A DNA stretch of 64,000 nucleotides, taken from assembly GCF_001701045.1 (NCBI RefSeq), contig NZ_CP016757.1:1791501-1855500 (forward strand). Reading direction: 5' to 3'. Numbering within the stretch: position 1 is the stretch's first letter; every line of letters starts with the position of its first letter. The notes beneath the pieces were generated by a model, which made no database searches, was not told where the DNA came from, and worked only from the letters and a program-made list of their open reading frames with translations. Of this stretch, positions 1-64,000 are shown piece by piece. The DNA comes from Cloacibacillus porcorum (GTDB taxonomy: Bacteria; Synergistota; Synergistia; Synergistales; Synergistaceae). The position numbers and the translations under genes are program-made.

Positions 1-96
1 ATGGTGGCCCATGACACGCGGCAGATGCCGGGATTTTGCCCAGCGCCCGTTGCCGTCCATGATGATTGCCACGTGTTCGAGTTTTTTCTTTTCCAT
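1..96 (-). CDS. uppS: Undecaprenyl diphosphate synthase, 5' end only
   Basis: The first 32 codons of a gene that runs off the left edge. The peptide begins [20 protein letters not shown] and continues to PRVMGHH. This is the conserved N-terminal signature of cis-prenyltransferases, including the catalytic Asp and the NGRWA motif. The enzyme makes the C55 lipid carrier used for peptidoglycan and surface glycans. That fits the murA, wecB and WecA-type genes just upstream in the same orientation. The start ATG lies 17 bases after the preceding glycosylase gene. Only the N-terminus is visible, so nothing can be said of the rest. Confidence 0.85.
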
Positions 97-112
97 GTCG
101 TTGTCGTCTGTC

Positions 113-775
113 CTAGCCGAATTTGATGCCGCTTATCGAACCGGTCGCTTTGACGGCGTCCCACTGGCGCTTGACCTCCTGGATGTCCAGCCAGGTCAGG
201 TGTTTGGGGCTGCCCTCTTTAGAGCTGGCGTTGCGCAGCAGGTAGCTCGGATGGAACATCGGCATGACGGCGATTCCGCGCCATTCAAACCAGCGTCCGC
301 GGAGCTTCGTAATACCTTCGCTCGTCTGCAGTATCCAGCGCGCAGGCGTGTTTCCGAGCAGTACCATCAGCGCGGGGTTTATCAGCATTATTTGGGTCTG
401 CAGGTGTTTGTCGCAGATCACCGTCTCCGCGGGCGTCGGCACGCGGTTTTCCGGCGGCCGGCATTTCACGATGTTTGTTATATAGACGTCTTTGCGGCTG
501 ATATCCGCCGCGGTGAGTATCTGGGTAAGAAGCTGTCCGGCCCTGCCGACGAAGGGCAGCCCCTGCGTGTCTTCGTCGGCTCCGGGTCCCTCGCCGATAA
601 ACATCAGCTTTGTATCGGGGTCGCCGTCGCCGAAGACGACTTTTGTCCGCGTCGCCGCGAGCGGACAGGCACGGCAGGCGAGGGTGTTGGCCTTCGTCTC
701 CTCCCAGAGTGTCTTTTTCATCGCCGCCCTCTCTTCTGGGGTCAGCCTGAGCAGTATGTCTTCATTTGCCGTCAT
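113..775 (-). CDS. Family 4 uracil-DNA glycosylase
   Basis: A 220-residue protein of the usual size for type 4 (iron-sulfur) uracil-DNA glycosylases, which remove uracil from DNA to start base-excision repair. The active-site motif [20 protein letters not shown] is at residues 61-80, and the HPSYLLR motif is near residue 175. Cysteines 34, 37, 105 and 121 have the spacing expected to ligate a 4Fe-4S cluster. The start overlaps the end of the upstream ATPase gene by 4 bases, so the two are translationally coupled. An N-terminal helical extension before the first Cys is typical. Confidence 0.9.
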
Positions 776-1614
776 ATTTGAACCTCCGCGATAACTACGT
801 CTACAGTTTTTACGTCGAGCCCCGTGAAGTAGCGCAGGCTCACCGCTATGCGTTCTTTTACCAGATTTGCAATGCTGAGGAATTTTTTATCGCCGAGCGT
901 CACCGTAAGTTTCATCTCGATGCGAAGCGACTCCTCCTCTTCGGGGCTTACTTTGACCTCGTTGACCTTCGCTACCTGCGCCGTGCGGCTGGCGATAAAC
1001 GAGGCGAGCTCCTCGATGGCCTCCGTCTCGATGTGGACGTTGCCGTAGAAGCTGAACGGCGGCCGCACGATAGTCTTTTCTCCCTCGTGCTTGTCCTTTG
1101 ATTTCCAGAATACCCGCAGCTGGCCTACGAGCTTGCCAGCGAAATTCTTGCGCACGAGCACATGGGATACCGGTATGACGTGCTGCCCTTTGCTGAAACG
1201 TTCACGGCGCGCCTTCAGTATCTCCTCCGGCGTCGCGACGTCCTCTATGTGGACTATCTGCTCCGGTGCGGGCAGTTTCAGCTTGCGCAGTATCCGCATC
1301 GCCATGTTGTCAGAGGTGGCGATGACCATCACGGAACAGGGGGCGGCCGAACGGAAGTAGTCGATAACCTCTTTGCGGTGGTCGTCGAACTCGAAGATGG
1401 CGCGCCTGATGGCGCTCACCTGGTTCCTCTCCGATTTGGCGCTTTTGCCGCAGACGATGCTGCCCTTATGGATCACGAGCCCGTCGTCTATTATGTAATC
1501 GGCGTCAACCAACGAAGCGACGAGCTGGGCCCTCTGGCTTTTGCCGGTGCCCGCCGCGCCAACGAAGGCGGATGTTTTTACATTTGGTATCAGAGGCTGT
1601 CTGTCTTCAGCCAT
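772..1614 (-). CDS. P-loop NTPase fused to an Asp23-like domain
   Basis: About 280 residues. The N-terminus has a Walker A motif, GAAGTGKS, near residues 19-26, followed by an ATPase-like region to about residue 165. The last ~90 residues look like an Asp23/Gls24 alkaline-shock domain (acidic, alternating strands and helices, ending [17 protein letters not shown]). In other bacteria Asp23-type proteins are small and membrane-associated. Here one appears as the tail of a nucleotide-binding protein. The ATG at 1614 is preferred because GAGGAG sits about 9 bases upstream; a GTG three codons earlier would overlap that site. It lies between murA and the glycosylase in the wall-polymer operon. Function is unknown; a role in envelope or stress coupling is inference only. 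Confidence 0.75.
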
Positions 1615-1638
1615 TCCGCACACTCCTCTATTATTCCG

Positions 1639-2919
1639 TTATTCGGCAAAGCTTATATCCGCTCCAAGGGCGCGCAGCTTGTCCACCAGCCCCTCGTAAC
1701 CGCGCCAGACGTGCTGGAGGTCGCAGATCATCGTCTCCTCCTCGGTGGCGAGGCCGAGCAGGATCAGCGCCGCTCCAGCACGGAGATTTGAAGAATGGAC
1801 CTCCGCACCGTTGAGTTTGCCGACGCCGGTGACGATCGCGATGTTGTCCTGAACTTCGATTTTGGCCCCCATCTTCTTAAATTCGTTGATGTGGAGCAGG
1901 CGTGAGTCAAAGACGCTCTCATGGACGACGCTGGTGCCGCCCGCGAGGGTCAGCACCGCCATCAGCTGCGGCTGCGTATCCGTTGGGAAGCCTGGATAGG
2001 GCATTGTCTTGATCGTTACGCCCTTAAGGGGGGCGACCCATTTCGCCGTAATCTCGCTGCCGAAGACGTCGATCTCGACGCCGGCCTCCTGCAGCTTGTT
2101 GAGTATCGCCTCCATGTAATTCGCCGAGATGCCCTTCACGGTGACGCTGCCGTTGGTGATCACGCCGGCCATGAGGTAGGTGGCCGCCTCTATGCGGTCG
2201 GGAATGATCTCGCCGCTCGCCGAATGGAGCGAATCCATGCCCGTGACACGGATCGTCTCCGTGCCGTCGCCCTTTACTGGGGCGCCCATAAGGCGCAGGA
2301 TCTCCGCGAGGTTCACGATCTCTGGCTCTTTCGCGGCGTTTTCGATGAAGGTTGTGCCCTCCGCGAGGGCCGCCGCCATCATAAGGTTTTCCGTGGCCCC
2401 CACCGAGGGGAAGTCGAGCGTTATCGTCGCCCCTTTGAGGCGTCCGGCGGTTGCCGTCACCGCACCGCCCTTGAGCTCTATCTCCGCCCCCATCTTCGCA
2501 AGTCCCTTGAGGTGGAAGTCCAGAGGACGGCTGCCGAGCACGCAGCCTCCCGGCAGCGGGAGCAGCGCGCGGCCGCATCTCGCGACAAGCGGGCCGAGTA
2601 CGAGCGAGGAGGCGCGCATCTTGCGCACAAGCTCCACCGGCGTTTCGCAGTTGAGCTCCTCCGGCACGTCTATGGTCATGCAGTGGTCGTTAAAGTCCAC
2701 CTTCGCTCCGAGATGGCGCAGCAGATCGCACATCGTGTGTATGTCGTAGAGGTCGGGGACCCCTTCCAGCTTCAGCGACTCCCCTTTCAGGAGGATGGAG
2801 GCCGCCATTACAGGCAGAGCGGCGTTCTTGGCTCCCTGGACGGATATGGTCCCGCTGAGCCTTTTGCCGCCGCGTATGATCATTTTTTCTGCCAATTTTT
2901 TCAATCCGTGAGTTTCCAT
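1639..2919 (-). CDS. murA: UDP-N-acetylglucosamine 1-carboxyvinyltransferase (MurA)
   Basis: A 426-residue enzyme of normal length that transfers enolpyruvate from PEP to UDP-GlcNAc, the first committed step of peptidoglycan synthesis. GAKNA near the N-terminus carries the substrate-binding Lys. The loop PLPGGCVLGSRPLDFHLKG contains the catalytic Cys that fosfomycin alkylates; this Cys is retained, not Asp. The start abuts the wecB stop. A second ATG 12 codons in (MIIRGGKRL) matches the usual MurA N-terminus, so the true start may be 36 bases further on. Confidence 0.95.
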   Translation of the reverse strand: METHGLKKLAEKMIIRGGKRLSGTISVQGAKNAALPVMAASILLKGESLKLEGVPDLYDIHTMCDLLRHLGAKVDFNDHCMTIDVPEELNCETPVELVRKMRASSLVLGPLVARCGRALLPLPGGCVLGSRPLDFHLKGLAKMGAEIELKGGAVTATAGRLKGATITLDFPSVGATENLMMAAALAEGTTFIENAAKEPEIVNLAEILRLMGAPVKGDGTETIRVTGMDSLHSASGEIIPDRIEAATYLMAGVITNGSVTVKGISANYMEAILNKLQEAGVEIDVFGSEITAKWVAPLKGVTIKTMPYPGFPTDTQPQLMAVLTLAGGTSVVHESVFDSRLLHINEFKKMGAKIEVQDNIAIVTGVGKLNGAEVHSSNLRAGAALILLGLATEEETMICDLQHVWRGYEGLVDKLRALGADISFAE

Positions 2920-4044
2920 CTAGTCCCGCAGACTCTCCTTTAGAGTATTTGCTATCTTGATCGAGGCCGTGCCGTCTCCGAAAGGCTGCGCCGCGCATCT
3001 CTTTTCTATTTCGGCTATCATCGCCGGGTCGTTCAGCAGTTCGAGCGCCGTACCGAGTATCTTCTCACGGTCGACGCCTACAAGCAGACCGCTGCCGTGC
3101 TCCACCGCCTCTGGGCGCTCCGTGACGTCTCTGAGGATGAGCACCGGCTTTTTTATCGCCGAGGCCTCCTCCTGCACGCCGCCGCTGTCGCTGAGGATAA
3201 ACTTTGAGGCGTTCATCGCCCAGACAAAGTCAGGATAGTCGAGCGGGTCGCAGAGAATGACCTTCTCCCTGCCGTCGAGGTATTTATGTATTATCTCACG
3301 GACGGCGGGATTTTTGTGCATCGGAATGACCATCCACAGCTCCGGGTGGCTCTCAAGTATCCCCACGAGGGCGCGGCAGATATCTTCAAGCGGTTTTCCC
3401 CATGATTCGCGGCGGTGGGCCGTGACGAGGACGAAGGGCGCGCCCTCAGGCAGGGCCCGGAGCTCTTCGCACTCCGGCTTGGTCTGGGCGGCGACAGTAT
3501 AGAAAAGGGCGTCGATCACTGTGTTCCCCGTGACGCTTATGCCGCTCTCCGGCAGCCCCTCTTTTCTGAGGTTGTCAGCCGCGAGCTCCGTCGGTGCGAA
3601 GCCCCAGGTCACGATCTTATCGATGAGGACACGGTTCATCTCCTCGGGGAAGGGCAGCCTCATATTCCAGCTGCGAAGTCCCGCCTCGACGTGGCCGATG
3701 GGAATATTGCGGTAAAAGGCGGCGAGCCCCGCCGCGAAGGTGGTCGTCGTATCGCCGTGTACCAGTACAGCCGCCGGCTTGACCTCGTCAAAATATTCGC
3801 CCGCGCCGGTGAGCACCGACGATGTTATGTAATCGAGCGTCTGGCGCTCCTTCATGATGTGCAGATTCCTGTCCGCCGTGAGGCTGAAGAAGTCAAGCAC
3901 CTGGTCGAGCATGGCCGCGTGCTGTCCCGTGGCCAGTATCCTCACGTCAAAGTAGTCCTGTTTCACCAGCGCTATAACGACGGGGGCCATTTTTATGGCC
4001 TCGGGTCTTGTCCCTATGACGCATACTATTTTTTTCTTGTCCAT
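2920..4044 (-). CDS. wecB: UDP-N-acetylglucosamine 2-epimerase (non-hydrolysing)
   Basis: A 374-residue protein with the N-terminus KIVCVIGTRPEAIKMAPVV, VHGDTTTTFAAGLAAFY and the C-terminal SDSGGVQEEA motif, all diagnostic of non-hydrolysing epimerases. These interconvert UDP-GlcNAc and UDP-ManNAc, a precursor of enterobacterial common antigen, teichoic-acid linkage units or capsule sugars. AAGGAGG lies 7 bases before the ATG. It sits between a WecA/TagO-type phosphotransferase and murA, all drawing on UDP-GlcNAc, which points to synthesis of a lipid-linked surface polymer. No ManNAc dehydrogenase (WecC) is visible nearby. Confidence 0.93.
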   Translation of the reverse strand: MDKKKIVCVIGTRPEAIKMAPVVIALVKQDYFDVRILATGQHAAMLDQVLDFFSLTADRNLHIMKERQTLDYITSSVLTGAGEYFDEVKPAAVLVHGDTTTTFAAGLAAFYRNIPIGHVEAGLRSWNMRLPFPEEMNRVLIDKIVTWGFAPTELAADNLRKEGLPESGISVTGNTVIDALFYTVAAQTKPECEELRALPEGAPFVLVTAHRRESWGKPLEDICRALVGILESHPELWMVIPMHKNPAVREIIHKYLDGREKVILCDPLDYPDFVWAMNASKFILSDSGGVQEEASAIKKPVLILRDVTERPEAVEHGSGLLVGVDREKILGTALELLNDPAMIAEIEKRCAAQPFGDGTASIKIANTLKESLRD

Positions 4045-4063
4045 TACGGCGCCTCCTTATATG

Positions 4064-4954
4064 TTAAAAGAATTTGAATACCGGCAGCCCCATAAGGCGC
4101 ATGCCAAGGGCAATGATGAGCGCGTGCGCCGACCCCATCACGATAAGCGTTGCGAATTTGGGCAGGCCGAAATCCTGCAGCTTGTGGTGCGCGTGTCCCC
4201 TGTCCGGCTCAAAGGGGGACTTTTTGTGGATCACCCTGCGCGTCATCGCTACGAGCGTGTCCATGACTGGTACGCCTCCAAGAAAGAGCAGTATAAAGCC
4301 TAGGTGTATAAATCCGGTCCCGAAGATATGCGGGAATATGCTCCACGCAAGCTGCGACGAACAGATGTATCCTAGAAGGGTGCTGCCGCCGTCTCCGAGA
4401 AAGGTACGCGGCTGCGGAAAGTTCCAGAGCAGGACGCCGAATACCAGACCCGCGAAGGGCAGCCAGACTCCCCTGCCGCCCGCGATCAGCGCGCAGAGCG
4501 CGGTGATGAGCGTTATCGTAAGGCAGAGGCCGTCCATCCCGTCTATGAGGTTGTAGGCGTTGGTGGCGCCCGCAATCCAGAGGACGAAGAGCAGCCGCTG
4601 CCACAGCGGCACAGGCAGCGGATAGATGACCCAGGCGGCGGCGAGGAGGTGGAATATCAGGCGCAGCAGAGGCGGCAGCGGATGCATGTCGTCCATGTAG
4701 CCGACGATAAAGATCACCGAAGCCCCTGTAGCAATATAGGGCACCTCGACGCCGGGGTTGCCGGTGAAGAGGGCCCACATGAGATAGCCGCTCCACAGAA
4801 CAAGCCCCGCGCCGCGGGGCATGATGTTGTGATGTTTCTTTCTTCCTCCGGGTATGTCAAGCAGGCGGAATTTCTGCGCCAGCGCGATCGCGATCGGCGT
4901 GCCTACCAGTCCCCAGAGGAAGGTTAAGAGCGTAAACAGATAGATTGAAAGCAA
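4064..4954 (-). CDS. wecA: MraY/WecA-family glycosyl-1-phosphate transferase
   Basis: A 296-residue polytopic membrane protein. It carries the family's cytoplasmic signatures: DDMHPLPPLLR (the DDxxD-like Mg site), NAYNLIDGMDGLC, FLGDGGSTLLGY and a late HAHHKL motif. WecA/TagO enzymes move GlcNAc-1-phosphate from UDP-GlcNAc onto undecaprenyl phosphate at the inner membrane. The neighbouring wecB and the downstream uppS support this rather than MraY, because no other mur genes besides murA are here. Translation probably begins at a TTG preceded by AAAGGA. The exact sugar substrate cannot be settled from sequence. Confidence 0.85.
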   Translation of the reverse strand: MLSIYLFTLLTFLWGLVGTPIAIALAQKFRLLDIPGGRKKHHNIMPRGAGLVLWSGYLMWALFTGNPGVEVPYIATGASVIFIVGYMDDMHPLPPLLRLIFHLLAAAWVIYPLPVPLWQRLLFVLWIAGATNAYNLIDGMDGLCLTITLITALCALIAGGRGVWLPFAGLVFGVLLWNFPQPRTFLGDGGSTLLGYICSSQLAWSIFPHIFGTGFIHLGFILLFLGGVPVMDTLVAMTRRVIHKKSPFEPDRGHAHHKLQDFGLPKFATLIVMGSAHALIIALGMRLMGLPVFKFF

Positions 4955-5003
4955 TTTATATTCCTTTCATTTTTGTGGAGCCACCGGTCGGGCGGCTTTA
5001 TTA

Positions 5004-6104
5004 TTACTTTGTTCCGAATAGCCTGTCTCCCGCGTCTCCGAGTCCGGGGACGATGTACCCGTGATCGTTGAGATGGCTGTCGACGGCCGCTGTGTATATA
5101 TCCACATCGGGGTGAGCCTCGTGGAAGGCGGCTATTCCTTCGGGAGCGGCGAGCAGCGAGACGAGCGAGACCTTTTTACCGCCCCTGTCCTTGATGTGGC
5201 TGACGGCCGCCGCCGCCGAACCGCCGGTGGCTAGCATCGGGTCGACGACGAATATCTCGCGTTCCGAAATGTCACACGGCAGTTTGCAGTAGTAGTCGAC
5301 GGGTTTCAGCGTATCGGGGTCGCGGTAGAGGCCGATATGTCCCACTTTAGCGTTGGGGACGAGTTTAAGGATGCCCTCTACCATGCCGAGGCCGGCGCGC
5401 AGGACGGGGACGATCGCAAGCTTTTTGCCCGAGATGGTGAATACGCGCGTCTTAGCGACGGGGGTCTCGATCTCCACCTCTTCCAGCGGCAGGTGGCGCG
5501 TCACCTCGTAGACCATGAGTCCGGCGACCTCCTGCACGAGGTCGCGGAAGTCCTTTGAGGATGTCTCTTTATTGCGCATGAGCCCGAGCTTGTGGCGCAC
5601 GAGCGGGTGGTCGATGACCACGGTCCTGCCGCCGCCGGAGGCCGCCTCGCGGGAGTTTGAGTTCTCGTTTTCGTAGGCGCTGATCTTCTCAAGCCGGAAG
5701 CAGTGCCGTCCGCCTTCGAAGGGCTCCGCGAGCCACGCCTTGACCATATCTTCGGCGACGTCCGAGCCGAGCACGCGCGCGCCGAGCACGAGGATATTGG
5801 CGTCGTTATGGCGGCGGCTCATGACCGCCGTGAAGTGGTCGTGGCAGAGCGCCGCTCGTATTCCTTTGACCTTGTTCGCGACGATGCTCATGCCGATGCC
5901 GGTGCCGCAGACGAGGATGCCGCGCTCGGCTTTGTGGCTCGCCACGGCGTCGGCGGCCTTGAATCCCCAATCGGGGTAATCGACGCGCACGTCGCCGGAT
6001 GCTGTGCCGCAGTCGAGTACCTCATGCCCAGCGTTAGCAAGGCTCTCTTTTATCTCTTCCTTTAGTTCATATCCCGCGTGGTCCGAAGCTACCGCTATCT
6101 TCAT
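5004..6104 (-). CDS. rpiB-upp: Ribose-5-phosphate isomerase B fused to uracil phosphoribosyltransferase
   Basis: One uninterrupted 366-residue reading frame. Residues 1 to about 147 are a complete RpiB/LacAB-type isomerase (start [18 protein letters not shown], active-site CGTGIGMS). After a short Ser/Asn/Gly-rich linker, residues about 160-366 are a complete uracil phosphoribosyltransferase, with the PRPP loop [15 protein letters not shown] and the uracil-binding end [17 protein letters not shown]. RpiB interconverts ribulose- and ribose-5-phosphate. Upp makes UMP from uracil and PRPP, which is itself made from ribose-5-phosphate. No stop or frameshift is visible at the junction. It opens the wall-polymer operon; CGGAGG precedes the ATG. 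Confidence 0.92.
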
Positions 6105-6132
6105 AATTTATCAGTTCCTCCGTATGGATTAT

Positions 6133-7068
6133 TTATTTTACAACCTTCTGAATTATTTCGCCCGCGAGCGTATAGGGGTCGGCCTTTCTTGATGAGAGCT
6201 CATCCATCAGAGAATCAGTCCGGCGCTCCTTCCAGGCGTTTTCCACGAGCAGCGATATTTCGCCCCTCAGGATCGCTTCGACCTCCATCTCAAGCTGCGA
6301 CCAGCGGCGGCGTTTGCCCTCTTCGCTGTTGTGGAGGTAGGCGCTGTGATTCTTGATAATATCCTTTACCTCGTCGATGCCGGTATTTTTGTTCGATGAG
6401 ACGAGCGCCACCGGCGGCACCCATTCGCGCTCGCCGAGCATTTTGAGCATCACCTGAACGTCGGCGGCGACCTTGTCGGCCCCCTCTTTGTCGGACTTGT
6501 TGACGACGAATACGTCGGCGATCTCCATGATACCGGCCTTCATTATCTGGACGTCGTCGCCCATGCCGGGCGTGAGGATGAGGCAGACGGTGTCCGCGAT
6601 CTTCACGATGTCGACCTCAGACTGCCCAACGCCGACGGTCTCGATTATCACAACGTCGAAGCCACAGGCGTCGAGGATCAGCGCCCCTTCGTGCGTGCCG
6701 CGGCTGACGCCTCCGAGGTTGCCGCGCGAACCCATGCTGCGGATAAATACGCCCTCCTCAACGGCGTGGTCCTGCATACGCAGGCGGTCTCCCAGTATCG
6801 CGCCGCCCGTGAAGGGGCTTGAGGGGTCTATAGCGATGACGCCGACCTGCTTGCCCTCAGCCCTGAACTGCGCTATTAGACGGTTCACAAAGGTGCTCTT
6901 TCCCGCCCCGGGGCTGCCGGTAATACCGATCACCTGCGCCCTGCCGGTCTTTGGATAGACGGCCTTCATGATCTCCTTGGAGGTAGGTGAATCCGCCTCG
7001 ACAAGGCTGATGAGGCGTCCGATCGATCTCGTGTCTCCGGCTAACGCGCGTTCGAGTAGCTTATTCAT
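6133..7068 (-). CDS. meaB: MeaB/ArgK-type GTPase, methylmalonyl-CoA mutase chaperone
   Basis: About 311 residues, the normal size for G3E-class MeaB GTPases, which gate cofactor loading and protect B12-dependent acyl-CoA mutases. It has a Walker A motif GSPGAGKS, the switch sequence IDPSSPFTGGAILGDR, ETVGVGQSE and NKSDK as the base-recognition motif. No mutase subunit is in the window, so its partner must lie elsewhere. The ATG at 7068 is preferred over a GTG two codons upstream, which is too close to the GGGAGAGAG ribosome site. A TATAAT hexamer at 7100-7105 could be its -10 element. Confidence 0.9.
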   Translation of the reverse strand: MNKLLERALAGDTRSIGRLISLVEADSPTSKEIMKAVYPKTGRAQVIGITGSPGAGKSTFVNRLIAQFRAEGKQVGVIAIDPSSPFTGGAILGDRLRMQDHAVEEGVFIRSMGSRGNLGGVSRGTHEGALILDACGFDVVIIETVGVGQSEVDIVKIADTVCLILTPGMGDDVQIMKAGIMEIADVFVVNKSDKEGADKVAADVQVMLKMLGEREWVPPVALVSSNKNTGIDEVKDIIKNHSAYLHNSEEGKRRRWSQLEMEVEAILRGEISLLVENAWKERRTDSLMDELSSRKADPYTLAGEIIQKVVK

Positions 7069-7153
7069 TGTCACAACTCTCTCCCTGTGTTTATTTTAAA
7101 TTATACTGTGAGCGGGGCTGGAGGCACGTCCTCCTCCGTCCCGCTCAATATGT

Positions 7154-7417
7154 TCATCTGCTGAATAGAATGTCTATCCCCGCAAAGCTGTATAGGCCAA
7201 GCCCAATGGAGGCGGCAAAGGTAAAGCCGAGCACCATCCTCAGGTAGGTCACCCAGACCGCGCTTCCCGGCCACTTCCCCGACTGTATGTTGACGACCAT
7301 ACGTGCGAGAAGGAGCGATACGCCGAATAGGCCGAGGGCTACAAAGGCCTGAATGTTCACCGATGGCACATTTTTTAAAAATCCAAACAAAACCAGCTTC
7401 ACCCTTTCAGCAGCCAT
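7154..7417 (-). CDS. Small two-helix membrane protein, unknown
   Basis: Up to 87 residues with two likely membrane segments (around AFVALGLFGVSLLLARMVV and VLGFTFAASIGLGLYSFAG) joined by a short basic loop (QSGKWPGS). I do not recognise the family. The terminator of the upstream oxidoreductase ends only about 10 bases before the first ATG, leaving no room for a ribosome site. A later TTG or GTG start is therefore likely: GAAAGGGTG lies just inside, before a TTG at codon 10. Reading frame and hydrophobic pattern look genuine, but expression is uncertain. Confidence 0.5.
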   Translation of the reverse strand: MAAERVKLVLFGFLKNVPSVNIQAFVALGLFGVSLLLARMVVNIQSGKWPGSAVWVTYLRMVLGFTFAASIGLGLYSFAGIDILFSR

Positions 7418-7424
7418 ATACAAT

Positions 7425-7452
7425 AAAAAAGAGAGGAAAACTCTTCCTCTCT
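7425..7452 (-). terminator. Rho-independent terminator
   Basis: A perfect 9-bp stem (AGAGAGGAA with TTCCTCTCT) around a 5-base loop, followed on the minus strand by six T residues. It lies 43 bases past the stop of the Gfo/Idh/MocA gene and should end that transcript. Confidence 0.85.
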
Positions 7453-7495
7453 AAATGATAACGCTTAATCAGCCTTATGTCATGGCCTCTTTTCT

Positions 7496-8467
7496 TTATA
7501 TTGCCGAAAGCAGCGAATAATTCTGTTTTTTTTCTTCATGGATCTGGCGCAGCGCGGCGACACATACCTCAAGGGCGCGTTTGCCGTCTTTGATGCCGAC
7601 CATCGGCTGCAGCCCGTCGCGGATACATGAGATAAAGTGCTGGAGCTCCATCTTGAGCGGCTCAGTCTTAGGGAACACGGGATGCTCCATCACCTCGACG
7701 ATGTTTCCGCCGCTCTGGCGGACGCAGCGCTGTACGGTGATGTCCTGCGTCTCATAGTTGACCGTCACAAAGCGCTCCGCCTCCGTGATCTCCATCTGGC
7801 GCAGCCGCTTCTCGGAGACGCGGCTGACAAGTATCTGAGCCATCGCGCCGTTGGCGAAGCGCATCTGGACCGAGGCGATGTCCTCATGGTCCGTGCGGAT
7901 GCACTTGCCGATCGCCGAGATCGAGACGAGGTCCGAATTTATCATCGAAAGGATGATGTCTACGTCATGTATCATGAGGTCAAGCACCACGCCGACGTCG
8001 CTGATGCGCGGCGAGAAGGGCCCCATGCGGTGTGTCTGGATGAAATACGGATCTTTGATGAATTCACGGGCGTGCTCCACGGCGCTGTTGAAGCGCTCTA
8101 TGTGGCCGACCTGCAGGATGACGTCCTTCTCCACCGCGAGGTGCAGAAGCCTCTCCGCCTCGTCGACGCTTGTCGTGACGGGCTTTTCGACGAGCACATG
8201 GACGCCGTGCTCCATTGCCTTTTTTGCGATCTCATAGTGCATGCTGGTGGGAACGACAATGCTGACCGCGTCCGGGCGCGTGTCCTTGAGAAAGGTTTCA
8301 AAATCGTTGTATGCGCTGACACCCAGCGGCTCCGCTATCGTATGCGCGCGTTCGTCGTTGATGTCTACCACGCCGACAAGCTGAGCTCCCAGTATCTCCG
8401 TATATACTCTCGCGTGGTGCATCCCAAGATGTCCGACGCCTACGACTCCAACCCTTACTGCTTCCAT
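7496..8467 (-). CDS. Gfo/Idh/MocA-family NAD(P)-dependent oxidoreductase
   Basis: About 323 residues. The N-terminal Rossmann fold opens VRVGVVGVGHLGMHHARVY. The family motif VEKPVT follows near residue 96, and a catalytic-type HDVD is near residue 170. These enzymes oxidise or reduce sugar and nucleotide-sugar hydroxyls. Length and layout resemble the UDP-GlcNAc 3-dehydrogenase group (GnnA) that feeds the diamino-sugar form of lipid A, but this is only a family resemblance and no GnnB-type aminotransferase is adjacent. The ATG at 8467 has AGAGGTG at good spacing; a GTG three codons earlier overlaps that site. It appears to be a single-gene unit, with a terminator downstream. Confidence 0.8.
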   Translation of the reverse strand: MEAVRVGVVGVGHLGMHHARVYTEILGAQLVGVVDINDERAHTIAEPLGVSAYNDFETFLKDTRPDAVSIVVPTSMHYEIAKKAMEHGVHVLVEKPVTTSVDEAERLLHLAVEKDVILQVGHIERFNSAVEHAREFIKDPYFIQTHRMGPFSPRISDVGVVLDLMIHDVDIILSMINSDLVSISAIGKCIRTDHEDIASVQMRFANGAMAQILVSRVSEKRLRQMEITEAERFVTVNYETQDITVQRCVRQSGGNIVEVMEHPVFPKTEPLKMELQHFISCIRDGLQPMVGIKDGKRALEVCVAALRQIHEEKKQNYSLLSAI

Positions 8468-8521
8468 ACATTTCACCTCTAGGAGAGTGGTATAAGCTCA
8501 CGCTTTATATAATTCTCACAT

Positions 8522-9295
8522 CTATCTCTGTTTTTTGGCACTTCCCGCTAACAGAAATATTCTTTTTTTCTCATCGCCTGCGCGGTAAGAATAGAAGTAA
8601 TCATTACGGCAGCAGGTACAGCAATCATACATATAAATTTTATCATATTTCAGGCCGATTTCTATAAGCTGACGGACTATCTGACCTTTGATATCGAAAT
8701 TGAAACCTTCGCCGCTCTCCGAGACGTTTTCCGGCGCGAAATTTTTTAGAGCCAGTTCTGTCGTCGGATCTTCCCTCCGCCGCGAATAGCATTCCCTGCC
8801 GATCGCGGGGCCGATCCACGCCCAGATTTCACCGGGACGCTGTCCAGGGTGTTTTGCGAGCGCCAGCCTCACGGCGGCGGAGGCGATATTCTGCAGGGTT
8901 CCCTTAAAGCCGGAATGCAGCGCCGCCATCCAGGGCCGTTCGGCCGCCCCGGCGATCACCACCGGCGTGCAGTCGGCAAAGCGCAGACTTGCCAGCGGAT
9001 GCGCGCCGTCTTCGATAAATACTCCGTCGGCATCCGGCCTCTGCGGAAGAGTCCGCCCGCCGTCCGCCTCAATGATATTTACGCCGTGTACCTGGCGGGG
9101 CGCGACGAGCGGCCTATTATTATAGCAGGCGGAGAGGGCCTTCCAGACCGTCTCGGGATCGCCCTCGGCGGCGTCGTTCAGCACGCCGCGGGCGTATAGC
9201 TTCGCGAAAAAGCTTTCCCTCAAAACAGAGGGCATTACCATTTCGATGATAATGCCGCTCTCGTCCTCATATGTTTTAAATCCTTCGAAGTTCAT
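8522..9295 (-). CDS. pgeF: Laccase-domain protein (PgeF/YfiH family)
   Basis: A 257-residue member of the multicopper-polyphenol-oxidase-like family. Recognisable blocks are PRQVHG, RFADCTPVVI, AALHSGFKGT, WIGPAIGRECY and the C-terminal DCCTCCRNDYFYSYR. The His and Cys ligands of the active site are present. In E. coli the homologue corrects misincorporated amino acids in peptidoglycan precursors, and other members act as purine nucleosidases. The start overlaps the end of folC by 20 bases, so the pair is coupled. AAAGGA precedes the ATG. Confidence 0.88.
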   Translation of the reverse strand: MNFEGFKTYEDESGIIIEMVMPSVLRESFFAKLYARGVLNDAAEGDPETVWKALSACYNNRPLVAPRQVHGVNIIEADGGRTLPQRPDADGVFIEDGAHPLASLRFADCTPVVIAGAAERPWMAALHSGFKGTLQNIASAAVRLALAKHPGQRPGEIWAWIGPAIGRECYSRRREDPTTELALKNFAPENVSESGEGFNFDIKGQIVRQLIEIGLKYDKIYMYDCCTCCRNDYFYSYRAGDEKKRIFLLAGSAKKQR

Positions 9296-10589
9296 CTTTT
9301 CGTTCCTTTATGTACCCGACGAGAAATAGGCTGCCGCAGCAGAGCACCGGCGCACCCTCTTTGGAGGCCTCGGCGATGGCCGCAAGCGGCTCGTGAAAAC
9401 TTCCCCCGCTCCTGAGAGCAGCCTCCGATGCCGCCCGCTCCATCTCCCGCGCGCCAAGAGAACGCTCATTTCCCGGCACCTCCGTGCAGTAGAGGGTGAC
9501 GTCGAGTCCACGCAAAAATGAAAGCGCGCCGGCGATCTCCTTGTCATGCATCATCGCGATGACGATGTTTACGTGGCTGCCGCCCATGAGGGTCTTCAGC
9601 GTCTCGGCGATACGCCTCATCGCGTGCGGGTTATGCCCTCCGTCTACTATCACGGGAGGGGCCTGCGCGATCACCTCCATGCGTCCGGGCCAGAGAGTCC
9701 TGGCGAGGCCCTCTTTTATCGTCTTCGCCGTTATCTTTGGGAATGCCGGGCTGAGCAGGCGCGCCGCCGCCGCGGCCAGCGCCGCGTTCTCCGACTGGAA
9801 GGTGCCTACCAGCGGCGTATGATATCTCTCTTCCCCGCCGCCCTCTTTGTCCCGCAGGGTAAAGTCCGTGCCGGAGAGCGAATAATCGGCATCCGCTACA
9901 CTGTATGCTGATGAGAAGATATGCGGGGCCGCGCCGTGCAGCTTCGCGGCGATGATGAACTGGGCGTCGAGCCTTGGGTCGCCGGCAAAGAGCGCCGGCG
10001 TATCCCGGCGCATGATGGCAAATTTTTCAGCGCCCACCTTTTCAAGCGTATCTCCTAAATATTCTGTGTGGTCAAGGCCTATCGGCACTATGAGGCTGAG
10101 CCTGACGTCGCCGAGGATGTTGGAGGCGTCGAGCCTGCCGCCCATCCCCGCCTCAAAGACGGCGATATCGGGCGACTCTTCGGCGAGAATTAAAATCGCC
10201 GCCGCCGTTATCAGTTCAAAATATGTCGGAAGGTTGTCAGTAAAAAAAGAGGTTTTTTTTATTATCCGCTCAAGCAGGCCGACGGCGGCAAGCCACCTTT
10301 CGGCGGAGACTCTTTTATCGTCGATCACCAGCCGCTCGGAAAAGTCTACGAGGTGCGGGCTGGTATATAGGGCAGTTTTGTAGGTTGATTTGCGCAGAAT
10401 TGCATAGAGACTGGCCGCGGTCGAACCTTTGCCGTTGGTCCCCGCGACGTGCACGGAGGGAAATTTGTCCTGCGGCATACCGGCCTCGCTGAGAAGACGG
10501 GCGAGACGGGCAAGTCCCGGGCGGATGCCCGGGCTTGCCATCTCCTGCAATTTTTTTTCTACTTCGGAAAATCTCTCTTTTTCGTTCAT
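9276..10589 (-). CDS. folC: Folylpolyglutamate / dihydrofolate synthase
   Basis: A 437-residue Mur-ligase-fold enzyme. It has the ATP loop HVAGTNGKGST near residue 46, FEAGMGGRLDASN, GLDHTEYLGDT and a C-terminal DGGHNPHA motif. It adds glutamate to folates, and in many bacteria also to dihydropteroate. The start is 5 bases from the end of valS, an arrangement (valS-folC) common in bacteria. No strong ribosome site is seen, so it may rely on coupling to valS translation. Confidence 0.93.
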   Translation of the reverse strand: MNEKERFSEVEKKLQEMASPGIRPGLARLARLLSEAGMPQDKFPSVHVAGTNGKGSTAASLYAILRKSTYKTALYTSPHLVDFSERLVIDDKRVSAERWLAAVGLLERIIKKTSFFTDNLPTYFELITAAAILILAEESPDIAVFEAGMGGRLDASNILGDVRLSLIVPIGLDHTEYLGDTLEKVGAEKFAIMRRDTPALFAGDPRLDAQFIIAAKLHGAAPHIFSSAYSVADADYSLSGTDFTLRDKEGGGEERYHTPLVGTFQSENAALAAAAARLLSPAFPKITAKTIKEGLARTLWPGRMEVIAQAPPVIVDGGHNPHAMRRIAETLKTLMGGSHVNIVIAMMHDKEIAGALSFLRGLDVTLYCTEVPGNERSLGAREMERAASEAALRSGGSFHEPLAAIAEASKEGAPVLCCGSLFLVGYIKERKDELRRI

Positions 10590-10594
10590 TAAAA

Positions 10595-13258
10595 TCAGTT
10601 GGTCAGGCTACTGAGGTTTTCCTTCATGCGCTGAGCCTTTGTCTCGTTGTCGGCAAGGTTGCCCTTCTCTTTGTCGATGACTTCGGCGGGCGCCCGCTCG
10701 ACGAATTGTTTGTTCGCAAGCTTTATCTTGCTCTTTTCGATATCCTTCTCAAGTTTGGCGATATCGTTTTTAAGGCGCTGGATCTCTTTGTCCACGTCAA
10801 GCAGGTCGCCCACCGGCAGGTATACCTGGACGTCGTCGAGCACCGAGGCGAGGCTTCTCTCCGGTTTCGCGGCGCCCTCTTCGGTGAAGGTGACCTTTTC
10901 CACCTTTGTGAGCAGCTCTATCTGCTTTTCGCACTCTTTGAGCAGCGCGAGCTTCTCTTTACTGTGGACGGCGAGCGTTACGCCGGGGATCATCTGCTGC
11001 GGCGCGATGCGGGCCTCGGCCCTGAGGTTGCGTACCGCGCGGACCACATCCTGAATGAAGTCCATCTCCGCGAGCACCTTTTCGTCGACGGCGACGCGCG
11101 GCGCGGGCCAGCTGCTGTGCTCCACGAGGTCGGTGCCGAAGGGGAAGGCGTGCCAGAGCTCCTCAGTTACGAAGGGAATGATCGGGTGGAGCAGCTTGAG
11201 GACGTCTTCAAATACGGCGAGCAGGACGGCCTGCGTCGTCCGGCGGCGCGGCTCTCCCTCGTCGCCGCGCAGAGCCGGCTTTGACAGCTCAAGGTACCAG
11301 TCGCAGAGCTCGCCCCAGGTGAAGTCGTACATGAGGCGCGCCGCTTCGCCGAAGAAGTATCCGTCAAGCAGCCGCGTCATCTCCGCCGAAACCTGCGAGA
11401 TGCGGTTGAGTATCCATTTGTCGTGGAGCTGAAGCTCCCTTTCGTCTATCTCCTGTCCCGCCGCGGCGTCTTCAAGATTCATGAGCGCGAAACGGCTCGC
11501 GTTCCAGAGCTTGTTCATGAAGAGGCGGTATGTCGAAATGCGGTCGGTCGAGAGGAAGATGTCACGCCCTTGTACCGTGAGCGCCGCGAGCGTAAGGCGC
11601 AGCGCGTCCGCGCCGTAGTCCTTCACGATCGTCAGCGGGTCGATGACGTTTCCGCGCGACTTGCTCATCTTCTGCCCCTTTTCGTCGCGTACAAGGGCAT
11701 GGATGTATACGTCGTGGAAGGGCACTTCGCCCTTCATTCCCTCAAGCCCGAACATTATCATCCTGGCGACCCAGAAGAAGATGATGTCAAATCCCGTCAC
11801 AAGCACGGAGGTCGGATAGAATTTCTTCAGGGTCTCTGTTTCGTCGGGCCAGCCCATCGTTGAGAAGGGCCAGAGTCCGCTTGAGAACCAGGTGTCGAGC
11901 ACATCCTCGTCCTGGCGGAGTTCGGTGTTGCCGCACTTCGGACACTTGTGCGGCGCGTTCTCTTCGACGATGACTTCACCGCATTTATCGCAGTACCACG
12001 CGGGGATACGGTGTCCCCACCAGAGCTGGCGCGATATGCACCAGTCGCGTATGTTCTCCATCCACTGGTAGTAGACGTTGGTCCACTGGTCGGGAACGAA
12101 CTTTATCTTTCCGGCTTCAACGGAGGCTACCCCGGCGTCCGCGAGGGGACGCGTGCGGACGAACCACTGTTCCGAAAGGTAGGGCTCGATCACGGTATGG
12201 CAGCGGTAACAGTGCCCTACAGAGTGGCGCAGGTCGGTGACCGAGAGCAGCACGCCCTCTTTTTCAAGGTCGGCGACGATCGCGCCGCGCGCCTCAAAGC
12301 GGTCCTGCCCCTGATATTTGCCGGCGTTCTCGTTCATTACGCCCTTATCGTCAATGACCTGTATCTGTTCGAGATTGTGGCGCTGTCCGACAAGGAAGTC
12401 GTTGGGGTCGTGCGCCGGGGTGATCTTGACGCAGCCGGTGCCGAACTCGGGGTCGACCATGTTGTCCTCAATGACGGGGATGACGCGTCCCACGAGAGGT
12501 ACGACGACCTTTTTGCCTACGAGGTGGCGGTTCTTCTCGTCGCGCGGGTGTATCGCGATAGCGCTGTCTCCGAGGATCGTCTCTGGGCGCGTCGTCATGA
12601 CGATGACGCCGCCATCTTCGCCGTCGGCGAACTTGTATGAGACCTCATAGAACTTGCCGTCCATCTCCTCGTGCTCGACCTCAAGGTCGGAGAGGGCCGT
12701 CTGGCAGCGCGGGCACCAGTTTATGAGGTATTTCCCGCGGTATATGAGTCCCTTTTTATAGAGCTCCACAAATATTTTGCGGACGGCGCGCGAAAGCCCC
12801 TCGTCCATCGTGAAGCGCTCGCGGTCCCAGTCGCAGGAGGCGCCGAGCTTTTTGAGCTGGTTTATGATCGTGCTGCCGTACTGCTCTTTCCACTCCCAGA
12901 CCTTTTTGACGAACTCTTCGCGTCCAAGGTCGTGACGTGATATGCCCTCTTTGGCGAGCGAACGCTCCACGACGTTCTGCGTGGCGATACCCGCGTGGTC
13001 GGTACCTGGCAGCCAGAGCACCTCGTAGCCCTGCATTCTCTTTGTGCGGCAGAGGATGTCCTGCAGCGTATTGTCGAGCGCGTGGCCGACATGGAGCGAG
13101 CCCGTCACATTGGGCGGCGGTATGACGATTGAAAATGGCGGTTTTGGTGATGACGAATCTGCCTTAAAAAGCCCCTCAGCTATCCATTCCGCGTACCATT
13201 TGTCTTCAATGGGCACGGGATCATAGCTCTTGCCTAACTGCACCTTCTCGGAATCCAT
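10595..13258 (-). CDS. valS: Valyl-tRNA synthetase
   Basis: An 887-residue class I synthetase. The HIGH-type motif is in PPNVTGSLHVGHALDN and the KMSKS motif in GQKMSKSRGNVIDP. The editing domain lies between them and the anticodon-binding domain follows. The last ~65 residues form the coiled coil that is typical of ValS and grips the tRNA elbow. GGAGG precedes the ATG. It is the first gene after a 240-base structured gap separating it from engB, so it probably has its own control. Confidence 0.97.
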   Translation of the reverse strand: MDSEKVQLGKSYDPVPIEDKWYAEWIAEGLFKADSSSPKPPFSIVIPPPNVTGSLHVGHALDNTLQDILCRTKRMQGYEVLWLPGTDHAGIATQNVVERSLAKEGISRHDLGREEFVKKVWEWKEQYGSTIINQLKKLGASCDWDRERFTMDEGLSRAVRKIFVELYKKGLIYRGKYLINWCPRCQTALSDLEVEHEEMDGKFYEVSYKFADGEDGGVIVMTTRPETILGDSAIAIHPRDEKNRHLVGKKVVVPLVGRVIPVIEDNMVDPEFGTGCVKITPAHDPNDFLVGQRHNLEQIQVIDDKGVMNENAGKYQGQDRFEARGAIVADLEKEGVLLSVTDLRHSVGHCYRCHTVIEPYLSEQWFVRTRPLADAGVASVEAGKIKFVPDQWTNVYYQWMENIRDWCISRQLWWGHRIPAWYCDKCGEVIVEENAPHKCPKCGNTELRQDEDVLDTWFSSGLWPFSTMGWPDETETLKKFYPTSVLVTGFDIIFFWVARMIMFGLEGMKGEVPFHDVYIHALVRDEKGQKMSKSRGNVIDPLTIVKDYGADALRLTLAALTVQGRDIFLSTDRISTYRLFMNKLWNASRFALMNLEDAAAGQEIDERELQLHDKWILNRISQVSAEMTRLLDGYFFGEAARLMYDFTWGELCDWYLELSKPALRGDEGEPRRRTTQAVLLAVFEDVLKLLHPIIPFVTEELWHAFPFGTDLVEHSSWPAPRVAVDEKVLAEMDFIQDVVRAVRNLRAEARIAPQQMIPGVTLAVHSKEKLALLKECEKQIELLTKVEKVTFTEEGAAKPERSLASVLDDVQVYLPVGDLLDVDKEIQRLKNDIAKLEKDIEKSKIKLANKQFVERAPAEVIDKEKGNLADNETKAQRMKENLSSLTN

Positions 13259-13299
13259 TTCCGTTTCCTCCTCAATGGGCCGGCCTGGTGGCGCGGTCC

Positions 13300-13480
13300 G
13301 TATCTATTCCCAGTCCGTCAGTCCGGCCGTTCCGGCACCTCTGGATTGGGTGCCGATGATTATATATGCCATCCGCGTCGCGGTCCGATTTGACCTGTGG
13401 CTCCAACGTATTTATATACGCCTGCGCCCCAGGCCAAACCGAACCGCTTAGCGGCTGACACATCTAATCATCGGAATAGG
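13300..13480 (-). promoter_or_regulatory. Structured leader upstream of valS
   Basis: The gap between engB and valS holds nested inverted repeats. An outer 10-bp perfect pair lies at 13353-13362 and 13465-13474 (CCGATGATTA). Inside it, a 12-bp pair lies at 13386-13397 and 13430-13441 that is complete only if two G-U wobbles are allowed, and these wobbles form on the minus strand. A further CGTAT hairpin is nested inside. A GGCACC/GGTGCC hairpin follows towards valS. CGGACCGCG occurs twice. The strand of the wobbles matches valS transcription, suggesting an RNA leader. It does not clearly match a T-box (no TGGNACCGCG). A TATAAT within it could also be a promoter. Confidence 0.5.
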
Positions 13481-13501
13481 CGTTTGGTTTTGCCTGCCTT
13501 T

Positions 13502-14122
13502 TTATCTTGCCTCCTGCGCGTCAAGCTTGATTATCTCGGAGAGGACCTCTTCGATGCCGATGCGCAGCTTCTCCATCTCGGCGTCGTTGACGCCGGAGGT
13601 GACGAAGGGCGGCAGAATAGAATCGATTCCGCCGCGCATTATCGTATTATACTGCCCTTTTCGCTTTCCGGGAGATATTTTATCTCCCTTGGTAAAGACT
13701 ACGATACGGGGCATGTCCATCCTGTCGAGCCAGGCAGTGAGCTCGTTGTCGTTTGCGAGCGGCCCGTGGCGGAAGTCTATCAGGTGCACGACGTAGGATA
13801 TCGGACGGTCCTGGCTGAAATAGTCGTCTATCAGCTTCCACCAGCTTTTGCGCTCGTCCATTCCGCGCGCCGCGTAGCCGTAGCCGGGCAGGTCGACAAG
13901 CGAGAATTTATGAGGCTCCGCGTCGACATTGTAAAAATTGATGCTGCGCGTCTTTCCGGGCTTGGAGCTTACCTTAGCGAGCTTCCTGCCGAGCAGCGCG
14001 TTTATCAGCGTCGACTTCCCTACGTTTGAACGCCCGACAAAGACGATCTCGTGAGGTCCCGGCGGCGGCAGCTGCTGTTTATTGAAAGCCGTGCAGAACA
14101 GCTCTGATTTCCATACACTCAT
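13502..14122 (-). CDS. engB: Ribosome-biogenesis GTPase EngB (YsxC/YihA)
   Basis: A 206-residue TrmE-Era-EngA-like GTPase of normal length needed for late 50S subunit assembly. The G1 loop is GRSNVGKST, G2 is in KPGKTRSINFY, G3 is DLPGYGYA and G4 is TKGD. The ATG starts one base after the lon stop. The lon-engB order is widely conserved. Confidence 0.95.
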   Translation of the reverse strand: MSVWKSELFCTAFNKQQLPPPGPHEIVFVGRSNVGKSTLINALLGRKLAKVSSKPGKTRSINFYNVDAEPHKFSLVDLPGYGYAARGMDERKSWWKLIDDYFSQDRPISYVVHLIDFRHGPLANDNELTAWLDRMDMPRIVVFTKGDKISPGKRKGQYNTIMRGGIDSILPPFVTSGVNDAEMEKLRIGIEEVLSEIIKLDAQEAR

Positions 14123-14123
14123 C

Positions 14124-16451
14124 TTATTCTCCCGGCCTCAAGGCCAATTCAAAAACCTTCGTTATATTGGATACATAGTGGAGTTTCATGCCGCTCAGCA
14201 CCCAGTCGCTAAGTTCCGCCGTGTCCGGCCTGTTCGCCTCGGGCAGTATTATCTCTTTTATACCCAGGCGTTTCGCCGCCAGAGTCTTTTCGCGGATGCC
14301 TCCGATCGGCAGGACGCTTCCGTGCAGCGTCATCTCCCCCGTCATCGCGTATTTTGTATCGATCTCACGCCCAGTGAGTGTCGAACAGAGCGATAGTGCG
14401 AGGGTAATCCCCGCGCTGGGGCCGTCTTTTGGCACCGCGCCGGCCGGGACATGGATATGGATATCTTTTTTGCCCCATTCAAAATCCGCGAGCCCGTAAC
14501 GGCTGGCGTGCGATTTAAGGTAGGCGAGGGCGGTCGTCGCCGACTCCTGCATGATATCGCCGAGGTTTCCCGTATAGGTAACCTTACCGGTGCCCTCCAT
14601 GGCGGCCGATTCGATGAGGATGACGTCGCCGCCGGCTTCGGTCCAGGCAAGACCGATAGCCGTACCGACGGCATTTTCTTTCGGTATCTTCGTGTTGTGG
14701 AGCTTCGGCGCGCCGAGTATCTTCTTGATACGCTCTTTGCCAAGTGCGCCTCTCTCAGGCGCATCAGCCTCCGCCAGCTCCGTAGCGATCTTCCGCGCGA
14801 CCTTCGAGAGCTCGCGGTCAAGCGAACGAACGCCAGCCTCCATTGTATAGGATGATACGATATCTTTGAGCGCCGCTTCGGAGATCACAAAGTCCTCTTT
14901 CTCAAGGCCATGTTCCTTGATTATGCGTGGTATCAGATGGCGCTTGGCTATCTTGATCTTTTCCTCCATCACATAGCCTGGAAGCGGAATGACCTCCATG
15001 CGGTCAAGGAGAGGCCTTGGTATCGTGGCGGCGGAGTTGGCGGTGGTGATGAACATGACTTTGCTCAGATCAAATGGAACTTCAAGAAAGTTGTCCGTGA
15101 AGTGCCAGTTCTGTTCCGGGTCGAGCACCTCCAGCAACGCCGCCGAAGGGTCGCCGCGAAAATCGGAACCAAGTTTGTCGATCTCGTCCATCAAAATCAG
15201 CGGGTTGTTAGAGCCGCACTGTTTTATCTTCTGGATTATGCGTCCCGGCAGCGCGCCGACATAGGTGCGGCGGTGTCCGCGTATCTCCGCCTCGTCGTGC
15301 ATCCCGCCAAGGGATATATTGATAAACTCGCGCCCCATGGTACGCGCGATCGAGCGGCCAAGGGAGGTCTTACCCACGCCGGGAGGCCCGACGAAGCAGA
15401 TGACCTGCGCACGCATATTCTTTCCCGCCAGCTTTTTAACGGCGAGGTACTCCAGAATGCGTTTTTTGACATCCTCCAGACCGTAATGATCCTCTTCAAG
15501 CACCTTACGCGCGTTGGCCAGATCCAGACAGTCCTCTGTGGAATTATTCCAGGGCAGCTCCACCAGCGTCTCTATGTAGGTCCGCGCTACGGCGGCCTCC
15601 GGCGAGACGGGGGCCAGTTTAGTGAATCTTGATATCTCTTTATTTACGCGCTCCATGACGGTCTCCGGCATACCGGAGGCCAGAGCGGCGGCGCGAAGCT
15701 CCTCCGCCTCGCTCGCGGGGCTCTCTTCGCCGAGCTCCTCGTTAATGACCTTCAGCTGTTCGCGCAGATAGTAGTTGTGCTGGTCCTTGTCTATCTCGGA
15801 ACGCACGCGGTCCTCCAGGTCACGTTCCAGCCCCAGCAGCTCATTCTCCGTTATAAGCATCTTAAGAAGCAGGCTCAGACGGTCGGATGTATCGGCGGTC
15901 TCCAGTATCTTCTGTTTTTCGATGATGTCGAGACGGCTGTGAGAGGTCACCACGTCGCAGAGTACGTCGGGAACGTCTATATCTCTAACTGAACGCGCGA
16001 TCTCCTCCGGCAGTTTGGGATCGAGGTGGACGTTTTGTTCAAATTCACGCAGAATGGAGCGCATATGGGCGCGCATTTCAAGCGTCGGTTCGCACTTCTC
16101 AGTCTCTAACGGAGTGACGGAGGCGAGCATGAATGATTCGTTGGTCGCGAACCTCACCGCCTGCGCGCGGTAGCCGCCCTCTACGACGACCTTCAGAGAG
16201 CCGTCGGGCAGGCGCACGTTCTGGAGGATCTTGCAGACCGTCCCGATTTTGTAGAGCCCTTCGGGCTGCACGGTATCGGGGTAGGGTTTCTTCTCCGCCG
16301 TAATGAATACTATCCGGTCGTGTTCGCTGGCCTCTTCGACCGCGCGCATCGAGCGTGGTCTGCTGATAAATAGCGGCGAGACCACGCCGGGAAAAACTAT
16401 CATATCCCTCACGGGAATGACGGGATAGATGAGCGGCTTATTCTGCTCCAT
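14124..16451 (-). CDS. lon: ATP-dependent Lon protease
   Basis: About 775 residues with all Lon parts: an N-terminal substrate-binding domain ([16 protein letters not shown]), an AAA+ module with GPPGVGKT and LILMDEIDK, and a C-terminal peptidase with PKDGPSAG (catalytic Ser) and its partner Lys downstream. It degrades damaged and regulatory proteins in the cytoplasm. The ATG at 16451 overlaps the clpX end by 14 bases; a GTG four codons earlier is less likely because it would overlap the AGGTG site. It belongs to the tig-clpP-clpX-lon-engB operon. Confidence 0.97.
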
Positions 16452-17763
16452 ATGCCTTGGCACCTGTTTCGACGAGCGGTTTTTCCGTTCCCTCGACCGC
16501 GCCTTTGGTCACGGTGAGCGAAGCGACGTCCGACGTTCTGTTGGGTATCTCATACTGCAGGTCGAGCATGAGCCTTTCAAGAATGGTGCGCAGCCCACGG
16601 GCGCCGGTGTTGAGCTTGGAGGCCCGTTCGGCGATCGTCTTTACGGCGTCGTCGGTAAATTCAAGGTCTATATCCTCAAGGGCAAAGAGCTTCTTATACT
16701 GCTTCAGCGGAGCGTTTTTCGGCTCCTTGAGTATCTGGATGAGCGCATCCTCCGAGAGCGCCTCAAGCGCCACAAGAACCGGCAGACGCCCGATAAACTC
16801 GGGAATGAAGCCGTAGGAGCGCAGATCGTCGGGCTCCAGTTTTTTAAGGAGCTCGGAGTTATTTTTCATGCTGGCGTTGGAGCTGATCTCCCCGCCGAAA
16901 CCAAGCTGCTTTTCGTTGGTGCGCTGTGAAATTATCTTTTCGAGGCCGTCGAAGGCTCCGCCGCAGATAAAGAGAATATTGCTGGTGTCGATGGGGATCA
17001 TCTCCTGGCTGGGGTGTTTGCGCCCGCCCTTCGGAGGAATGTTGGCCACCGTGCCCTCAATAATTTTCAGCAGCGCCTGCTGGACGCCCTCGCCCGAAAC
17101 GTCTCGCGTGATAGAGGTCGATTCCGACTTTCTCGCGATCTTGTCGATCTCGTCTATGTAGATGATGCCGCGCTCCGCCGCCTGTATGTCAAAATCGGCG
17201 GCCTGCAGGAGGCGCAGAAGTATATTTTCGACATCTTCCCCGACGTAGCCGGCCTCGGTCAGCGTCGTCGCGTCCGTCATCGCAAAGGGGACGTGCAACA
17301 TCTTTGCCAGCGTCTGCGCAAGCAGCGTCTTGCCGCTGCCGGTGGGGCCGACAAGAAGGACGTTGCTCTTCGGCAGCTCCACGTCGTCGTCGCCGACGGC
17401 GGGATTCAGCAGTCTCTTGTAGTGGTTATAGACCGCTACGGAGAGCACCTTTTTCGCCTGTGCCTGGCCGATGACATACTGATCGAGAAATTCCTTTATC
17501 TCCGCCGGTTTGGGCAGTTTGTCTATGGATGGAAGCGAGGTATAATCGGGCTTAGTCTTATCCTGTGGCTTCTCCATCTCATCCGCGCCAAGGTGCTCGC
17601 CCCTCAGCAAAATGTTGCAGAGGTGGACGCAGTCGGAGCAGATAAAGACGTTCGACTGTTGTCCCGCGAACAGCCTCGCGACCTCGTTCTGTGATTTGCC
17701 GCAGAATGAGCAGCTATTTTTCTTTCTGTCTTTGAATACGTTTTCTGTTTTATTATCATACAT
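16438..17763 (-). CDS. clpX: ClpX, unfoldase subunit of ClpXP
   Basis: A 441-residue AAA+ unfoldase. The N-terminal zinc-binding domain has the four cysteines (C18, C21, then CSDC..C). The AAA+ module has GPTGSGKT and IIYIDEIDK. It recognises and threads substrates into ClpP. It lies directly downstream of clpP with a terminator-like hairpin between them, and is followed by lon with overlap. Length is slightly above the E. coli protein. Confidence 0.97.
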
Positions 17764-17780
17764 GCGAACTGGCTCCTCGC

Positions 17781-17815
17781 AACAAAATGAGGGGACTCCC
17801 GGTGGAATCCCCTCA
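17781..17815 (-). terminator. Hairpin terminator or attenuator between clpP and clpX
   Basis: An 8-bp perfect stem (TGAGGGGA with TCCCCTCA at 17788-17815) followed on the minus strand by TTTTGTT. Placed inside the operon, it could reduce clpX-lon expression relative to clpP, or end a clpP transcript. Confidence 0.7.
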
Positions 17816-17821
17816 TCAGAT

Positions 17822-18406
17822 TTAGCGTTTTTCGATTATCTTATCGACGATTCCATATTTTAAGGCCTCTTCGGACGACATGTAATAGTCCCTGTCCGTA
17901 TCGGCTTCAATCTTATCCAGCGGCTGCTTCGTATGCGCCGCCAGTATCTCGTTGAGTTTCGCGCGCGTTTTGAGTATCTCTTTCGCGTGGATCTCAATAT
18001 CCGAGGCCTGTCCCTGCATACCGCCCATCGGCTGGTGTATCATTATCTTCGCGTTGGGCAGCGCCAGCCTCTTTCCCTCGGCTCCGGCTGTAAGGAGCAC
18101 AGCTCCCATGCTTGCCGCCATTCCGAGGCAGATCGTCGAGACGTTCGGGCGGATATACTGCATTGTGTCGTATATCGCGAGCCCGGCCGAGACCGACCCT
18201 CCGGGGCTGTTTATATAGAGTGAAATATCCTTGTCGGGGTCTTCGCTCTCAAGAAAGAGCATCTGAGCCACAACAAGATTTGCTACGGTGTCGTCGATCG
18301 CGGTTCCCAGGAATATTATCCTATCCTTCAGGAGACGGCTGTATATATCATAGGAGCGCTCTCCTCTTCCCGACTGCTCTACAACTATAGGAACGTAGTA
18401 AGACAT
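17822..18406 (-). CDS. clpP: ClpP protease subunit
   Basis: A 194-residue serine peptidase of normal length. The catalytic Ser is in [13 protein letters not shown] and the catalytic His in [12 protein letters not shown]. Asp follows in the late helix region. It assembles into the double-heptamer chamber fed by ClpX, encoded next. It begins [20 protein letters not shown], a typical N-terminus. It follows tig by about 60 bases. Confidence 0.97.
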
Positions 18407-18468
18407 TATAATATTCCTCCTTTTATCTTCTATTTTATTGTCTTAATGTCCTGCCAAATCAGGCGGAG

Positions 18469-19827
18469 CTATTCCGCCTCTTTTTCGACCTTTTCTTCGG
18501 CCTTCTTTTCCGGAACCTCGGTGACCTTCACCGTCGTTACGAGGTAGTCGACCGTCTTACGGTTGCGGATCTTCTCCGCCATCTCAAAGAGCCTGTCGCG
18601 GTCGCCGTAGATGTAGTCCTGGAGTTTCTTCGGGTCCACGCCAGACATGCGGGCGATAGAGGTGATCTCCTGTGTAAGCTCCTCGGGAGTCCACTCGATA
18701 TCGTTGGCCTCGGCCACCGCCTCGAGTACGAGCGCGCGCTTCACGATGTTCATCGCCGCCATGTCGAGTTCGGCCTCATAGCTCTCTTTGTTCATGCCGC
18801 TCTTTTCAAAGAACTCTTCCATCGTCATGTTGTTCTCTCTCTTGATTCTCTCAGCCTGCTGCTTCCTGATGGAATCTTTCTGACGCTCGATGAGCGTCAT
18901 CGGGACATCTACCTCGACCATGCCGGCGATCTTGTTGACGATAGTGTCTTTGAGGTTCTCTTTGCTCTGGTTCTCCGCCGCGGCTTCGAGCTGCTTCCTG
19001 ACCTCTTCCTTGAATTCACCGGTCGTCTTGTGCTTCGACTGCGTGATCTCAATTACCAGTTCGTCGGTCAGTTCGGGAGTGGTCTTCTTCATGATGCCGA
19101 GTACCTCAATCTCGTAACGGCTCTTAACGACGTGGTCCTTCTTCGCCTCTTCACCCTCGACGGGGAGCTCTATTGAGACTGTCTCTCCGGGGGCTTTGCC
19201 GACGAGCGCTTCGACGACTTCGGGACGCATCGTATCGGCGCCGAGGAATATCTCGGTCTTCTGCCCCTCTTCGGCCTTCTTCTCGCTGCCGTCTTCGTAA
19301 TAGAGGAAGGTGTCGTACTGGACTGAGGCGTAATCGTCCTTTGTCAGGGGACGCTCTTCGTAGGTGGGGACCATCTCAGCGCGGCTCTCAACAATGCGCT
19401 TGACCTGATCCTCGACCATCTCGTCCGTCGTCTCATACACGGTCTTTTCAACTTCTATCTCCTCGAGGTTCGGCAGGTCAAACTGCGGTGTGACTTCAAA
19501 CTTGACCGTCACCTCAAAACCCTCACCCTCCTTGATCTCTCCGGGCTTGACATCGGGTTCGGCGATGAGCTTAAGCTCATATTCTTCTATCATCTTGTCG
19601 ATAGCGTCAGGGATGAGGTTCTCCATCGTCTCAGCGTAGACGGCATCTTTCGGGAAGTAGAGCTCAAGAGTCCGGCGCGGGATCTTGCCCTTGCGGAAGC
19701 CCTTTATGTTGGCCTGTTTGGATATCTTCTTGTAGGTGCTTTCAACGGCCTTCGTTACCTCTTCGGCGGTAAACTGGGCCTTGGCCTCCACGACGTTCTT
19801 TTCCTGCGAAAGTATTTCGGTCTTCAA
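18469..19827 (-). CDS. tig: Trigger factor
   Basis: A ribosome-associated folding chaperone of about 452 residues. The ribosome-binding loop is in GFRKGKIPRRTLE near residue 45. A PPIase-type middle domain and a long helical C-terminal domain follow. The open frame extends 34 codons further upstream, but the TTG at 19827 is the better start: AAGGGG lies just before it and the protein then begins at the conserved LKTEILSQEKNVVEAKAQF. The C-terminal tail is Glu/Lys-rich. It heads the operon with clpP, clpX and lon. Confidence 0.95.
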   Translation of the reverse strand: MKTEILSQEKNVVEAKAQFTAEEVTKAVESTYKKISKQANIKGFRKGKIPRRTLELYFPKDAVYAETMENLIPDAIDKMIEEYELKLIAEPDVKPGEIKEGEGFEVTVKFEVTPQFDLPNLEEIEVEKTVYETTDEMVEDQVKRIVESRAEMVPTYEERPLTKDDYASVQYDTFLYYEDGSEKKAEEGQKTEIFLGADTMRPEVVEALVGKAPGETVSIELPVEGEEAKKDHVVKSRYEIEVLGIMKKTTPELTDELVIEITQSKHKTTGEFKEEVRKQLEAAAENQSKENLKDTIVNKIAGMVEVDVPMTLIERQKDSIRKQQAERIKRENNMTMEEFFEKSGMNKESYEAELDMAAMNIVKRALVLEAVAEANDIEWTPEELTQEITSIARMSGVDPKKLQDYIYGDRDRLFEMAEKIRNRKTVDYLVTTVKVTEVPEKKAEEKVEKEAE

Positions 19828-20145
19828 TTTATTTTCCCCTTTCAAATTATTACAACGCTCTATGTTCAACCATAGCATTTTACCATAACTAACTAATTTC
19901 CACACATAGATATTGTGAAAAAGTTTCAAAATATGTGCAATTCACTAAAAACGTAGGGAGACCGTTGTCATCCCCCGCTCCGCCAGTCTCCATATACCCT
20001 TCCTGCCGGATGTTTCCGAGATGGTCATGAGGTAAACGCGGAGACTCAACGGAATGTGACGCGCACAAATATATCACAGCCGGGCCAGGCTGAAAAGCGG
20101 TATTTTATGGGCGTAATTTTTCTGACTTTACCTTAACGCACCAGC

Positions 20146-21486
20146 CTAGCCGATTCCGCCCGGTATGACGACTCCAAGCAGCAGCACGATAACCGTCAGC
20201 GCGCAGTAGACGTACTTGCTGAGCGGATATATCCAGACCGGCAGCGGCTTTGTGCGTCCCTTCATGAGTTCTGCGCCGACATATTTTTTGCCGAATACCC
20301 AGAAGAACATGATGCCGGCCATCCCGGCTCCCAGAGGGCAGACATAGATGGAGACAAAATCCATCCAGCCGCCGACGATTCCCTGAATGCAGGTAGAGAC
20401 GATAACGCCGGCGCCGGCGACGCAAAGGCAGGCCTGAAGGCGGCTGAGTCCCAGTCTCTCCTGCAGTGTGGCGATCGGCGTCTCATAAAGGTTGATCAGC
20501 GAAGAAATCCCCGCGAAGGTAACAGCGACGAAGAAGATTATTACTATCAGCGCGCCGCCGGGCATATTTTTAAAAAGATTCGGCAGCGCGATGAACATCA
20601 GCCCGGGACCGCCGGTGTTCAGCTGCGCCCCCGTGGTAGCGATGGCGGGGATGATAACGAGCGCGGCGAGCATAGAGGCGATTGTGTCAAATACGGCGAC
20701 GTTGCGCGCCGAGTAGAGCACGTCCTCTCTGTCGCTGAGATAGGAGCCGTAGATCAAAGTACCGTTTCCTGCTACGGAGAGCGAGAAAAACGACTGCCCC
20801 ATCGCGTATATCCAGGTCATAGGATCGCGCAGCCCTTTAGGATCGATGGTAAATATATATTTATATCCGCCAGCGGCCCCCTCCTGGAAAAAGACGTAGA
20901 CGCCGAGGCAGATAAATAAAAGGAAGAAGAGCGGCATCATGATGCCGTTAGCCCTCTCAATACCGTTGCCGATCCCCATGATGAGGATAAAAAAGGTGAC
21001 GGCGATGGCGATCCACTGCCAGAGGTTATTGCCAAAGGCGACCGCCATGCCGCCGAACATCGCCCCAAATGCCTCGGGAGAGACCGGCGCGAGAGTGGCT
21101 CCGCTGAAGGCCCCGAAGGTGTACTTGAATATCCAGCCGACGACGACAGTGTAGCCGATCGCCAGCGCCAGCGAACCGAGCACGGGTACGACCCCGAGCA
21201 TCTCTCCCAAACGGCCGTTCCTGCCGCGCGACTCGACCGCCTTTTTAAAGGCCCCCATCGGCCCGGAACGCGTACCACGCCCAAAAGCCATCTCACCCGT
21301 CACCCCTGAAGAGGCGATCAAAAAAACGAAAATTAAATATGGTATGAGAAATGTACCGCCGCCATAGCGCGAAACGCGCTGCGGAAACATCCAGATATTG
21401 CCCATACCGACGGCTGAACCGATACAGGCCAGTATAAAGCCCCATTTACTGATAAAACCGTCTCTTACCTTGCCATCACCGGCCAT
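20146..21486 (-). CDS. Sodium-dependent transporter (NSS/SNF family)
   Basis: About 446 residues with roughly 11-12 hydrophobic segments. The diagnostic first-helix motif WGFILACIGSAVGMGNIWMF contains the unwound Na+/substrate site. Bacterial members (LeuT, TnaT, MhsT types) take up amino acids with Na+. The substrate cannot be read from the sequence. The ATG at 21486 has GGAG at good spacing. It seems to stand alone: tig precedes it on one side and a recombinase remnant lies on the other. Confidence 0.88.
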   Translation of the reverse strand: MAGDGKVRDGFISKWGFILACIGSAVGMGNIWMFPQRVSRYGGGTFLIPYLIFVFLIASSGVTGEMAFGRGTRSGPMGAFKKAVESRGRNGRLGEMLGVVPVLGSLALAIGYTVVVGWIFKYTFGAFSGATLAPVSPEAFGAMFGGMAVAFGNNLWQWIAIAVTFFILIMGIGNGIERANGIMMPLFFLLFICLGVYVFFQEGAAGGYKYIFTIDPKGLRDPMTWIYAMGQSFFSLSVAGNGTLIYGSYLSDREDVLYSARNVAVFDTIASMLAALVIIPAIATTGAQLNTGGPGLMFIALPNLFKNMPGGALIVIIFFVAVTFAGISSLINLYETPIATLQERLGLSRLQACLCVAGAGVIVSTCIQGIVGGWMDFVSIYVCPLGAGMAGIMFFWVFGKKYVGAELMKGRTKPLPVWIYPLSKYVYCALTVIVLLLGVVIPGGIG

Positions 21487-21574
21487 CACATTTCACTCCA
21501 GTTTATTAGATTATTATTTTCTTTCCGGGCGGTTTTGCCCCACCTATATAATATCACCTGCATACGGTTGACAT

Positions 21575-21945
21575 ACCAAATAATAGCATTGTTTTCATTA
21601 CAATGGGAGGATATAGACTTCAACGCAAAAACTATCCTTCTCCACGCCGCCAGCGCAAAGTCACAGGAAACTCTCATCATCCCTATAAACGATATCGTGT
21701 ATAACAACCTAGAGCTTTGGCAGAAAAAGACAGAAAAAATCTGGTTTTATCTTTCCAAACCCAAAAATTGGCAAACCATATAAAAACTATAACGGCTCAT
21801 GGGAGGCGCTGCTTAAAGATGCAGAAATAAGTAACTATCGCTGGATGATATGCGCCATGATTTCGCCTCTCGCCTGGTAATAATGGGCGTCGACCTCAAC
21901 ACCGTTCGTGAACTCCTCGGCTACTCAGAAATAAAAGTGACCTAA
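21575..21945 (+). pseudogene. Decayed tyrosine recombinase (integrase) fragment
   Basis: Three frame segments together read as the catalytic half of a phage-type integrase. The first has ALFSLQWEDIDF, KSQETLIIPIND; the second, shifted, GKPYKNYNGSWEALLKDA; the third [20 protein letters not shown] then [11 protein letters not shown] and a stop. At least two frameshifts (near 21765 and 21842) separate them. The stop falls before the catalytic Tyr, and the N-terminal half is missing. The DNA is more AT-rich than its neighbours. It marks an old integration event at the start of the accessory region. Confidence 0.8.
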
Positions 21946-22143
21946 CGTTTGTTATGTGATTAAAAATTGCTATTTTATCTATAATGTTACTTTTACTTGG
22001 GTAATGGCTTGTCTTTAGCCATTTTTGGTAGAGGCAGGCGCGAACTTTTTTGAAAAAAACTACTCAAAACTTTGGCAAAATTACATTATATGAGCGTCCA
22101 TATAAGAGATTAAGAAAAGAGAACGGAGATATATAGCTCACAT

Positions 22144-22176
22144 AAACATGGCCGCCGTTGTCCAGCGGCCATGTTT
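22144..22176. terminator. Hairpin after the AtuA genes
   Basis: A 12-bp perfect stem (AAACATGGCCGC / GCGGCCATGTTT) with a 9-base loop, 30 bases past the last gene of the AtuA-ABC operon. There is no T-run beyond a short TTTATG on the minus strand, so it is a weak terminator or a transcript-stabilising hairpin. Confidence 0.5.
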
Positions 22177-22206
22177 ACAGTATAAAGTTCAGGTAGAATG
22201 ACAAAA

Positions 22207-22506
22207 CTACAATTCCATTTCAAGCAGCGCCATCCCGAGCGACTTCCCATGCCGGTCTATGGACAGGCTTCTAGTTACGCCTCCCCCCAAAGAATCGTGA
22301 AGTACGAAATTCATTGAGCAAATAGAATCTACCTCATACCGTTCGACCTCACCACAACAGATATCTTTGTAAAACTCTCGCACACGTGCAGCGGTAACCT
22401 TTTCCTTCAACAACGGGTAATCTTCGTCATTATAAGGAACAACACAGATGTTGCATAGGTTGCCTTTATCTCCGGTACGTGTGTGAGCTATCTCTCCCAG
22501 CTTCAT
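22207..22506 (-). CDS. AtuA C-terminal domain protein
   Basis: A 99-residue protein with KLGEIAHTRTGDKGNLCNI near its N-terminus and a Gly-rich SLGGGVTRSLSIDRHGKSLG end. These match the small C-terminal domain found at the end of AtuA (acyclic terpene utilisation) proteins. Here it is a separate gene, two bases after the stop of the large AtuA domain. The ATG at 22506 has GAGGTG at good spacing. Together the two genes cover what is one chain in Pseudomonas-type AtuA. Confidence 0.82.
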   Translation of the reverse strand: MKLGEIAHTRTGDKGNLCNICVVPYNDEDYPLLKEKVTAARVREFYKDICCGEVERYEVDSICSMNFVLHDSLGGGVTRSLSIDRHGKSLGMALLEMEL

Positions 22507-22508
22507 AT

Positions 22509-23858
22509 TTACACCTCGCAGTAACTTACAGTCCAAGAGACATCTTCTCTAGGAACTAAAATATTATCTACAGAGAGTACCTTTCTTATGTCATAATCAA
22601 TGCCTGAACTGCCAGCCGGACCGTTGATATACATACATTGTACCTCACGCGCCACCGCCTGGGCATCTTCAAAAGTTTTGGTCCGCGCGCTGACACGGAG
22701 GCGTATTTCACTGTGAACGTCCGGTGTGATAAACCTTGATATCGAGTCTTTATAAAGCGAATTATATCCGATGAAGTCCACTCTGAATTCATCCGGCGCC
22801 ACTCCTATAATTTTTAACCGCTTTCGTACTATATCGGCACATAGCTCCGCCCGCGCAAGCGCGCTACTCCCTCCAAAGCTTATAGAGGCCTCTCCTATAT
22901 AACAGTCGCTGTAGCCGATATTCACTTTATAATTGACCGGTTCTCCCTTGGAGGATGCGTTTTGCGCAAGAACCTTATCAGGTCCGATAGTTTTAAATGT
23001 CACCTGTGAAAAATCGGCTATGCCGTCAGGCGTTATATAGTATCCCGGATCGCATATCTCATAAAGCAGCTGCTCTCGGCAGTTGCCTTCGCACACAATC
23101 CCACCGGACCCCTCAACCTTGGTTATAAAAAAGTCGCCGGTTTCGTCTATTTCAGCTATAGGGAATCCTACTCTTTCAAGCCCTTCTACGTCTTTGTGTC
23201 CAGGGTCGGCGTAAAAACCTCCGGTTACCTGAGAACAACATTCCAGTAAATGTCCTAGAAGCAACGCCTGACCCATAAGATGTTTCTGCTCCGTCGTCCA
23301 TTTGAATTCATGTTTCAGAGGCCCTACAAACAGAGCAGGGTCAGCGACACGTCCGGTGACGACTATATCGCAGCCATTATCTAATGCTTCGCATATCGGG
23401 TCGCCGCTGAGATATACATTGGCAGAAACTACCTCTTCAAGCCTGCCGACAGGTATGTTACGGTCCATTAGCAGCGTATCTCCGTACCTACCGATATTAT
23501 GAGTTATATCGTCCCCTTGGACCATACCTATCTTCAGCCCTTTAATACCAAGCTCTTCGGCAATTTCACGGATCTTGGCGACGGCACCCGGAGTGTTGGC
23601 AGCCCCCATATTACTTATAATTTTCGTTTTCTTTTCCAGCGCGAGAGCCATAAACCTTCTCATACGCTCCTCAAGCTGAGGGTTATATCCCATGTTGGGA
23701 TCTCTGAGTTTTTCCATCTGCGCGTCCGCTATCGTCCTTTCTGCCAGACATTCGAACACGAGATAGTCTATATCCCCCTTTTTTAAAAGCTCTTCAGTCG
23801 GCTCGAGGCGTTCATAGGTACACCCACCGGAACCACAGCCAATTCTTATCTTTTTCAT
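22509..23858 (-). CDS. AtuA-family protein (DUF1446), main domain
   Basis: A 449-residue protein opening MKKIRIGCGSGGCTYERLEP and containing KTKIISNMGAANTPGAVAKI, both typical of the DUF1446/AtuA family. AtuA proteins are associated with breakdown of branched or acyclic acyl-CoA compounds; the exact chemistry is not firmly known. It follows an ABC importer in the same transcription unit, suggesting that the imported compound is its substrate or a precursor. The C-terminal AtuA domain is encoded by the next gene. Confidence 0.85.
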   Translation of the reverse strand: MKKIRIGCGSGGCTYERLEPTEELLKKGDIDYLVFECLAERTIADAQMEKLRDPNMGYNPQLEERMRRFMALALEKKTKIISNMGAANTPGAVAKIREIAEELGIKGLKIGMVQGDDITHNIGRYGDTLLMDRNIPVGRLEEVVSANVYLSGDPICEALDNGCDIVVTGRVADPALFVGPLKHEFKWTTEQKHLMGQALLLGHLLECCSQVTGGFYADPGHKDVEGLERVGFPIAEIDETGDFFITKVEGSGGIVCEGNCREQLLYEICDPGYYITPDGIADFSQVTFKTIGPDKVLAQNASSKGEPVNYKVNIGYSDCYIGEASISFGGSSALARAELCADIVRKRLKIIGVAPDEFRVDFIGYNSLYKDSISRFITPDVHSEIRLRVSARTKTFEDAQAVAREVQCMYINGPAGSSGIDYDIRKVLSVDNILVPREDVSWTVSYCEV

Positions 23859-23874
23859 AATACACCTGACCTCA

Positions 23875-24648
23875 TCAGTGATGTTCGTTCAAAGTCCAAA
23901 AGAGTACGCGCCTCTTAAAGGCGTCAAAACCTATCATGATAGATACAAAAACAAATATCGTAACCAAAAGTCCGCCCAGAACACGTGCGTAGTCAGAAAA
24001 ATCCGCATAATATTGTATGTAGTACCCCAACCCTGAATTAGTGGCGAACATCTCTGCAACCGTCAGCAATATAAAAGCGAAATTCAGCGCGGTACCTGCT
24101 CCTGCCAATATCATTGGAGATGCGGCAGGCAGGATGACATTTGTCAGCATCTGTATACCCGACAATTCAAGTACTTTAGAATTGTCAAGATACTTTTGGT
24201 CTATCAGTAGAATCCCGCTGATTGTGCCGTTAAGGAACGGCCAAAAGCAACCGATAAATATGACCGCCACAGAAGAAATATAAAAGGTTGGCAAGACGGC
24301 AATCAGATACGGCGTCAGCATTGAAGGCGGAATAGGGCTCAGCGCGAAGATAATAGGCTTCAAATTCTTATGAAAGCGCGGAGACAAAGCGATGACCACG
24401 CCTAGAATTATACCCGCGAGAGCCGCGATGAAATATCCCGGAATCAAAAGCCCCATAGAGCTGAGGAAGCATTCGAAAAGCTGCGGAGACGAGCCTGTCA
24501 CCGTAGGCCATATTCTCGAGAACCCTGGGAAAAGTACGGGATCGAGCCAGCCGCAGAGATCGGTCGCAACCTCATACATGCAGAACGACGCAAACAGAAT
24601 AATGATCGTACCGCCGTAAAATTTGATAAACCTTGCCAACCTTCTCAT
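23875..24648 (-). CDS. ABC transporter permease (SsuC/TauC/NitT type)
   Basis: A 257-residue inner-membrane permease with about six hydrophobic segments. It has the cytoplasmic coupling-helix region near LELSGIQMLTNVILPAASPM, which matches the EAA motif of binding-protein-dependent importers. It lies between the binding protein and AtuA genes and belongs with them. Members import nitrate, sulfonates, taurine or pyrimidine-like compounds; the substrate here is not known. Confidence 0.88.
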   Translation of the reverse strand: MRRLARFIKFYGGTIIILFASFCMYEVATDLCGWLDPVLFPGFSRIWPTVTGSSPQLFECFLSSMGLLIPGYFIAALAGIILGVVIALSPRFHKNLKPIIFALSPIPPSMLTPYLIAVLPTFYISSVAVIFIGCFWPFLNGTISGILLIDQKYLDNSKVLELSGIQMLTNVILPAASPMILAGAGTALNFAFILLTVAEMFATNSGLGYYIQYYADFSDYARVLGGLLVTIFVFVSIMIGFDAFKRRVLFWTLNEHH

Positions 24649-24677
24649 TGAACTAAACCTCTCTCATCCAACAACCA

Positions 24678-25703
24678 TTAATTATTATATTTCTTATAAC
24701 GTTCCTCAAACATTTTAAAATTCTTGTTGTTAGGATATTCTGAGCGCAGTTCGTCCAGAGCTTCTTTGTATATCGAACTATTTATATGGTCGTTGATATC
24801 GATGCCCGCCGTATCGGCATATTTCAGCTTACCAAGCAGCTCCCACATATAGCGCACACCGTTCGTCTTAGGGTCTGATTCAAATACCTGGTTCGTTTTC
24901 TGGAGCATAGTACGAGAATTTTCCTCGTCAAGCTGCATATATTTCATGTTCAGGGTAACACAGTATTCCGGGTTGTTAATCAGAACATCCTCAGCACGTA
25001 TCCATGCGCGTATAAAAGCCTTTACGAGCTTAGGATTACTCTTAATCCATTTCGTATTTGCCACTGGACGGCAGCAGACATGCATAGGATCAAGATCATT
25101 CGTCCAGGTGAGTGTCTTTAGCCCGGAAGCCACAGACTGAAGATACGTTGAATTCGTTCCTACGCCCACATCCGCCTTGCCGGATTTGACGGCCGCGAGA
25201 ACCTCCGAGGGCTTTTTAAACTCCATTATCTCGCAATCCTTGCTTGGGTCATATCCTGCGCGCATCATAGCTCCGCGCCATACGATATCAGGAGTATACA
25301 TCCGCGGTACAGCAACCTTCTTACTAACGAAAGACTTCATCCCTTCGTACTTAAAATCCGGTTTTGCGTAGACCGGCATTCCGCCTGAAACATATCCAGC
25401 AAAAATCGTAAAATCCGCGCCTTTGGTTACAAATGTCAGAGGCGCCGCCGTACCAAATGAAACTGCAATATCGATCTTCTCCGCTCTCAAGGCCGATAAC
25501 GCATCAGTTGAATTTGAAAACGGCACCAGGTTAATATCAAATCCTTCTTCCTTTGCAAACCCCTTGTCGATGGCGATGAAACCAAGTATATTGCCGGTAG
25601 AAGGGTTATAGGCCAAGTTGATAGTGTTACTGGCAGCCATAGCCGTCCCCACTTGCAATACCACACCAAACACCAATGCCAGAAATACCTTGATGAACCT
25701 CAT
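24678..25703 (-). CDS. ABC transporter substrate-binding protein (NMT1/SsuA-like)
   Basis: A 341-residue exported protein. An N-terminal signal peptide (MRFIKVFLALVFGVVLQ followed by VGTAMAA) is cleaved near residue 24. The mature part begins SNTINLAYNPSTGNILGFIA, typical of NMT1/SsuA-like binding proteins that hold small organic anions between two lobes. No lipobox Cys is visible, so it is probably free in the periplasm, which fits a diderm. It is followed by the cognate permease. Confidence 0.88.
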   Translation of the reverse strand: MRFIKVFLALVFGVVLQVGTAMAASNTINLAYNPSTGNILGFIAIDKGFAKEEGFDINLVPFSNSTDALSALRAEKIDIAVSFGTAAPLTFVTKGADFTIFAGYVSGGMPVYAKPDFKYEGMKSFVSKKVAVPRMYTPDIVWRGAMMRAGYDPSKDCEIMEFKKPSEVLAAVKSGKADVGVGTNSTYLQSVASGLKTLTWTNDLDPMHVCCRPVANTKWIKSNPKLVKAFIRAWIRAEDVLINNPEYCVTLNMKYMQLDEENSRTMLQKTNQVFESDPKTNGVRYMWELLGKLKYADTAGIDINDHINSSIYKEALDELRSEYPNNKNFKMFEERYKKYNN

Positions 25704-25720
25704 TACGGATGCCTCCTATA

Positions 25721-26503
25721 TTAATTTAGTTTAGTTTCTATATCATTATTTAATATAGTAACTAATTGCTGCCTTAACGAACTAATCTTAGGATCGTTTA
25801 ATAGCTGTTCGCGCGTACAAAAGCGTGCCTTATCCAGAACACACGAATATATGACCCTGCTCGGCTTTAGTCCAAAGACATAGATCTTTGTGGAAAGATA
25901 AAGAGCTTCTTCAACGTCGTGAGTAACAAAAAAAATAGTTTTCCGTGTTCCGCTGTCCTGGTTCCAAAGAGATAGAATCAGATTCTGCAGATGCGCCCTC
26001 GTTACGGCATCCAATGCCCCAAACGGCTCATCCATCAGCAGGATGGGAGGATCCAGCGCAAACGAGCGGCATATTGCGCAACGCTGCCGCATCCCTCCAG
26101 AAAGTTCATTGGGATATTTATTATAAACTGACTCATCGAGACCGACACGTTTTAGAAAAAACATGGCTCGTTCTTTCAAATCTTGTTTTGTTATATCGCG
26201 AAACTTTTGCTGCATGGAGAGTACAATGTTTTTACCGGACGTAAACCAGGGGAAGAGGCTGTAATCCTGAAAAACCACGCCTCTGTCCAGGCTTGCGCCG
26301 GTTACTACCTTGCCGTTGATTACGATAGAACCAGAGCTGGGAGCCGCTAGCCCTGCTAACAAACGGAGGAAAGTGCTTTTGCCACATCCGGATTGACCAA
26401 GCAGGCAGACAAAATCACCACGCTCTATATCCATATCGATATTATCTAAAATTTTTTCTTCTCCGTATGAAAAGTGGATATTTCTAATATTAATAAAAGG
26501 CAT
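25721..26503 (-). CDS. ABC transporter ATP-binding protein (SsuB/TauB type)
   Basis: About 260 residues with Walker A GQSGCGKS, signature LSGGMRQR, Walker B ILLMDEPFGALD and the switch His in FFVTHDVEEAL. It powers the neighbouring permease. The open frame starts 17 codons earlier, but the ATG at 26503 (MPFINIRNIHFSYGEEK) has CAGGA upstream and matches the family N-terminus. It is the first gene of the importer-AtuA operon. The 600 bases upstream are AT-rich. Confidence 0.9.
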   Translation of the reverse strand: MPFINIRNIHFSYGEEKILDNIDMDIERGDFVCLLGQSGCGKSTFLRLLAGLAAPSSGSIVINGKVVTGASLDRGVVFQDYSLFPWFTSGKNIVLSMQQKFRDITKQDLKERAMFFLKRVGLDESVYNKYPNELSGGMRQRCAICRSFALDPPILLMDEPFGALDAVTRAHLQNLILSLWNQDSGTRKTIFFVTHDVEEALYLSTKIYVFGLKPSRVIYSCVLDKARFCTREQLLNDPKISSLRQQLVTILNNDIETKLN

Positions 26504-27165
26504 AATGGGCATTCCTGGCATAAAGAACAAGTAAAATATTAGTAAATAACGCAAAAGACAAAAAAATCACACCTTGTATCACTTTTTCATTTTCACAACA
26601 TTATACAATAAGACTGTTTTTTATCTATGTTCTAACTGTCAATACTCGTTATTCAAATAAACGATAATATAAATGACATAAAATCATTTTAATATTATTC
26701 ATAAGAATAATATTAAAGGTGTAATTTTATCATTTTTATTATATAGACCAAAAATATTTAAAAGGTCTCTTATAAAGAACAGTGAGTACCAAAATATGGC
26801 AGCGTCAGATAGTAATAGTTGTTGTTCGGGTCTTGTATATCTACGCATAAATAAAATATTCTGTGCAAATGTCGCTAATTACGTGCGCCGCTCTTTTTGG
26901 GCGACTGATGCCGCCAAGCACTAACATACTTTTGTATCTCTAACGGCGTGAGCAGTAGCTACTACGCCGCAAAAGAGCATGCACTTGGCGGCAGGGCGTG
27001 CTGTAGAACAATCTAATAAGAAAGTCAGATTACTTACGTTTGTTGAAGTTCCACTCGACAATTTGCCAAAGCGACGCCAATCAGGAGGGCGAGATTCCGA
27101 GCTATCTGGCTAAAGTCTCGTCTCTTTATGTTTGTATACCCATTTGATGCTACTCTCCTTTAATA
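26504..27165. other. AT-rich intergenic region
   Basis: About 660 bases between the importer operon and the toxin-antitoxin pair. The first 300 bases are very AT-rich and hold no convincing gene. The second half contains the nested palindromic element described separately. I saw no recognisable coding remnant. Confidence 0.6.
26890..26993. repeat. Nested palindromic element
   Basis: Inverted repeats are nested. TGCCGCCAAG at 26909-26918 pairs with CTTGGCGGCA at 26984-26993. GCTCTTTT at 26890-26897 pairs with AAAAGAGC at 26971-26978. CGGCGT at 26944-26949 pairs with ACGCCG at 26964-26969 around the perfect palindrome AGTAGCTACT. The first two helices interleave, so they cannot both form as a simple nested fold. 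It lies in an AT-rich gap upstream of the toxin-antitoxin pair. It could be a site for a recombinase, a remnant of a mobile element, or a structured RNA. Confidence 0.5.
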
Positions 27166-27204
27166 TTGCCACCGCCCTCCTACTCTGCTATACTTGTATA
27201 GCAG
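27166..27204 (+). promoter_or_regulatory. Promoter and operator of the toxin-antitoxin pair
   Basis: A -35 box TTGCCA (27166-27171), a 17-base spacer and a -10 box TATACT (27189-27194). The -10 box lies inside a perfect 9-bp inverted repeat, CTGCTATAC-TT-GTATAGCAG, at 27185-27204. A dyad over the -10 region 20 bases before the antitoxin start is where a ribbon-helix-helix antitoxin would bind to repress its own operon. Confidence 0.85.
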
Positions 27205-27224
27205 TAGATAGAGGAGGAATAAAA

Positions 27225-27449
27225 ATGCTTGCTATCCGTCTTGACGAAAAAACAGAAAGCCGTCTCGAAGATTTGTCCAGCAAAACAGGGCGAACAAAAA
27301 CTTGGTATGTTCGCAAAGCTATAGAGACTTATATTGACGACCTTGAGGATGCAGCTATCGCAGCCTCCGCCTACGAAGAATACCTTTTTGACGGCGGAAA
27401 ATCTTCACCGTTGGAAGACGTCAGGCGTCGCCTTGGGCTGGAGGATTGA
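27225..27449 (+). CDS. Ribbon-helix-helix antitoxin
   Basis: A 74-residue protein. The N-terminus MLAIRLDEKTESRLEDLSSK, followed by TGRTKTWYVRKAIETYIDD, is a classic RHH DNA-binding fold of CopG/RelB type. The acidic C-terminal tail (DGGKSSPLEDVRRRLGLED) is the usual toxin-binding part. The ATG at 27225 has GGAGGAATAAAA before it. The open frame extends further upstream but across the promoter. The toxin gene overlaps its end by 17 bases. Confidence 0.9.
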   Translation: MLAIRLDEKTESRLEDLSSKTGRTKTWYVRKAIETYIDDLEDAAIAASAYEEYLFDGGKSSPLEDVRRRLGLED

Positions 27450-27696
27450 GCTTTCGCGGCAGGCAGAAAAAGAACTTGCCGCAATTAACAAACCCGACGC
27501 ACTGCGCATCGCCAAATACCTCGCTGAGCTCGAAAAACTACAAGATCCAAGACTCCGCGGTAAGGCGCTCTCGGCAAACCTTTCCGGCCTCTGGCGCTAC
27601 CGTATAGGTGACTGGCGTGTCTTATGTCGTATAGAGGATGGATGTCTCATCGTCCTCGTAGTGCAGATTGGACACCGAAGCACAGTCTACGGCTAA
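27433..27696 (+). CDS. RelE/ParE-superfamily toxin
   Basis: About 87 residues: WRIELSRQAEKELAAINKP at the start, then KALSANLSGLWRYRIGDWRV and the C-terminal LVVQIGHRSTVYG. These are the hallmarks of RelE-type ribosome-dependent mRNA interferases or the ParE fold. The likely start is the TTG at 27433, because homologues begin at this point and the frame upstream is antitoxin sequence out of frame. Translation is coupled to the antitoxin. RelE-like rather than ParE-like is favoured by LWRYRIGDWRV, but this is not certain. Confidence 0.88.
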   Translation: MGWRIELSRQAEKELAAINKPDALRIAKYLAELEKLQDPRLRGKALSANLSGLWRYRIGDWRVLCRIEDGCLIVLVVQIGHRSTVYG

Positions 27697-27786
27697 TAGT
27701 AACCGGTTCACTGCTCTACTTGATAAAATATCGTCCGTGATTTCCAGTTTTATAGTCTTTCAGGATACATAGAGGAGACAGACATA

Positions 27787-27820
27787 GAAAAAGGGCTCAG
27801 TCGAAAACGGCTGAGCCCTT
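27787..27820 (-). terminator. Terminator of tRNA-Pro
   Basis: A 10-bp perfect stem (AAGGGCTCAG / CTGAGCCCTT) with TTTTTC following on the minus strand, directly after the tRNA 3' end. Confidence 0.88.
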
Positions 27821-27828
27821 GAAGTATC

Positions 27829-27906
27829 TGGTCGGGATGGTCGGATTCGAACCGACGACCCCCTGCTCCCAAAGCAGGTGCGCTAACCAGGCTGCGCTAC
27901 ATCCCG
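27829..27906 (-). tRNA. tRNA-Pro (anticodon TGG)
   Basis: A full cloverleaf on the minus strand. The acceptor stem is CGGGATG with CATCCCG. The anticodon arm is CCTGC-TTTGGGA-GCAGG, giving TGG, and the T loop is TTCGAAT. The CCA end is encoded. Total 78 bases including CCA. Confidence 0.96.
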
Positions 27907-27959
27907 AGTACTGGAAGATTATACCATGAGAATCAATTTAGGAAAGAGGCATTTTTATT

Positions 27960-28880
27960 TTAAGCGCCCGGTTCCATGTCCATTCCAGATTTTACCTCCT
28001 GTATCTGCGCAATGAGGGTCGCGAGGAAGAGCACCGCACAGCCGATCATTTCACGCTCGGAGAGGCGTTCACCGAGGACCAGATAACCGAAGATAGCGGC
28101 GAAGAGCGCCTCTGCGCTGAGTATGATACAGGTCGTCACTGGGCTTACATCCCTCTGCGCCGCCATCTGGAGCGTGTAGGAGATTCCGGTGCAGAAGAGC
28201 CCCGCATAGAATATCGGCAGCCATGAGGCCAGCAGCGGCGCTAACTTGGGAGCCTCAAAGAGGAGCATCGCTGCGGCGGAGAAGAGAGCCACCGTCCCGA
28301 ACTGCACCGTCGAGAGCTTGACCGTATCGTAATACTTCGCAAAGCGGTCGCATATCATTATGTGGGCCGCCCAGAAAAGAGCGCTGGCAAGGATGAGGGC
28401 GTCCCCCATCTCGATCCGAAAATCTTCCTTGATCGAGAGCAGATAGAGCCCTACGGTGCTGAATATAATGGCAAAGGTCGTCAGCTTGGAGGGAATTTTT
28501 TTCATGAAGAGGCCGTAAACGGGAACGATCACGATATACATCGCCGTAATAAAGGCGGCCTTGCCGGCCGTCGTATAGAGCAGCCCTATCTGCTGCAGGC
28601 CGGAGGCGATAAAAAGCGCGCTTCCGCAGAGGACGCCGCTCCGGAAACAGCCGCGCCAGTCCGATATGACGGCGGGGTTTCCGCCTGCCCCTGCGCCTCT
28701 GCGCCGGTCCATAAGCAGGGCTAAGGGGACCAGGAAGAGGAGCGCGACCACATATCTCGCCGTGCAAAAGGTGAACGGCCCGATAAACTCCATTCCCAGT
28801 ATCTGGGCGACAAAGGAGGTGCCCCAAATCAACGAGGCCGTTGAAAGCATCATTACAGAGAACATGCGGCGGTTATTCAT
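27960..28880 (-). CDS. EamA-family transporter (DMT superfamily)
   Basis: A 306-residue protein with about ten hydrophobic segments in two EamA repeats. It begins with a helix that includes STASLIWGTSFVAQ, typical of RhaT/YdcZ-like drug/metabolite exporters. It probably exports amino acids or metabolites; the substrate is not predictable. GGAG lies 7 bases before the ATG. It stands alone between tRNA-Pro and the methylase gene. Confidence 0.85.
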   Translation of the reverse strand: MNNRRMFSVMMLSTASLIWGTSFVAQILGMEFIGPFTFCTARYVVALLFLVPLALLMDRRRGAGAGGNPAVISDWRGCFRSGVLCGSALFIASGLQQIGLLYTTAGKAAFITAMYIVIVPVYGLFMKKIPSKLTTFAIIFSTVGLYLLSIKEDFRIEMGDALILASALFWAAHIMICDRFAKYYDTVKLSTVQFGTVALFSAAAMLLFEAPKLAPLLASWLPIFYAGLFCTGISYTLQMAAQRDVSPVTTCIILSAEALFAAIFGYLVLGERLSEREMIGCAVLFLATLIAQIQEVKSGMDMEPGA

Positions 28881-28952
28881 CTATATCTCCAACCAGATAA
28901 AATTTCATCGCCGCCGTTACAGGCGGCATGCGGGAGCATTATACATCATCCG

Positions 28953-31145
28953 TCAGTTATTTTCGACGATATTTATCTCGGCTGGCGTCAGTCCGTAGAG
29001 CCTGTAGACGGCCCTGTTCAGCTCCTTCTCCGTCTGAAGCGTCTCGCCGTCCGGGCGGCCGTACTTTGCAGGCGGGTTAAGCGCGTATATGCGCGAAAGC
29101 TTTTCGCCGTAGGCGGTTATTTCCGCCCGAAGACGGCGCTGGGAGGCGTTTGCGGGGTTCATCCCTCTGACCGGCAGCTCCGCAAGCGTCGAAGGACGCA
29201 GTTCAAAGTAATCATTCATGAGCGGGGCCGATACGGAGCGGAAGATAAAGCTCATCAGCCTTGAATTGAGCAGTGCCAGGAGAAAGCAGTCGCCGCTGTC
29301 GATGATACAACACTTATCGTTCGCGTACGCGCCGCCCTCGTCCAGAACGGCGGAAATGCCGCGGCATATCACCGGCAGAAGTATCTTTTGTCTTTGAAAT
29401 ACATCATAATAACGGCAGGGGCGCAGCTCCCACCAATAGTCGCCGCGGTCGCGCCGCTTCGACGCCTTGGCCTCATATCTGGCGAGGTGCGAGGCCAGCC
29501 GTGGGTGATTCTGCGCGAACCACAGATATCCGTCGGAGAGCTCGCGCCTCCTGTCGGTGTAGCCTTTGGGCATGAAAATGAGATATTTCTTCACTGGCGG
29601 CAGATAGTAGCGTTTTATATCGCGGCCGGAATAAAAGGGGACGATAAGTTCCGCCGAGGCCGGTTCCTCCGCTGATATCGCCTCCGCCGTTTCGGGGCTT
29701 ATGACAAAAGCCTCGTTCAGCCCCGTGAGGATTCCCCTGTATATTTTATTATCGGTGCAGCATGAAAGAGGGACTCCCCTTTCGCGTATGCCAGCCACCA
29801 GCGCCGCGATCCCACTTTCCGGGAAGCTCCACGAAGCGGAGGAAAATTTACACTCCGACAAAGGGCGCGCGCACTCCTCAGCGTACTCCGGCAGGGGCGT
29901 GTCCTTCGGTCTTGCGGAGGCGTTGATGAACTTCACGCCGCTGCTCTCCGGCTCCTTCAGCACCGATACGACGGAGAGCGGCATGACGGTGCCCTTTAAC
30001 AGCGGCACCTTGCCCAGGTCGGCGATGACGGCTGGATTGTGGTACTGAAAGAAATCGCGCAGCCCAGCGCCGTAGTCGGATTTCATCCATTTATTGGAGA
30101 TCAAAAACACCGCGCTGCCGCGTGAAGAGAGCATCGAAACCGCCTTTTCCACATAATAACAGTAAATATCGGCGTTGAAGCGCGACGAGGAATAACCGGA
30201 AAGCAGCTCCTTTATGGAAGAGAACTGTTCGCTGCGCAAGTGCGGCGGATTAGTTAGTATCAGGTCAAATTTTACGTCTGTGAATATATTGTCAACTAAA
30301 ATACTGCCCCAAACAAAACGATCATCTTCTATTTCAGCCTGTGGGAATTTTAGTTTCAGCTCTGTTTTCAGGATGTCGAGGGCCGCGGCGCTGCAATCCG
30401 TTACGAAAAGGGAATTCTCAATGAATTCGCGTATGAACCGCTCCTCCGTACGTGGCTGGCTCTCGCTGAAATATTTACCCAGCCCAAGGCGCACGGCGGC
30501 GATCTTTTTGATGAAGGCCCCGACAAGCTCGCCGCCGGCGGCCGCTATGTCGCAGAACCGCATCGAGGCGAGCGCGGCGTCAAGCTTCTTTGCGTCACGC
30601 GCGAATACCGTATCGTCAAAGAGAATGCAGCTGTCGGAGAAATAACCGTCAAGCGCGGCGGGAGCAAGGCCGCAGCTCTTATGGAGAAAATTTTTGATCC
30701 CCTCCGTAGAGAGATAATCCAAGATATCATCAGGAATGACGATGCCGCGCACCGCCGTAGACTCAATAAAAAGCGAAAGATAACCCTCGCCCCTCGCGGA
30801 GGTTATCGCGGCAAATACTGCGTCCGCGCCGTCGCTCTCCATGTGCTTCATGAGAAATTTGACGCACTTCTTCTCCGAAGCCGCCAACTGCGTCCCCGGG
30901 GCGAGCTTTATCTGGAGGATATCTATTCTGCCCTGTCCCTCCGGAGGCGTGTGACGTCCCAACAGCCGATATGAAGAGATGGTGTTTTTCAGCTCCTGCG
31001 GTATATGAATGCCGGAGCGTATCCACCTTTCCGTGGTATTTATACTTGCAAATAGAGGTTTGATGCCGATGATGAACCTTTCGGAATCAAATTCCTCTTT
31101 CGATAAAGACCGTTGAATGACAGATGAATTGCCGCCGCCCAGCAT
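28953..31145 (-). CDS. Eco57I-like DNA methylase, solitary, motifs altered
   Basis: About 730 residues. The middle follows the N6-adenine methylase plan of Eco57I/PglX-type enzymes. The SAM-binding motif I is present but diverged (FCDIAAAGGELVGAFIKKI instead of DPACGSG). The catalytic motif IV is NPPH in place of NPPY (FDLILTNPPHLRSEQF). Downstream ADIYCYYVEKAVSML and FLISNKWMKSDYGAGLR are typical. The C-terminal half resembles a TaqI-type target-recognition domain (LLALLNSRLMSFIF then MNDYFELRPSTLAELPV). The N-terminal 170 residues carry no obvious nuclease motif. The ATG at 31145 has GGAGGAGGGG upstream. No restriction gene is nearby. Activity is doubtful. Confidence 0.75.
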   Translation of the reverse strand: MLGGGNSSVIQRSLSKEEFDSERFIIGIKPLFASINTTERWIRSGIHIPQELKNTISSYRLLGRHTPPEGQGRIDILQIKLAPGTQLAASEKKCVKFLMKHMESDGADAVFAAITSARGEGYLSLFIESTAVRGIVIPDDILDYLSTEGIKNFLHKSCGLAPAALDGYFSDSCILFDDTVFARDAKKLDAALASMRFCDIAAAGGELVGAFIKKIAAVRLGLGKYFSESQPRTEERFIREFIENSLFVTDCSAAALDILKTELKLKFPQAEIEDDRFVWGSILVDNIFTDVKFDLILTNPPHLRSEQFSSIKELLSGYSSSRFNADIYCYYVEKAVSMLSSRGSAVFLISNKWMKSDYGAGLRDFFQYHNPAVIADLGKVPLLKGTVMPLSVVSVLKEPESSGVKFINASARPKDTPLPEYAEECARPLSECKFSSASWSFPESGIAALVAGIRERGVPLSCCTDNKIYRGILTGLNEAFVISPETAEAISAEEPASAELIVPFYSGRDIKRYYLPPVKKYLIFMPKGYTDRRRELSDGYLWFAQNHPRLASHLARYEAKASKRRDRGDYWWELRPCRYYDVFQRQKILLPVICRGISAVLDEGGAYANDKCCIIDSGDCFLLALLNSRLMSFIFRSVSAPLMNDYFELRPSTLAELPVRGMNPANASQRRLRAEITAYGEKLSRIYALNPPAKYGRPDGETLQTEKELNRAVYRLYGLTPAEINIVENN

Positions 31146-31432
31146 CGTACCCCTCCTCCAGCAGTTCTCCACTTTAGTATAATGCATAAAAGAATATAAA
31201 AACAGGGTAGTGAGCGGGCGAATATCCCATATGAAGGCACTTGGATCAAGGGCAATATCTTAGCATAGCCTTTATACAAACGATTGCCTGTTTAATATTT
31301 TTCACGCATCTTACGGCGATGCCGGTGATATTTTTCTTGTCAATAACCAGAGAAAAAGTCATCCCAAATGGTCAAAGATAATGTCACTATTCCTTTAAAC
31401 TATGGTATTATTACCAATAATTACATTAGCAC
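31146..31432. other. Intergenic region after the orphan gene
   Basis: Between the methylase start and the terminator I saw no gene. It should hold the methylase promoter on the minus strand. Confidence 0.4.
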
Positions 31433-31461
31433 AAAAACAGCTCCACAATGGAGCTGTTTTT
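31433..31461. terminator. Bidirectional terminator
   Basis: AAAACAGCTCC-acaat-GGAGCTGTTTT, an 11-bp stem whose A and T ends act as the U-run in either direction. It lies 20 bases past the stop of the 287-residue gene. Confidence 0.85.
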
Positions 31462-31479
31462 ATGCAATTAAACTAAAAA

Positions 31480-32343
31480 TTAGTTTGTTATTAGCTTTTC
31501 TGCTGATTCACGGACTGATTCAGTAACATCGTTGCCATCCCTCATAACAGTGAGTACTTTACATGCGCGAGTTGACTCAATACGCTGGTCGATTTTCGTC
31601 TTTTCGCTGTTAAGATAACGCACTGTGTAATTGCCGTCCACATCTACTCCTTCATAAACACCGTAAAACTTATTCATCCCATGTGATACAACGGCTAAAT
31701 CACCAACATGCGCCTCTATAGTTTTATCGTACTCAACAACATCGCCATAAAATACATTATATTGTTCAAGTCCACGTGTCCTTAACGTGCATAGCTTTCT
31801 CAATCCGTCATCTGAATCCAACATAAAACTAGAAAACTTGATGTCGGAATCACCTGGGATAAATTCCGTAACGAGTTGGTATGTGGTATCTGGATCGTAA
31901 GACTCCGCTTCAAAAAGATTCGGTACTTTTTTCCACTGAAATTCTTTTGTTATATATTTTATAGTTCTAGGCAAAAAATTTTCTATTGTTTTTTTTATAT
32001 AGTTATGTGTCTCTTCATTAAGGGAATCTTTCGACGAGGAAGTCAGGGTAATCTTGTTAACTTCCGCGATAACCCGCATGTTTTTTATTTCCCAAACACA
32101 GACGTCTAAAGAAATTGGCGTATAAAAATTATTACCGTTATGCGGCGATACTTCAACTGCCAAACCATTAACGCGTAGCGCTGCGCTACCATTCGAATCC
32201 TGCGGATTGACGATCATGTACAATGAGTTATCTGCTCCCCTTTTCACCGTTTTTTTGCTGATAAATATTTTATTGGCATTTCTGGCTTTGTTATTTCTAC
32301 ACGCCCGACCTGTTTTGATTGATACCGTAAATGTTGTTGTCAT
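31480..32343 (-). CDS. Hypothetical protein, AT-rich orphan
   Basis: A 287-residue soluble protein I do not recognise. It begins MTTTFTVSIKTGRACRNNKA and has a Lys/Asn-rich N-terminus. A C-terminal segment (VGDLAVVSHGMNKFYGVYEG, then VDGNYTVRYLNSEKT) could be a small beta-rich domain. There is no signal peptide or membrane segment. Codon use and AT content differ sharply from the flanking core genes, suggesting recent transfer. AGGAGA precedes the ATG. A terminator follows. It lies next to gene fragments and an IS66 element. Confidence 0.6.
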   Translation of the reverse strand: MTTTFTVSIKTGRACRNNKARNANKIFISKKTVKRGADNSLYMIVNPQDSNGSAALRVNGLAVEVSPHNGNNFYTPISLDVCVWEIKNMRVIAEVNKITLTSSSKDSLNEETHNYIKKTIENFLPRTIKYITKEFQWKKVPNLFEAESYDPDTTYQLVTEFIPGDSDIKFSSFMLDSDDGLRKLCTLRTRGLEQYNVFYGDVVEYDKTIEAHVGDLAVVSHGMNKFYGVYEGVDVDGNYTVRYLNSEKTKIDQRIESTRACKVLTVMRDGNDVTESVRESAEKLITN

Positions 32344-32417
32344 AATGAATATCTCCTCTTCTTATTCAATTTATAGTACGTAAACTTTTGAAACTTACTC
32401 AGCACGGTGCTTGAAAG

Positions 32418-32585
32418 CTATATAGCGCGTTTCCCATATTCTTCTAACGTTTTCTGTTTAAAGAAGTGCTCAATGATATTCGCCTCCTCGTGTGCCTTCT
32501 TTAGATCATCGATTAGCGGGGTGCAACAATTGTATTTGTGTGCACCATCTGCTTTGCCATCAACGCGACATTTCACATCGCACAT
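32418..32585 (-). CDS. Small cysteine-containing ORF, unknown
   Basis: A 55-codon frame encoding MCDVKCRVDGKADGAHKYNC then CTPLIDDLKKAHEEANIIEH and FFKQKTLEEYGKRAI. Four cysteines in the first 22 residues could bind a metal; the second half is a charged helix. No good ribosome site is seen. It lies upstream of the 287-residue gene on the same strand, with the same AT-rich composition. It may be the tail of a broken gene. Confidence 0.4.
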   Translation of the reverse strand: MCDVKCRVDGKADGAHKYNCCTPLIDDLKKAHEEANIIEHFFKQKTLEEYGKRAI

Positions 32586-32764
32586 AGACGGTGAAACCCG
32601 TGAAGTTTAATATCAAGATCGGTAATGTCACGTATCCTGCACGTGTTGTAACATAAATTTGATGGTTGAAGCCTATTTCCGTTTTCGTTGGGTAAAACAA
32701 ATTGTGTGACAAGCGCCTTCTGAATTTTTTGCACCCATTTCTAGAGTTCTATGACGACGGCAGG

Positions 32765-32982
32765 TTAGATAGGAATAATCCTATATCTCTTACTTTTTAA
32801 CATTTCACCCCTGGCGGTAACTAAATAATTATCGAAATCAAAATCTTCAATTTTAGGTACGCATAGTACCGCCTCCTTAAACCTGCGCCAATTGTCACAA
32901 GAATAATTATACGCATCCTCTAATTGGCGAAATCTTCCGACTTGCCCAATATGTCTAAGATTGATATAACCTCCTAGTCTTT
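32765..32982 (-). pseudogene. C-terminal gene fragment cut by IS66
   Basis: An open frame reading NLRHIGQVGRFRQLEDAYNY, CDNWRRFKEAVLCVPKIEDF, DFDNYLVTARGEMLKSKRYR and IIPI before its stop. It has no start codon and runs straight into the left end of the IS66 element. I do not recognise the family. The matching 5' part is not found on the other side of the element, so sequence was also lost. Confidence 0.5.
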
Positions 32983-33033
32983 GTAAGCGTCAAATATACC
33001 GTACCTACGCCAATAATCAGATCTATTATATTA

Positions 33034-34689
33034 TCATTCAGCAGAGTCGTTGACTCCGGCATCAGAGGCATGGTCACAGGATTCGTCGTTGTCGCCGGCC
33101 GTTGAATCAGTCTGCTCTTTCAATTTACAGTGACATGGAAGTTCTTTGCTCCAGGGCAGGATGGTATGGTATCGCTCCGGTGCCGTGTTGGGCATGTTTT
33201 CAAGGATGTATTTGAGGTATTCGTATGGTTTGAGGTGGTTCTCTTTTGCCGTCTCTATTATTGAGTAGATTACCGCGCTGGTTTCCGCTCCTTTGGGGGA
33301 GCAGGAAAAGAGCCAGTTTTTTCTGCCTATGACGAATGGTTTTATGCTTCGTTCCGCCATGTTGTTGGAGATTTCTAATCTGCCGTCAAGGTAGAAGGTC
33401 TCAAGTAACGGCCTCTGTTCAAGGGCATAGTGCAGAGCCCTTCCGAGTGCCGATTTGGGGAGGGCGGGGGTGTTCGAGACCCACGCGAAGAAGGCGTCCG
33501 TTACCGCCTTGCTTTGTTCAAGTCTTTTGACACGGCGCTCTTCCGGCGTCAGTTTTGCATAGTCACGTTCAAGAGAGAAGAGTCTGTCACAGTATTCAAG
33601 TCCTTTCTGTGAGGCGCAGGTTGGTTGTTCTTCTTGTGGAACCGCCTGTATCCCTTCGTGAAATTTTCTTCTCACATGGGCCCAGCAGCCACAGCGGCGA
33701 ATTTCTGCACCGAGTCTGCCATATCCCGCATAGCCGTCTGTGTGCAGACAGCCTCTGAAGCCGTTGAGGAATTTTATGGGGTGTGAGCTTGAACGGGTCT
33801 CCTGGTATTGAAATAAGACGACGGGGTAAGCGGAGTATTTTCCGGTACGGTACAGCCACATGTAGGATTTGGTACGTGAAGCCCTTCCGGGTTCACGCAG
33901 TACCTGTATCTCTGTTTCATCCGCATGGAGTATCTCTTCTTCCAGAAGTTTACGGCGCATTTCATTGTATAGCGGGTACAGCCACTCTTTCCCTGCACGC
34001 AGAAGCCAGTTCGCCATCGTCTGTCTGCTAAGTTTTATTCCCTCTTTCATGAACGAGAGTTCCTGGCGGTATAACGGCACTCCCTGCATGTATTTCTGCG
34101 TCATGATGTGTGCTATAGACGACGCGGAGGCGGCACTTCCCTTTATCACCGGAGCAGGAACATCCGCCTTTTTTATCGGAACATGCGTGTTTTCTCTCTC
34201 GCATCGGCGGCAGCCGTATATTCCCTGGGCATGGACCACGACCTTTACGCTGGCCGGGATGATCTCTATCTCGCGTCTTTCATCATATCCTATAAGATGC
34301 ATTTTGCCGCCGCATTCCGGACAGGACCGCTCTTCTTCCGAAAGGGTGTATTCCAATCTCTCCGTGGGGAGATCCTCAAAATCATCCTCCGGCTTTGATC
34401 CGCCTTTACGGCTTCTTCTTGTATATGTTATCTCACAAACCGTGGGCTCCGGCTTTTTGACGTCCGACTCATTTTCCGCCTCGTCAAAAAGAAGAAGCTG
34501 ACGGGAATCCGCTTCGCTCTTCTCGCTTGAACTCGCATACTGCCTGTGACGGCTCAGCCTCAGGCACTCTTCATAATAAGCGACCTTCTTCTCCAGCTTC
34601 TGTCGTTCAAGCTCAAGACCGGAATTCTTTTCCTCAAGCTCCGCATATTTATTCTTCAACTCTTCCAGTTCACGTATAAGCTCTTCCAT
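33034..34689 (-). CDS. tnpC: IS66-family transposase TnpC
   Basis: A 551-residue DDE transposase. The N-terminal coiled coil (leucine-rich, residues 1-45) is followed by an IS66-type zinc-binding region with CPECGGKMHL and CRRCE. The catalytic domain then has LHADETEIQVL, HTDGYAGYGRLG and SNNMAERSIKPFVIGRKNWL, which carry the D-D-E residues. The frame is intact. Ends inside the left inverted repeat region of the element. Confidence 0.95.
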   Translation of the reverse strand: MEELIRELEELKNKYAELEEKNSGLELERQKLEKKVAYYEECLRLSRHRQYASSSEKSEADSRQLLLFDEAENESDVKKPEPTVCEITYTRRSRKGGSKPEDDFEDLPTERLEYTLSEEERSCPECGGKMHLIGYDERREIEIIPASVKVVVHAQGIYGCRRCERENTHVPIKKADVPAPVIKGSAASASSIAHIMTQKYMQGVPLYRQELSFMKEGIKLSRQTMANWLLRAGKEWLYPLYNEMRRKLLEEEILHADETEIQVLREPGRASRTKSYMWLYRTGKYSAYPVVLFQYQETRSSSHPIKFLNGFRGCLHTDGYAGYGRLGAEIRRCGCWAHVRRKFHEGIQAVPQEEQPTCASQKGLEYCDRLFSLERDYAKLTPEERRVKRLEQSKAVTDAFFAWVSNTPALPKSALGRALHYALEQRPLLETFYLDGRLEISNNMAERSIKPFVIGRKNWLFSCSPKGAETSAVIYSIIETAKENHLKPYEYLKYILENMPNTAPERYHTILPWSKELPCHCKLKEQTDSTAGDNDESCDHASDAGVNDSAE

Positions 34690-34759
34690 AAGATTATGAT
34701 ACAGGAAAATACGCCTTAATTACAGTAATACTAACATCTTGCTATTTTCGACTATTACC

Positions 34760-35113
34760 TTACGCCGTCACCTCGGGGAAAACCTCGTCCATACTGAGTC
34801 TGCGGCGCAGCTTAGTGCCTGAAAACAGACAGGAAAATTCATCCTTAGTGATAACCATCCTCTTCACACTCCCCTCCGCAGGCCACGGGAAAGTACCGCG
34901 TTCAAGCCTCTTCTGATACAGCCAGAAACCGTCGCCGTCCCACTCGATGATCTTCACCCTGTTACGGCTCTTATTACAAAAGATAAACATAGACGTACCG
35001 CTGAAATCACAGGCAAGCCTGAAATTTACGATGGCAGCCAGACCGTCGACACCCTTACGCATATCCGTAGCGCCGCAGACAATATATATATCTTTATTAC
35101 CGCTCTCGATCAT
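34760..35113 (-). CDS. tnpB: IS66 accessory protein TnpB
   Basis: A 117-residue protein with DIYIVCGATDMRKGVDGLAA and MFIFCNKSRNRVKIIEWDGD, the defining signatures of the IS66 Orf2/TnpB family. It is required for transposition in some IS66 elements, though its action is unclear. It lies 70 bases before tnpC and is intact. Confidence 0.95.
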   Translation of the reverse strand: MIESGNKDIYIVCGATDMRKGVDGLAAIVNFRLACDFSGTSMFIFCNKSRNRVKIIEWDGDGFWLYQKRLERGTFPWPAEGSVKRMVITKDEFSCLFSGTKLRRRLSMDEVFPEVTA

Positions 35114-35199
35114 AAAACTGCTCCCTTCGGTGCTGATTGATGAAAGGAGTTTACGAGCTTTTGGGCTTAATTTATAGGTACGGGGGTTTTGACGCTTAC

Positions 35200-35262
35200 A
35201 CGCTTACGCTGAAAACAACTATCGAAAAAGAGAAAAACCGAAAAAATATTTTGAAAAAGTAG
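35200..35262 (+). pseudogene. Possible 3' end of an integrase
   Basis: Directly outside the right end of IS66 a plus-strand frame reads TLTLKTTIEKEKNRKNILKK and stops. This resembles the charged C-terminal tail of phage-type tyrosine recombinases. It lies about 100 bases from the tRNA-Ala gene, a common integration target. Only 20 residues remain, so the call is weak. Confidence 0.3.
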
Positions 35263-35307
35263 GAGGTGGAAAAACTAGATTGGTTGACGACTGGTTGACG
35301 GAGTTTT

Positions 35308-35348
35308 AGAAAAACAAAAGGCCCTTCGGCGAAGTGCCAAAGAGCCTT
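35308..35348 (-). terminator. Terminator of the tRNA-Gly/tRNA-Ala unit
   Basis: A 13-bp stem (AAGGCTCTTTGGC with GCCGAAGGGCCTT, two G-U pairs) and a TTGTTTTT tail on the minus strand, 20 bases after tRNA-Ala. Confidence 0.85.
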
Positions 35349-35368
35349 GGTATCACTTAAGAAATTAA

Positions 35369-35443
35369 TGGTGGAGCTGAGGCGATTTGAACGCCCGACC
35401 CCTTCCGTGCGAGGGAAGTGCTCTCCCGCTGAGCTACAGCCCC
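35369..35443 (-). tRNA. tRNA-Ala (anticodon CGC)
   Basis: Acceptor stem GGGGCTG/CAGCTCC, D arm GCTC..GAGC, anticodon arm CTTCC-CTCGCAC-GGAAG (CGC), T loop TTCAAAT, CCA encoded. 75 bases including CCA. Cotranscribed with tRNA-Gly, 24 bases upstream. Confidence 0.96.
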
Positions 35444-35467
35444 ATCAAAGTTTGCGGGTTAAATAAT

Positions 35468-35543
35468 TGGAGCGGAAAACGGGACTCGAACCCGCGACCT
35501 ACGGCTTGGAAGGCCATCGCTCTACCAACTGAGCTATTTCCGC
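35468..35543 (-). tRNA. tRNA-Gly (anticodon TCC)
   Basis: Acceptor stem GCGGAAA/TTTCCGC, D arm GCTC..GAGC, anticodon arm ATGGC-CTTCCAA-GCCGT (TCC), T loop TTCGAGT, CCA encoded. 76 bases including CCA. First gene of the two-tRNA unit. Confidence 0.96.
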
Positions 35544-35685
35544 TTGCAACGCGAGATATATTAGCACCGCATCCCCAAACTGTCAAGAAAAAATATCACC
35601 GGCACAGCCATGAAACATATGTTAAAAGGCAGGGCACGTTGGAGATATATGTAAAATGGCGGCGATCGATCCAATCATTTTGAGA

Positions 35686-36903
35686 TCAGATTTCCGGATT
35701 TACCGACGGCGCTGGTTCCGTGGCAAAAGAAATCGTGCGCTGCCGCCCCGCAAAGATGCCGGATAAAAACAGCACAACGGTCATAGCGAGCAAGAAGATA
35801 ATGGGCATAGTCCACGATGCCGTCCTGTCATAGAGGGTGCCCAGGAGAGCCGGACTGACGGCAGCCAAAGCGTAACCGAAGGACTGTGAGATCCCGGACA
35901 GCGCCGCCGTCTGCGCAGCGCTGCTTGTGCGCAGTCCCATCAGGCACATAGAGAGGCTCAGGCACGCCCCGGTGCAGAAGCCGCATAGCAGCACGCCCAG
36001 CAGAAGTGCGAAATACGAATCTTCCAGCAAAAAGAGAAAAAGGCCGGCGGCGTAAATGCCCGAGATCACACCTGCCAGAAGTCTCTGCCCCTTCATCCTG
36101 CCGGCCAACATAGGTATGGCAAAGGACGCGGGGATACCGATCCATTGGTATACCGACGCAAAATATCCCGCGGTATCCGGAGATACGCCTTTTGATTGGA
36201 GAATCGCCGGCAGCCACGCCACAAAGCTGTAAAAGAGCAGTGACTGTACCCCCATGTAAATTGCCACATTCCACGCAATGGGCGATTTGAACATAGAGCT
36301 GAACCTGACGGGAGCCTGCGTGGACGAAGAAACCACGCGGTAGCCCCACAGGTGGAGCCAGAGCAGAATGGCGGCTATAGCCAAAATCAGCCAAACGGCC
36401 AGCGCGCCGCGCCATCCGAAGGGGTTGCCGCTTGCGATGGGAATGCTGACGCCGGATGACAGCCCGGCGGAAAGGGCGATGCTGGTGGTATAAACGCCGG
36501 TCAGAACGCCAACTTTAGAGGGGAACGCAGATTTGACGATGCTGGGCAGCAGCACATTGCCAAAGGCGATGCCGATTCCGATAACGGCGGTACCGCAAAA
36601 AAAGGCGGGAGTCCCGCCAGCGGACCGCAGGGCGATGCCTGCCGCCAAAATCAACAGGCTGACCGTCAGGGTTTTCCCAGTACCAAACCGTATGGCCAGC
36701 TTTCCCGCGAACGGGGAGACTACGGCGAAGGCAATCAGGGGGACGGTCGTGATCAGTCCGGAGATCGAACCGGAGAGGTGCAAATCGTTCATAATATAAG
36801 ATATCAGAGATCCTACTCCCGTAATCGGGGAACGCAGATTGCATGCGAGCAGGATAATGCCGGCGATCAGTAGTTTATCCTTATTTTTAAAAACAAAAGA
36901 CAT
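35686..36903 (-). CDS. MFS transporter (CynX/NimT-like)
   Basis: About 405 residues with twelve hydrophobic segments. The first helix contains LLACNLRSPITGVGSLISYI, a signature of the cyanate/nitroimidazole-permease branch (CynX/NimT) of the major facilitator superfamily. The substrate is not known. The ATG at 36903 has GAGAGGGTG at good spacing; the longer frame has no such site. A possible extended -10 box (TGGTATAAT) lies about 275 bases upstream. Confidence 0.85.
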   Translation of the reverse strand: MSFVFKNKDKLLIAGIILLACNLRSPITGVGSLISYIMNDLHLSGSISGLITTVPLIAFAVVSPFAGKLAIRFGTGKTLTVSLLILAAGIALRSAGGTPAFFCGTAVIGIGIAFGNVLLPSIVKSAFPSKVGVLTGVYTTSIALSAGLSSGVSIPIASGNPFGWRGALAVWLILAIAAILLWLHLWGYRVVSSSTQAPVRFSSMFKSPIAWNVAIYMGVQSLLFYSFVAWLPAILQSKGVSPDTAGYFASVYQWIGIPASFAIPMLAGRMKGQRLLAGVISGIYAAGLFLFLLEDSYFALLLGVLLCGFCTGACLSLSMCLMGLRTSSAAQTAALSGISQSFGYALAAVSPALLGTLYDRTASWTMPIIFLLAMTVVLFLSGIFAGRQRTISFATEPAPSVNPEI

Positions 36904-37557
36904 CGGAAAGCACCCTCTCATTAGTATGATTTTTATAGATGTACACATCTACTCCAACGGCACAAAGTCTTCCTCCGCTTTCCGCACTGCGCCGGTCATT
37001 TTTGCCGAGGCTATTCCACGAGGAAATCAGACAGATTCCCGTTGGGTTTATTGTCCATGAACAGTGAGCGTCATGCTGCTGCCCGTTAAGGAGTTTTTGG
37101 ACAGCCGCTCCGCCGGCGCAGAGAATTCAAGCTGCGGAGTTTTTGCAGAATACAGTTAGCTTTGGTCAACCGCTTTATATTATACCATAGCAGCGTTTTT
37201 AACAAGTTACGCTTTGCTTTCATCGGAAACACGCCGCTTTCACCAACATATTTTAGGCTGTAACGTTATGCTGTTATAAGAATCAGGGAGCTCTTCAAAA
37301 GAATCATCAGCGGGGTGCCGTCGCTTGCCGTACCTCTTTGATATACGCGACAGACATCTTCGCACAGATTTCCATCTTTTTCTTCATCGGGCATTCGTTA
37401 AAAGGTAAAAAATAAAGGATATTTAGCTGCAGCGTAACACCTTTCCGCCTTTTTATATTAAAATTAAGCACTATCCGCCGTGTATTTTTTATTTTTTGTT
37501 ATGTACACTATAGGTGAGATAAAGTTATTTTCTTATAATGAGAAACGAGGTCAAGCA
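36904..37557. other. Intergenic region between MFS and mprF
   Basis: About 650 bases between divergent genes. It should hold promoters for both: TATAAT at 37179-37184 on the minus strand with TG one base before it, and TATAAT at 37534-37539 on the plus strand, which is oddly close to the mprF start. Short frames on the minus strand near 37290-37390 are not convincing genes. Confidence 0.45.
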
Positions 37558-40080
37558 ATGAAGAAAACGTTAGAAAAGGTCAAAAAGTTATTACCCTTTA
37601 TCGGGATCATGCTCTTTGCCTTTGCCATATATACTCTGCATAAAGAACTTGCGCATATGTCCTTCCGTGATCTGCGGAAGGCCTTTGCCCTGATACCGAT
37701 TTCGGGGGTGTTTTTCGGATTATTGGTCGCGGCGGTGAATTATGTAATTCTCTCCTTTAACGACATGTATTCTGCTCATGAGATAGGCGTAAGGCTCCCC
37801 TACCCCAAGGTTGGCGTGATCTCCTTTGTAAGCAATGCCATCGGCTTCAACCTTGGAGCCTCCGCCATCTCCGGCGGGGCGGTCAGATATCGTCTCTTTT
37901 CCACTCTTGGACTGGACGGCGGGCAGGTGGGGCATATCGTGGCGCTCAACCAGATATCGCTCTTCTTTGGCCCCTGTCTGGTCGCCGCACCGGCCTTTTT
38001 CTTCGCCCCGGACACGATCTTTGCGCACTTTGGATGGCCGCAGTATGTCCGCTATCTCATCGCCCTCTGCTGCGCCCTGGCTCCGGCCCTCGCCCTTTGC
38101 GCTGGCGCGGCCGCCGCGCACGGACATGTTTTTGCCGTCAAGGGGATAAAGATTTCTCTGCCGCGTCCGCGCGCGCTGCTTTTCAAGTTTATGATAGGTT
38201 TTCTTGACGTTACTACGGCATCCCTTGTGCTCTACTCCGTGCTGCCAGATCACAGCGCGCCGCTTCTTATTTTCGTCTCGGCCTTTGTCGTTTCTATGAT
38301 GGCCGGAACGCTGAGCCAGGTACCGGGAGGTCTGGGGGTATTCGACGTTACGCTGATAATGCTGCTTTCGCCGTTTTACCGTCACGCCGATATGCTGAGC
38401 GCAATCCTCCTCTATAGGTTTATCTATTATATAATCCCATTTGTCTGCGCGACGGTGATACTCTTTGCGGTCGAATTGAGCGGAAGGCTCTCCCGCTACT
38501 TCGGCAGACTGGAGGCTTTTCTTCCCGACGCCGCCGCAGTATGGACCTTCATGGCCGGCATCTGGCTGCTTCTCTCCACCGCCGCGCCGATCTTCAGCGG
38601 CGGCTGGAGCAGGCTGGGGGCCCTGCTGCCCCTGCCTCTGTTTGAGGCCTCGCACTTTATCAAGAGCGTGGCCGGCACCTTCCTCCTCTTCCTGGCCTGG
38701 GGGCTCGCAAAGCGGCTCAAATCGGCGTGGACGGTGACTCTGCTGACTCTCTCCGTGTCGCTGATATTTTCGCTGCCAAACGATATCACTCCCTTCCGGG
38801 ATTCATTTTTCCTGCTGCTGCTGATCGTGCTTCTCTTTTCACGGCGCAGCTTTTACCGGCTCTCCTTTTTCTCCGCACCTGACTTGAAATGGAGCATGGC
38901 AATCCTCGCCGCTGTCGGAGCCGTCATTTGGTGGGGATTTTTTGCCTATCGCCACGTCGAGTATGCGAATGACCTCTGGTGGACCTTCGCCTTTGATTCA
39001 GCAGCCCCCCGTTTTCTGCGCGCCGCCGCAGGAATGTCCTTCGCCGCGCTGCTGATATTCCTCTTGCTCTGGCTGCGGCCGTCGCGTCCAGCCATCGCGC
39101 AGCCCTCTGCCGCCGAAGTAAAGGCGCTTGTCGCCGGTTCCTACGCGTCGGACGCCGCCCTGGCGCTGCTTGGAGATAAAAAGTTTTTTATGTCGCAGGA
39201 CAGGAAATCCGCGGTCATCTATTCTCCCGCAGGCTCTTTCTGGATCTCTATGGGAGATCCCATCGGCAAAAAGGAGGGCATGGCCGAGCTTATCTGGGAC
39301 TTCTGTGAAGAGGCGGACCGCCGCGGCGCAAACGCCGCCTTTTACGAGGCTGGCAGTGAATGGCTTGAAGTTTACCGCGACGCCGGACTTAACGCCGCGC
39401 CGATCGGCGAAGACGCCCGCGTGGATATCTCCACGATCACCAGCTCGCTGGACGGGGCGCGGTGGAGAAAGATCCGCAGCATAAAAAAGCATATGGAGGG
39501 CGAGGAGCTCACCTACAGCCTTATCAACGGCGATAAGCGTGATAAGATGCTGCCGAAGCTGCGTGGAATATCAGATGAATGGCTCAGAAAGGTATACGGC
39601 ACGGAAAAGGGCTTCTCTCTCGGTTTCTTTGATGAGGACTATCTGAAAAATTTCCCGATAGCAGTTGCTTTGAAGGAAGGGGAACCGCTTGCCTTCTGCA
39701 GCCTGTGGCTTGGCGGCGGCGACGAATTTTCCGTAGATTTGATGAGATATACCGACGGCGCCCCGCGTGACATTATGAGTTGGCTCTTTATTGAGACGAT
39801 GATCTGGGGCTGCGGTCATGGCTATAAATATTTCCGCCTCGGCATGGCCCCTCTCTCAAACCTTGACCCGCAGAATTCTCTCTGGGAGCGCATGGGCAAC
39901 TTTATCTACCAGCACGGGGAACATTTCTACAATTTTAAGGGGCTGAGGCAGTATAAGGAAAAATTCCAGCCTGAGTGGCAGCCGCGCTACATAGTCTATA
40001 AAGACAGGGCGGCCCTGCCGCTGCTTGCCTCACAGCTGGTAAGGCTGATATCAAAGAAACACGCCGCCGGCGGCAGATAA
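37558..40080 (+). CDS. mprF: Lysylphosphatidylglycerol synthase/flippase MprF
   Basis: About 840 residues, the full length of MprF. The N-terminal two-thirds is a polytopic flippase, with up to 14 hydrophobic segments (first one LLPFIGIMLFAFAIYTLHKE). The C-terminal third is the cytosolic synthase domain, with SFWISMGDPIGKKEGMAELI and DLMRYTDGAPRDIMSW and FRLGMAPLSNL. It attaches an amino acid from aminoacyl-tRNA to phosphatidylglycerol and flips the product, reducing negative surface charge and resisting cationic peptides. Lys versus Ala specificity is not predictable. The ATG at 37558 has GAGG at good spacing; an upstream frame adds 26 codons without a site. Confidence 0.93.
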   Translation: MKKTLEKVKKLLPFIGIMLFAFAIYTLHKELAHMSFRDLRKAFALIPISGVFFGLLVAAVNYVILSFNDMYSAHEIGVRLPYPKVGVISFVSNAIGFNLGASAISGGAVRYRLFSTLGLDGGQVGHIVALNQISLFFGPCLVAAPAFFFAPDTIFAHFGWPQYVRYLIALCCALAPALALCAGAAAAHGHVFAVKGIKISLPRPRALLFKFMIGFLDVTTASLVLYSVLPDHSAPLLIFVSAFVVSMMAGTLSQVPGGLGVFDVTLIMLLSPFYRHADMLSAILLYRFIYYIIPFVCATVILFAVELSGRLSRYFGRLEAFLPDAAAVWTFMAGIWLLLSTAAPIFSGGWSRLGALLPLPLFEASHFIKSVAGTFLLFLAWGLAKRLKSAWTVTLLTLSVSLIFSLPNDITPFRDSFFLLLLIVLLFSRRSFYRLSFFSAPDLKWSMAILAAVGAVIWWGFFAYRHVEYANDLWWTFAFDSAAPRFLRAAAGMSFAALLIFLLLWLRPSRPAIAQPSAAEVKALVAGSYASDAALALLGDKKFFMSQDRKSAVIYSPAGSFWISMGDPIGKKEGMAELIWDFCEEADRRGANAAFYEAGSEWLEVYRDAGLNAAPIGEDARVDISTITSSLDGARWRKIRSIKKHMEGEELTYSLINGDKRDKMLPKLRGISDEWLRKVYGTEKGFSLGFFDEDYLKNFPIAVALKEGEPLAFCSLWLGGGDEFSVDLMRYTDGAPRDIMSWLFIETMIWGCGHGYKYFRLGMAPLSNLDPQNSLWERMGNFIYQHGEHFYNFKGLRQYKEKFQPEWQPRYIVYKDRAALPLLASQLVRLISKKHAAGGR

Positions 40081-40125
40081 GATAACGTGGCCGCTGCCTC
40101 CCTTTACTGTGTGGCAAACGTATCA

Positions 40126-40320
40126 ATAAACGCCGATTTGGCTTTGTTAGGGAAAAAGATAAATCGTAATTTATCGTTTTCCCTACCCGAAGGAAATCGG
40201 CGTTTAGAAGTGCGAATAACGAAATGATTGGGGGTTTGGTAAGCGGAGGCGCACTAAAGTGCGGTGAGCATTACCAAGCCCCCAGTCATGAAGTTAGTCG
40301 TGCTTATAAACGCCGATTTA
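40126..40320 (+). repeat. Nested inverted-repeat element between mprF and rqcH
   Basis: Bounded by direct repeats of ATAAACGCCGATTT (40126-40139 and 40306-40319). The first copy also forms a 12-bp inverted pair with AAATCGGCGTTT at 40194-40205. That pair encloses a hairpin of 17-bp arms at 40148-40185 with one mismatch. A second hairpin has 19-bp arms at 40224-40242 and 40271-40289, with two G-U wobbles on the plus strand, and CGCACT-AA-AGTGCG inside. No open frame fits. The first hairpin may help end the mprF transcript. Confidence 0.7.
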
Positions 40321-40424
40321 TCGTATTAATGCGTTTGCCATACACCGCGATGCGGAGTGCGGTGCGCGGCGTCGAATAATTGAGTATAATAATTAGATAT
40401 GACTGACCGCATGGAGGAATTGAT

Positions 40425-42083
40425 TTGTCGTTCGGACCGGAACTGATATGGATTTGGAGCAGGGAACTTGGCGTCTGCCGCGGCAGGCGTGTGCAGCGGG
40501 TGGACGGCGGTAACAATTCCGTTGTGATCTCATTCGGCGCGTCGGAGCTGCTTTTGTCGTGGGGAGCACAGAATTGCGGCGTGGTTTTGATCTCGCAGAA
40601 GGAGCGAAAGTCGCTCCTCTCCTCCGTAACGCAGACGCCACCGATAACGAACGCGCTGCGCAGCCACCTGACAGGAGCCGAACTTACCGCCGTCGAACAG
40701 CTGCGCCGCGACCGCATATTAAAATTTACCTTTCAGAAAACAGTTGGCGCGGGCTTCATCGCCAAGCGTTGTCTTATAATTGAGATAATGGAACGTTTTA
40801 GTAATATTCTTCTCACTGATGAGGAAGAAAATATTATCGAGACCGCCAAACACATTCATCCCGCGGACAACAGTTTCCGCACAGTCCTGCCGGGGCTCCC
40901 CTACCATCTGCCGCCGGCCTTCGAGGGGGTTGCGCTTGAAGATTGGCTTGCCGCGCCGGACGAAGCGTCCATTCAGAGGATCGCCGGGTTTGGGAAGCCG
41001 CTGCTTAAGGCCCTCTCCGAAGCCGGAGCAGAAAGGGCCGTCGGCTTATTGGGCCGTTTTTATAACGACGGCGACATCTCTCATTTCATTCCACAAAAGC
41101 TGGGCCGGTATGTCACCTCTCTGCCGGAGTTGCTGCCTGAGGCTGTGCCGCTCGGCGAAGCCTGCACCGGCAGGCTGATCGCGCTTGCTCCTCTGCGCGA
41201 CGTCGCCTTTGAGGCGCGCCGCAGGCGTGCCGTCCAGCTCATTGAGAAAGAGATCATACGCAGGGAACGCCAACAGGCGGATATAGAGGCGCTGCTCTCC
41301 GACAGCCGCGCGGAGCTTTACCGCCGGTATGGAGAGCTGATCGTCGTGAATCTCTGGCAGATACGGCATAACGCCTCCGAGGTCGAGCTTAAGGGATATG
41401 ACGGCGAGGAGATCGTCCAAAAGGTACCGCTTGACCCGAGGCTCTCTCCCTCGCAGAACGCGGCGCGCTATTTTGCGAAATACAAGAAGATAACGGCGGC
41501 GCAGGAGCGCGCGGCGGCGCTGCTGACTTCCGTCAGAGATGAGCTTGACGATCATCGCGAAGCGCTTGCTCTCGCCGGTTCCATCGGCGATACGGAATCT
41601 CTTTCGATGCTGGAAGAGGAGCTTGGACTTGCCAAGACGCCGGTTCAGAGGCGCGGAGGCAGGAAGAGGGAGCCGCAGCTGCCGCCGCACCGGCGCTTTG
41701 AGTTCGAGAGGGCCATTATCTTCGCCGGCCTCTCCTCAAAGGGTAACCGATATGTCACCTTCAAGCTGGCTCTATCCGATGACCTCTGGTTCCACGCGCA
41801 GGGGGTGCCGGGCTCTCATGTCATTTTGAGAACGCTCACGGCGCTCTCCGAGGAGGAACTTACGGAGCTCAAAGATTTCTGCGCTTCGCTCGCGGTGTAT
41901 TACAGCAAAGCGCGCGAAGCGCCGCGTCAGCGTGTTGACTATACGCGGCGGAGATATGTCAGCCCAATCCGCGGCGGGGAGGCCAACGTCACTTATAAGG
42001 AATTTTCCACGCTGACGGCGTCTCCCGACAGCTGGCAGCGCTTTTTGGAAGGCCGCCAAACCGACGGCCAGGCAAAGCTATAG
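40425..42083 (+). CDS. rqcH: RqcH (NEMF/FbpA family), ribosome quality control
   Basis: A 552-residue NFACT protein. The NFACT-N domain (with DRILKFTFQK, holding the conserved Asp-Arg), a helix-hairpin-helix region, a long coiled coil (residues about 275-400) and the NFACT-R domain (LSDDLWFHAQGVPGSHVILR) are all present. In Bacillus RqcH binds split 50S subunits and adds Ala tails to stalled peptides so that ClpXP can degrade them; clpXP is also in this window. The start is a TTG with GGAGG seven bases before. Older annotations call this family fibronectin-binding protein. Confidence 0.92.
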   Translation: MSFGPELIWIWSRELGVCRGRRVQRVDGGNNSVVISFGASELLLSWGAQNCGVVLISQKERKSLLSSVTQTPPITNALRSHLTGAELTAVEQLRRDRILKFTFQKTVGAGFIAKRCLIIEIMERFSNILLTDEEENIIETAKHIHPADNSFRTVLPGLPYHLPPAFEGVALEDWLAAPDEASIQRIAGFGKPLLKALSEAGAERAVGLLGRFYNDGDISHFIPQKLGRYVTSLPELLPEAVPLGEACTGRLIALAPLRDVAFEARRRRAVQLIEKEIIRRERQQADIEALLSDSRAELYRRYGELIVVNLWQIRHNASEVELKGYDGEEIVQKVPLDPRLSPSQNAARYFAKYKKITAAQERAAALLTSVRDELDDHREALALAGSIGDTESLSMLEEELGLAKTPVQRRGGRKREPQLPPHRRFEFERAIIFAGLSSKGNRYVTFKLALSDDLWFHAQGVPGSHVILRTLTALSEEELTELKDFCASLAVYYSKAREAPRQRVDYTRRRYVSPIRGGEANVTYKEFSTLTASPDSWQRFLEGRQTDGQAKL

Positions 42084-42089
42084 GGGAAA

Positions 42090-43068
42090 TTAAGCCGCTC
42101 CCGTCCTCACTTTTTTTAGATAATCGGCAAGCTCACGCGGCAGCGGCTGCGTAAAGAGCATCTCTTTGCCGCTGCGCGGGTGCCGGAAGCCCAGCCTCCA
42201 CGAGTGAAGAAAGAGGCGTTCGGGGCCGAACGGCGACTGCCTGGAGGGCGCGTAAAGGCGGTCTCCCACCAGCGGGGCCCTGACCGCCTGCATATGTACC
42301 CGTATTTGGTGCGTACGGCCGCTGTGAAGGATGCACTTTACGAGGGAGTAGTTATTTACGTGCCAGAGCCTCTCATAGTCAGTCCAGGCCTCCCGCCCGT
42401 CCTCAACGCAGGCCATGCGCAGACGGTTATAGGGATCGCGGTCGATCGGATATTTGACGGAGCCGCGCTCGGAGGGTGTCGTGCCGTAGCAGAGGGCGAG
42501 GTACTCTTTTCTGATCCGCCTCTCTTTGAAATCCTTGAAGAGTCCCTCCTGCGCGAGCCCGTTCCGCGCAACCACCATCAGCCCAGAGGTGGTCGCGTCG
42601 AGCCGGTGGACTATCCCCGGACGCCGGACGCCGTTCAGCGTACCGAGATCGGGATAGCGGAAGAGCAGCCCATGTACGAGCGTGCCGCTCCAATGTCCCG
42701 GCGCGGGGTGCACGACCAACCCCGCCGGCTTGTTGACGACGATCAGGTCTTCGTCGTCATAGACAGTTTCGAAATCAATATCCTGCGGCTCAAGATCAAG
42801 CGTCTCCGCCGGCGGAATCTCCACCGCCAGAGAATCGCCCTCCGCCACCTTCACGGCGGGCTTCACGCGGCGCGCGGGCGTCAAGGAAGCGTGCCCCTCT
42901 TTTATAAGCTTCTGCGCATAGCCGCGGCTCACTCCGAGAAGACGCGAAATGACAAAGTCCAGCCGGTGTCCGGCCAGCTCCGCCCCGACCGCAAAATTCT
43001 GCACGGCAGAAGAAGAGGGGGCGGCAAGCAGCCCCTCCCCCTCTTCGTTGATATATTCCCTGTCTGTA

Positions 43069-43088
<20 letters not shown>
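42090..43088 (-). CDS. RluD-family 23S rRNA pseudouridine synthase
   Basis: About 332 residues. An N-terminal S4 RNA-binding domain (HRLDFVISRLLGVSRGYAQK) is followed by the RluA/RluD catalytic domain with GIVHRLDATTSGLMVVA, whose Asp is catalytic, and CILHSGRTHQIRVHM. It modifies uridines in 23S rRNA; which ones cannot be read here. The open frame runs further into ileS. The ATG at 43088 overlaps ileS by 20 bases; a GTG at 43004 is another candidate. Neither has a strong ribosome site. Confidence 0.88.
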
Positions 43089-45852
<2,764 letters not shown>

Positions 45853-45916
45853 TGAAATAACCTCCATATAAACTGAACGGAATTCCGTGAAGGATTCCAT
45901 AATGTACAACTTGAGT

Positions 45917-45925
45917 ATTATAGCA
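45917..45925 (-). promoter_or_regulatory. Extended -10 promoter of ileS
   Basis: TGCTATAAT on the minus strand (TATAAT at 45917-45922), about 65 bases before the ileS start. The -35 region is poor, as allowed for an extended -10 promoter. No T-box-like leader fits in the short gap. Confidence 0.55.
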
Positions 45926-46054
45926 GAAAAGCGGCAATTGGCATAATGAGCCTCTTCAGACAGAGGGCGCTGTTTCGCGGATATGCAATATCAAAGACGG
46001 CCCCTCTGATATATAATTATTGGCAGACTGATTTTCGAAAATGGGTGACCTAGC

Positions 46055-46414
46055 GTGGAACAGTGGAAAAATAAGGGACTTTTTGCAAAAACTATCTATT
46101 CTCTGAACGGCCTGCGGACCGCCTTTCTGACAGAAAAGGCTATTCGCCACGAAAGCTTGGGGGTGGTCGTCGCCGTAAGCCTCGCGCTCTTTATGGAACG
46201 CGGCTGGAGCGACGTCCTATGCGTCTTTCTCGCCTCACTCTTTCCGATGACCGTTGAGCTGATAAACACGGCGGTCGAGAGGATCATCGACACACACTTC
46301 GGCCCCGCCTACCGCGAAGAGGTGCGCATCCAGAAGGATACGCTCTCCGCCGCCGTATTCCTGAGCCTTATCATCGGCTATGGCCTCTGCATCAGAATAA
46401 TTTTCTTTAAGTAA
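46055..46414 (+). CDS. dgkA: Diacylglycerol kinase (DgkA)
   Basis: A 119-residue membrane protein with three hydrophobic segments and the family signature ELINTAVERIIDTH then KDTLSAAVFLSLI, which holds the catalytic Glu. It recycles diacylglycerol released when headgroups are moved from phospholipids to surface polymers, or acts on undecaprenol in related enzymes. The start is probably a GTG with GGGTGA upstream. TATAAT at 46012-46017 may be its -10. A strong terminator follows. Confidence 0.9.
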   Translation: MEQWKNKGLFAKTIYSLNGLRTAFLTEKAIRHESLGVVVAVSLALFMERGWSDVLCVFLASLFPMTVELINTAVERIIDTHFGPAYREEVRIQKDTLSAAVFLSLIIGYGLCIRIIFFK

Positions 46415-46439
46415 GAGATAGGGCGATTAGCCCAATATT

Positions 46440-46492
46440 GACACAAAGGCCGCCCCGCAAGGTTTCATGCGGGGCGGATTTTGTGTCTTTTT
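46440..46492 (+). terminator. Terminator of dgkA
   Basis: GACACAAA pairs with TTTGTGTC around CCGCCCCGCA/TGCGGGGCGG, an 18-bp stem with small bulges, followed by TTTTT on the plus strand. Confidence 0.92.
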
Positions 46493-46534
46493 CCTATGTT
46501 ACTATTATCGGTAAACAGGTGGTGATTTTCGCGT

Positions 46535-48676
46535 TCAGCGGCCTTTCGGCATCAGTATAGAGAAGCTGTCTTCTTCTCCGCCGTCCTCCTCCGGCGGCGT
46601 ATCATCTTCCGCCTCATCGCCGTCGGTGTTTTCCGCCGTCTTTGAGGCGATGATCTCCGCCAGCTCGTCGTCGCTGATCATATCCATCGGCAGGCCGCTC
46701 TTTATTTTAATGAATTTGCGCAGCACGCCCTCGATGTAATAATTTGTATCGGCGATCACCATCGCACCCTCTTTTATACGCTCCGCCTTGATCTCGCTTA
46801 CAAAGCGGTCTTCAAGGAGGTCTCCTGGGGTAAACGATTCTTTGTCGCCCTTCTTTGGCGGCTGCGGGCCGCGTCCAGGTTCCGGCTTTTTTGCCTCCGC
46901 GCCGCCGCCCTTGACGGCGGAGGATCCGGCAATCTTTTCCTTCTCCTTGGCAGTCGTGGTCTTGGCCTTTTTCTTTTTCAGCGCGTCTCTTTCGGGGCCG
47001 TCGATCTCAACGATTATCTGGTTGTTCGTCTCTTTGGCCTTGAGTTCGCTCAGCAGCTCATTGAAGGTCGTTATCGCGCGCGTACCGGTCAGCAGCGGCT
47101 CCTGTGTCGGTTCCTCAATACCGCCGCCGCGTACGGTTATCTCACAGAAGGAGATCGCGTCCTCGGGCACGGTCAGCTCAAAGCTCTTTACAAGAGGCGC
47201 CTTTCTCCAAGGGCGGAATGTGACGTCCACCTTTACCTTGTCGCCGGGCTTGTAAAAGGACTTCTCGTCGGCAATCTCGATCTTTTCGATAAAGACGATC
47301 CGCGGGGTCTTGGTCATCTCGACGTCGAGCTGTACGCCGTAGGGGCTGATCTCTCGGAAGGGGTTCAGCGACATCACCTTGCCCATCGCCTCGATCTCCT
47401 TCTGGAGGGATTTGACGACGTCTTTATCGGAGTAGAAGATGTTGCGGCGCGTCCAGGCTGGCGAAAGATTACCGCCGGAGACTGAATAGGATATCAGCGC
47501 CGTACCCGAGCCACGCTGGGCCCAGAGGCTGTCGATTATCCCCAAGAGACCGGTCGTGCCGATCTCCGGTCCGAGATAGGGATCGGCGACGGTCTGGAAA
47601 CGTTTTGTCTCGCTCTTGTTGGTCTCGACGTCGCGGAAGTTTACCGTGTAGCTTGAGGCGGCGGCAAGCTGACCGAGGGTACCGCCGATCGCCTCCGGGC
47701 GGTCCTGCGTCACAAGACCGGTGATCTTGCCCAGATAGCCAAGTTTGAAGGAGCTCTCCATGCTGGGGATTATCTTTAAGATGCTGGCATCCATCATCGC
47801 GTAGGAGACGCTGCCGCGATTGAACATCGGGTGGGCGAAGGCGACGAAACGTCCGTCTTTGGAAACCGCGGTCAGCGTTCCGATACCGCCGGCCACGAAG
47901 TCGCCCCAGGCAAGCGCCGCTCCCATCGCCGCGCCGGGCTTGGGCTCCCATTTGAGGTTTACCGGGCTGGCGCCCTCGGCGGAAGAGCCAAGCTGAACGA
48001 CGCGGAGCCCCAGCTTATCTTCGAGGCGTTTCGCGTAGCGGCCGCTGATGCCGTCCACAGTCAGCGGCATCATCTTTTTTTCAAGTTTTTCGCCCGACAC
48101 TACCTCGACGCCGTCGGCGGAGAGCGCCTCCGCATCGCCTGACAGCGGTTTTTTATCCTCGGACACCGTCTTATCTCCGGATGTCTCTGCGGCCTTTTTA
48201 TCGGCGCTCGCCGGCTGCTCCGCCGCTACTTCGGGAATATCGAACCAGGGCAGTTTTTCGGGCCAATCCATAGCTTTAGACATCTCTTCTATCGGAGTGA
48301 CAAGGCCAAGATTATTGTCGGCGAATGACCAGCCGTAGCCGATCGCACCTATCAGTTTGCCGTCCACGTAGACTGGGGAGCCGCTCATGCCAGAGGCGAT
48401 ACCGCCGTTTTCACGCACATATTTATCCTCTACACGGATGAGGATGAGGTTTTTGGGGCTCGTCTTTTTGGGAACGATTCCCAGTATCGTAACTTTGAAG
48501 GGCGTTATCTCCGTACCAGAGAGCACCGTCCGCGCGTAACCCGTCATTCCGGGCTTTATCTTCGAAAGGGGCAGCACCGGGTCGCTGGGTACAAATTTGC
48601 CCGCAGCGGCGGCCGCTCCCGCGATGAGGGCGGCGAGAACGGCGGCCGCTGTTATGGCTGTTATGATTTTTTTCAT
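46535..48676 (-). CDS. SpoIVB-type (S55) peptidase-domain protein, exported
   Basis: About 713 residues. An N-terminal signal peptide (MKKIITAITAAAVLAALIAG) is followed by a region ending in GGIASGMSGSPVYVDGKLIG. This contains the S55 Ser (S100) and is the defining motif of SpoIVB-type peptidases. In Bacillus SpoIVB cleaves a membrane signalling protein during sporulation. The downstream ~550 residues include a Lys/Ala-rich linker and an acidic C-terminal tail and are unlike SpoIVB. GGAGG precedes the ATG at 48676. It follows prfB by 17 bases. A role in periplasmic proteolytic signalling is inference. Confidence 0.75.
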   Translation of the reverse strand: MKKIITAITAAAVLAALIAGAAAAAGKFVPSDPVLPLSKIKPGMTGYARTVLSGTEITPFKVTILGIVPKKTSPKNLILIRVEDKYVRENGGIASGMSGSPVYVDGKLIGAIGYGWSFADNNLGLVTPIEEMSKAMDWPEKLPWFDIPEVAAEQPASADKKAAETSGDKTVSEDKKPLSGDAEALSADGVEVVSGEKLEKKMMPLTVDGISGRYAKRLEDKLGLRVVQLGSSAEGASPVNLKWEPKPGAAMGAALAWGDFVAGGIGTLTAVSKDGRFVAFAHPMFNRGSVSYAMMDASILKIIPSMESSFKLGYLGKITGLVTQDRPEAIGGTLGQLAAASSYTVNFRDVETNKSETKRFQTVADPYLGPEIGTTGLLGIIDSLWAQRGSGTALISYSVSGGNLSPAWTRRNIFYSDKDVVKSLQKEIEAMGKVMSLNPFREISPYGVQLDVEMTKTPRIVFIEKIEIADEKSFYKPGDKVKVDVTFRPWRKAPLVKSFELTVPEDAISFCEITVRGGGIEEPTQEPLLTGTRAITTFNELLSELKAKETNNQIIVEIDGPERDALKKKKAKTTTAKEKEKIAGSSAVKGGGAEAKKPEPGRGPQPPKKGDKESFTPGDLLEDRFVSEIKAERIKEGAMVIADTNYYIEGVLRKFIKIKSGLPMDMISDDELAEIIASKTAENTDGDEAEDDTPPEEDGGEEDSFSILMPKGR

Positions 48677-48693
48677 ATTATCCTCCACCTGCG

Positions 48694-49798
48694 CTATTTT
48701 TCGTTTTTGAGGAATCTAAGATACGACATGATCAGCTCGTCGAGCGAGCCGTCAAGCACCGCCTGCACGTTTCCGATCTCGCAGCCTGAGCGGTGGTCTT
48801 TGACCAGCTGAAAGGGCTGCAGCGTGTATGAACGTATCTGACTGCCCCACGCTATGCTCCGCTTTTCTCCCTGTATGCTGTCAAGCTGTTCCTGGCGTTC
48901 CCGCAGCGTCCGCTCGAAGAGTTTTGAACGAAGCACCTGCATCGCGGTCGCCCTGTTCATGTGCTGTGAGCGCTCGGTCTGGCAGCTGACGATGATGCCC
49001 GAGGGGATGTGCGTAATACGCACCGCCGAGTCGGTCATGTTGACGTACTGGCCGCCCGCGCCGCTGGAACGGAAGGTATCCATCTTGAGGTCTTCGGGAC
49101 GGATCTCTATTTCAACGCTCTCCGGCAGCACCGGCATGACCTCTACGGAGGCAAAGCTCGTATGGCGCCGCTTCGCGGAGTCGAAGGGAGAGATGCGCAC
49201 AAGCCGATGGACGCCCTGCTCACCCTTGAGGTAGCCGTAGGCGTAATCTCCCGATACCGATATGGTGACGCTCTTTATGCCGGCCTCCTGGTCGGGAAGC
49301 TCGTCTATCAGTTTTACCGTATAGCCGCGATTTTCCGCCCAGCGCATGTACATGCGGTAGAGCATCTGCGCCCAATCCTGCGAGTCCAGGCCGCCGGCGC
49401 CGGCGTGAACCGTCATTATCGCGTCGCCCGCGTCATATTCTCCGTCGAGCAGGATCAGCGTCTGGTACTCTTCGATGACCTTTTCGAGCTTCTCGGCGCG
49501 GGAATAGAACTCTTTCTCAAGCTCCGGGTCCTCCGCCTCGGCCAGTATCTCTGCGATCGCCTCGATATCCTCGAACTCGCCCCTCATCTCCGCCGCTCTG
49601 TCCAGGCTCGCCTGGCAGCGGGAGAATTCACGCGACACCTCCTGGGCCTCCGGCGAGCCCCAGAAATCCTCTTTTTCCGTTATCTTATGAAGTTCCTTTA
49701 ATTTTGCCTCGATGGAAGGCAGGTCAAAGACTTTCACGCAGCTCATCAAACGATGAACGCAGGTCCGTCATGACGGTCGATATGGGCAACACTACCAT
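48694..49798 (-). CDS. prfB: Peptide chain release factor 2, programmed +1 frameshift
   Basis: A 24-codon first frame (MVVLPISTVMTDLRSSFDEL then RESL) ends at CTT TGA C; a +1 shift gives L-D-L-P-S and continues to a total of about 367 residues. The second part has the RF2 codon-recognition and GGQ region (MDTFRSSGAGGQYVNMTDSA; GGQ drives peptidyl-tRNA hydrolysis). RF2 reads UGA and UAA, so the in-frame UGA makes its own level control. AGGAGG lies 8 bases before the ATG at 49798. A single-frame call would miss the N-terminus. Confidence 0.95.
49723..49729 (-). promoter_or_regulatory. prfB +1 frameshift site (CTTTGAC)
   Basis: CTT TGA C is the canonical slippery codon and stop context for autoregulation of RF2. 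The Shine-Dalgarno-like stimulator seen in E. coli just upstream is weak or absent here (GTGAAAGT). Confidence 0.92.
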
Positions 49799-49897
49799 CA
49801 ATAACCCCTCCTGAAAATACGAATCAATTTTTATTATAACCGCAAAAGAACAAAATCGTATATAATTTTACCGAAGTCGACCGAGGGAAGTGGCAAA

Positions 49898-50908
49898 ATG
49901 GCAAAGACAAATGACGAGGCTACCAGCCGCGCAATGATATTTGAGATGCTGATGGAAAACCCCGGGGAAATCATACCCAGCTCGCTGCTGACTCAAAAGC
50001 TCTCATCTTCGCGTCAGGCGGTATTCAAGGCCGTCTGCGCCCTCAGGGACGAGGGCGTCCCCGTTGAATCGGTCCCGCAGAGGGGGTACCGTCTTGACGG
50101 GATAGAGGGGCTCCAAAGGCTCAGCCCGACGATGATAGAATATTTCCTGCGAGGCAATCCCCTTTTTAACAGATGTATCTATATGAAGGAGACGGACTCC
50201 ACGCAGAAGGTGATAAAAAAGCTCGCGCTGCAGGAGGCCGAGGCTGGCGTTCTGGCGCTTACGGAACGGCAGAGCGAAGGGCGCGGACGCCGCGGCAGAA
50301 GCTGGCAGAGCCTAGACGAGAAAAATTTGATGTTCTCCATGCTTTTGCGCCCGGCGCTGAAGCCTGGCGAGGTGCAGCTGCTGAATCTCGCCGCCGGGCT
50401 TGCCGTTAAGAAGACGCTGCGGGAGCTCTGCGGCATTCCCGCGGAGCTGAAGTGGCCCAACGACATCCTCTGCCGCGGCAGGAAGCTCTGCGGCATCCTT
50501 AGCGAGGCCTCCGGCGAGCCGGACCGGATATATTACGCGGTTACGGGCATCGGTATCAACGTCAATATGGAATCCGCCGACATCCCCGACGATATATCCG
50601 CAGTCGCCACCTCCGTTTGTATCGAAAGCGGAAGACAGTTTGCCAGATGGAAGCTGCTGGTGGAATTTCTCGACCGCTTCGCCGGTTTCATGTGCCTTCT
50701 TACCTCTCGCGGCGGCGCGGCGAAATTGCTCGCGCTTTACCGGACGAGCTGTGATACGATAGGGAAGGATATCCGCGTGATGCAGGACGAAGAGGTATTC
50801 AACGGCAGGGCGACGGATATCACGCCGGAGGGCGCGCTTGTCGTGCAGACCGGTGAGGGAGAAAAAATATTTGCCGCGGCGGATGTTCACCATTTACGCA
50901 TGGCATAA
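49898..50908 (+). CDS. birA: Biotin-protein ligase / biotin repressor
   Basis: A 336-residue protein. Residues 1-75 form a winged helix (SSLLTQKLSSSRQAVFKAVC). The ligase follows with KETDSTQKVIKKLALQEAEA, SEGRGRRGRSWQS (biotinoyl-AMP loop) and LKWPNDILCRGRKLCGILSE. It attaches biotin to carboxylase carriers and, with its helix-turn-helix domain, can repress biotin genes. GAGGG precedes the ATG. Divergent from prfB. selD follows 14 bases after. Confidence 0.93.
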   Translation: MAKTNDEATSRAMIFEMLMENPGEIIPSSLLTQKLSSSRQAVFKAVCALRDEGVPVESVPQRGYRLDGIEGLQRLSPTMIEYFLRGNPLFNRCIYMKETDSTQKVIKKLALQEAEAGVLALTERQSEGRGRRGRSWQSLDEKNLMFSMLLRPALKPGEVQLLNLAAGLAVKKTLRELCGIPAELKWPNDILCRGRKLCGILSEASGEPDRIYYAVTGIGINVNMESADIPDDISAVATSVCIESGRQFARWKLLVEFLDRFAGFMCLLTSRGGAAKLLALYRTSCDTIGKDIRVMQDEEVFNGRATDITPEGALVVQTGEGEKIFAAADVHHLRMA

Positions 50909-50922
50909 GGAGTGAGTATCGG

Positions 50923-51954
50923 ATGAGGCTGACGGAACGCGCCCGCACAAGCGGCTGAGCGGCAAAGATAGCTCCGGCGGAGCTTGACAGTATATTAAAG
51001 AATCTTCCAGTCTTTCGTTCGGAGGAGCTGCTCGCCTCCTGGAATCACGGCGAAGACGCGGCGCTTTGGAAGATAACCGATGAACGGATCGGGATATTGA
51101 CGATCGACTTTATCACCCCGGTGGTCGACGATCCGAAGAGGTTCGGCGAGATCGCGGCGGCGAACTCGCTCAGCGACGTATACGCTATGGGAGGCAGACC
51201 GATAATCGCACTGAACGTCGTCTGCTTCCCTACCTCCTGCGAGCCGATCTCCGTGCTGCAGGATATCCTGGAGGGCGGCGCGCGCAAGGTAATCGAGGCA
51301 CGGACGATGCTGGCGGGCGGCCACAGCGTGCAGGACGAGGAGCCGAAGTACGGCCTCGTCGTCTTTGGCGAGGTGGAGAGCAACGAAATGTGGACCGTCG
51401 GCAGCGCCAAGGAGGGTGATTCGCTCATCCTTACGAAGCCGATAGGCACGGGGATCGCCGTCACGGCGATCAAGGCGGGGCTATTCTCACCGGAGAACAC
51501 CGAGGCGGCGGAGCTTAATATGGCAAGGCTCAACGCGGTACCGCCGCTGCTGCCCAAGAGGCTTCGCATGGCGGTAAACGCCTGTACGGACCTTACGGGC
51601 TTCGGACTGGCCAGCCACGCGCTCGACCTTGCATCAGAGGGGGTCTCGCTGGAGATAGACTGCGCGAAGATCCCGCTGCTGCCCGGAATAGCGGAGATGG
51701 CGGATATGGGGCTGATACCGGCCGGTTCCTATGAGAACAAGAAATATATCGGCGCTAAGGTCGTCAACTACTCGCCTATGGGACGTTTTGCAGAGGACAT
51801 CGCCTTTGACCCCCAGACATCGGGCGGACTGCTGCTCGCGATCCCGCCGCGCGAGGCTGAAGAGGTCGCCGCGATACTTAGGAAAAACGGTTTTGCCGAG
51901 ACGGCGCTGATTGGAAGGTTCATAAAGGGAGAGGAAAAACTGATCTTAAAGTAA
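50923..51954 (+). CDS. selD: Selenide, water dikinase with selenocysteine
   Basis: A 343-residue selenophosphate synthetase. Read through an in-frame TGA at codon 12 (50956-50958), the start is MRLTERARTSG-U-AAKIAP, placing Sec where SelD enzymes carry the catalytic Cys or Sec. It then runs on through ITPVVDDPKRFGEIAAANSL, AGGHSVQDEEPKYGL and TDLTGFGLASHAL. Without recoding the frame would start only at about codon 59 and lose the active site. AGGAG lies upstream. It makes the selenium donor for tRNA-Sec, so the cell should also have selA, selB and selC, not in this window. Confidence 0.94.
50956..50984 (+). promoter_or_regulatory. UGA(Sec) codon and bacterial SECIS hairpin
   Basis: A 6-bp stem, AGCTCC at 50970-50975 with GGAGCT at 50979-50984 and loop GGC, lies 11 bases past the UGA. 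Position and size fit a bacterial SECIS element bound by SelB. Confidence 0.75.
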
Positions 51955-51969
51955 TCTCCGGAAAAAATT

Positions 51970-52011
51970 AAAGGGTGGGCTGACCTATTGTCGTCAGCTC
52001 ACCCTTTTTAA
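51970..52011. terminator. Terminator shared by selD and the small membrane protein
   Basis: AAAGGGTGGGCTGAC pairs with GTCAGCTCACCCTTT (one G-U). TTTTTAATT follows on the plus strand and TTTAATTTTTT on the minus strand, so it can serve both converging genes. Confidence 0.88.
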
Positions 52012-52030
52012 TTGCGGCCCTCTCATCGTT

Positions 52031-52231
52031 CTAGGCGATAACGTATATTGCCGCGCCGGCAACGCAGGCGACCGCCGCAAGTCCGAGCATCAGCATGTTG
52101 TTGACCTCTCCGGCCTTCTTCCGATCCTCCGCGCTGAATTCCCTGTAGCCGCAGTTCGTGGAGAGGTTTTCTTTTCCATCCATGTCGTACCATTTCTTGA
52201 GATAAACCGGCGTTCTGAGTGTGAATTTCAT
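52031..52231 (-). CDS. Small single-pass membrane protein, unknown
   Basis: About 66 residues: a polar basic and acidic N-terminal half (start MKFTLRTPVYLKKWYDMDGK) and one C-terminal membrane segment (MLMLGLAAVACVAGAAIYVI). GGAGG lies 8 bases before the ATG at 52231. The good ribosome site, own terminator and clear hydrophobic tail suggest it is real. I do not recognise the family; it resembles tail-anchored small proteins only in layout. Confidence 0.65.
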   Translation of the reverse strand: MKFTLRTPVYLKKWYDMDGKENLSTNCGYREFSAEDRKKAGEVNNMLMLGLAAVACVAGAAIYVIA

Positions 52232-52440
52232 CTTCATATCCTCCTGTATCTGTTGTATTTATTATCTTGGTGCCGCTCGTTCTTTGTGATTATATTTTCG
52301 CAGAAGAGGTCGTTTTCAGCCATAGAGAGCTGAAAGAACTTAGGCAGCTTTACTAAAAAAACTAAATCAGTTCGCTATTTTCGCTTCAGTTTTGGTATAA
52401 TCGCACAAAGATGTCGTTTATTCGGGATTGGAGAGGCAAA

Positions 52441-52914
52441 ATGAGAGAGAGACAGATAACGCTGGACGAGACAGACTGGAAAATACTTGAGACGCTGCAG
52501 GATAACGCCCGTTCCACCTTTACGGAGATCGGGCAGATCGTGGGGCTCACCGCTCCCGCCGTCAGAGAGCGGATCAGGCGTATGGAGGACGAAGAACTCA
52601 TCGCGGGATACAGGCCGGTTATCAACTATAATGTCCTTGGCCGCCCGCTGCACGCACTGATCTCTCTTAAATACAAAAGTGCCTCACGCGCCGCGGAGCG
52701 CTCGGAGTTTTCACAGCTTGGCCTTTTTAAGGATATTCCAGGCGTGCTGAGGTCATGGCTGGTGACCGGCGACACGGAATGCGTAATAGAGGCGGTCACC
52801 GCAACGATGAAGGAACTCGACGCGATACTCGTGGAGCTTAACAGGCTGGGCTTCCTCACCGTAACATATATGGTACTTGAGGATACGGGAGAGAGAAACT
52901 GCCGCAAACTCTAA
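52441..52914 (+). CDS. Lrp/AsnC-family transcriptional regulator
   Basis: About 157 residues. The N-terminal winged helix (LDETDWKILETLQDNARSTF, PAVRERIRRMEDEELIAGYR) and C-terminal RAM domain (ALISLKYKS onwards) are typical. Such proteins sense amino acids as octamers. GAGAGG precedes the ATG at 52441; a possible extended -10 (TGGTATAAT) ends at 52401. No adjacent metabolic gene reveals its target. Confidence 0.9.
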   Translation: MRERQITLDETDWKILETLQDNARSTFTEIGQIVGLTAPAVRERIRRMEDEELIAGYRPVINYNVLGRPLHALISLKYKSASRAAERSEFSQLGLFKDIPGVLRSWLVTGDTECVIEAVTATMKELDAILVELNRLGFLTVTYMVLEDTGERNCRKL

Positions 52915-53157
52915 CGCCGCGCCTTTTATTTAACAACCTTCGATAAGCACCGAATTAGCATAAACAGCTCGCCGTGGTGGTTAGCAATATTGGCAGCAGG
53001 CGGGCGGCATATACTGTTTATTTTTGTTGTCTTGGACAATTTCCAGAATATCCTGTCCAGCTAAGGAAGCTGGTATCGTCACCTTTAGATAGTTGCCCGC
53101 AAAACCAGCCTGTGCCGCTGTCAAAAACTTTCCATTTATCTCCAAATATGGCCTATC
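52915..53157. other. Intergenic region with a possible SymE-like remnant
   Basis: On the minus strand a frame around 52985-53150 reads PYLEINGKFLTAAQAGFAGN then YLKVTIPASLAGQDILEIVQ. The GKxL..AGF..G..LKV pattern is like SymE-type (AbrB-fold) toxins. Its only upstream start codon lies inside the terminator hairpin, so it is probably a remnant or chance. Confidence 0.25.
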
Positions 53158-53205
53158 CCAAAAAGAGGACGTCCGCCGCGATGTGACAGGGACGTCCTCT
53201 TTTTG
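53158..53205. terminator. Terminator of the Bam-Lpx operon
   Basis: A 14-bp perfect stem (AAAAGAGGACGTCC / GGACGTCCTCTTTT) with a 15-base loop, about 25 bases past the LptF/G stop. Symmetric T-runs allow it to work in both directions. Confidence 0.9.
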
Positions 53206-53228
53206 TGCCATTTTTGTATCTTACTTTA

Positions 53229-54356
53229 TTATCCCAGCCTGTTTGCCCGCGAGCAGAGCCAGATGGAGATAACAAGAAATACCGCGTTGGCCGTCCAGGC
53301 GGCGACGAAGGGCGGAAGAGTGCCGCTCTCGCCGAGGGCTCGGCTGAACGACATTATCACGTAGTAGACAAAGATGATAATGACGCTGTATCCCAGCCCT
53401 ACGCCAGAGCTTGAACGCTGCGGCCTGCTGCCGAGCGCGGCTCCCAGCATCGCGAATATCAGGCAGGCCCAGGGAACGGCAATCCTCAGCTGAAGCGCCA
53501 TCCAAAGGTCTCCCGTGCCCTCGCCCATCTTTTCTTTGAGCTTCACGGCGGTGACGAGCTCCGGAATTGTCATCTCATCGGGAGAACTGGACTTGGTGGA
53601 GATCTCGTCCGGTCCGAGATTGAGAGTGAGCGCCTGACGGTTGAACTTAAAGAGCAGTCCCACCTCTTTGGTCTCTTTCTTTATCTCATAGACCGCGCCG
53701 TCCTCAAGCCACCAGCTGCCGTCGACCCATTTGCCGCGCTGTGCCGATATTATCCGCGCGAGACGGCCCTCTTCGAACTCTTCCACCGTCACGTCCTTCA
53801 TGTCCTTGGTGGAATTATCCATCTGGTCGACGTAAATCACGCGCTTTATCACGCCGTCGCTCTCCTCTTTGAGGAAGACCTTCTGCGTAAAGATCGGCGC
53901 CGATTCGCGCAGGACCTCGTATTTCATCACGTTAGCCGCGGCGCGCTCGCTCATCGGCACGATGCTTTCGTTGATGAAAAAGGCGCATATCGAGACGAAG
54001 AAGGCCGCGATCACCACCGGACGCACAATACGCTGAAAAGAGAGCCCCGCAGATTTCAGCGCCACAAGCTCGGAGTTCGCCGAAAGTTTGCCAAAACCCA
54101 GCAGCGCCGCGAGCAGGCAGCTCATGGGGATGGTAAAGACGACGAGCCTTGGCATGTAGTACAGGAAGAGCCTGATCACAATACCAATCGAGACGCCCTT
54201 CTGGATGATAAGATCCGCCATCTGAAAGAGCAGGCCACCGGCTACAAGAATTATGGTAAAGGCTATGAGCCCGAAGAAAAAGGGCGCCTTGAGCTCTCCC
54301 AGGATAAATCGGTCGAGCGCCCTCATTCTAAAAGAAAATTTATCAGAACTATTCAA
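53229..54356 (-). CDS. LptF/LptG-family permease
   Basis: A 375-residue YjgP/YjgQ protein with three membrane segments at each end and a large periplasmic domain between. It is the membrane half of the LptB2FG transporter that extracts LPS from the inner membrane. Only one of the pair is here; whether LptF or LptG cannot be told, and some diderms keep them apart. The start is a TTG overlapping the kdsC stop, with GGAGA upstream. Last gene of the operon. Confidence 0.88.
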   Translation of the reverse strand: MNSSDKFSFRMRALDRFILGELKAPFFFGLIAFTIILVAGGLLFQMADLIIQKGVSIGIVIRLFLYYMPRLVVFTIPMSCLLAALLGFGKLSANSELVALKSAGLSFQRIVRPVVIAAFFVSICAFFINESIVPMSERAAANVMKYEVLRESAPIFTQKVFLKEESDGVIKRVIYVDQMDNSTKDMKDVTVEEFEEGRLARIISAQRGKWVDGSWWLEDGAVYEIKKETKEVGLLFKFNRQALTLNLGPDEISTKSSSPDEMTIPELVTAVKLKEKMGEGTGDLWMALQLRIAVPWACLIFAMLGAALGSRPQRSSSGVGLGYSVIIIFVYYVIMSFSRALGESGTLPPFVAAWTANAVFLVISIWLCSRANRLG

Positions 54357-54829
54357 CGGTCTTCTCCACTATTCAGCCTGATTATTCTGTCCGCACACTC
54401 ACGCACGGCGCCTCTGCCTCCGCACCGGTCCGTGACGTAATCCGCGCATGCGATTACAGACGGATGGGCGTTGGCGACGGCGAAACCAACTCCGGACCAT
54501 TTGATACATTCGATATCCGGCGTATCGTCCCCGGCGTAGGCGGTCTCCGCGGCGGTTATTCCCCATTCAGCAGTAAGCGAGCGAAGGTCCCGCAGCTTGT
54601 CGTCCGTGCCGTTGATGCAGCGCGATATTTTGAGGTTGTCGCCACGCTGCTGCGTCGGCGCGGAGTAACGGCCACTGATGAAGACGACCTTGACCCCGCT
54701 TCGCAGGAGCAGCGCTATCCCCTGCCCGTCCTGAACGTCGAAACGCTTCAGTTCGTTGCCGGAGCCGTCCATATAAATGCCGCCATCGGTCAAAGTGCCG
54801 TCGACATCCATCGCGAATAGTTTAATCAA
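54353..54829 (-). CDS. kdsC: KDO-8-phosphate phosphatase (HAD family)
   Basis: A 158-residue HAD hydrolase with FAMDVDGTLTDGGIYMDGSG (nucleophile Asp), FISGR and AYAGDDTPDIECI. Small size without a cap domain is typical of KdsC, which releases KDO for the inner core of LPS. The TTG start has GAGGA upstream and overlaps the lpxA stop by 8 bases. kdsA and kdsB are not in this window. Confidence 0.9.
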   Translation of the reverse strand: MIKLFAMDVDGTLTDGGIYMDGSGNELKRFDVQDGQGIALLLRSGVKVVFISGRYSAPTQQRGDNLKISRCINGTDDKLRDLRSLTAEWGITAAETAYAGDDTPDIECIKWSGVGFAVANAHPSVIACADYVTDRCGGRGAVRECADRIIRLNSGEDR

Positions 54830-55643
54830 CTTTATCCTCTGTCTTATGGTGCCAATCCTGCGTCATACGCGGAGTGAAGCCCCTTGTGCTGTTCGCCGCG
54901 AAGTCGAGAATCATCTGCGCCTCATGGTCATCAGGATATTTCTCCTGTACCTGGCGCAGCCCCTCCCTTACGGTGAGCTTTGAATTATAGATCAGCTTGT
55001 ACATATCACGTATCTTCCGGCGCGTCTGAATATCTATATTGCGGCGGCGCAGTCCGACCTTGTTGATATCATAGACGCGCATCGGTATCCCCGCGGCGAG
55101 ACAATAGGGCGGGACGTCCTGCGTGATACGCGAAAGACCGCCGACCATGCAGTATGAGCCGATGTGCGTGAACTGATGAAAACCGGTCATACCGCCGATA
55201 ACGACGTAGTCTCCTACATGGACATGACCCGAGAGGCCGGCCTTGTTTGCGACCGTACATTCTCTGCCAACATGGACGTTATGGGCAAAATGCACACCCT
55301 CCATAATGAAGCAGCCGTCCCCCACCGTGGTCGACTCACCCTCGCCAACGGCACGGTTGATGGTGACATATTCCCGGCAGACAACCCTGTCGCCGATGAC
55401 AGCCCAAGTTTCCTCTCCCTTATAGCTGAGATCCTGCGGTACGCCGCCGATCACGGCGTGTTCGTGGATAACACAGCCAGAGCCAAGTTTTGTGTAGTCG
55501 CAGACCCTGGAAAAGGCTCTCAGTATTGTTCCCGAGCCGATCTTGGTCTTCGCGTCGACGATACAATAAGGACCAATATTTACGTTATCGCCTAACTCCG
55601 CGTCTTTGTCCACAATAGCTGTCGGATGTATTTGGACGCTCAT
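54822..55643 (-). CDS. lpxA: UDP-N-acetylglucosamine acyltransferase (LpxA)
   Basis: A 273-residue left-handed beta-helix protein of hexapeptide repeats (start MSVQIHPTAIVDKDAELGDN) with the catalytic His in GVHFAHNVHVGRECTVANKA. It adds a 3-hydroxyacyl chain to the sugar O3 (or to the 3-amino group if a GnnAB-modified sugar is used), the first step of lipid A. Short spacing to fabZ, which supplies the acyl-ACP pathway step that competes for substrate. Confidence 0.95.
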   Translation of the reverse strand: MSVQIHPTAIVDKDAELGDNVNIGPYCIVDAKTKIGSGTILRAFSRVCDYTKLGSGCVIHEHAVIGGVPQDLSYKGEETWAVIGDRVVCREYVTINRAVGEGESTTVGDGCFIMEGVHFAHNVHVGRECTVANKAGLSGHVHVGDYVVIGGMTGFHQFTHIGSYCMVGGLSRITQDVPPYCLAAGIPMRVYDINKVGLRRRNIDIQTRRKIRDMYKLIYNSKLTVREGLRQVQEKYPDDHEAQMILDFAANSTRGFTPRMTQDWHHKTEDKVD

Positions 55644-55648
55644 CTTCT

Positions 55649-56116
55649 CTATTCCGCCTCAAGCGTCAACCCGGAGGCGATGACGAAGCCCATTTCGGCT
55701 TCGGCAACTATCTCATCGTCGACCTTGGCGACAAATTCAAACTTGCCCATATTGCCGCGGCGGCGTTTAAGCTTTGCGGTGGTACGAAGCTGGTCGCCAG
55801 GCTTCACCGGTTTGCGGAACTTGGCGTTGTCTATTGATGTCAAATATACAAGCTTTCTGTCGCCGTTCTGGAACTCAGGCTGCAATTTAAGAAGCATCGC
55901 TCCCACCTGCCCCATAGACTCGAGGATGAGCACTCCCGGCATCACCGGTTCGTCTGGGAAATGTCCCTGAAAAAACGGCTCGTTGAAAGATACATTCTTA
56001 TAACCGGTAACCTGTTTTAGTTTGCCTGTATCGATGATCTCCTCGATCCTGTCTACAAGCAAAAAGGGATAACGATGCGGAAGAAGCTCCATTATCTGAT
56101 TGATGTGTATCTGCAT
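55649..56116 (-). CDS. fabZ: 3-hydroxyacyl-ACP dehydratase FabZ
   Basis: A 155-residue hot-dog enzyme with LLPHRYPFLLVDRIEEI (catalytic His) and GHFPDEPVMPGVLILESMGQ (catalytic Glu). It dehydrates 3-hydroxyacyl-ACP in fatty-acid elongation, the same pool that LpxA and LpxD use. AGGAGG lies before the ATG. Placement between lpxC and lpxA is usual. Confidence 0.96.
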   Translation of the reverse strand: MQIHINQIMELLPHRYPFLLVDRIEEIIDTGKLKQVTGYKNVSFNEPFFQGHFPDEPVMPGVLILESMGQVGAMLLKLQPEFQNGDRKLVYLTSIDNAKFRKPVKPGDQLRTTAKLKRRRGNMGKFEFVAKVDDEIVAEAEMGFVIASGLTLEAE

Positions 56117-56161
56117 TGATTTTTCCTCCTTATTTATCTCTCATCAAATCTTTACTGCCTA

Positions 56162-56980
56162 TTAGGGAAACAAAGTTTTTATACGGCGCGTCAGCTTCCC
56201 GTGGATGCTGTGCCCCGCCGCGACGGCCACATAATGGGCTGTCGGTATCTCTCCCGCTAAAGTCAGGTCTCCAAGCAAATCAATGACCTTGTGTGTCACG
56301 CACTCAAGCGGAAAACGCAGCCGCTGTCCGCCGACCAGTCCCTTTTCATCAAAGACCAGTGCATTATCCAGAGTCCCGCCTTTCGCAAGTCCGTTTTGCT
56401 TCAGATAGTCCAGCTCAGAGGTGAGCCCAAACGTACGGGCCTTAGAAATTATATTATAAAAAGTCTCGCTTGTGATATCATATTTGACTTTTTGGGTGCC
56501 GATCGGCGTTCCCGAATAATCAATTATATAAGTGACCGTCAGCTTCTCCGCGGGAGCCGCGGCAAGCAGACGTCCGCCGTCGTTTTCTTCCAGAAAGAGA
56601 GGCGCCGCGATGGCACGCTTCTTCCGTTTTCCGTCGATCTCTTCAAAACCGCAATTCTTGATCGCCTCGGCAAAGGGGAAGGCGCTTCCGTCAAGGATAG
56701 GAACCTCATTGCCGGTAAGTTCGAGCTCAACTGCCTCAAGTCCCATTCCTGCGATTGCCGCAAGCAGATGCTCGGCCGTCCTTACGACGGCGCCGTTCGG
56801 AAGCGAGAAGCCGGTCAGACGGCTATCCTCCTCCACGACGGCCTCCGTCACCGGCGACAGGCCGCTTTTATTACGAAAATAGATGCCGGCGGAGCCGCAG
56901 GGGCGCATCCACAGTGTAGATTCCTCGCCGGAGTGCAGTCCGACTCCGCCTATTTTGATCTCATTCTTAAGCGTCTTCAT
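56162..56980 (-). CDS. lpxC: UDP-3-O-acyl-GlcNAc deacetylase (LpxC)
   Basis: About 272 residues, the separate LpxC form rather than an LpxC-FabZ fusion. It has the zinc ligands in EHLLAAIAGMG and HKVIDLLGDLTLAG, and the late His in AGHSIHGKL. It removes acetate from the sugar in the committed step of lipid A synthesis. The ATG at 56980 overlaps lpxD by 14 bases. A longer frame starts 11 codons earlier. Confidence 0.96.
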   Translation of the reverse strand: MKTLKNEIKIGGVGLHSGEESTLWMRPCGSAGIYFRNKSGLSPVTEAVVEEDSRLTGFSLPNGAVVRTAEHLLAAIAGMGLEAVELELTGNEVPILDGSAFPFAEAIKNCGFEEIDGKRKKRAIAAPLFLEENDGGRLLAAAPAEKLTVTYIIDYSGTPIGTQKVKYDITSETFYNIISKARTFGLTSELDYLKQNGLAKGGTLDNALVFDEKGLVGGQRLRFPLECVTHKVIDLLGDLTLAGEIPTAHYVAVAAGHSIHGKLTRRIKTLFP

Positions 56981-58013
56981 GTTCTCTCTCAAGACGCTCG
57001 ACCTTTTTGGCAAGCTCTCTTACACTGCGCATAAAATCCGGCAGCTGCCTCACGGCGGCCTGCTGGCGAAGCTCCTTTTTATGATCCTGCGCCGGGAAAC
57101 CGGACACAATGGAACCGGCGGGAATGTCGGATGATACGCCGCCCCGACCGCCTACTGTGCAGCCGTCCCCGATGGTGGCGTGGTTCGAGGCGCCGGACTG
57201 AGCCGCCATGATAACGCCCCTGCCAATCTTCGTGCTGCCCGCGATGCCGGACTGCGCGACGACAATCGTATAACCGCCGATCTCGCAGTTATGGCCGATC
57301 TTCACATGGCTGTCAATCTTTGCATACGGACCGATATAGGTCTCTCCAAAGGTCGCGCGGTCAACCGCCGAACAGGCGCCGATCTCCACCCCGTCGTCAA
57401 GGTGAGCGATGCCTATCTGGGGAATCTTTATCAGTCCAGCCTTGGGATCAGGGACAAAACCAAAGCCTTCACAGCCGATGACGGAATTTGTATGAAGTAC
57501 GCACCTGTTACCGATCTTCGTATGGTGGTATATCATAGTTCCCGGCTCGATAAGGCAGCTGCTGCCGATTTCCGTATACTCGTCAATGACGACGTTTTCC
57601 ATTATTACAGTGTTGTCGCCGATCTTCACGTTGTCTCGTATCACCGCGCCAGCTCCCACTGAGACGTTGTCGCCGAGCTGCGCGGAACAGGCAATAATCG
57701 CGCGGTCGGATATGTCAGTTGTGCGTATAGGGGTATCGTCAAAATAGCTGAGCAGCGCGATCAGCGCTACACGCGGATCATCCACCTCCACGCCGGCACA
57801 GCTGTCGTTGATCCATCCTCTTTTAGTGAAGAGAACGGTCCCTTTCTTCACCTGCGGAACGAATTTTTTCTCCCACAGCGGCGAAATACTGTTTTCTCCG
57901 GCCTTTTCCGGCGCACAGATAGAGGAGACCTTTATTTCTGGATCCCCCTTCACCTCTCCGTGCGTCATCTCTGCAATCTGGCCAAGCGTAATGCTCTTTG
58001 CTATCGTACTCAA
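56967..58013 (-). CDS. lpxD: UDP-3-O-(3-hydroxyacyl)glucosamine N-acyltransferase (LpxD)
   Basis: A 348-residue acyltransferase: an N-terminal uridine-binding domain (to about residue 100), then a left-handed beta-helix of hexapeptide repeats with catalytic His in DSHVKIGHNCEIGGYTIVVA. A C-terminal helix follows. It adds the second acyl chain in lipid A synthesis. The start is probably a TTG; GAGAGGA is very close to it. Follows the unknown envelope protein by 17 bases. Confidence 0.95.
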   Translation of the reverse strand: MSTIAKSITLGQIAEMTHGEVKGDPEIKVSSICAPEKAGENSISPLWEKKFVPQVKKGTVLFTKRGWINDSCAGVEVDDPRVALIALLSYFDDTPIRTTDISDRAIIACSAQLGDNVSVGAGAVIRDNVKIGDNTVIMENVVIDEYTEIGSSCLIEPGTMIYHHTKIGNRCVLHTNSVIGCEGFGFVPDPKAGLIKIPQIGIAHLDDGVEIGACSAVDRATFGETYIGPYAKIDSHVKIGHNCEIGGYTIVVAQSGIAGSTKIGRGVIMAAQSGASNHATIGDGCTVGGRGGVSSDIPAGSIVSGFPAQDHKKELRQQAAVRQLPDFMRSVRELAKKVERLEREHEDA

Positions 58014-58029
58014 TCCTCTCTATAGAATG

Positions 58030-59307
58030 CTATAGGTTGCCAAGCATTTTAAGGCTCCAACGATCATTGTCGCGGGCATCATATTCAACCTCAAAAGATA
58101 TGTTCTCCGTCGCCCTCCAGCCGATGGCGCCGTTGAACTTGCCGTCCTCCCTGAATCTGAGCCAGAAATAGGGCTTACGAAGCTGCGGGTCCATGGAAAG
58201 CTTTCCCCACATCATTTCGTCCTTCGTATCCCATTCACCGCCGATCCAAAAATCACGGATAGACCGCCAGCGCAGACCAAAGCGGCCGTTTATATTCCAC
58301 TCCTGCAGTCCGAGGATACCCTCAGCGTAGGCCTCCATATCAACCTCAGGAAAGAGCTCTACCTTACGGCCAATATGTACTCCCAGCTCCGCTGATTTAT
58401 CCGCAGTTCCGGCATATATCGCCGCCCAGGCGCCGATGGTGTAGTAGCGGCTCTCAACTCTGACGTTGATCTGTGATATCTGCGAGGGCTGAAATTCTGC
58501 CTCGGCCTTCGAGGCAGAGCGTTCCGTGATACGGCGTTCATTTATATAGTCCTCCGCCCAGCGGCTCATGTCCGCGGAATGCTTAGAAGCCCAGATAACG
58601 GGGATCCCGATAAACGGCGCGAACTGCCCCATCAGCCCCTCGCGCAGCTCTCCGTGAAGGAGCGTCGGCAGAGAGTTGGATACCAGTGTCGGATTAACAG
58701 CCAATATCATCGGCATCTGCGGCGCGAAGGTTATCGTCAAGAGATGCCGCTCATCCTTCGTAGTCAGCAACAGAGAGGGGGCCCAGCCGGGCAGTTTCGT
58801 GCCGGCGAGTTTCTCGATCTCTTCCTGTAATGCCTTATCGGACCAACTCAAAGATTCAAGCGGGACTCCTTGAAGCAGGATCATTGTCTCTCCGCGCAGA
58901 TACTGGACATCTTCGCTGAACCACTCAAGCGGCGGGTTTTGCAGCTGCGGAGTCCTGACCTCCACGTTCCAAGGGGTTATTTCTCCCTCGGGAGAAAATT
59001 GGACGGTTATATTGTCGTCCTCGCCTGCGGAGGCATCTATCTTATAACCTGAGAAGAGCCTTGAGGCGACAGTCTGCAAAATTTCAGCCTGATAGTCGGC
59101 CCTCTGTCCCGTGGGCATACTGTCATGGACGGCCTTCAGGCTCTGCTCGGCGAGCGTACTCTGCCAAAGAGGCAGCCCTTCTACGAGAATCGACGCGGAG
59201 GCCTCTTTGAAATTTGAGAACACAATAAAAGTCGCGGCAATTAAAATTGCCGCAACTATTTTTATACGTTCTTTTGTTGTCTTCTTAGAACAGTTCTCCG
59301 AAGCCAA
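58030..59307 (-). CDS. Unknown exported protein between bamA and lpxD
   Basis: About 425 residues. An N-terminal signal or anchor (RIKIVAAILIAATFIVFSNF) is followed by a region of mixed charge and a C-terminal third with aromatic-rich alternating stretches (WNINGRFGLRWRSIRDFWIG, KPYFWLRFREDGKFNGAIGW) that looks like membrane-embedded beta strands. I do not recognise the family. In other diderms this slot often holds skp (ompH). The likely start is a TTG at 59307, overlapping bamA by 23 bases. A role in outer-membrane biogenesis is inference from position. Confidence 0.65.
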   Translation of the reverse strand: MASENCSKKTTKERIKIVAAILIAATFIVFSNFKEASASILVEGLPLWQSTLAEQSLKAVHDSMPTGQRADYQAEILQTVASRLFSGYKIDASAGEDDNITVQFSPEGEITPWNVEVRTPQLQNPPLEWFSEDVQYLRGETMILLQGVPLESLSWSDKALQEEIEKLAGTKLPGWAPSLLLTTKDERHLLTITFAPQMPMILAVNPTLVSNSLPTLLHGELREGLMGQFAPFIGIPVIWASKHSADMSRWAEDYINERRITERSASKAEAEFQPSQISQINVRVESRYYTIGAWAAIYAGTADKSAELGVHIGRKVELFPEVDMEAYAEGILGLQEWNINGRFGLRWRSIRDFWIGGEWDTKDEMMWGKLSMDPQLRKPYFWLRFREDGKFNGAIGWRATENISFEVEYDARDNDRWSLKMLGNL

Positions 59308-61219
59308 AATGGAACCTGCCTTCGTCACCGTCCGCGTAGTCAAGACGCAGATTTCCCAGAGGGGTATTCAGACGGATACCGATACCTGGAGACGAGCCCC
59401 AGTCGTCGTTGCCAACCGAACGATATGATCCCATATCCCAAGCACGGCCTACATCGTAGAATACTACAAAGCTCAGCATTTTCTGCATAGGTATACGAAG
59501 TTCAAAGTTGCCCAAAACCATATTCGTACCATGCTGGTAATCATCCTCGTATCCCCTTAGCGTCGTGTCACCGCCAACGGTGTACATTTCGTCATAAGGC
59601 ACATCACCTGTAGATGACCCTGCGATCAGGCGTGCTGCAAAGAGTACCGGCTTGTCCTCGTAACCATTGAGGAAGGTCGTCTCAAAGATATCCTTAAGGA
59701 AATTACCAACAGGGAAATAGAATCTGCTCTCAAACCAATACTTCATATAATTGTAATCTTGATCTTCAACGTTTGCTTTACCAAACTGAAAACTAATACT
59801 CTCAACATCTCCTCTGGTATAAGGAGCATATTCATCAATATTGAACCTCCGGAAAGAAAGCGTTGCCGAGTAGTAAGTACCTTCACCAAGCTCTTCTTCT
59901 TTTATTCTCCGCAGTTCTTCTTCTCTAGTCAGTCCGTTGGGACCAACTTTACCGTCAGGATAGTCCTCTCTGAATCCATCTCTTTCCCTGACATTGTCGT
60001 TCTTCGTATTATGCCAGTCAAGCAGCATATACCAGTTGTACTTGGATTCTTCACGGAATTTCTTACCGAAGCCTATAAAAGCTCCATATTTATCCCTGTC
60101 ATACTCAAGGTACTGCTTGTCATTCTGATAGTAGTAAACATCGTCCCAGGCTCGTTTATAAATACCGACCTTCCAAGCCGTGATCTTGCTGCTCATGTAG
60201 GGCTGTTCGAAGGAGAGCCAATATTCCTCTCTGTCTCCCAGCTCGAAACCGACACTGAGTTTCAGACCGGCGCCGCCGATATTGAAGTTTTCATAACTCA
60301 TACCGCCGCCAAAACCGCTCTGCGTTCCGTAAGCCACGTTGAAGCCAAGCTTGCCGGTACGCGCCTCTTCAACGGTAAGGACGATTATCACGTCGTCGGG
60401 ATTCTCCCCCGGCTCGAAGTTCACGTTGACGTCGCTGAAGTATCCCAGCCCCTGCAGGCGGTTCAGCGTCAGACGAAGCTTGTTGGCGTTGAAGAGTTCT
60501 CCAACCTTTATCTTTAAATAGCGTTCGATGATCTTCTTTTTGGTGATTTTGTTTCCCTGTATGACGATCTCGGATATTTTTGGCTCGATGATCTCGACGG
60601 TGATGACATCGCCATCGATCTTCACATCCTTCACATTTGCCATTACGTAGCCGTCTTCCTGATATTTTTCCTTTATCCTCTGGAGGTCGTTGCGGAAGAA
60701 GGTCCTGTTGAATATCATGCCCGGCTGCGTAAAGATCGCGCTCTTGAGCTTATCCTCTGAATAGACGGTGTTGCCGACAAATTTGATCTCTCCGACTTTT
60801 GGGTTTTCCTGTACAAGGAAGGTGACCTTTACGCCGTCGCCTTCGTCGGTTACCTTATAGTCTGTCGCATTGAAGAAACCGAGTTCAAAGATAGCTTCGG
60901 CATCCTTGCGCAGCTTCTCTTCGTCTACGTGCTGCCCGACCTTCGAGGTCACCACGCTCATTATATGGTCACGATTGACCTCCTGATTACCTTGGAGGTC
61001 CATACTTACGATGACGGGGCCGGTAAGGTCCTCCTCTTCAGGAGCGGGGGCCGGTTCCTGAGGTTTATCCGCAGAGACGGTCTCAGTCTGCGCCGAAGGG
61101 ATGTTTTCCGCTGCATTCTCCAGCGCGTTTTCTTCGGCTGATAATGCGGAAGTCGCCGCGAAGGCGACAATAATCAATGCCAGAGCAAAAGGCTTCGCTC
61201 GTTTTAACACACACACCAC
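59285..61219 (-). CDS. bamA: Outer-membrane assembly factor BamA
   Basis: A 644-residue Omp85 protein. A signal peptide (ending in ATSALSA) is followed by a Pro/Glu-rich stretch and POTRA repeats, and then a C-terminal beta-barrel with GYEDDYQHGTNMVLGNFELR. It ends in Phe (FHFGFGELF), as needed for barrel recognition. Shorter than the E. coli protein (about 810), consistent with fewer POTRA domains (perhaps three). It inserts beta-barrel proteins into the outer membrane. Confidence 0.95.
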   Translation of the reverse strand: MVCVLKRAKPFALALIIVAFAATSALSAEENALENAAENIPSAQTETVSADKPQEPAPAPEEEDLTGPVIVSMDLQGNQEVNRDHIMSVVTSKVGQHVDEEKLRKDAEAIFELGFFNATDYKVTDEGDGVKVTFLVQENPKVGEIKFVGNTVYSEDKLKSAIFTQPGMIFNRTFFRNDLQRIKEKYQEDGYVMANVKDVKIDGDVITVEIIEPKISEIVIQGNKITKKKIIERYLKIKVGELFNANKLRLTLNRLQGLGYFSDVNVNFEPGENPDDVIIVLTVEEARTGKLGFNVAYGTQSGFGGGMSYENFNIGGAGLKLSVGFELGDREEYWLSFEQPYMSSKITAWKVGIYKRAWDDVYYYQNDKQYLEYDRDKYGAFIGFGKKFREESKYNWYMLLDWHNTKNDNVRERDGFREDYPDGKVGPNGLTREEELRRIKEEELGEGTYYSATLSFRRFNIDEYAPYTRGDVESISFQFGKANVEDQDYNYMKYWFESRFYFPVGNFLKDIFETTFLNGYEDKPVLFAARLIAGSSTGDVPYDEMYTVGGDTTLRGYEDDYQHGTNMVLGNFELRIPMQKMLSFVVFYDVGRAWDMGSYRSVGNDDWGSSPGIGIRLNTPLGNLRLDYADGDEGRFHFGFGELF

Positions 61220-61243
61220 TCCTCAAATACAAGGGCTAAAAAA

Positions 61244-61864
61244 TTAATTGACGATTTTGATTGCAGGCTCACTGCCCCTCAGACTCTTCTCGCCTATCTG
61301 AATAAGCGTAAGAAGGTCTTCGGCCTTTATCTTATTTTCGGCCCTCTGCTTGACAGTGGGACGTTCGGCGGAAATTTGCACCACAGGCTTTTCCACAGCT
61401 TTGGCTGTAAAATTCTTCTTAAGCCCGGGAGATTTTTCCTCCGCTGTTTTAATGGCGATATTACTTTCATTGAGATTTTTTCGCAGAAGCTGAAGGAGCT
61501 CCTTTTCCTCCGTCGTAACAAGGGCGAATTCTTCAAAATGGCTCTCCGCGCCGGTGGCAAGAGCAGCCACACGCTGCGGATTTCCGCTCTCTACGGCGAT
61601 GGGGAATGTCGAAAGGCAGATTATTACTATCGCGATACCGAATGATTTTGCACCAAAGGAAGCGCAGCTCCGAAGCCGAAAAAATGCCGGCCGGGGCACC
61701 GCTTCATTTTCGGCCTGATCCCAAAGCTCCTCCCTCACCTGCTTAAGTTCAGCGGAGAGACAGTCGGCCTCGGCAACCGCCGATTTCCATTTATGATTTT
61801 CACAGGCCGCCGTAAGACGGTCGAGCCATCTTTGAAGTCTGGCTGTCTTCTGTTTCATCAGCAT
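61244..61864 (-). CDS. Single-pass membrane protein, possible anti-sigma factor
   Basis: A 206-residue protein with a cytosolic helical N-terminus of about 70 residues (RLQRWLDRLTAACENHKWKS), one membrane segment at about residues 75-91, and a charged outer part. This is the usual layout of anti-sigma factors, and the gene starts 38 bases after a sigma-factor gene in the same transcript. No known anti-sigma family motif is visible, so function is inferred from layout and position. bamA follows by 24 bases. ATGs at 61864 and 61858 are both possible starts. Confidence 0.55.
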   Translation of the reverse strand: MLMKQKTARLQRWLDRLTAACENHKWKSAVAEADCLSAELKQVREELWDQAENEAVPRPAFFRLRSCASFGAKSFGIAIVIICLSTFPIAVESGNPQRVAALATGAESHFEEFALVTTEEKELLQLLRKNLNESNIAIKTAEEKSPGLKKNFTAKAVEKPVVQISAERPTVKQRAENKIKAEDLLTLIQIGEKSLRGSEPAIKIVN

Positions 61865-61902
61865 CCATCCTCATAAATTCAAGATAATAGAATTATCCCG
61901 AT

Positions 61903-62508
61903 TTATATCCCCGATGTGGCCTCGGATTCTTTTATTCCCAGCCACGATTTTAGCTTCGCGAGCGCTTTTCTTCTTATACGGTAGACATGGCTGATGTCGA
62001 TGTTCTTTTCATCCGCCACTTCACGGGCGACACGCCCCTCCATGACAAGGGCGTTGATGATCTCGGATTCCCTCTCTGAAAGCTGCGAAAGCGCATTTTC
62101 CAGATCTATAGACCATTCGCTGCGGCTCGACTCATTATAGAGCAGAGAATTATCCGTACTCTCGTCAATAAACACGGCCTCGTCAACAGGAATTGGTGCT
62201 TTGGCCTCCACACGCTGGAGAAAGTTGATCATTCTTCCGCGAATTTTGTAATAGGCAAAGGTGGAAAAACGGATATTTCTTTCGACATCGAAAGAATCGA
62301 CTGCATTTATCAGAGCGAGCATCCCCTCCTGAATGAGATCCTGATATGTGCTGTAGGGGACCTTTAATTTCTTTGCGAGCCAATAAACCATAGGACGATT
62401 GGCAAGGATCAATTCTTCCCTCGCCTCTTCGCTTCCGGCTGCGCATTCTCTCCATAACTGGGAGTCGTCGCGCCGCTGATCGATATTATGTTCCGCACCT
62501 GTACTCAT
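61903..62508 (-). CDS. Alternative sigma factor (sigma-70 family)
   Basis: About 201 residues. Region 2 (LANRPMVYWLAKKLKV, DLIQEGMLALINAVDSFDVE, RFSTFAYYKIRGRMINFLQR) and region 4 (LSERESEIINALVMEGRVAR, then DISHVYRIRRKALAKLKSWL) are clear; region 3 is short or missing. The region 2 sequence is of FliA/SigB type rather than the minimal ECF type. No flagellar genes are near. It lies upstream of a membrane protein and bamA, so it may control envelope genes. The ATG at 62508 is preferred over a frame open 18 codons earlier. Confidence 0.88.
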   Translation of the reverse strand: MSTGAEHNIDQRRDDSQLWRECAAGSEEAREELILANRPMVYWLAKKLKVPYSTYQDLIQEGMLALINAVDSFDVERNIRFSTFAYYKIRGRMINFLQRVEAKAPIPVDEAVFIDESTDNSLLYNESSRSEWSIDLENALSQLSERESEIINALVMEGRVAREVADEKNIDISHVYRIRRKALAKLKSWLGIKESEATSGI

Positions 62509-62580
62509 CTCATCACACTCTTTTCTCAGAGACAAGGTAACTAACTCTAGACATTTTACCACATTATATTTAAATTGACT

Positions 62581-63285
62581 CTATAATATCGGCATTGAAG
62601 TTACCACGGCCTCGCTCATCTTCAGATGCAGCGTATCGTTTAGATAGGCGAGGACGAATCTGTTTCCCGCCTCCACGCTGAACGCGGAGATGGAACAATT
62701 ATCGATGCGCGTCTTCCAAAATATGTTTGACCGCGGCAGCCCGAGCATCGGCAGGAACAGCCCGCGCAGCATCGCGCCGTGGCCGACGACGACGATATTA
62801 TCCTCCGGCCGCTCCAGCAGTATTTTTGCGACCTGCGCGGACCTTTCATACAGCTTCTCCATGCTCTCTCCGCCGGGTGCGTCGACATGCAATTGGTTGC
62901 TGCGCCATTTATAAAAGAGCTCTTCACCGAAGCGCTCTTTTATTTCTTTGACTGTAAGCCCCTCCCACTCGCCAAAGTTTACCTCTTCCAGAAGATTCAG
63001 CCTTTCCACTTTAATGCCCACGTGGTGAGCAGCGATATTCTCCGCCGTCTCATAGGCGCGGGAAAGAGGGCTGCTGATCACAGCATCTATCTCCGCACCG
63101 GCGAAGCGCAGCCCGGTCTTGCGGGCCTGCTCGCGTCCCTCCTCACATAGCGGGATATCGGTGACGCCCTGATAACGGAACAGGTTGTTCCATTCCGTCT
63201 TTCCGTGGCGTACAAAAAAGATCTTCTTGCCCGCGATCGGCGCGCTGAGTCCCGGAGCCTCGTTTATCATATTTTTCTTATCCAA
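62581..63285 (-). CDS. Histidine-phosphatase family protein
   Basis: A 234-residue protein with the catalytic IFFVRHGKTEWN motif near residue 26, the second Arg in SSPLSRAYETAE, and VVVGHGAMLRG with the second His. This is the cofactor-independent-phosphatase branch of the phosphoglycerate mutase superfamily (GpmB, CobC or broad phosphatase). The substrate is not predictable. The TTG start has AGAGAGGG eight bases upstream. It appears to be the first gene of the long operon. Confidence 0.85.
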   Translation of the reverse strand: MDKKNMINEAPGLSAPIAGKKIFFVRHGKTEWNNLFRYQGVTDIPLCEEGREQARKTGLRFAGAEIDAVISSPLSRAYETAENIAAHHVGIKVERLNLLEEVNFGEWEGLTVKEIKERFGEELFYKWRSNQLHVDAPGGESMEKLYERSAQVAKILLERPEDNIVVVGHGAMLRGLFLPMLGLPRSNIFWKTRIDNCSISAFSVEAGNRFVLAYLNDTLHLKMSEAVVTSMPIL

Positions 63286-63463
63286 ATAATATGCCCTCTC
63301 TCTATATATATACGACAGACTTTATAGAGCCAATGCCATATTCGTTATCCACAATAAAATGCCCATTCAAATAGCACCGCGGCATCTGAAATATCTTATC
63401 ATATGGCGGCGGTAAAAGTCAGCCCGGAGCTATACGTAAAGTACCGGCGTCTGTCACGCAAAA

Positions 63464-64000
63464 TCAGCTGAATATATTGCCCTGGCGGCATCTACGGCAC
63501 GGAGGCGTCTTCCGCTCCGAGATACTATCCCCCAGGCCGATCTCTCCGCACAGCAGCGGCAAGACCGGATCGTGCCTCGCGACGTTTCGCGCGACATTCC
63601 TCATGCTCCGGTTCGCGTAACAGTATCTGCAGCCGCTGGGACAGGTGCCGTACATCCCGATATCGACGCTTTCCGCACAGCCGCACGCCGTCCTTTGATT
63701 TTTATCTCTTTTAGCCTCAATCCTGTGGCCGGAGATTTTCCCCAGCAAATCGGCGTCCACGCAGCGTCCGTGAGCGACGCCGCAGTACTCCAGCTGGATG
63801 TCTTCGGCACAGCTCTCCAAACGCAGTTCATAGGAGGAAGCGATATCGGAGATGGATTTCGCCAGCATGGACTTCCGCTCCGGCACGAGAGGGTGAACTG
63901 AGAGCTCCGCCAGGTCTTTTCGTGTGCTGCGATAAAGGTCTATGAAGCTGAAGACACATTTTTTCGTATAACTACGCAGACTGCGGGCAAGGCGTTCAAA
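63464..64000 (-). CDS. DUF1848 protein, C-terminal part
   Basis: The last 178 codons of a gene that runs off the right edge. CGCAESVDIGMYGTCPSGCR followed by YCYANRS is the diagnostic Cys-rich block of the DUF1848 family, which probably binds an iron-sulfur cluster. The tail PPCRRCRQG has two more cysteines. The family's function is not established. The frame is open to the window edge, so the N-terminus is missing here only because of the cut. Confidence 0.85.
   Translation of the reverse strand, partial: FERLARSLRSYTKKCVFSFIDLYRSTRKDLAELSVHPLVPERKSMLAKSISDIASSYELRLESCAEDIQLEYCGVAHGRCVDADLLGKISGHRIEAKRDKNQRTACGCAESVDIGMYGTCPSGCRYCYANRSMRNVARNVARHDPVLPLLCGEIGLGDSISERKTPPCRRCRQGNIFS

Follow-up and report, generated by a model that had tools for sequence, protein, structure and literature searches.

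A Dispersed Hairpin and a Conserved Leader in the Gap Upstream of valS in Cloacibacillus porcorum

The gap between engB and valS in Cloacibacillus porcorum raises the question of whether a very stable, RNA-like structure in front of a synthetase gene is the regulator of that gene. The window analyzed here is a stretch of 64,000 nt from contig NZ_CP016757.1, and positions refer to this window unless stated otherwise. An initial annotation, made from the sequence alone, had proposed a structured RNA in this gap that is transcribed with valS, possibly as a sensor of aminoacyl-tRNA or translation. Very likely, two things meet in the gap: a dispersed, MITE-like hairpin (13353-13474) and a conserved translational leader of valS (13262-13350). 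The features are listed in Table 1.

Table 1. Features of the engB-valS region in the window
Feature	Position	Strand	Basis
engB, upstream gene, same direction as valS	13502..14122	-	Open reading frame; G1 motif upstream of valS in relatives
Long hairpin, copy of a dispersed, probably mobile family	13353..13474	-	Arms 13465-13474 and 13353-13362; fold, further copies, covariation
Whole leader, covariance-model match reaching into the valS start	13251..13358	-	Model R2, G000:C1:1804751-1804858, E 1.1e-26
HP1, covarying outer stem with nearly invariant CGG-[AG]ACGG-CCG top	13309..13350	-	Conserved in 22 valS leaders
HP2, covarying lower stem with GCC-ACCA-GGC top	13278..13299	-	Conserved in 22 valS leaders
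valS Shine-Dalgarno, GAGGAGGAA	13265..13273	-	Sequence and alignment; conserved among relatives
valS, valyl-tRNA synthetase, 887 aa	10595..13258	-	Open reading frame; N-terminus matches in 53/53 family genomes

The long hairpin and its relation to valS

The minus strand of the gap folds into a hairpin of 122 nt and about 50 bp, which is bigger than the initial annotation described. From base to apex, its helices are an outer one of 10 bp (CCGATGATTA/TAATCATCGG), exactly as claimed, and then 8, 4, 18, 3, and 7 bp, separated by symmetric 1x1 and 3x3 loops. The proposed 12-bp helix is real pairing, but it is not a separate element and lies within the 18-bp helix. The conserved loops are UAA/GAC and GGA/GGA, which we take to resemble RNA loop motifs such as UAA/GAN. 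The fold energy is -78.9 kcal/mol for the minus strand compared with -53.5 kcal/mol for the plus strand, making the minus strand about 25 kcal/mol more stable. For 13280-13500, the minus strand has a z score of -8.43 and the plus strand one of -4.82, and none of 200 shuffles matched the native fold. Stable nested helices are thus present and stronger than initially stated. The asymmetry between G-U pairs on the minus strand and A-C mismatches on the plus strand was also confirmed, with 43 Watson-Crick pairs, 7 G-U pairs, and no A-C in this copy when read as the minus strand.

Copies of the hairpin were found elsewhere. With BLAST, the region matches six places in its own genome, and copies occur in 4 of 53 family genomes, three of them beyond this one. 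A covariance model, with the top candidates scored, places the hairpin in 17 of 188 Synergistota genomes, often several times over and with up to 18 matches per genome, some of them as tandem pairs. In an alignment of 19 full copies, 97.2% of cells are paired, and 19 pairs have changes in both partners compared with 7.9 in shuffles (0/500). These copies hold 102 G-U pairs and 11 A-C, although the copies are related and the count is not one of independent events. Point mutation alone should give about equal numbers of the two, so the excess of G-U suggests that the fold of the minus (motif) strand is kept. The family is dispersed, non-coding, and multi-copy, as expected of MITEs.

Several copies stand out in their placement or structure. 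One copy in this genome (L005) and one in the sister species G014 (L012) lie between the 16S and 23S genes, adjoining the apparent start of the 23S rRNA. Eight near-identical hairpins in G003 (L045, L054, and L070-L075) are each found at the 3' end of an apparent autotransporter gene, and seven of the eight have the same downstream sequence. Secondary hairpins of 53-60 nt are seen within internal loops of copies in G014 (L022, L026, L028, L030, and L032) and G044 (L033 and L291-L293). They end in CATCA or similar, sometimes with several per copy, as a modular structural growth.

We compared the engB-valS gap across 21 family genomes. The hairpin core is present in the gap of this genome only and is missing in the 20 others. 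What the sister species retains in its gap is a remnant of 52 nt, whose locus-specific arms (CCGATGAT) are the same as here and still pair, and the insertion therefore probably predates the split of the two species. The hairpin would have inserted after engB before that split and been carried along between engB and valS. The hairpin at valS is a carried-along copy of a dispersed repeat family and not the regulator of valS. Both results that the initial annotation had named as counting against it were thus obtained: apart from the remnant, relatives lack the hairpin in this gap, and it belongs to a repeat family. The strand-specific, RNA-like fold proposed initially appears to be selected, as indicated by the excess of G-U over A-C and by covariation, but the hairpin itself is not the leader of valS. 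A direct role for it in valS control, whether as a leader or as a sensor of aminoacyl-tRNA, is very unlikely. In favor of such a role are its place immediately 5' of the leader in the valS-sense strand and the strand-specific selection on its pairing. Against it, further copies sit at unrelated places, and relatives lack the hairpin in the same gap, with only the shortened remnant in the sister species. The case is a caution: a hairpin can be very stable, covary, and occupy a leader region without being the regulator of the gene in question.

A conserved leader directly upstream of valS

Between the long hairpin and valS, the minus strand holds a leader of two hairpins directly 5' of the gene, partly beyond the region 13300-13480 covered by the initial annotation. 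A conserved, regulatory-looking leader for valS does exist, in line with the proposal, but it is a different structure from the one described. Its hairpins, HP1 and HP2, are joined by a short A-rich stretch, usually AATAGA, and finish just before the Shine-Dalgarno sequence. In most of the 21 genomes compared, two hairpins and then GAGGAGGAA are found upstream of valS.

A covariance model, R2, was built from 20 leaders. It gave exactly one match per genome in 22 Synergistaceae genomes from 11 genera (E 3e-12 or better), and all 22 matches abut valS. A further Synergistota match, in G060 (E 1e-3), lies inside an apparent coding gene. No leader was found in G001, G003, G019, and some other family members, and 249 genomes of another phylum gave three weak matches, none of them at a valS. 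Among the 22 leaders, 42 cells changed on both sides compared with 14.4 in shuffles (0/500), and the covariation score was 0.317 compared with at most 0.070 with slid partners, in an alignment fitted to the model, which favors this result. A structure-blind alignment missed the outer stems, whereas the model-guided alignment shows them and leans to the model. Folded alone, the leader of this genome is predicted to be only modestly stable (z -1.89; others up to -4.22), and folding it as part of the whole gap alters its predicted structure.

Known classes of synthetase leader were considered. Rfam gave no match for the hairpin or the leader in 13250-13520, and only spurious miRNA models appeared at permissive thresholds. 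The absence of a T-box core noted in the initial annotation holds, as there is no RF00230 match at valS. The genome has eight T-box matches, none near 1804750-1805000 in contig coordinates. A T-box was therefore rejected for the valS leader, and the eight matches elsewhere suggest that valS is handled differently from the genes that carry them. A leader peptide with valine codons was also rejected, since the short open reading frames, read from the sequences, vary from species to species, with none shared by all. No earlier report of the motif was found in the open-access literature. The leader appears to be previously unlisted.

As judged from sequence comparison, the leader most likely acts in cis as a translational operator that tunes the synthesis of ValRS. 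Its site beside the Shine-Dalgarno sequence, the lack of a terminator-like T run after the hairpins, and its strict gene specificity point to translational control. The leader would act at the level of valS translation and would sense ValRS, tRNA-Val, or the valine supply. Like T-box leaders, it precedes an aminoacyl-tRNA synthetase gene, though it lacks an RF00230 match. In E. coli, the translational operator of thrS, also a synthetase gene, has stem-loops ahead of the Shine-Dalgarno sequence, and those of the valS leader are placed in the same way.

Another possible explanation, which we consider doubtful, is that the leader serves as the binding site of a different protein or responds to valine as a riboswitch. 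A compact, covarying, gene-specific structure beside the ribosome-binding site is consistent with either. However, two simple hairpins offer no apparent ligand-binding core, and nothing points to another protein. A more specific proposal is that the leader mimics tRNA-Val and is bound by ValRS, like the thrS operator. Autoregulation through such mimicry is attractive because the loop regions of both stem-loops upstream of the Shine-Dalgarno sequence keep the letters of the valine anticodon, [AG]AC in HP1 and CAC in HP2, by inspection. On the other hand, the loops are of 5 and 4 nt, which does not match the 7-nt geometry of an anticodon arm, and one member (L360) lacks the letters in the HP2 loop; we regard this mimicry as rather unlikely. 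If the leader is a translational operator, a non-T-box valS leader in genomes with T-box matches would represent a second kind of synthetase-gene control in one organism.

The hairpin core in other phyla

The conserved apical core of the long hairpin is GGAGGCGUAY...RUACGUYGRRG. The corresponding DNA pattern, GGAGGCGTAY...RTACGTYGRRG, has at least 112 matches across the genome collection, and those listed include Nitrospira, Deltaproteobacteria, Rokubacteria, Planctomycetota, Clostridia, Treponema, and others. At least 31 pairs form around the apex in 86 of the 108 matches with enough context, compared with 28 of 324 controls with shuffled flanks. Covariation across phyla was seen in pairs outside the apex pattern, and 69 of 72 sequences retain one G-U pair of the apex; because some of the apex is set by the search pattern, independent evidence comes only from the outer pairs. 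The motif strand is the more stable strand in 75 of 86 cases. In 12 chosen genomes, a looser pattern had 1-19 exact matches each, and the reversed pattern had none.

In the other phyla, the hairpin tends to have one orientation toward neighboring genes, with its end touching a stop codon. A gene ends 40-80 nt from the hairpin center on one particular side in 34 of 65 intergenic copies, whereas random intergenic points in the same loci would give 3.9. Counts for the remaining three gene arrangements are near expectation (7, 6, and 2 compared with 4.9, 3.7, and 3.1). Genes were called as long open reading frames, so these counts are approximate. The more stable strand of the hairpin is antisense to the gene whose stop codon it abuts. 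The window copy breaks this rule, as it is in sense with both of its neighbors. Neither a simple MITE nor a terminator explains how a repeat present in many phyla combines strong stop-codon polarity with selection on one strand.

The family may correspond to MRSC-65-2, with which it was compared by description only. According to Narunsky et al. (2024; PMC11109978), MRSC-65-2 is a single long covarying stem with more than 20,000 representatives in diverse phyla, has dozens of copies per genome, and is thought to be mobile. The hairpin family is likewise a single long covarying stem with many copies in diverse phyla. The conserved repeat stated there for MRSC-65-2 is UYCCGG (PMC11109978), whereas our consensus lacks UYCCGG and conserves the apical core given above. 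The source genome of MRSC-65-2 is probably Thioalkalivibrio, judging by the shared number 65. No report of the core letters in context was found in the open-access literature.

How the hairpin may move

The transposon-like ends on some copies make a MITE-like, non-autonomous mobile element the most likely identity of the long hairpin. Reading by eye, we found that many copies in G044 and G014 begin with about GGACACACTGATTAAT and finish with TAATCAGTGGTTCC, and many are flanked on both sides by 4-bp repeats such as CTAA or CTAC. About 100 such ends are present in G044, and some of them enclose other hairpins. In Nitrospira, a second type (B) has CCCGCATTATTCATGA ends with CTAG or TTAA flanks, and elements with these ends occur both with and without an exact core match. 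These observations fit MITE-like elements that share one core but use different ends. The hairpin would move as a MITE, while selection would keep the folding of one strand, either as RNA or as single-stranded DNA.

Some results are not in line with a plain MITE. Polarity relative to genes is not predicted for one, and the stretches read gave no autonomous element with matching ends and no obvious transposase between such ends. The window copy has no recognizable outer inverted repeat and no target duplication, and no terminal inverted repeats or target-site duplication were seen for the Nitrospira type A. The plasmid and phage collections gave no match, which argues against an origin from either. 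In comparison with the ERIC/RU-1 and Correia/NEMIS MITEs, the family is similarly non-coding, repeated, intergenic, and roughly 100-160 bp in size with a long hairpin, and some copies carry what look, by eye, like terminal inverted repeats with 4-bp repeats beside them. It differs in its core, which is conserved across phyla while the outer arms differ by genome, and in its stop-codon polarity and strand-specific pairing.

Polarity could instead reflect an integron-like or other single-stranded DNA recombination site, in which the antisense strand folds, a recombinase acts on it, and the site sits at a stop codon. The excess of copies abutting stop codons, the greater stability of the motif strand, and the several hairpin subfamilies within one genome would all suit such a site. 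We nevertheless consider it improbable, since no cassette arrays were seen in the stretches read, no linked recombinase was found, and the window copy is in sense with its genes. In addition, conservation in attC sites falls on core-site boxes at the base of the folded structure, whereas here it falls on the apex.

Mobilization by a REP-associated (Y1) transposase, as for REPINs, is very improbable and was rejected: a 311-aa Y1 transposase is present in some hairpin-bearing genomes, but hairpin-bearing G014, G043, G044, G009, and G010 have no Y1 match, no hairpin model match lies around the Y1 genes tested, and in G007 the transposase has repeats of its own, GGGGTCAGACC, in front of it. Like REPIN/REP elements associated with RAYTs, the family consists of repeated intergenic hairpins in many genomes, but its hairpins are much longer, are conserved at the apex, and do not flank the tested Y1 genes.

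A more far-reaching reading of the whole locus is only a tentative proposal. A core that folds as a single strand would have spread through bacterial phyla by combining with different transposon ends and inserting at stop codons in one polarity, and one such copy would adjoin a ValRS-responsive translational operator of an undescribed type that Synergistaceae carry.

Three minor observations concern individual loci. In G007 (L220, 906-1472), arrays of GGGGTCAGACCTACACATTTGAC repeats precede the Y1 transposase gene. The Deltaproteobacterial copies L117 and L137 carry a small GC-rich hairpin (about CCCGGCCTGCGCCGGGGCAGGC) within an internal loop. At least two hairpin types occur in Nitrospira genomes (L254-L273), with the same apex and different ends.
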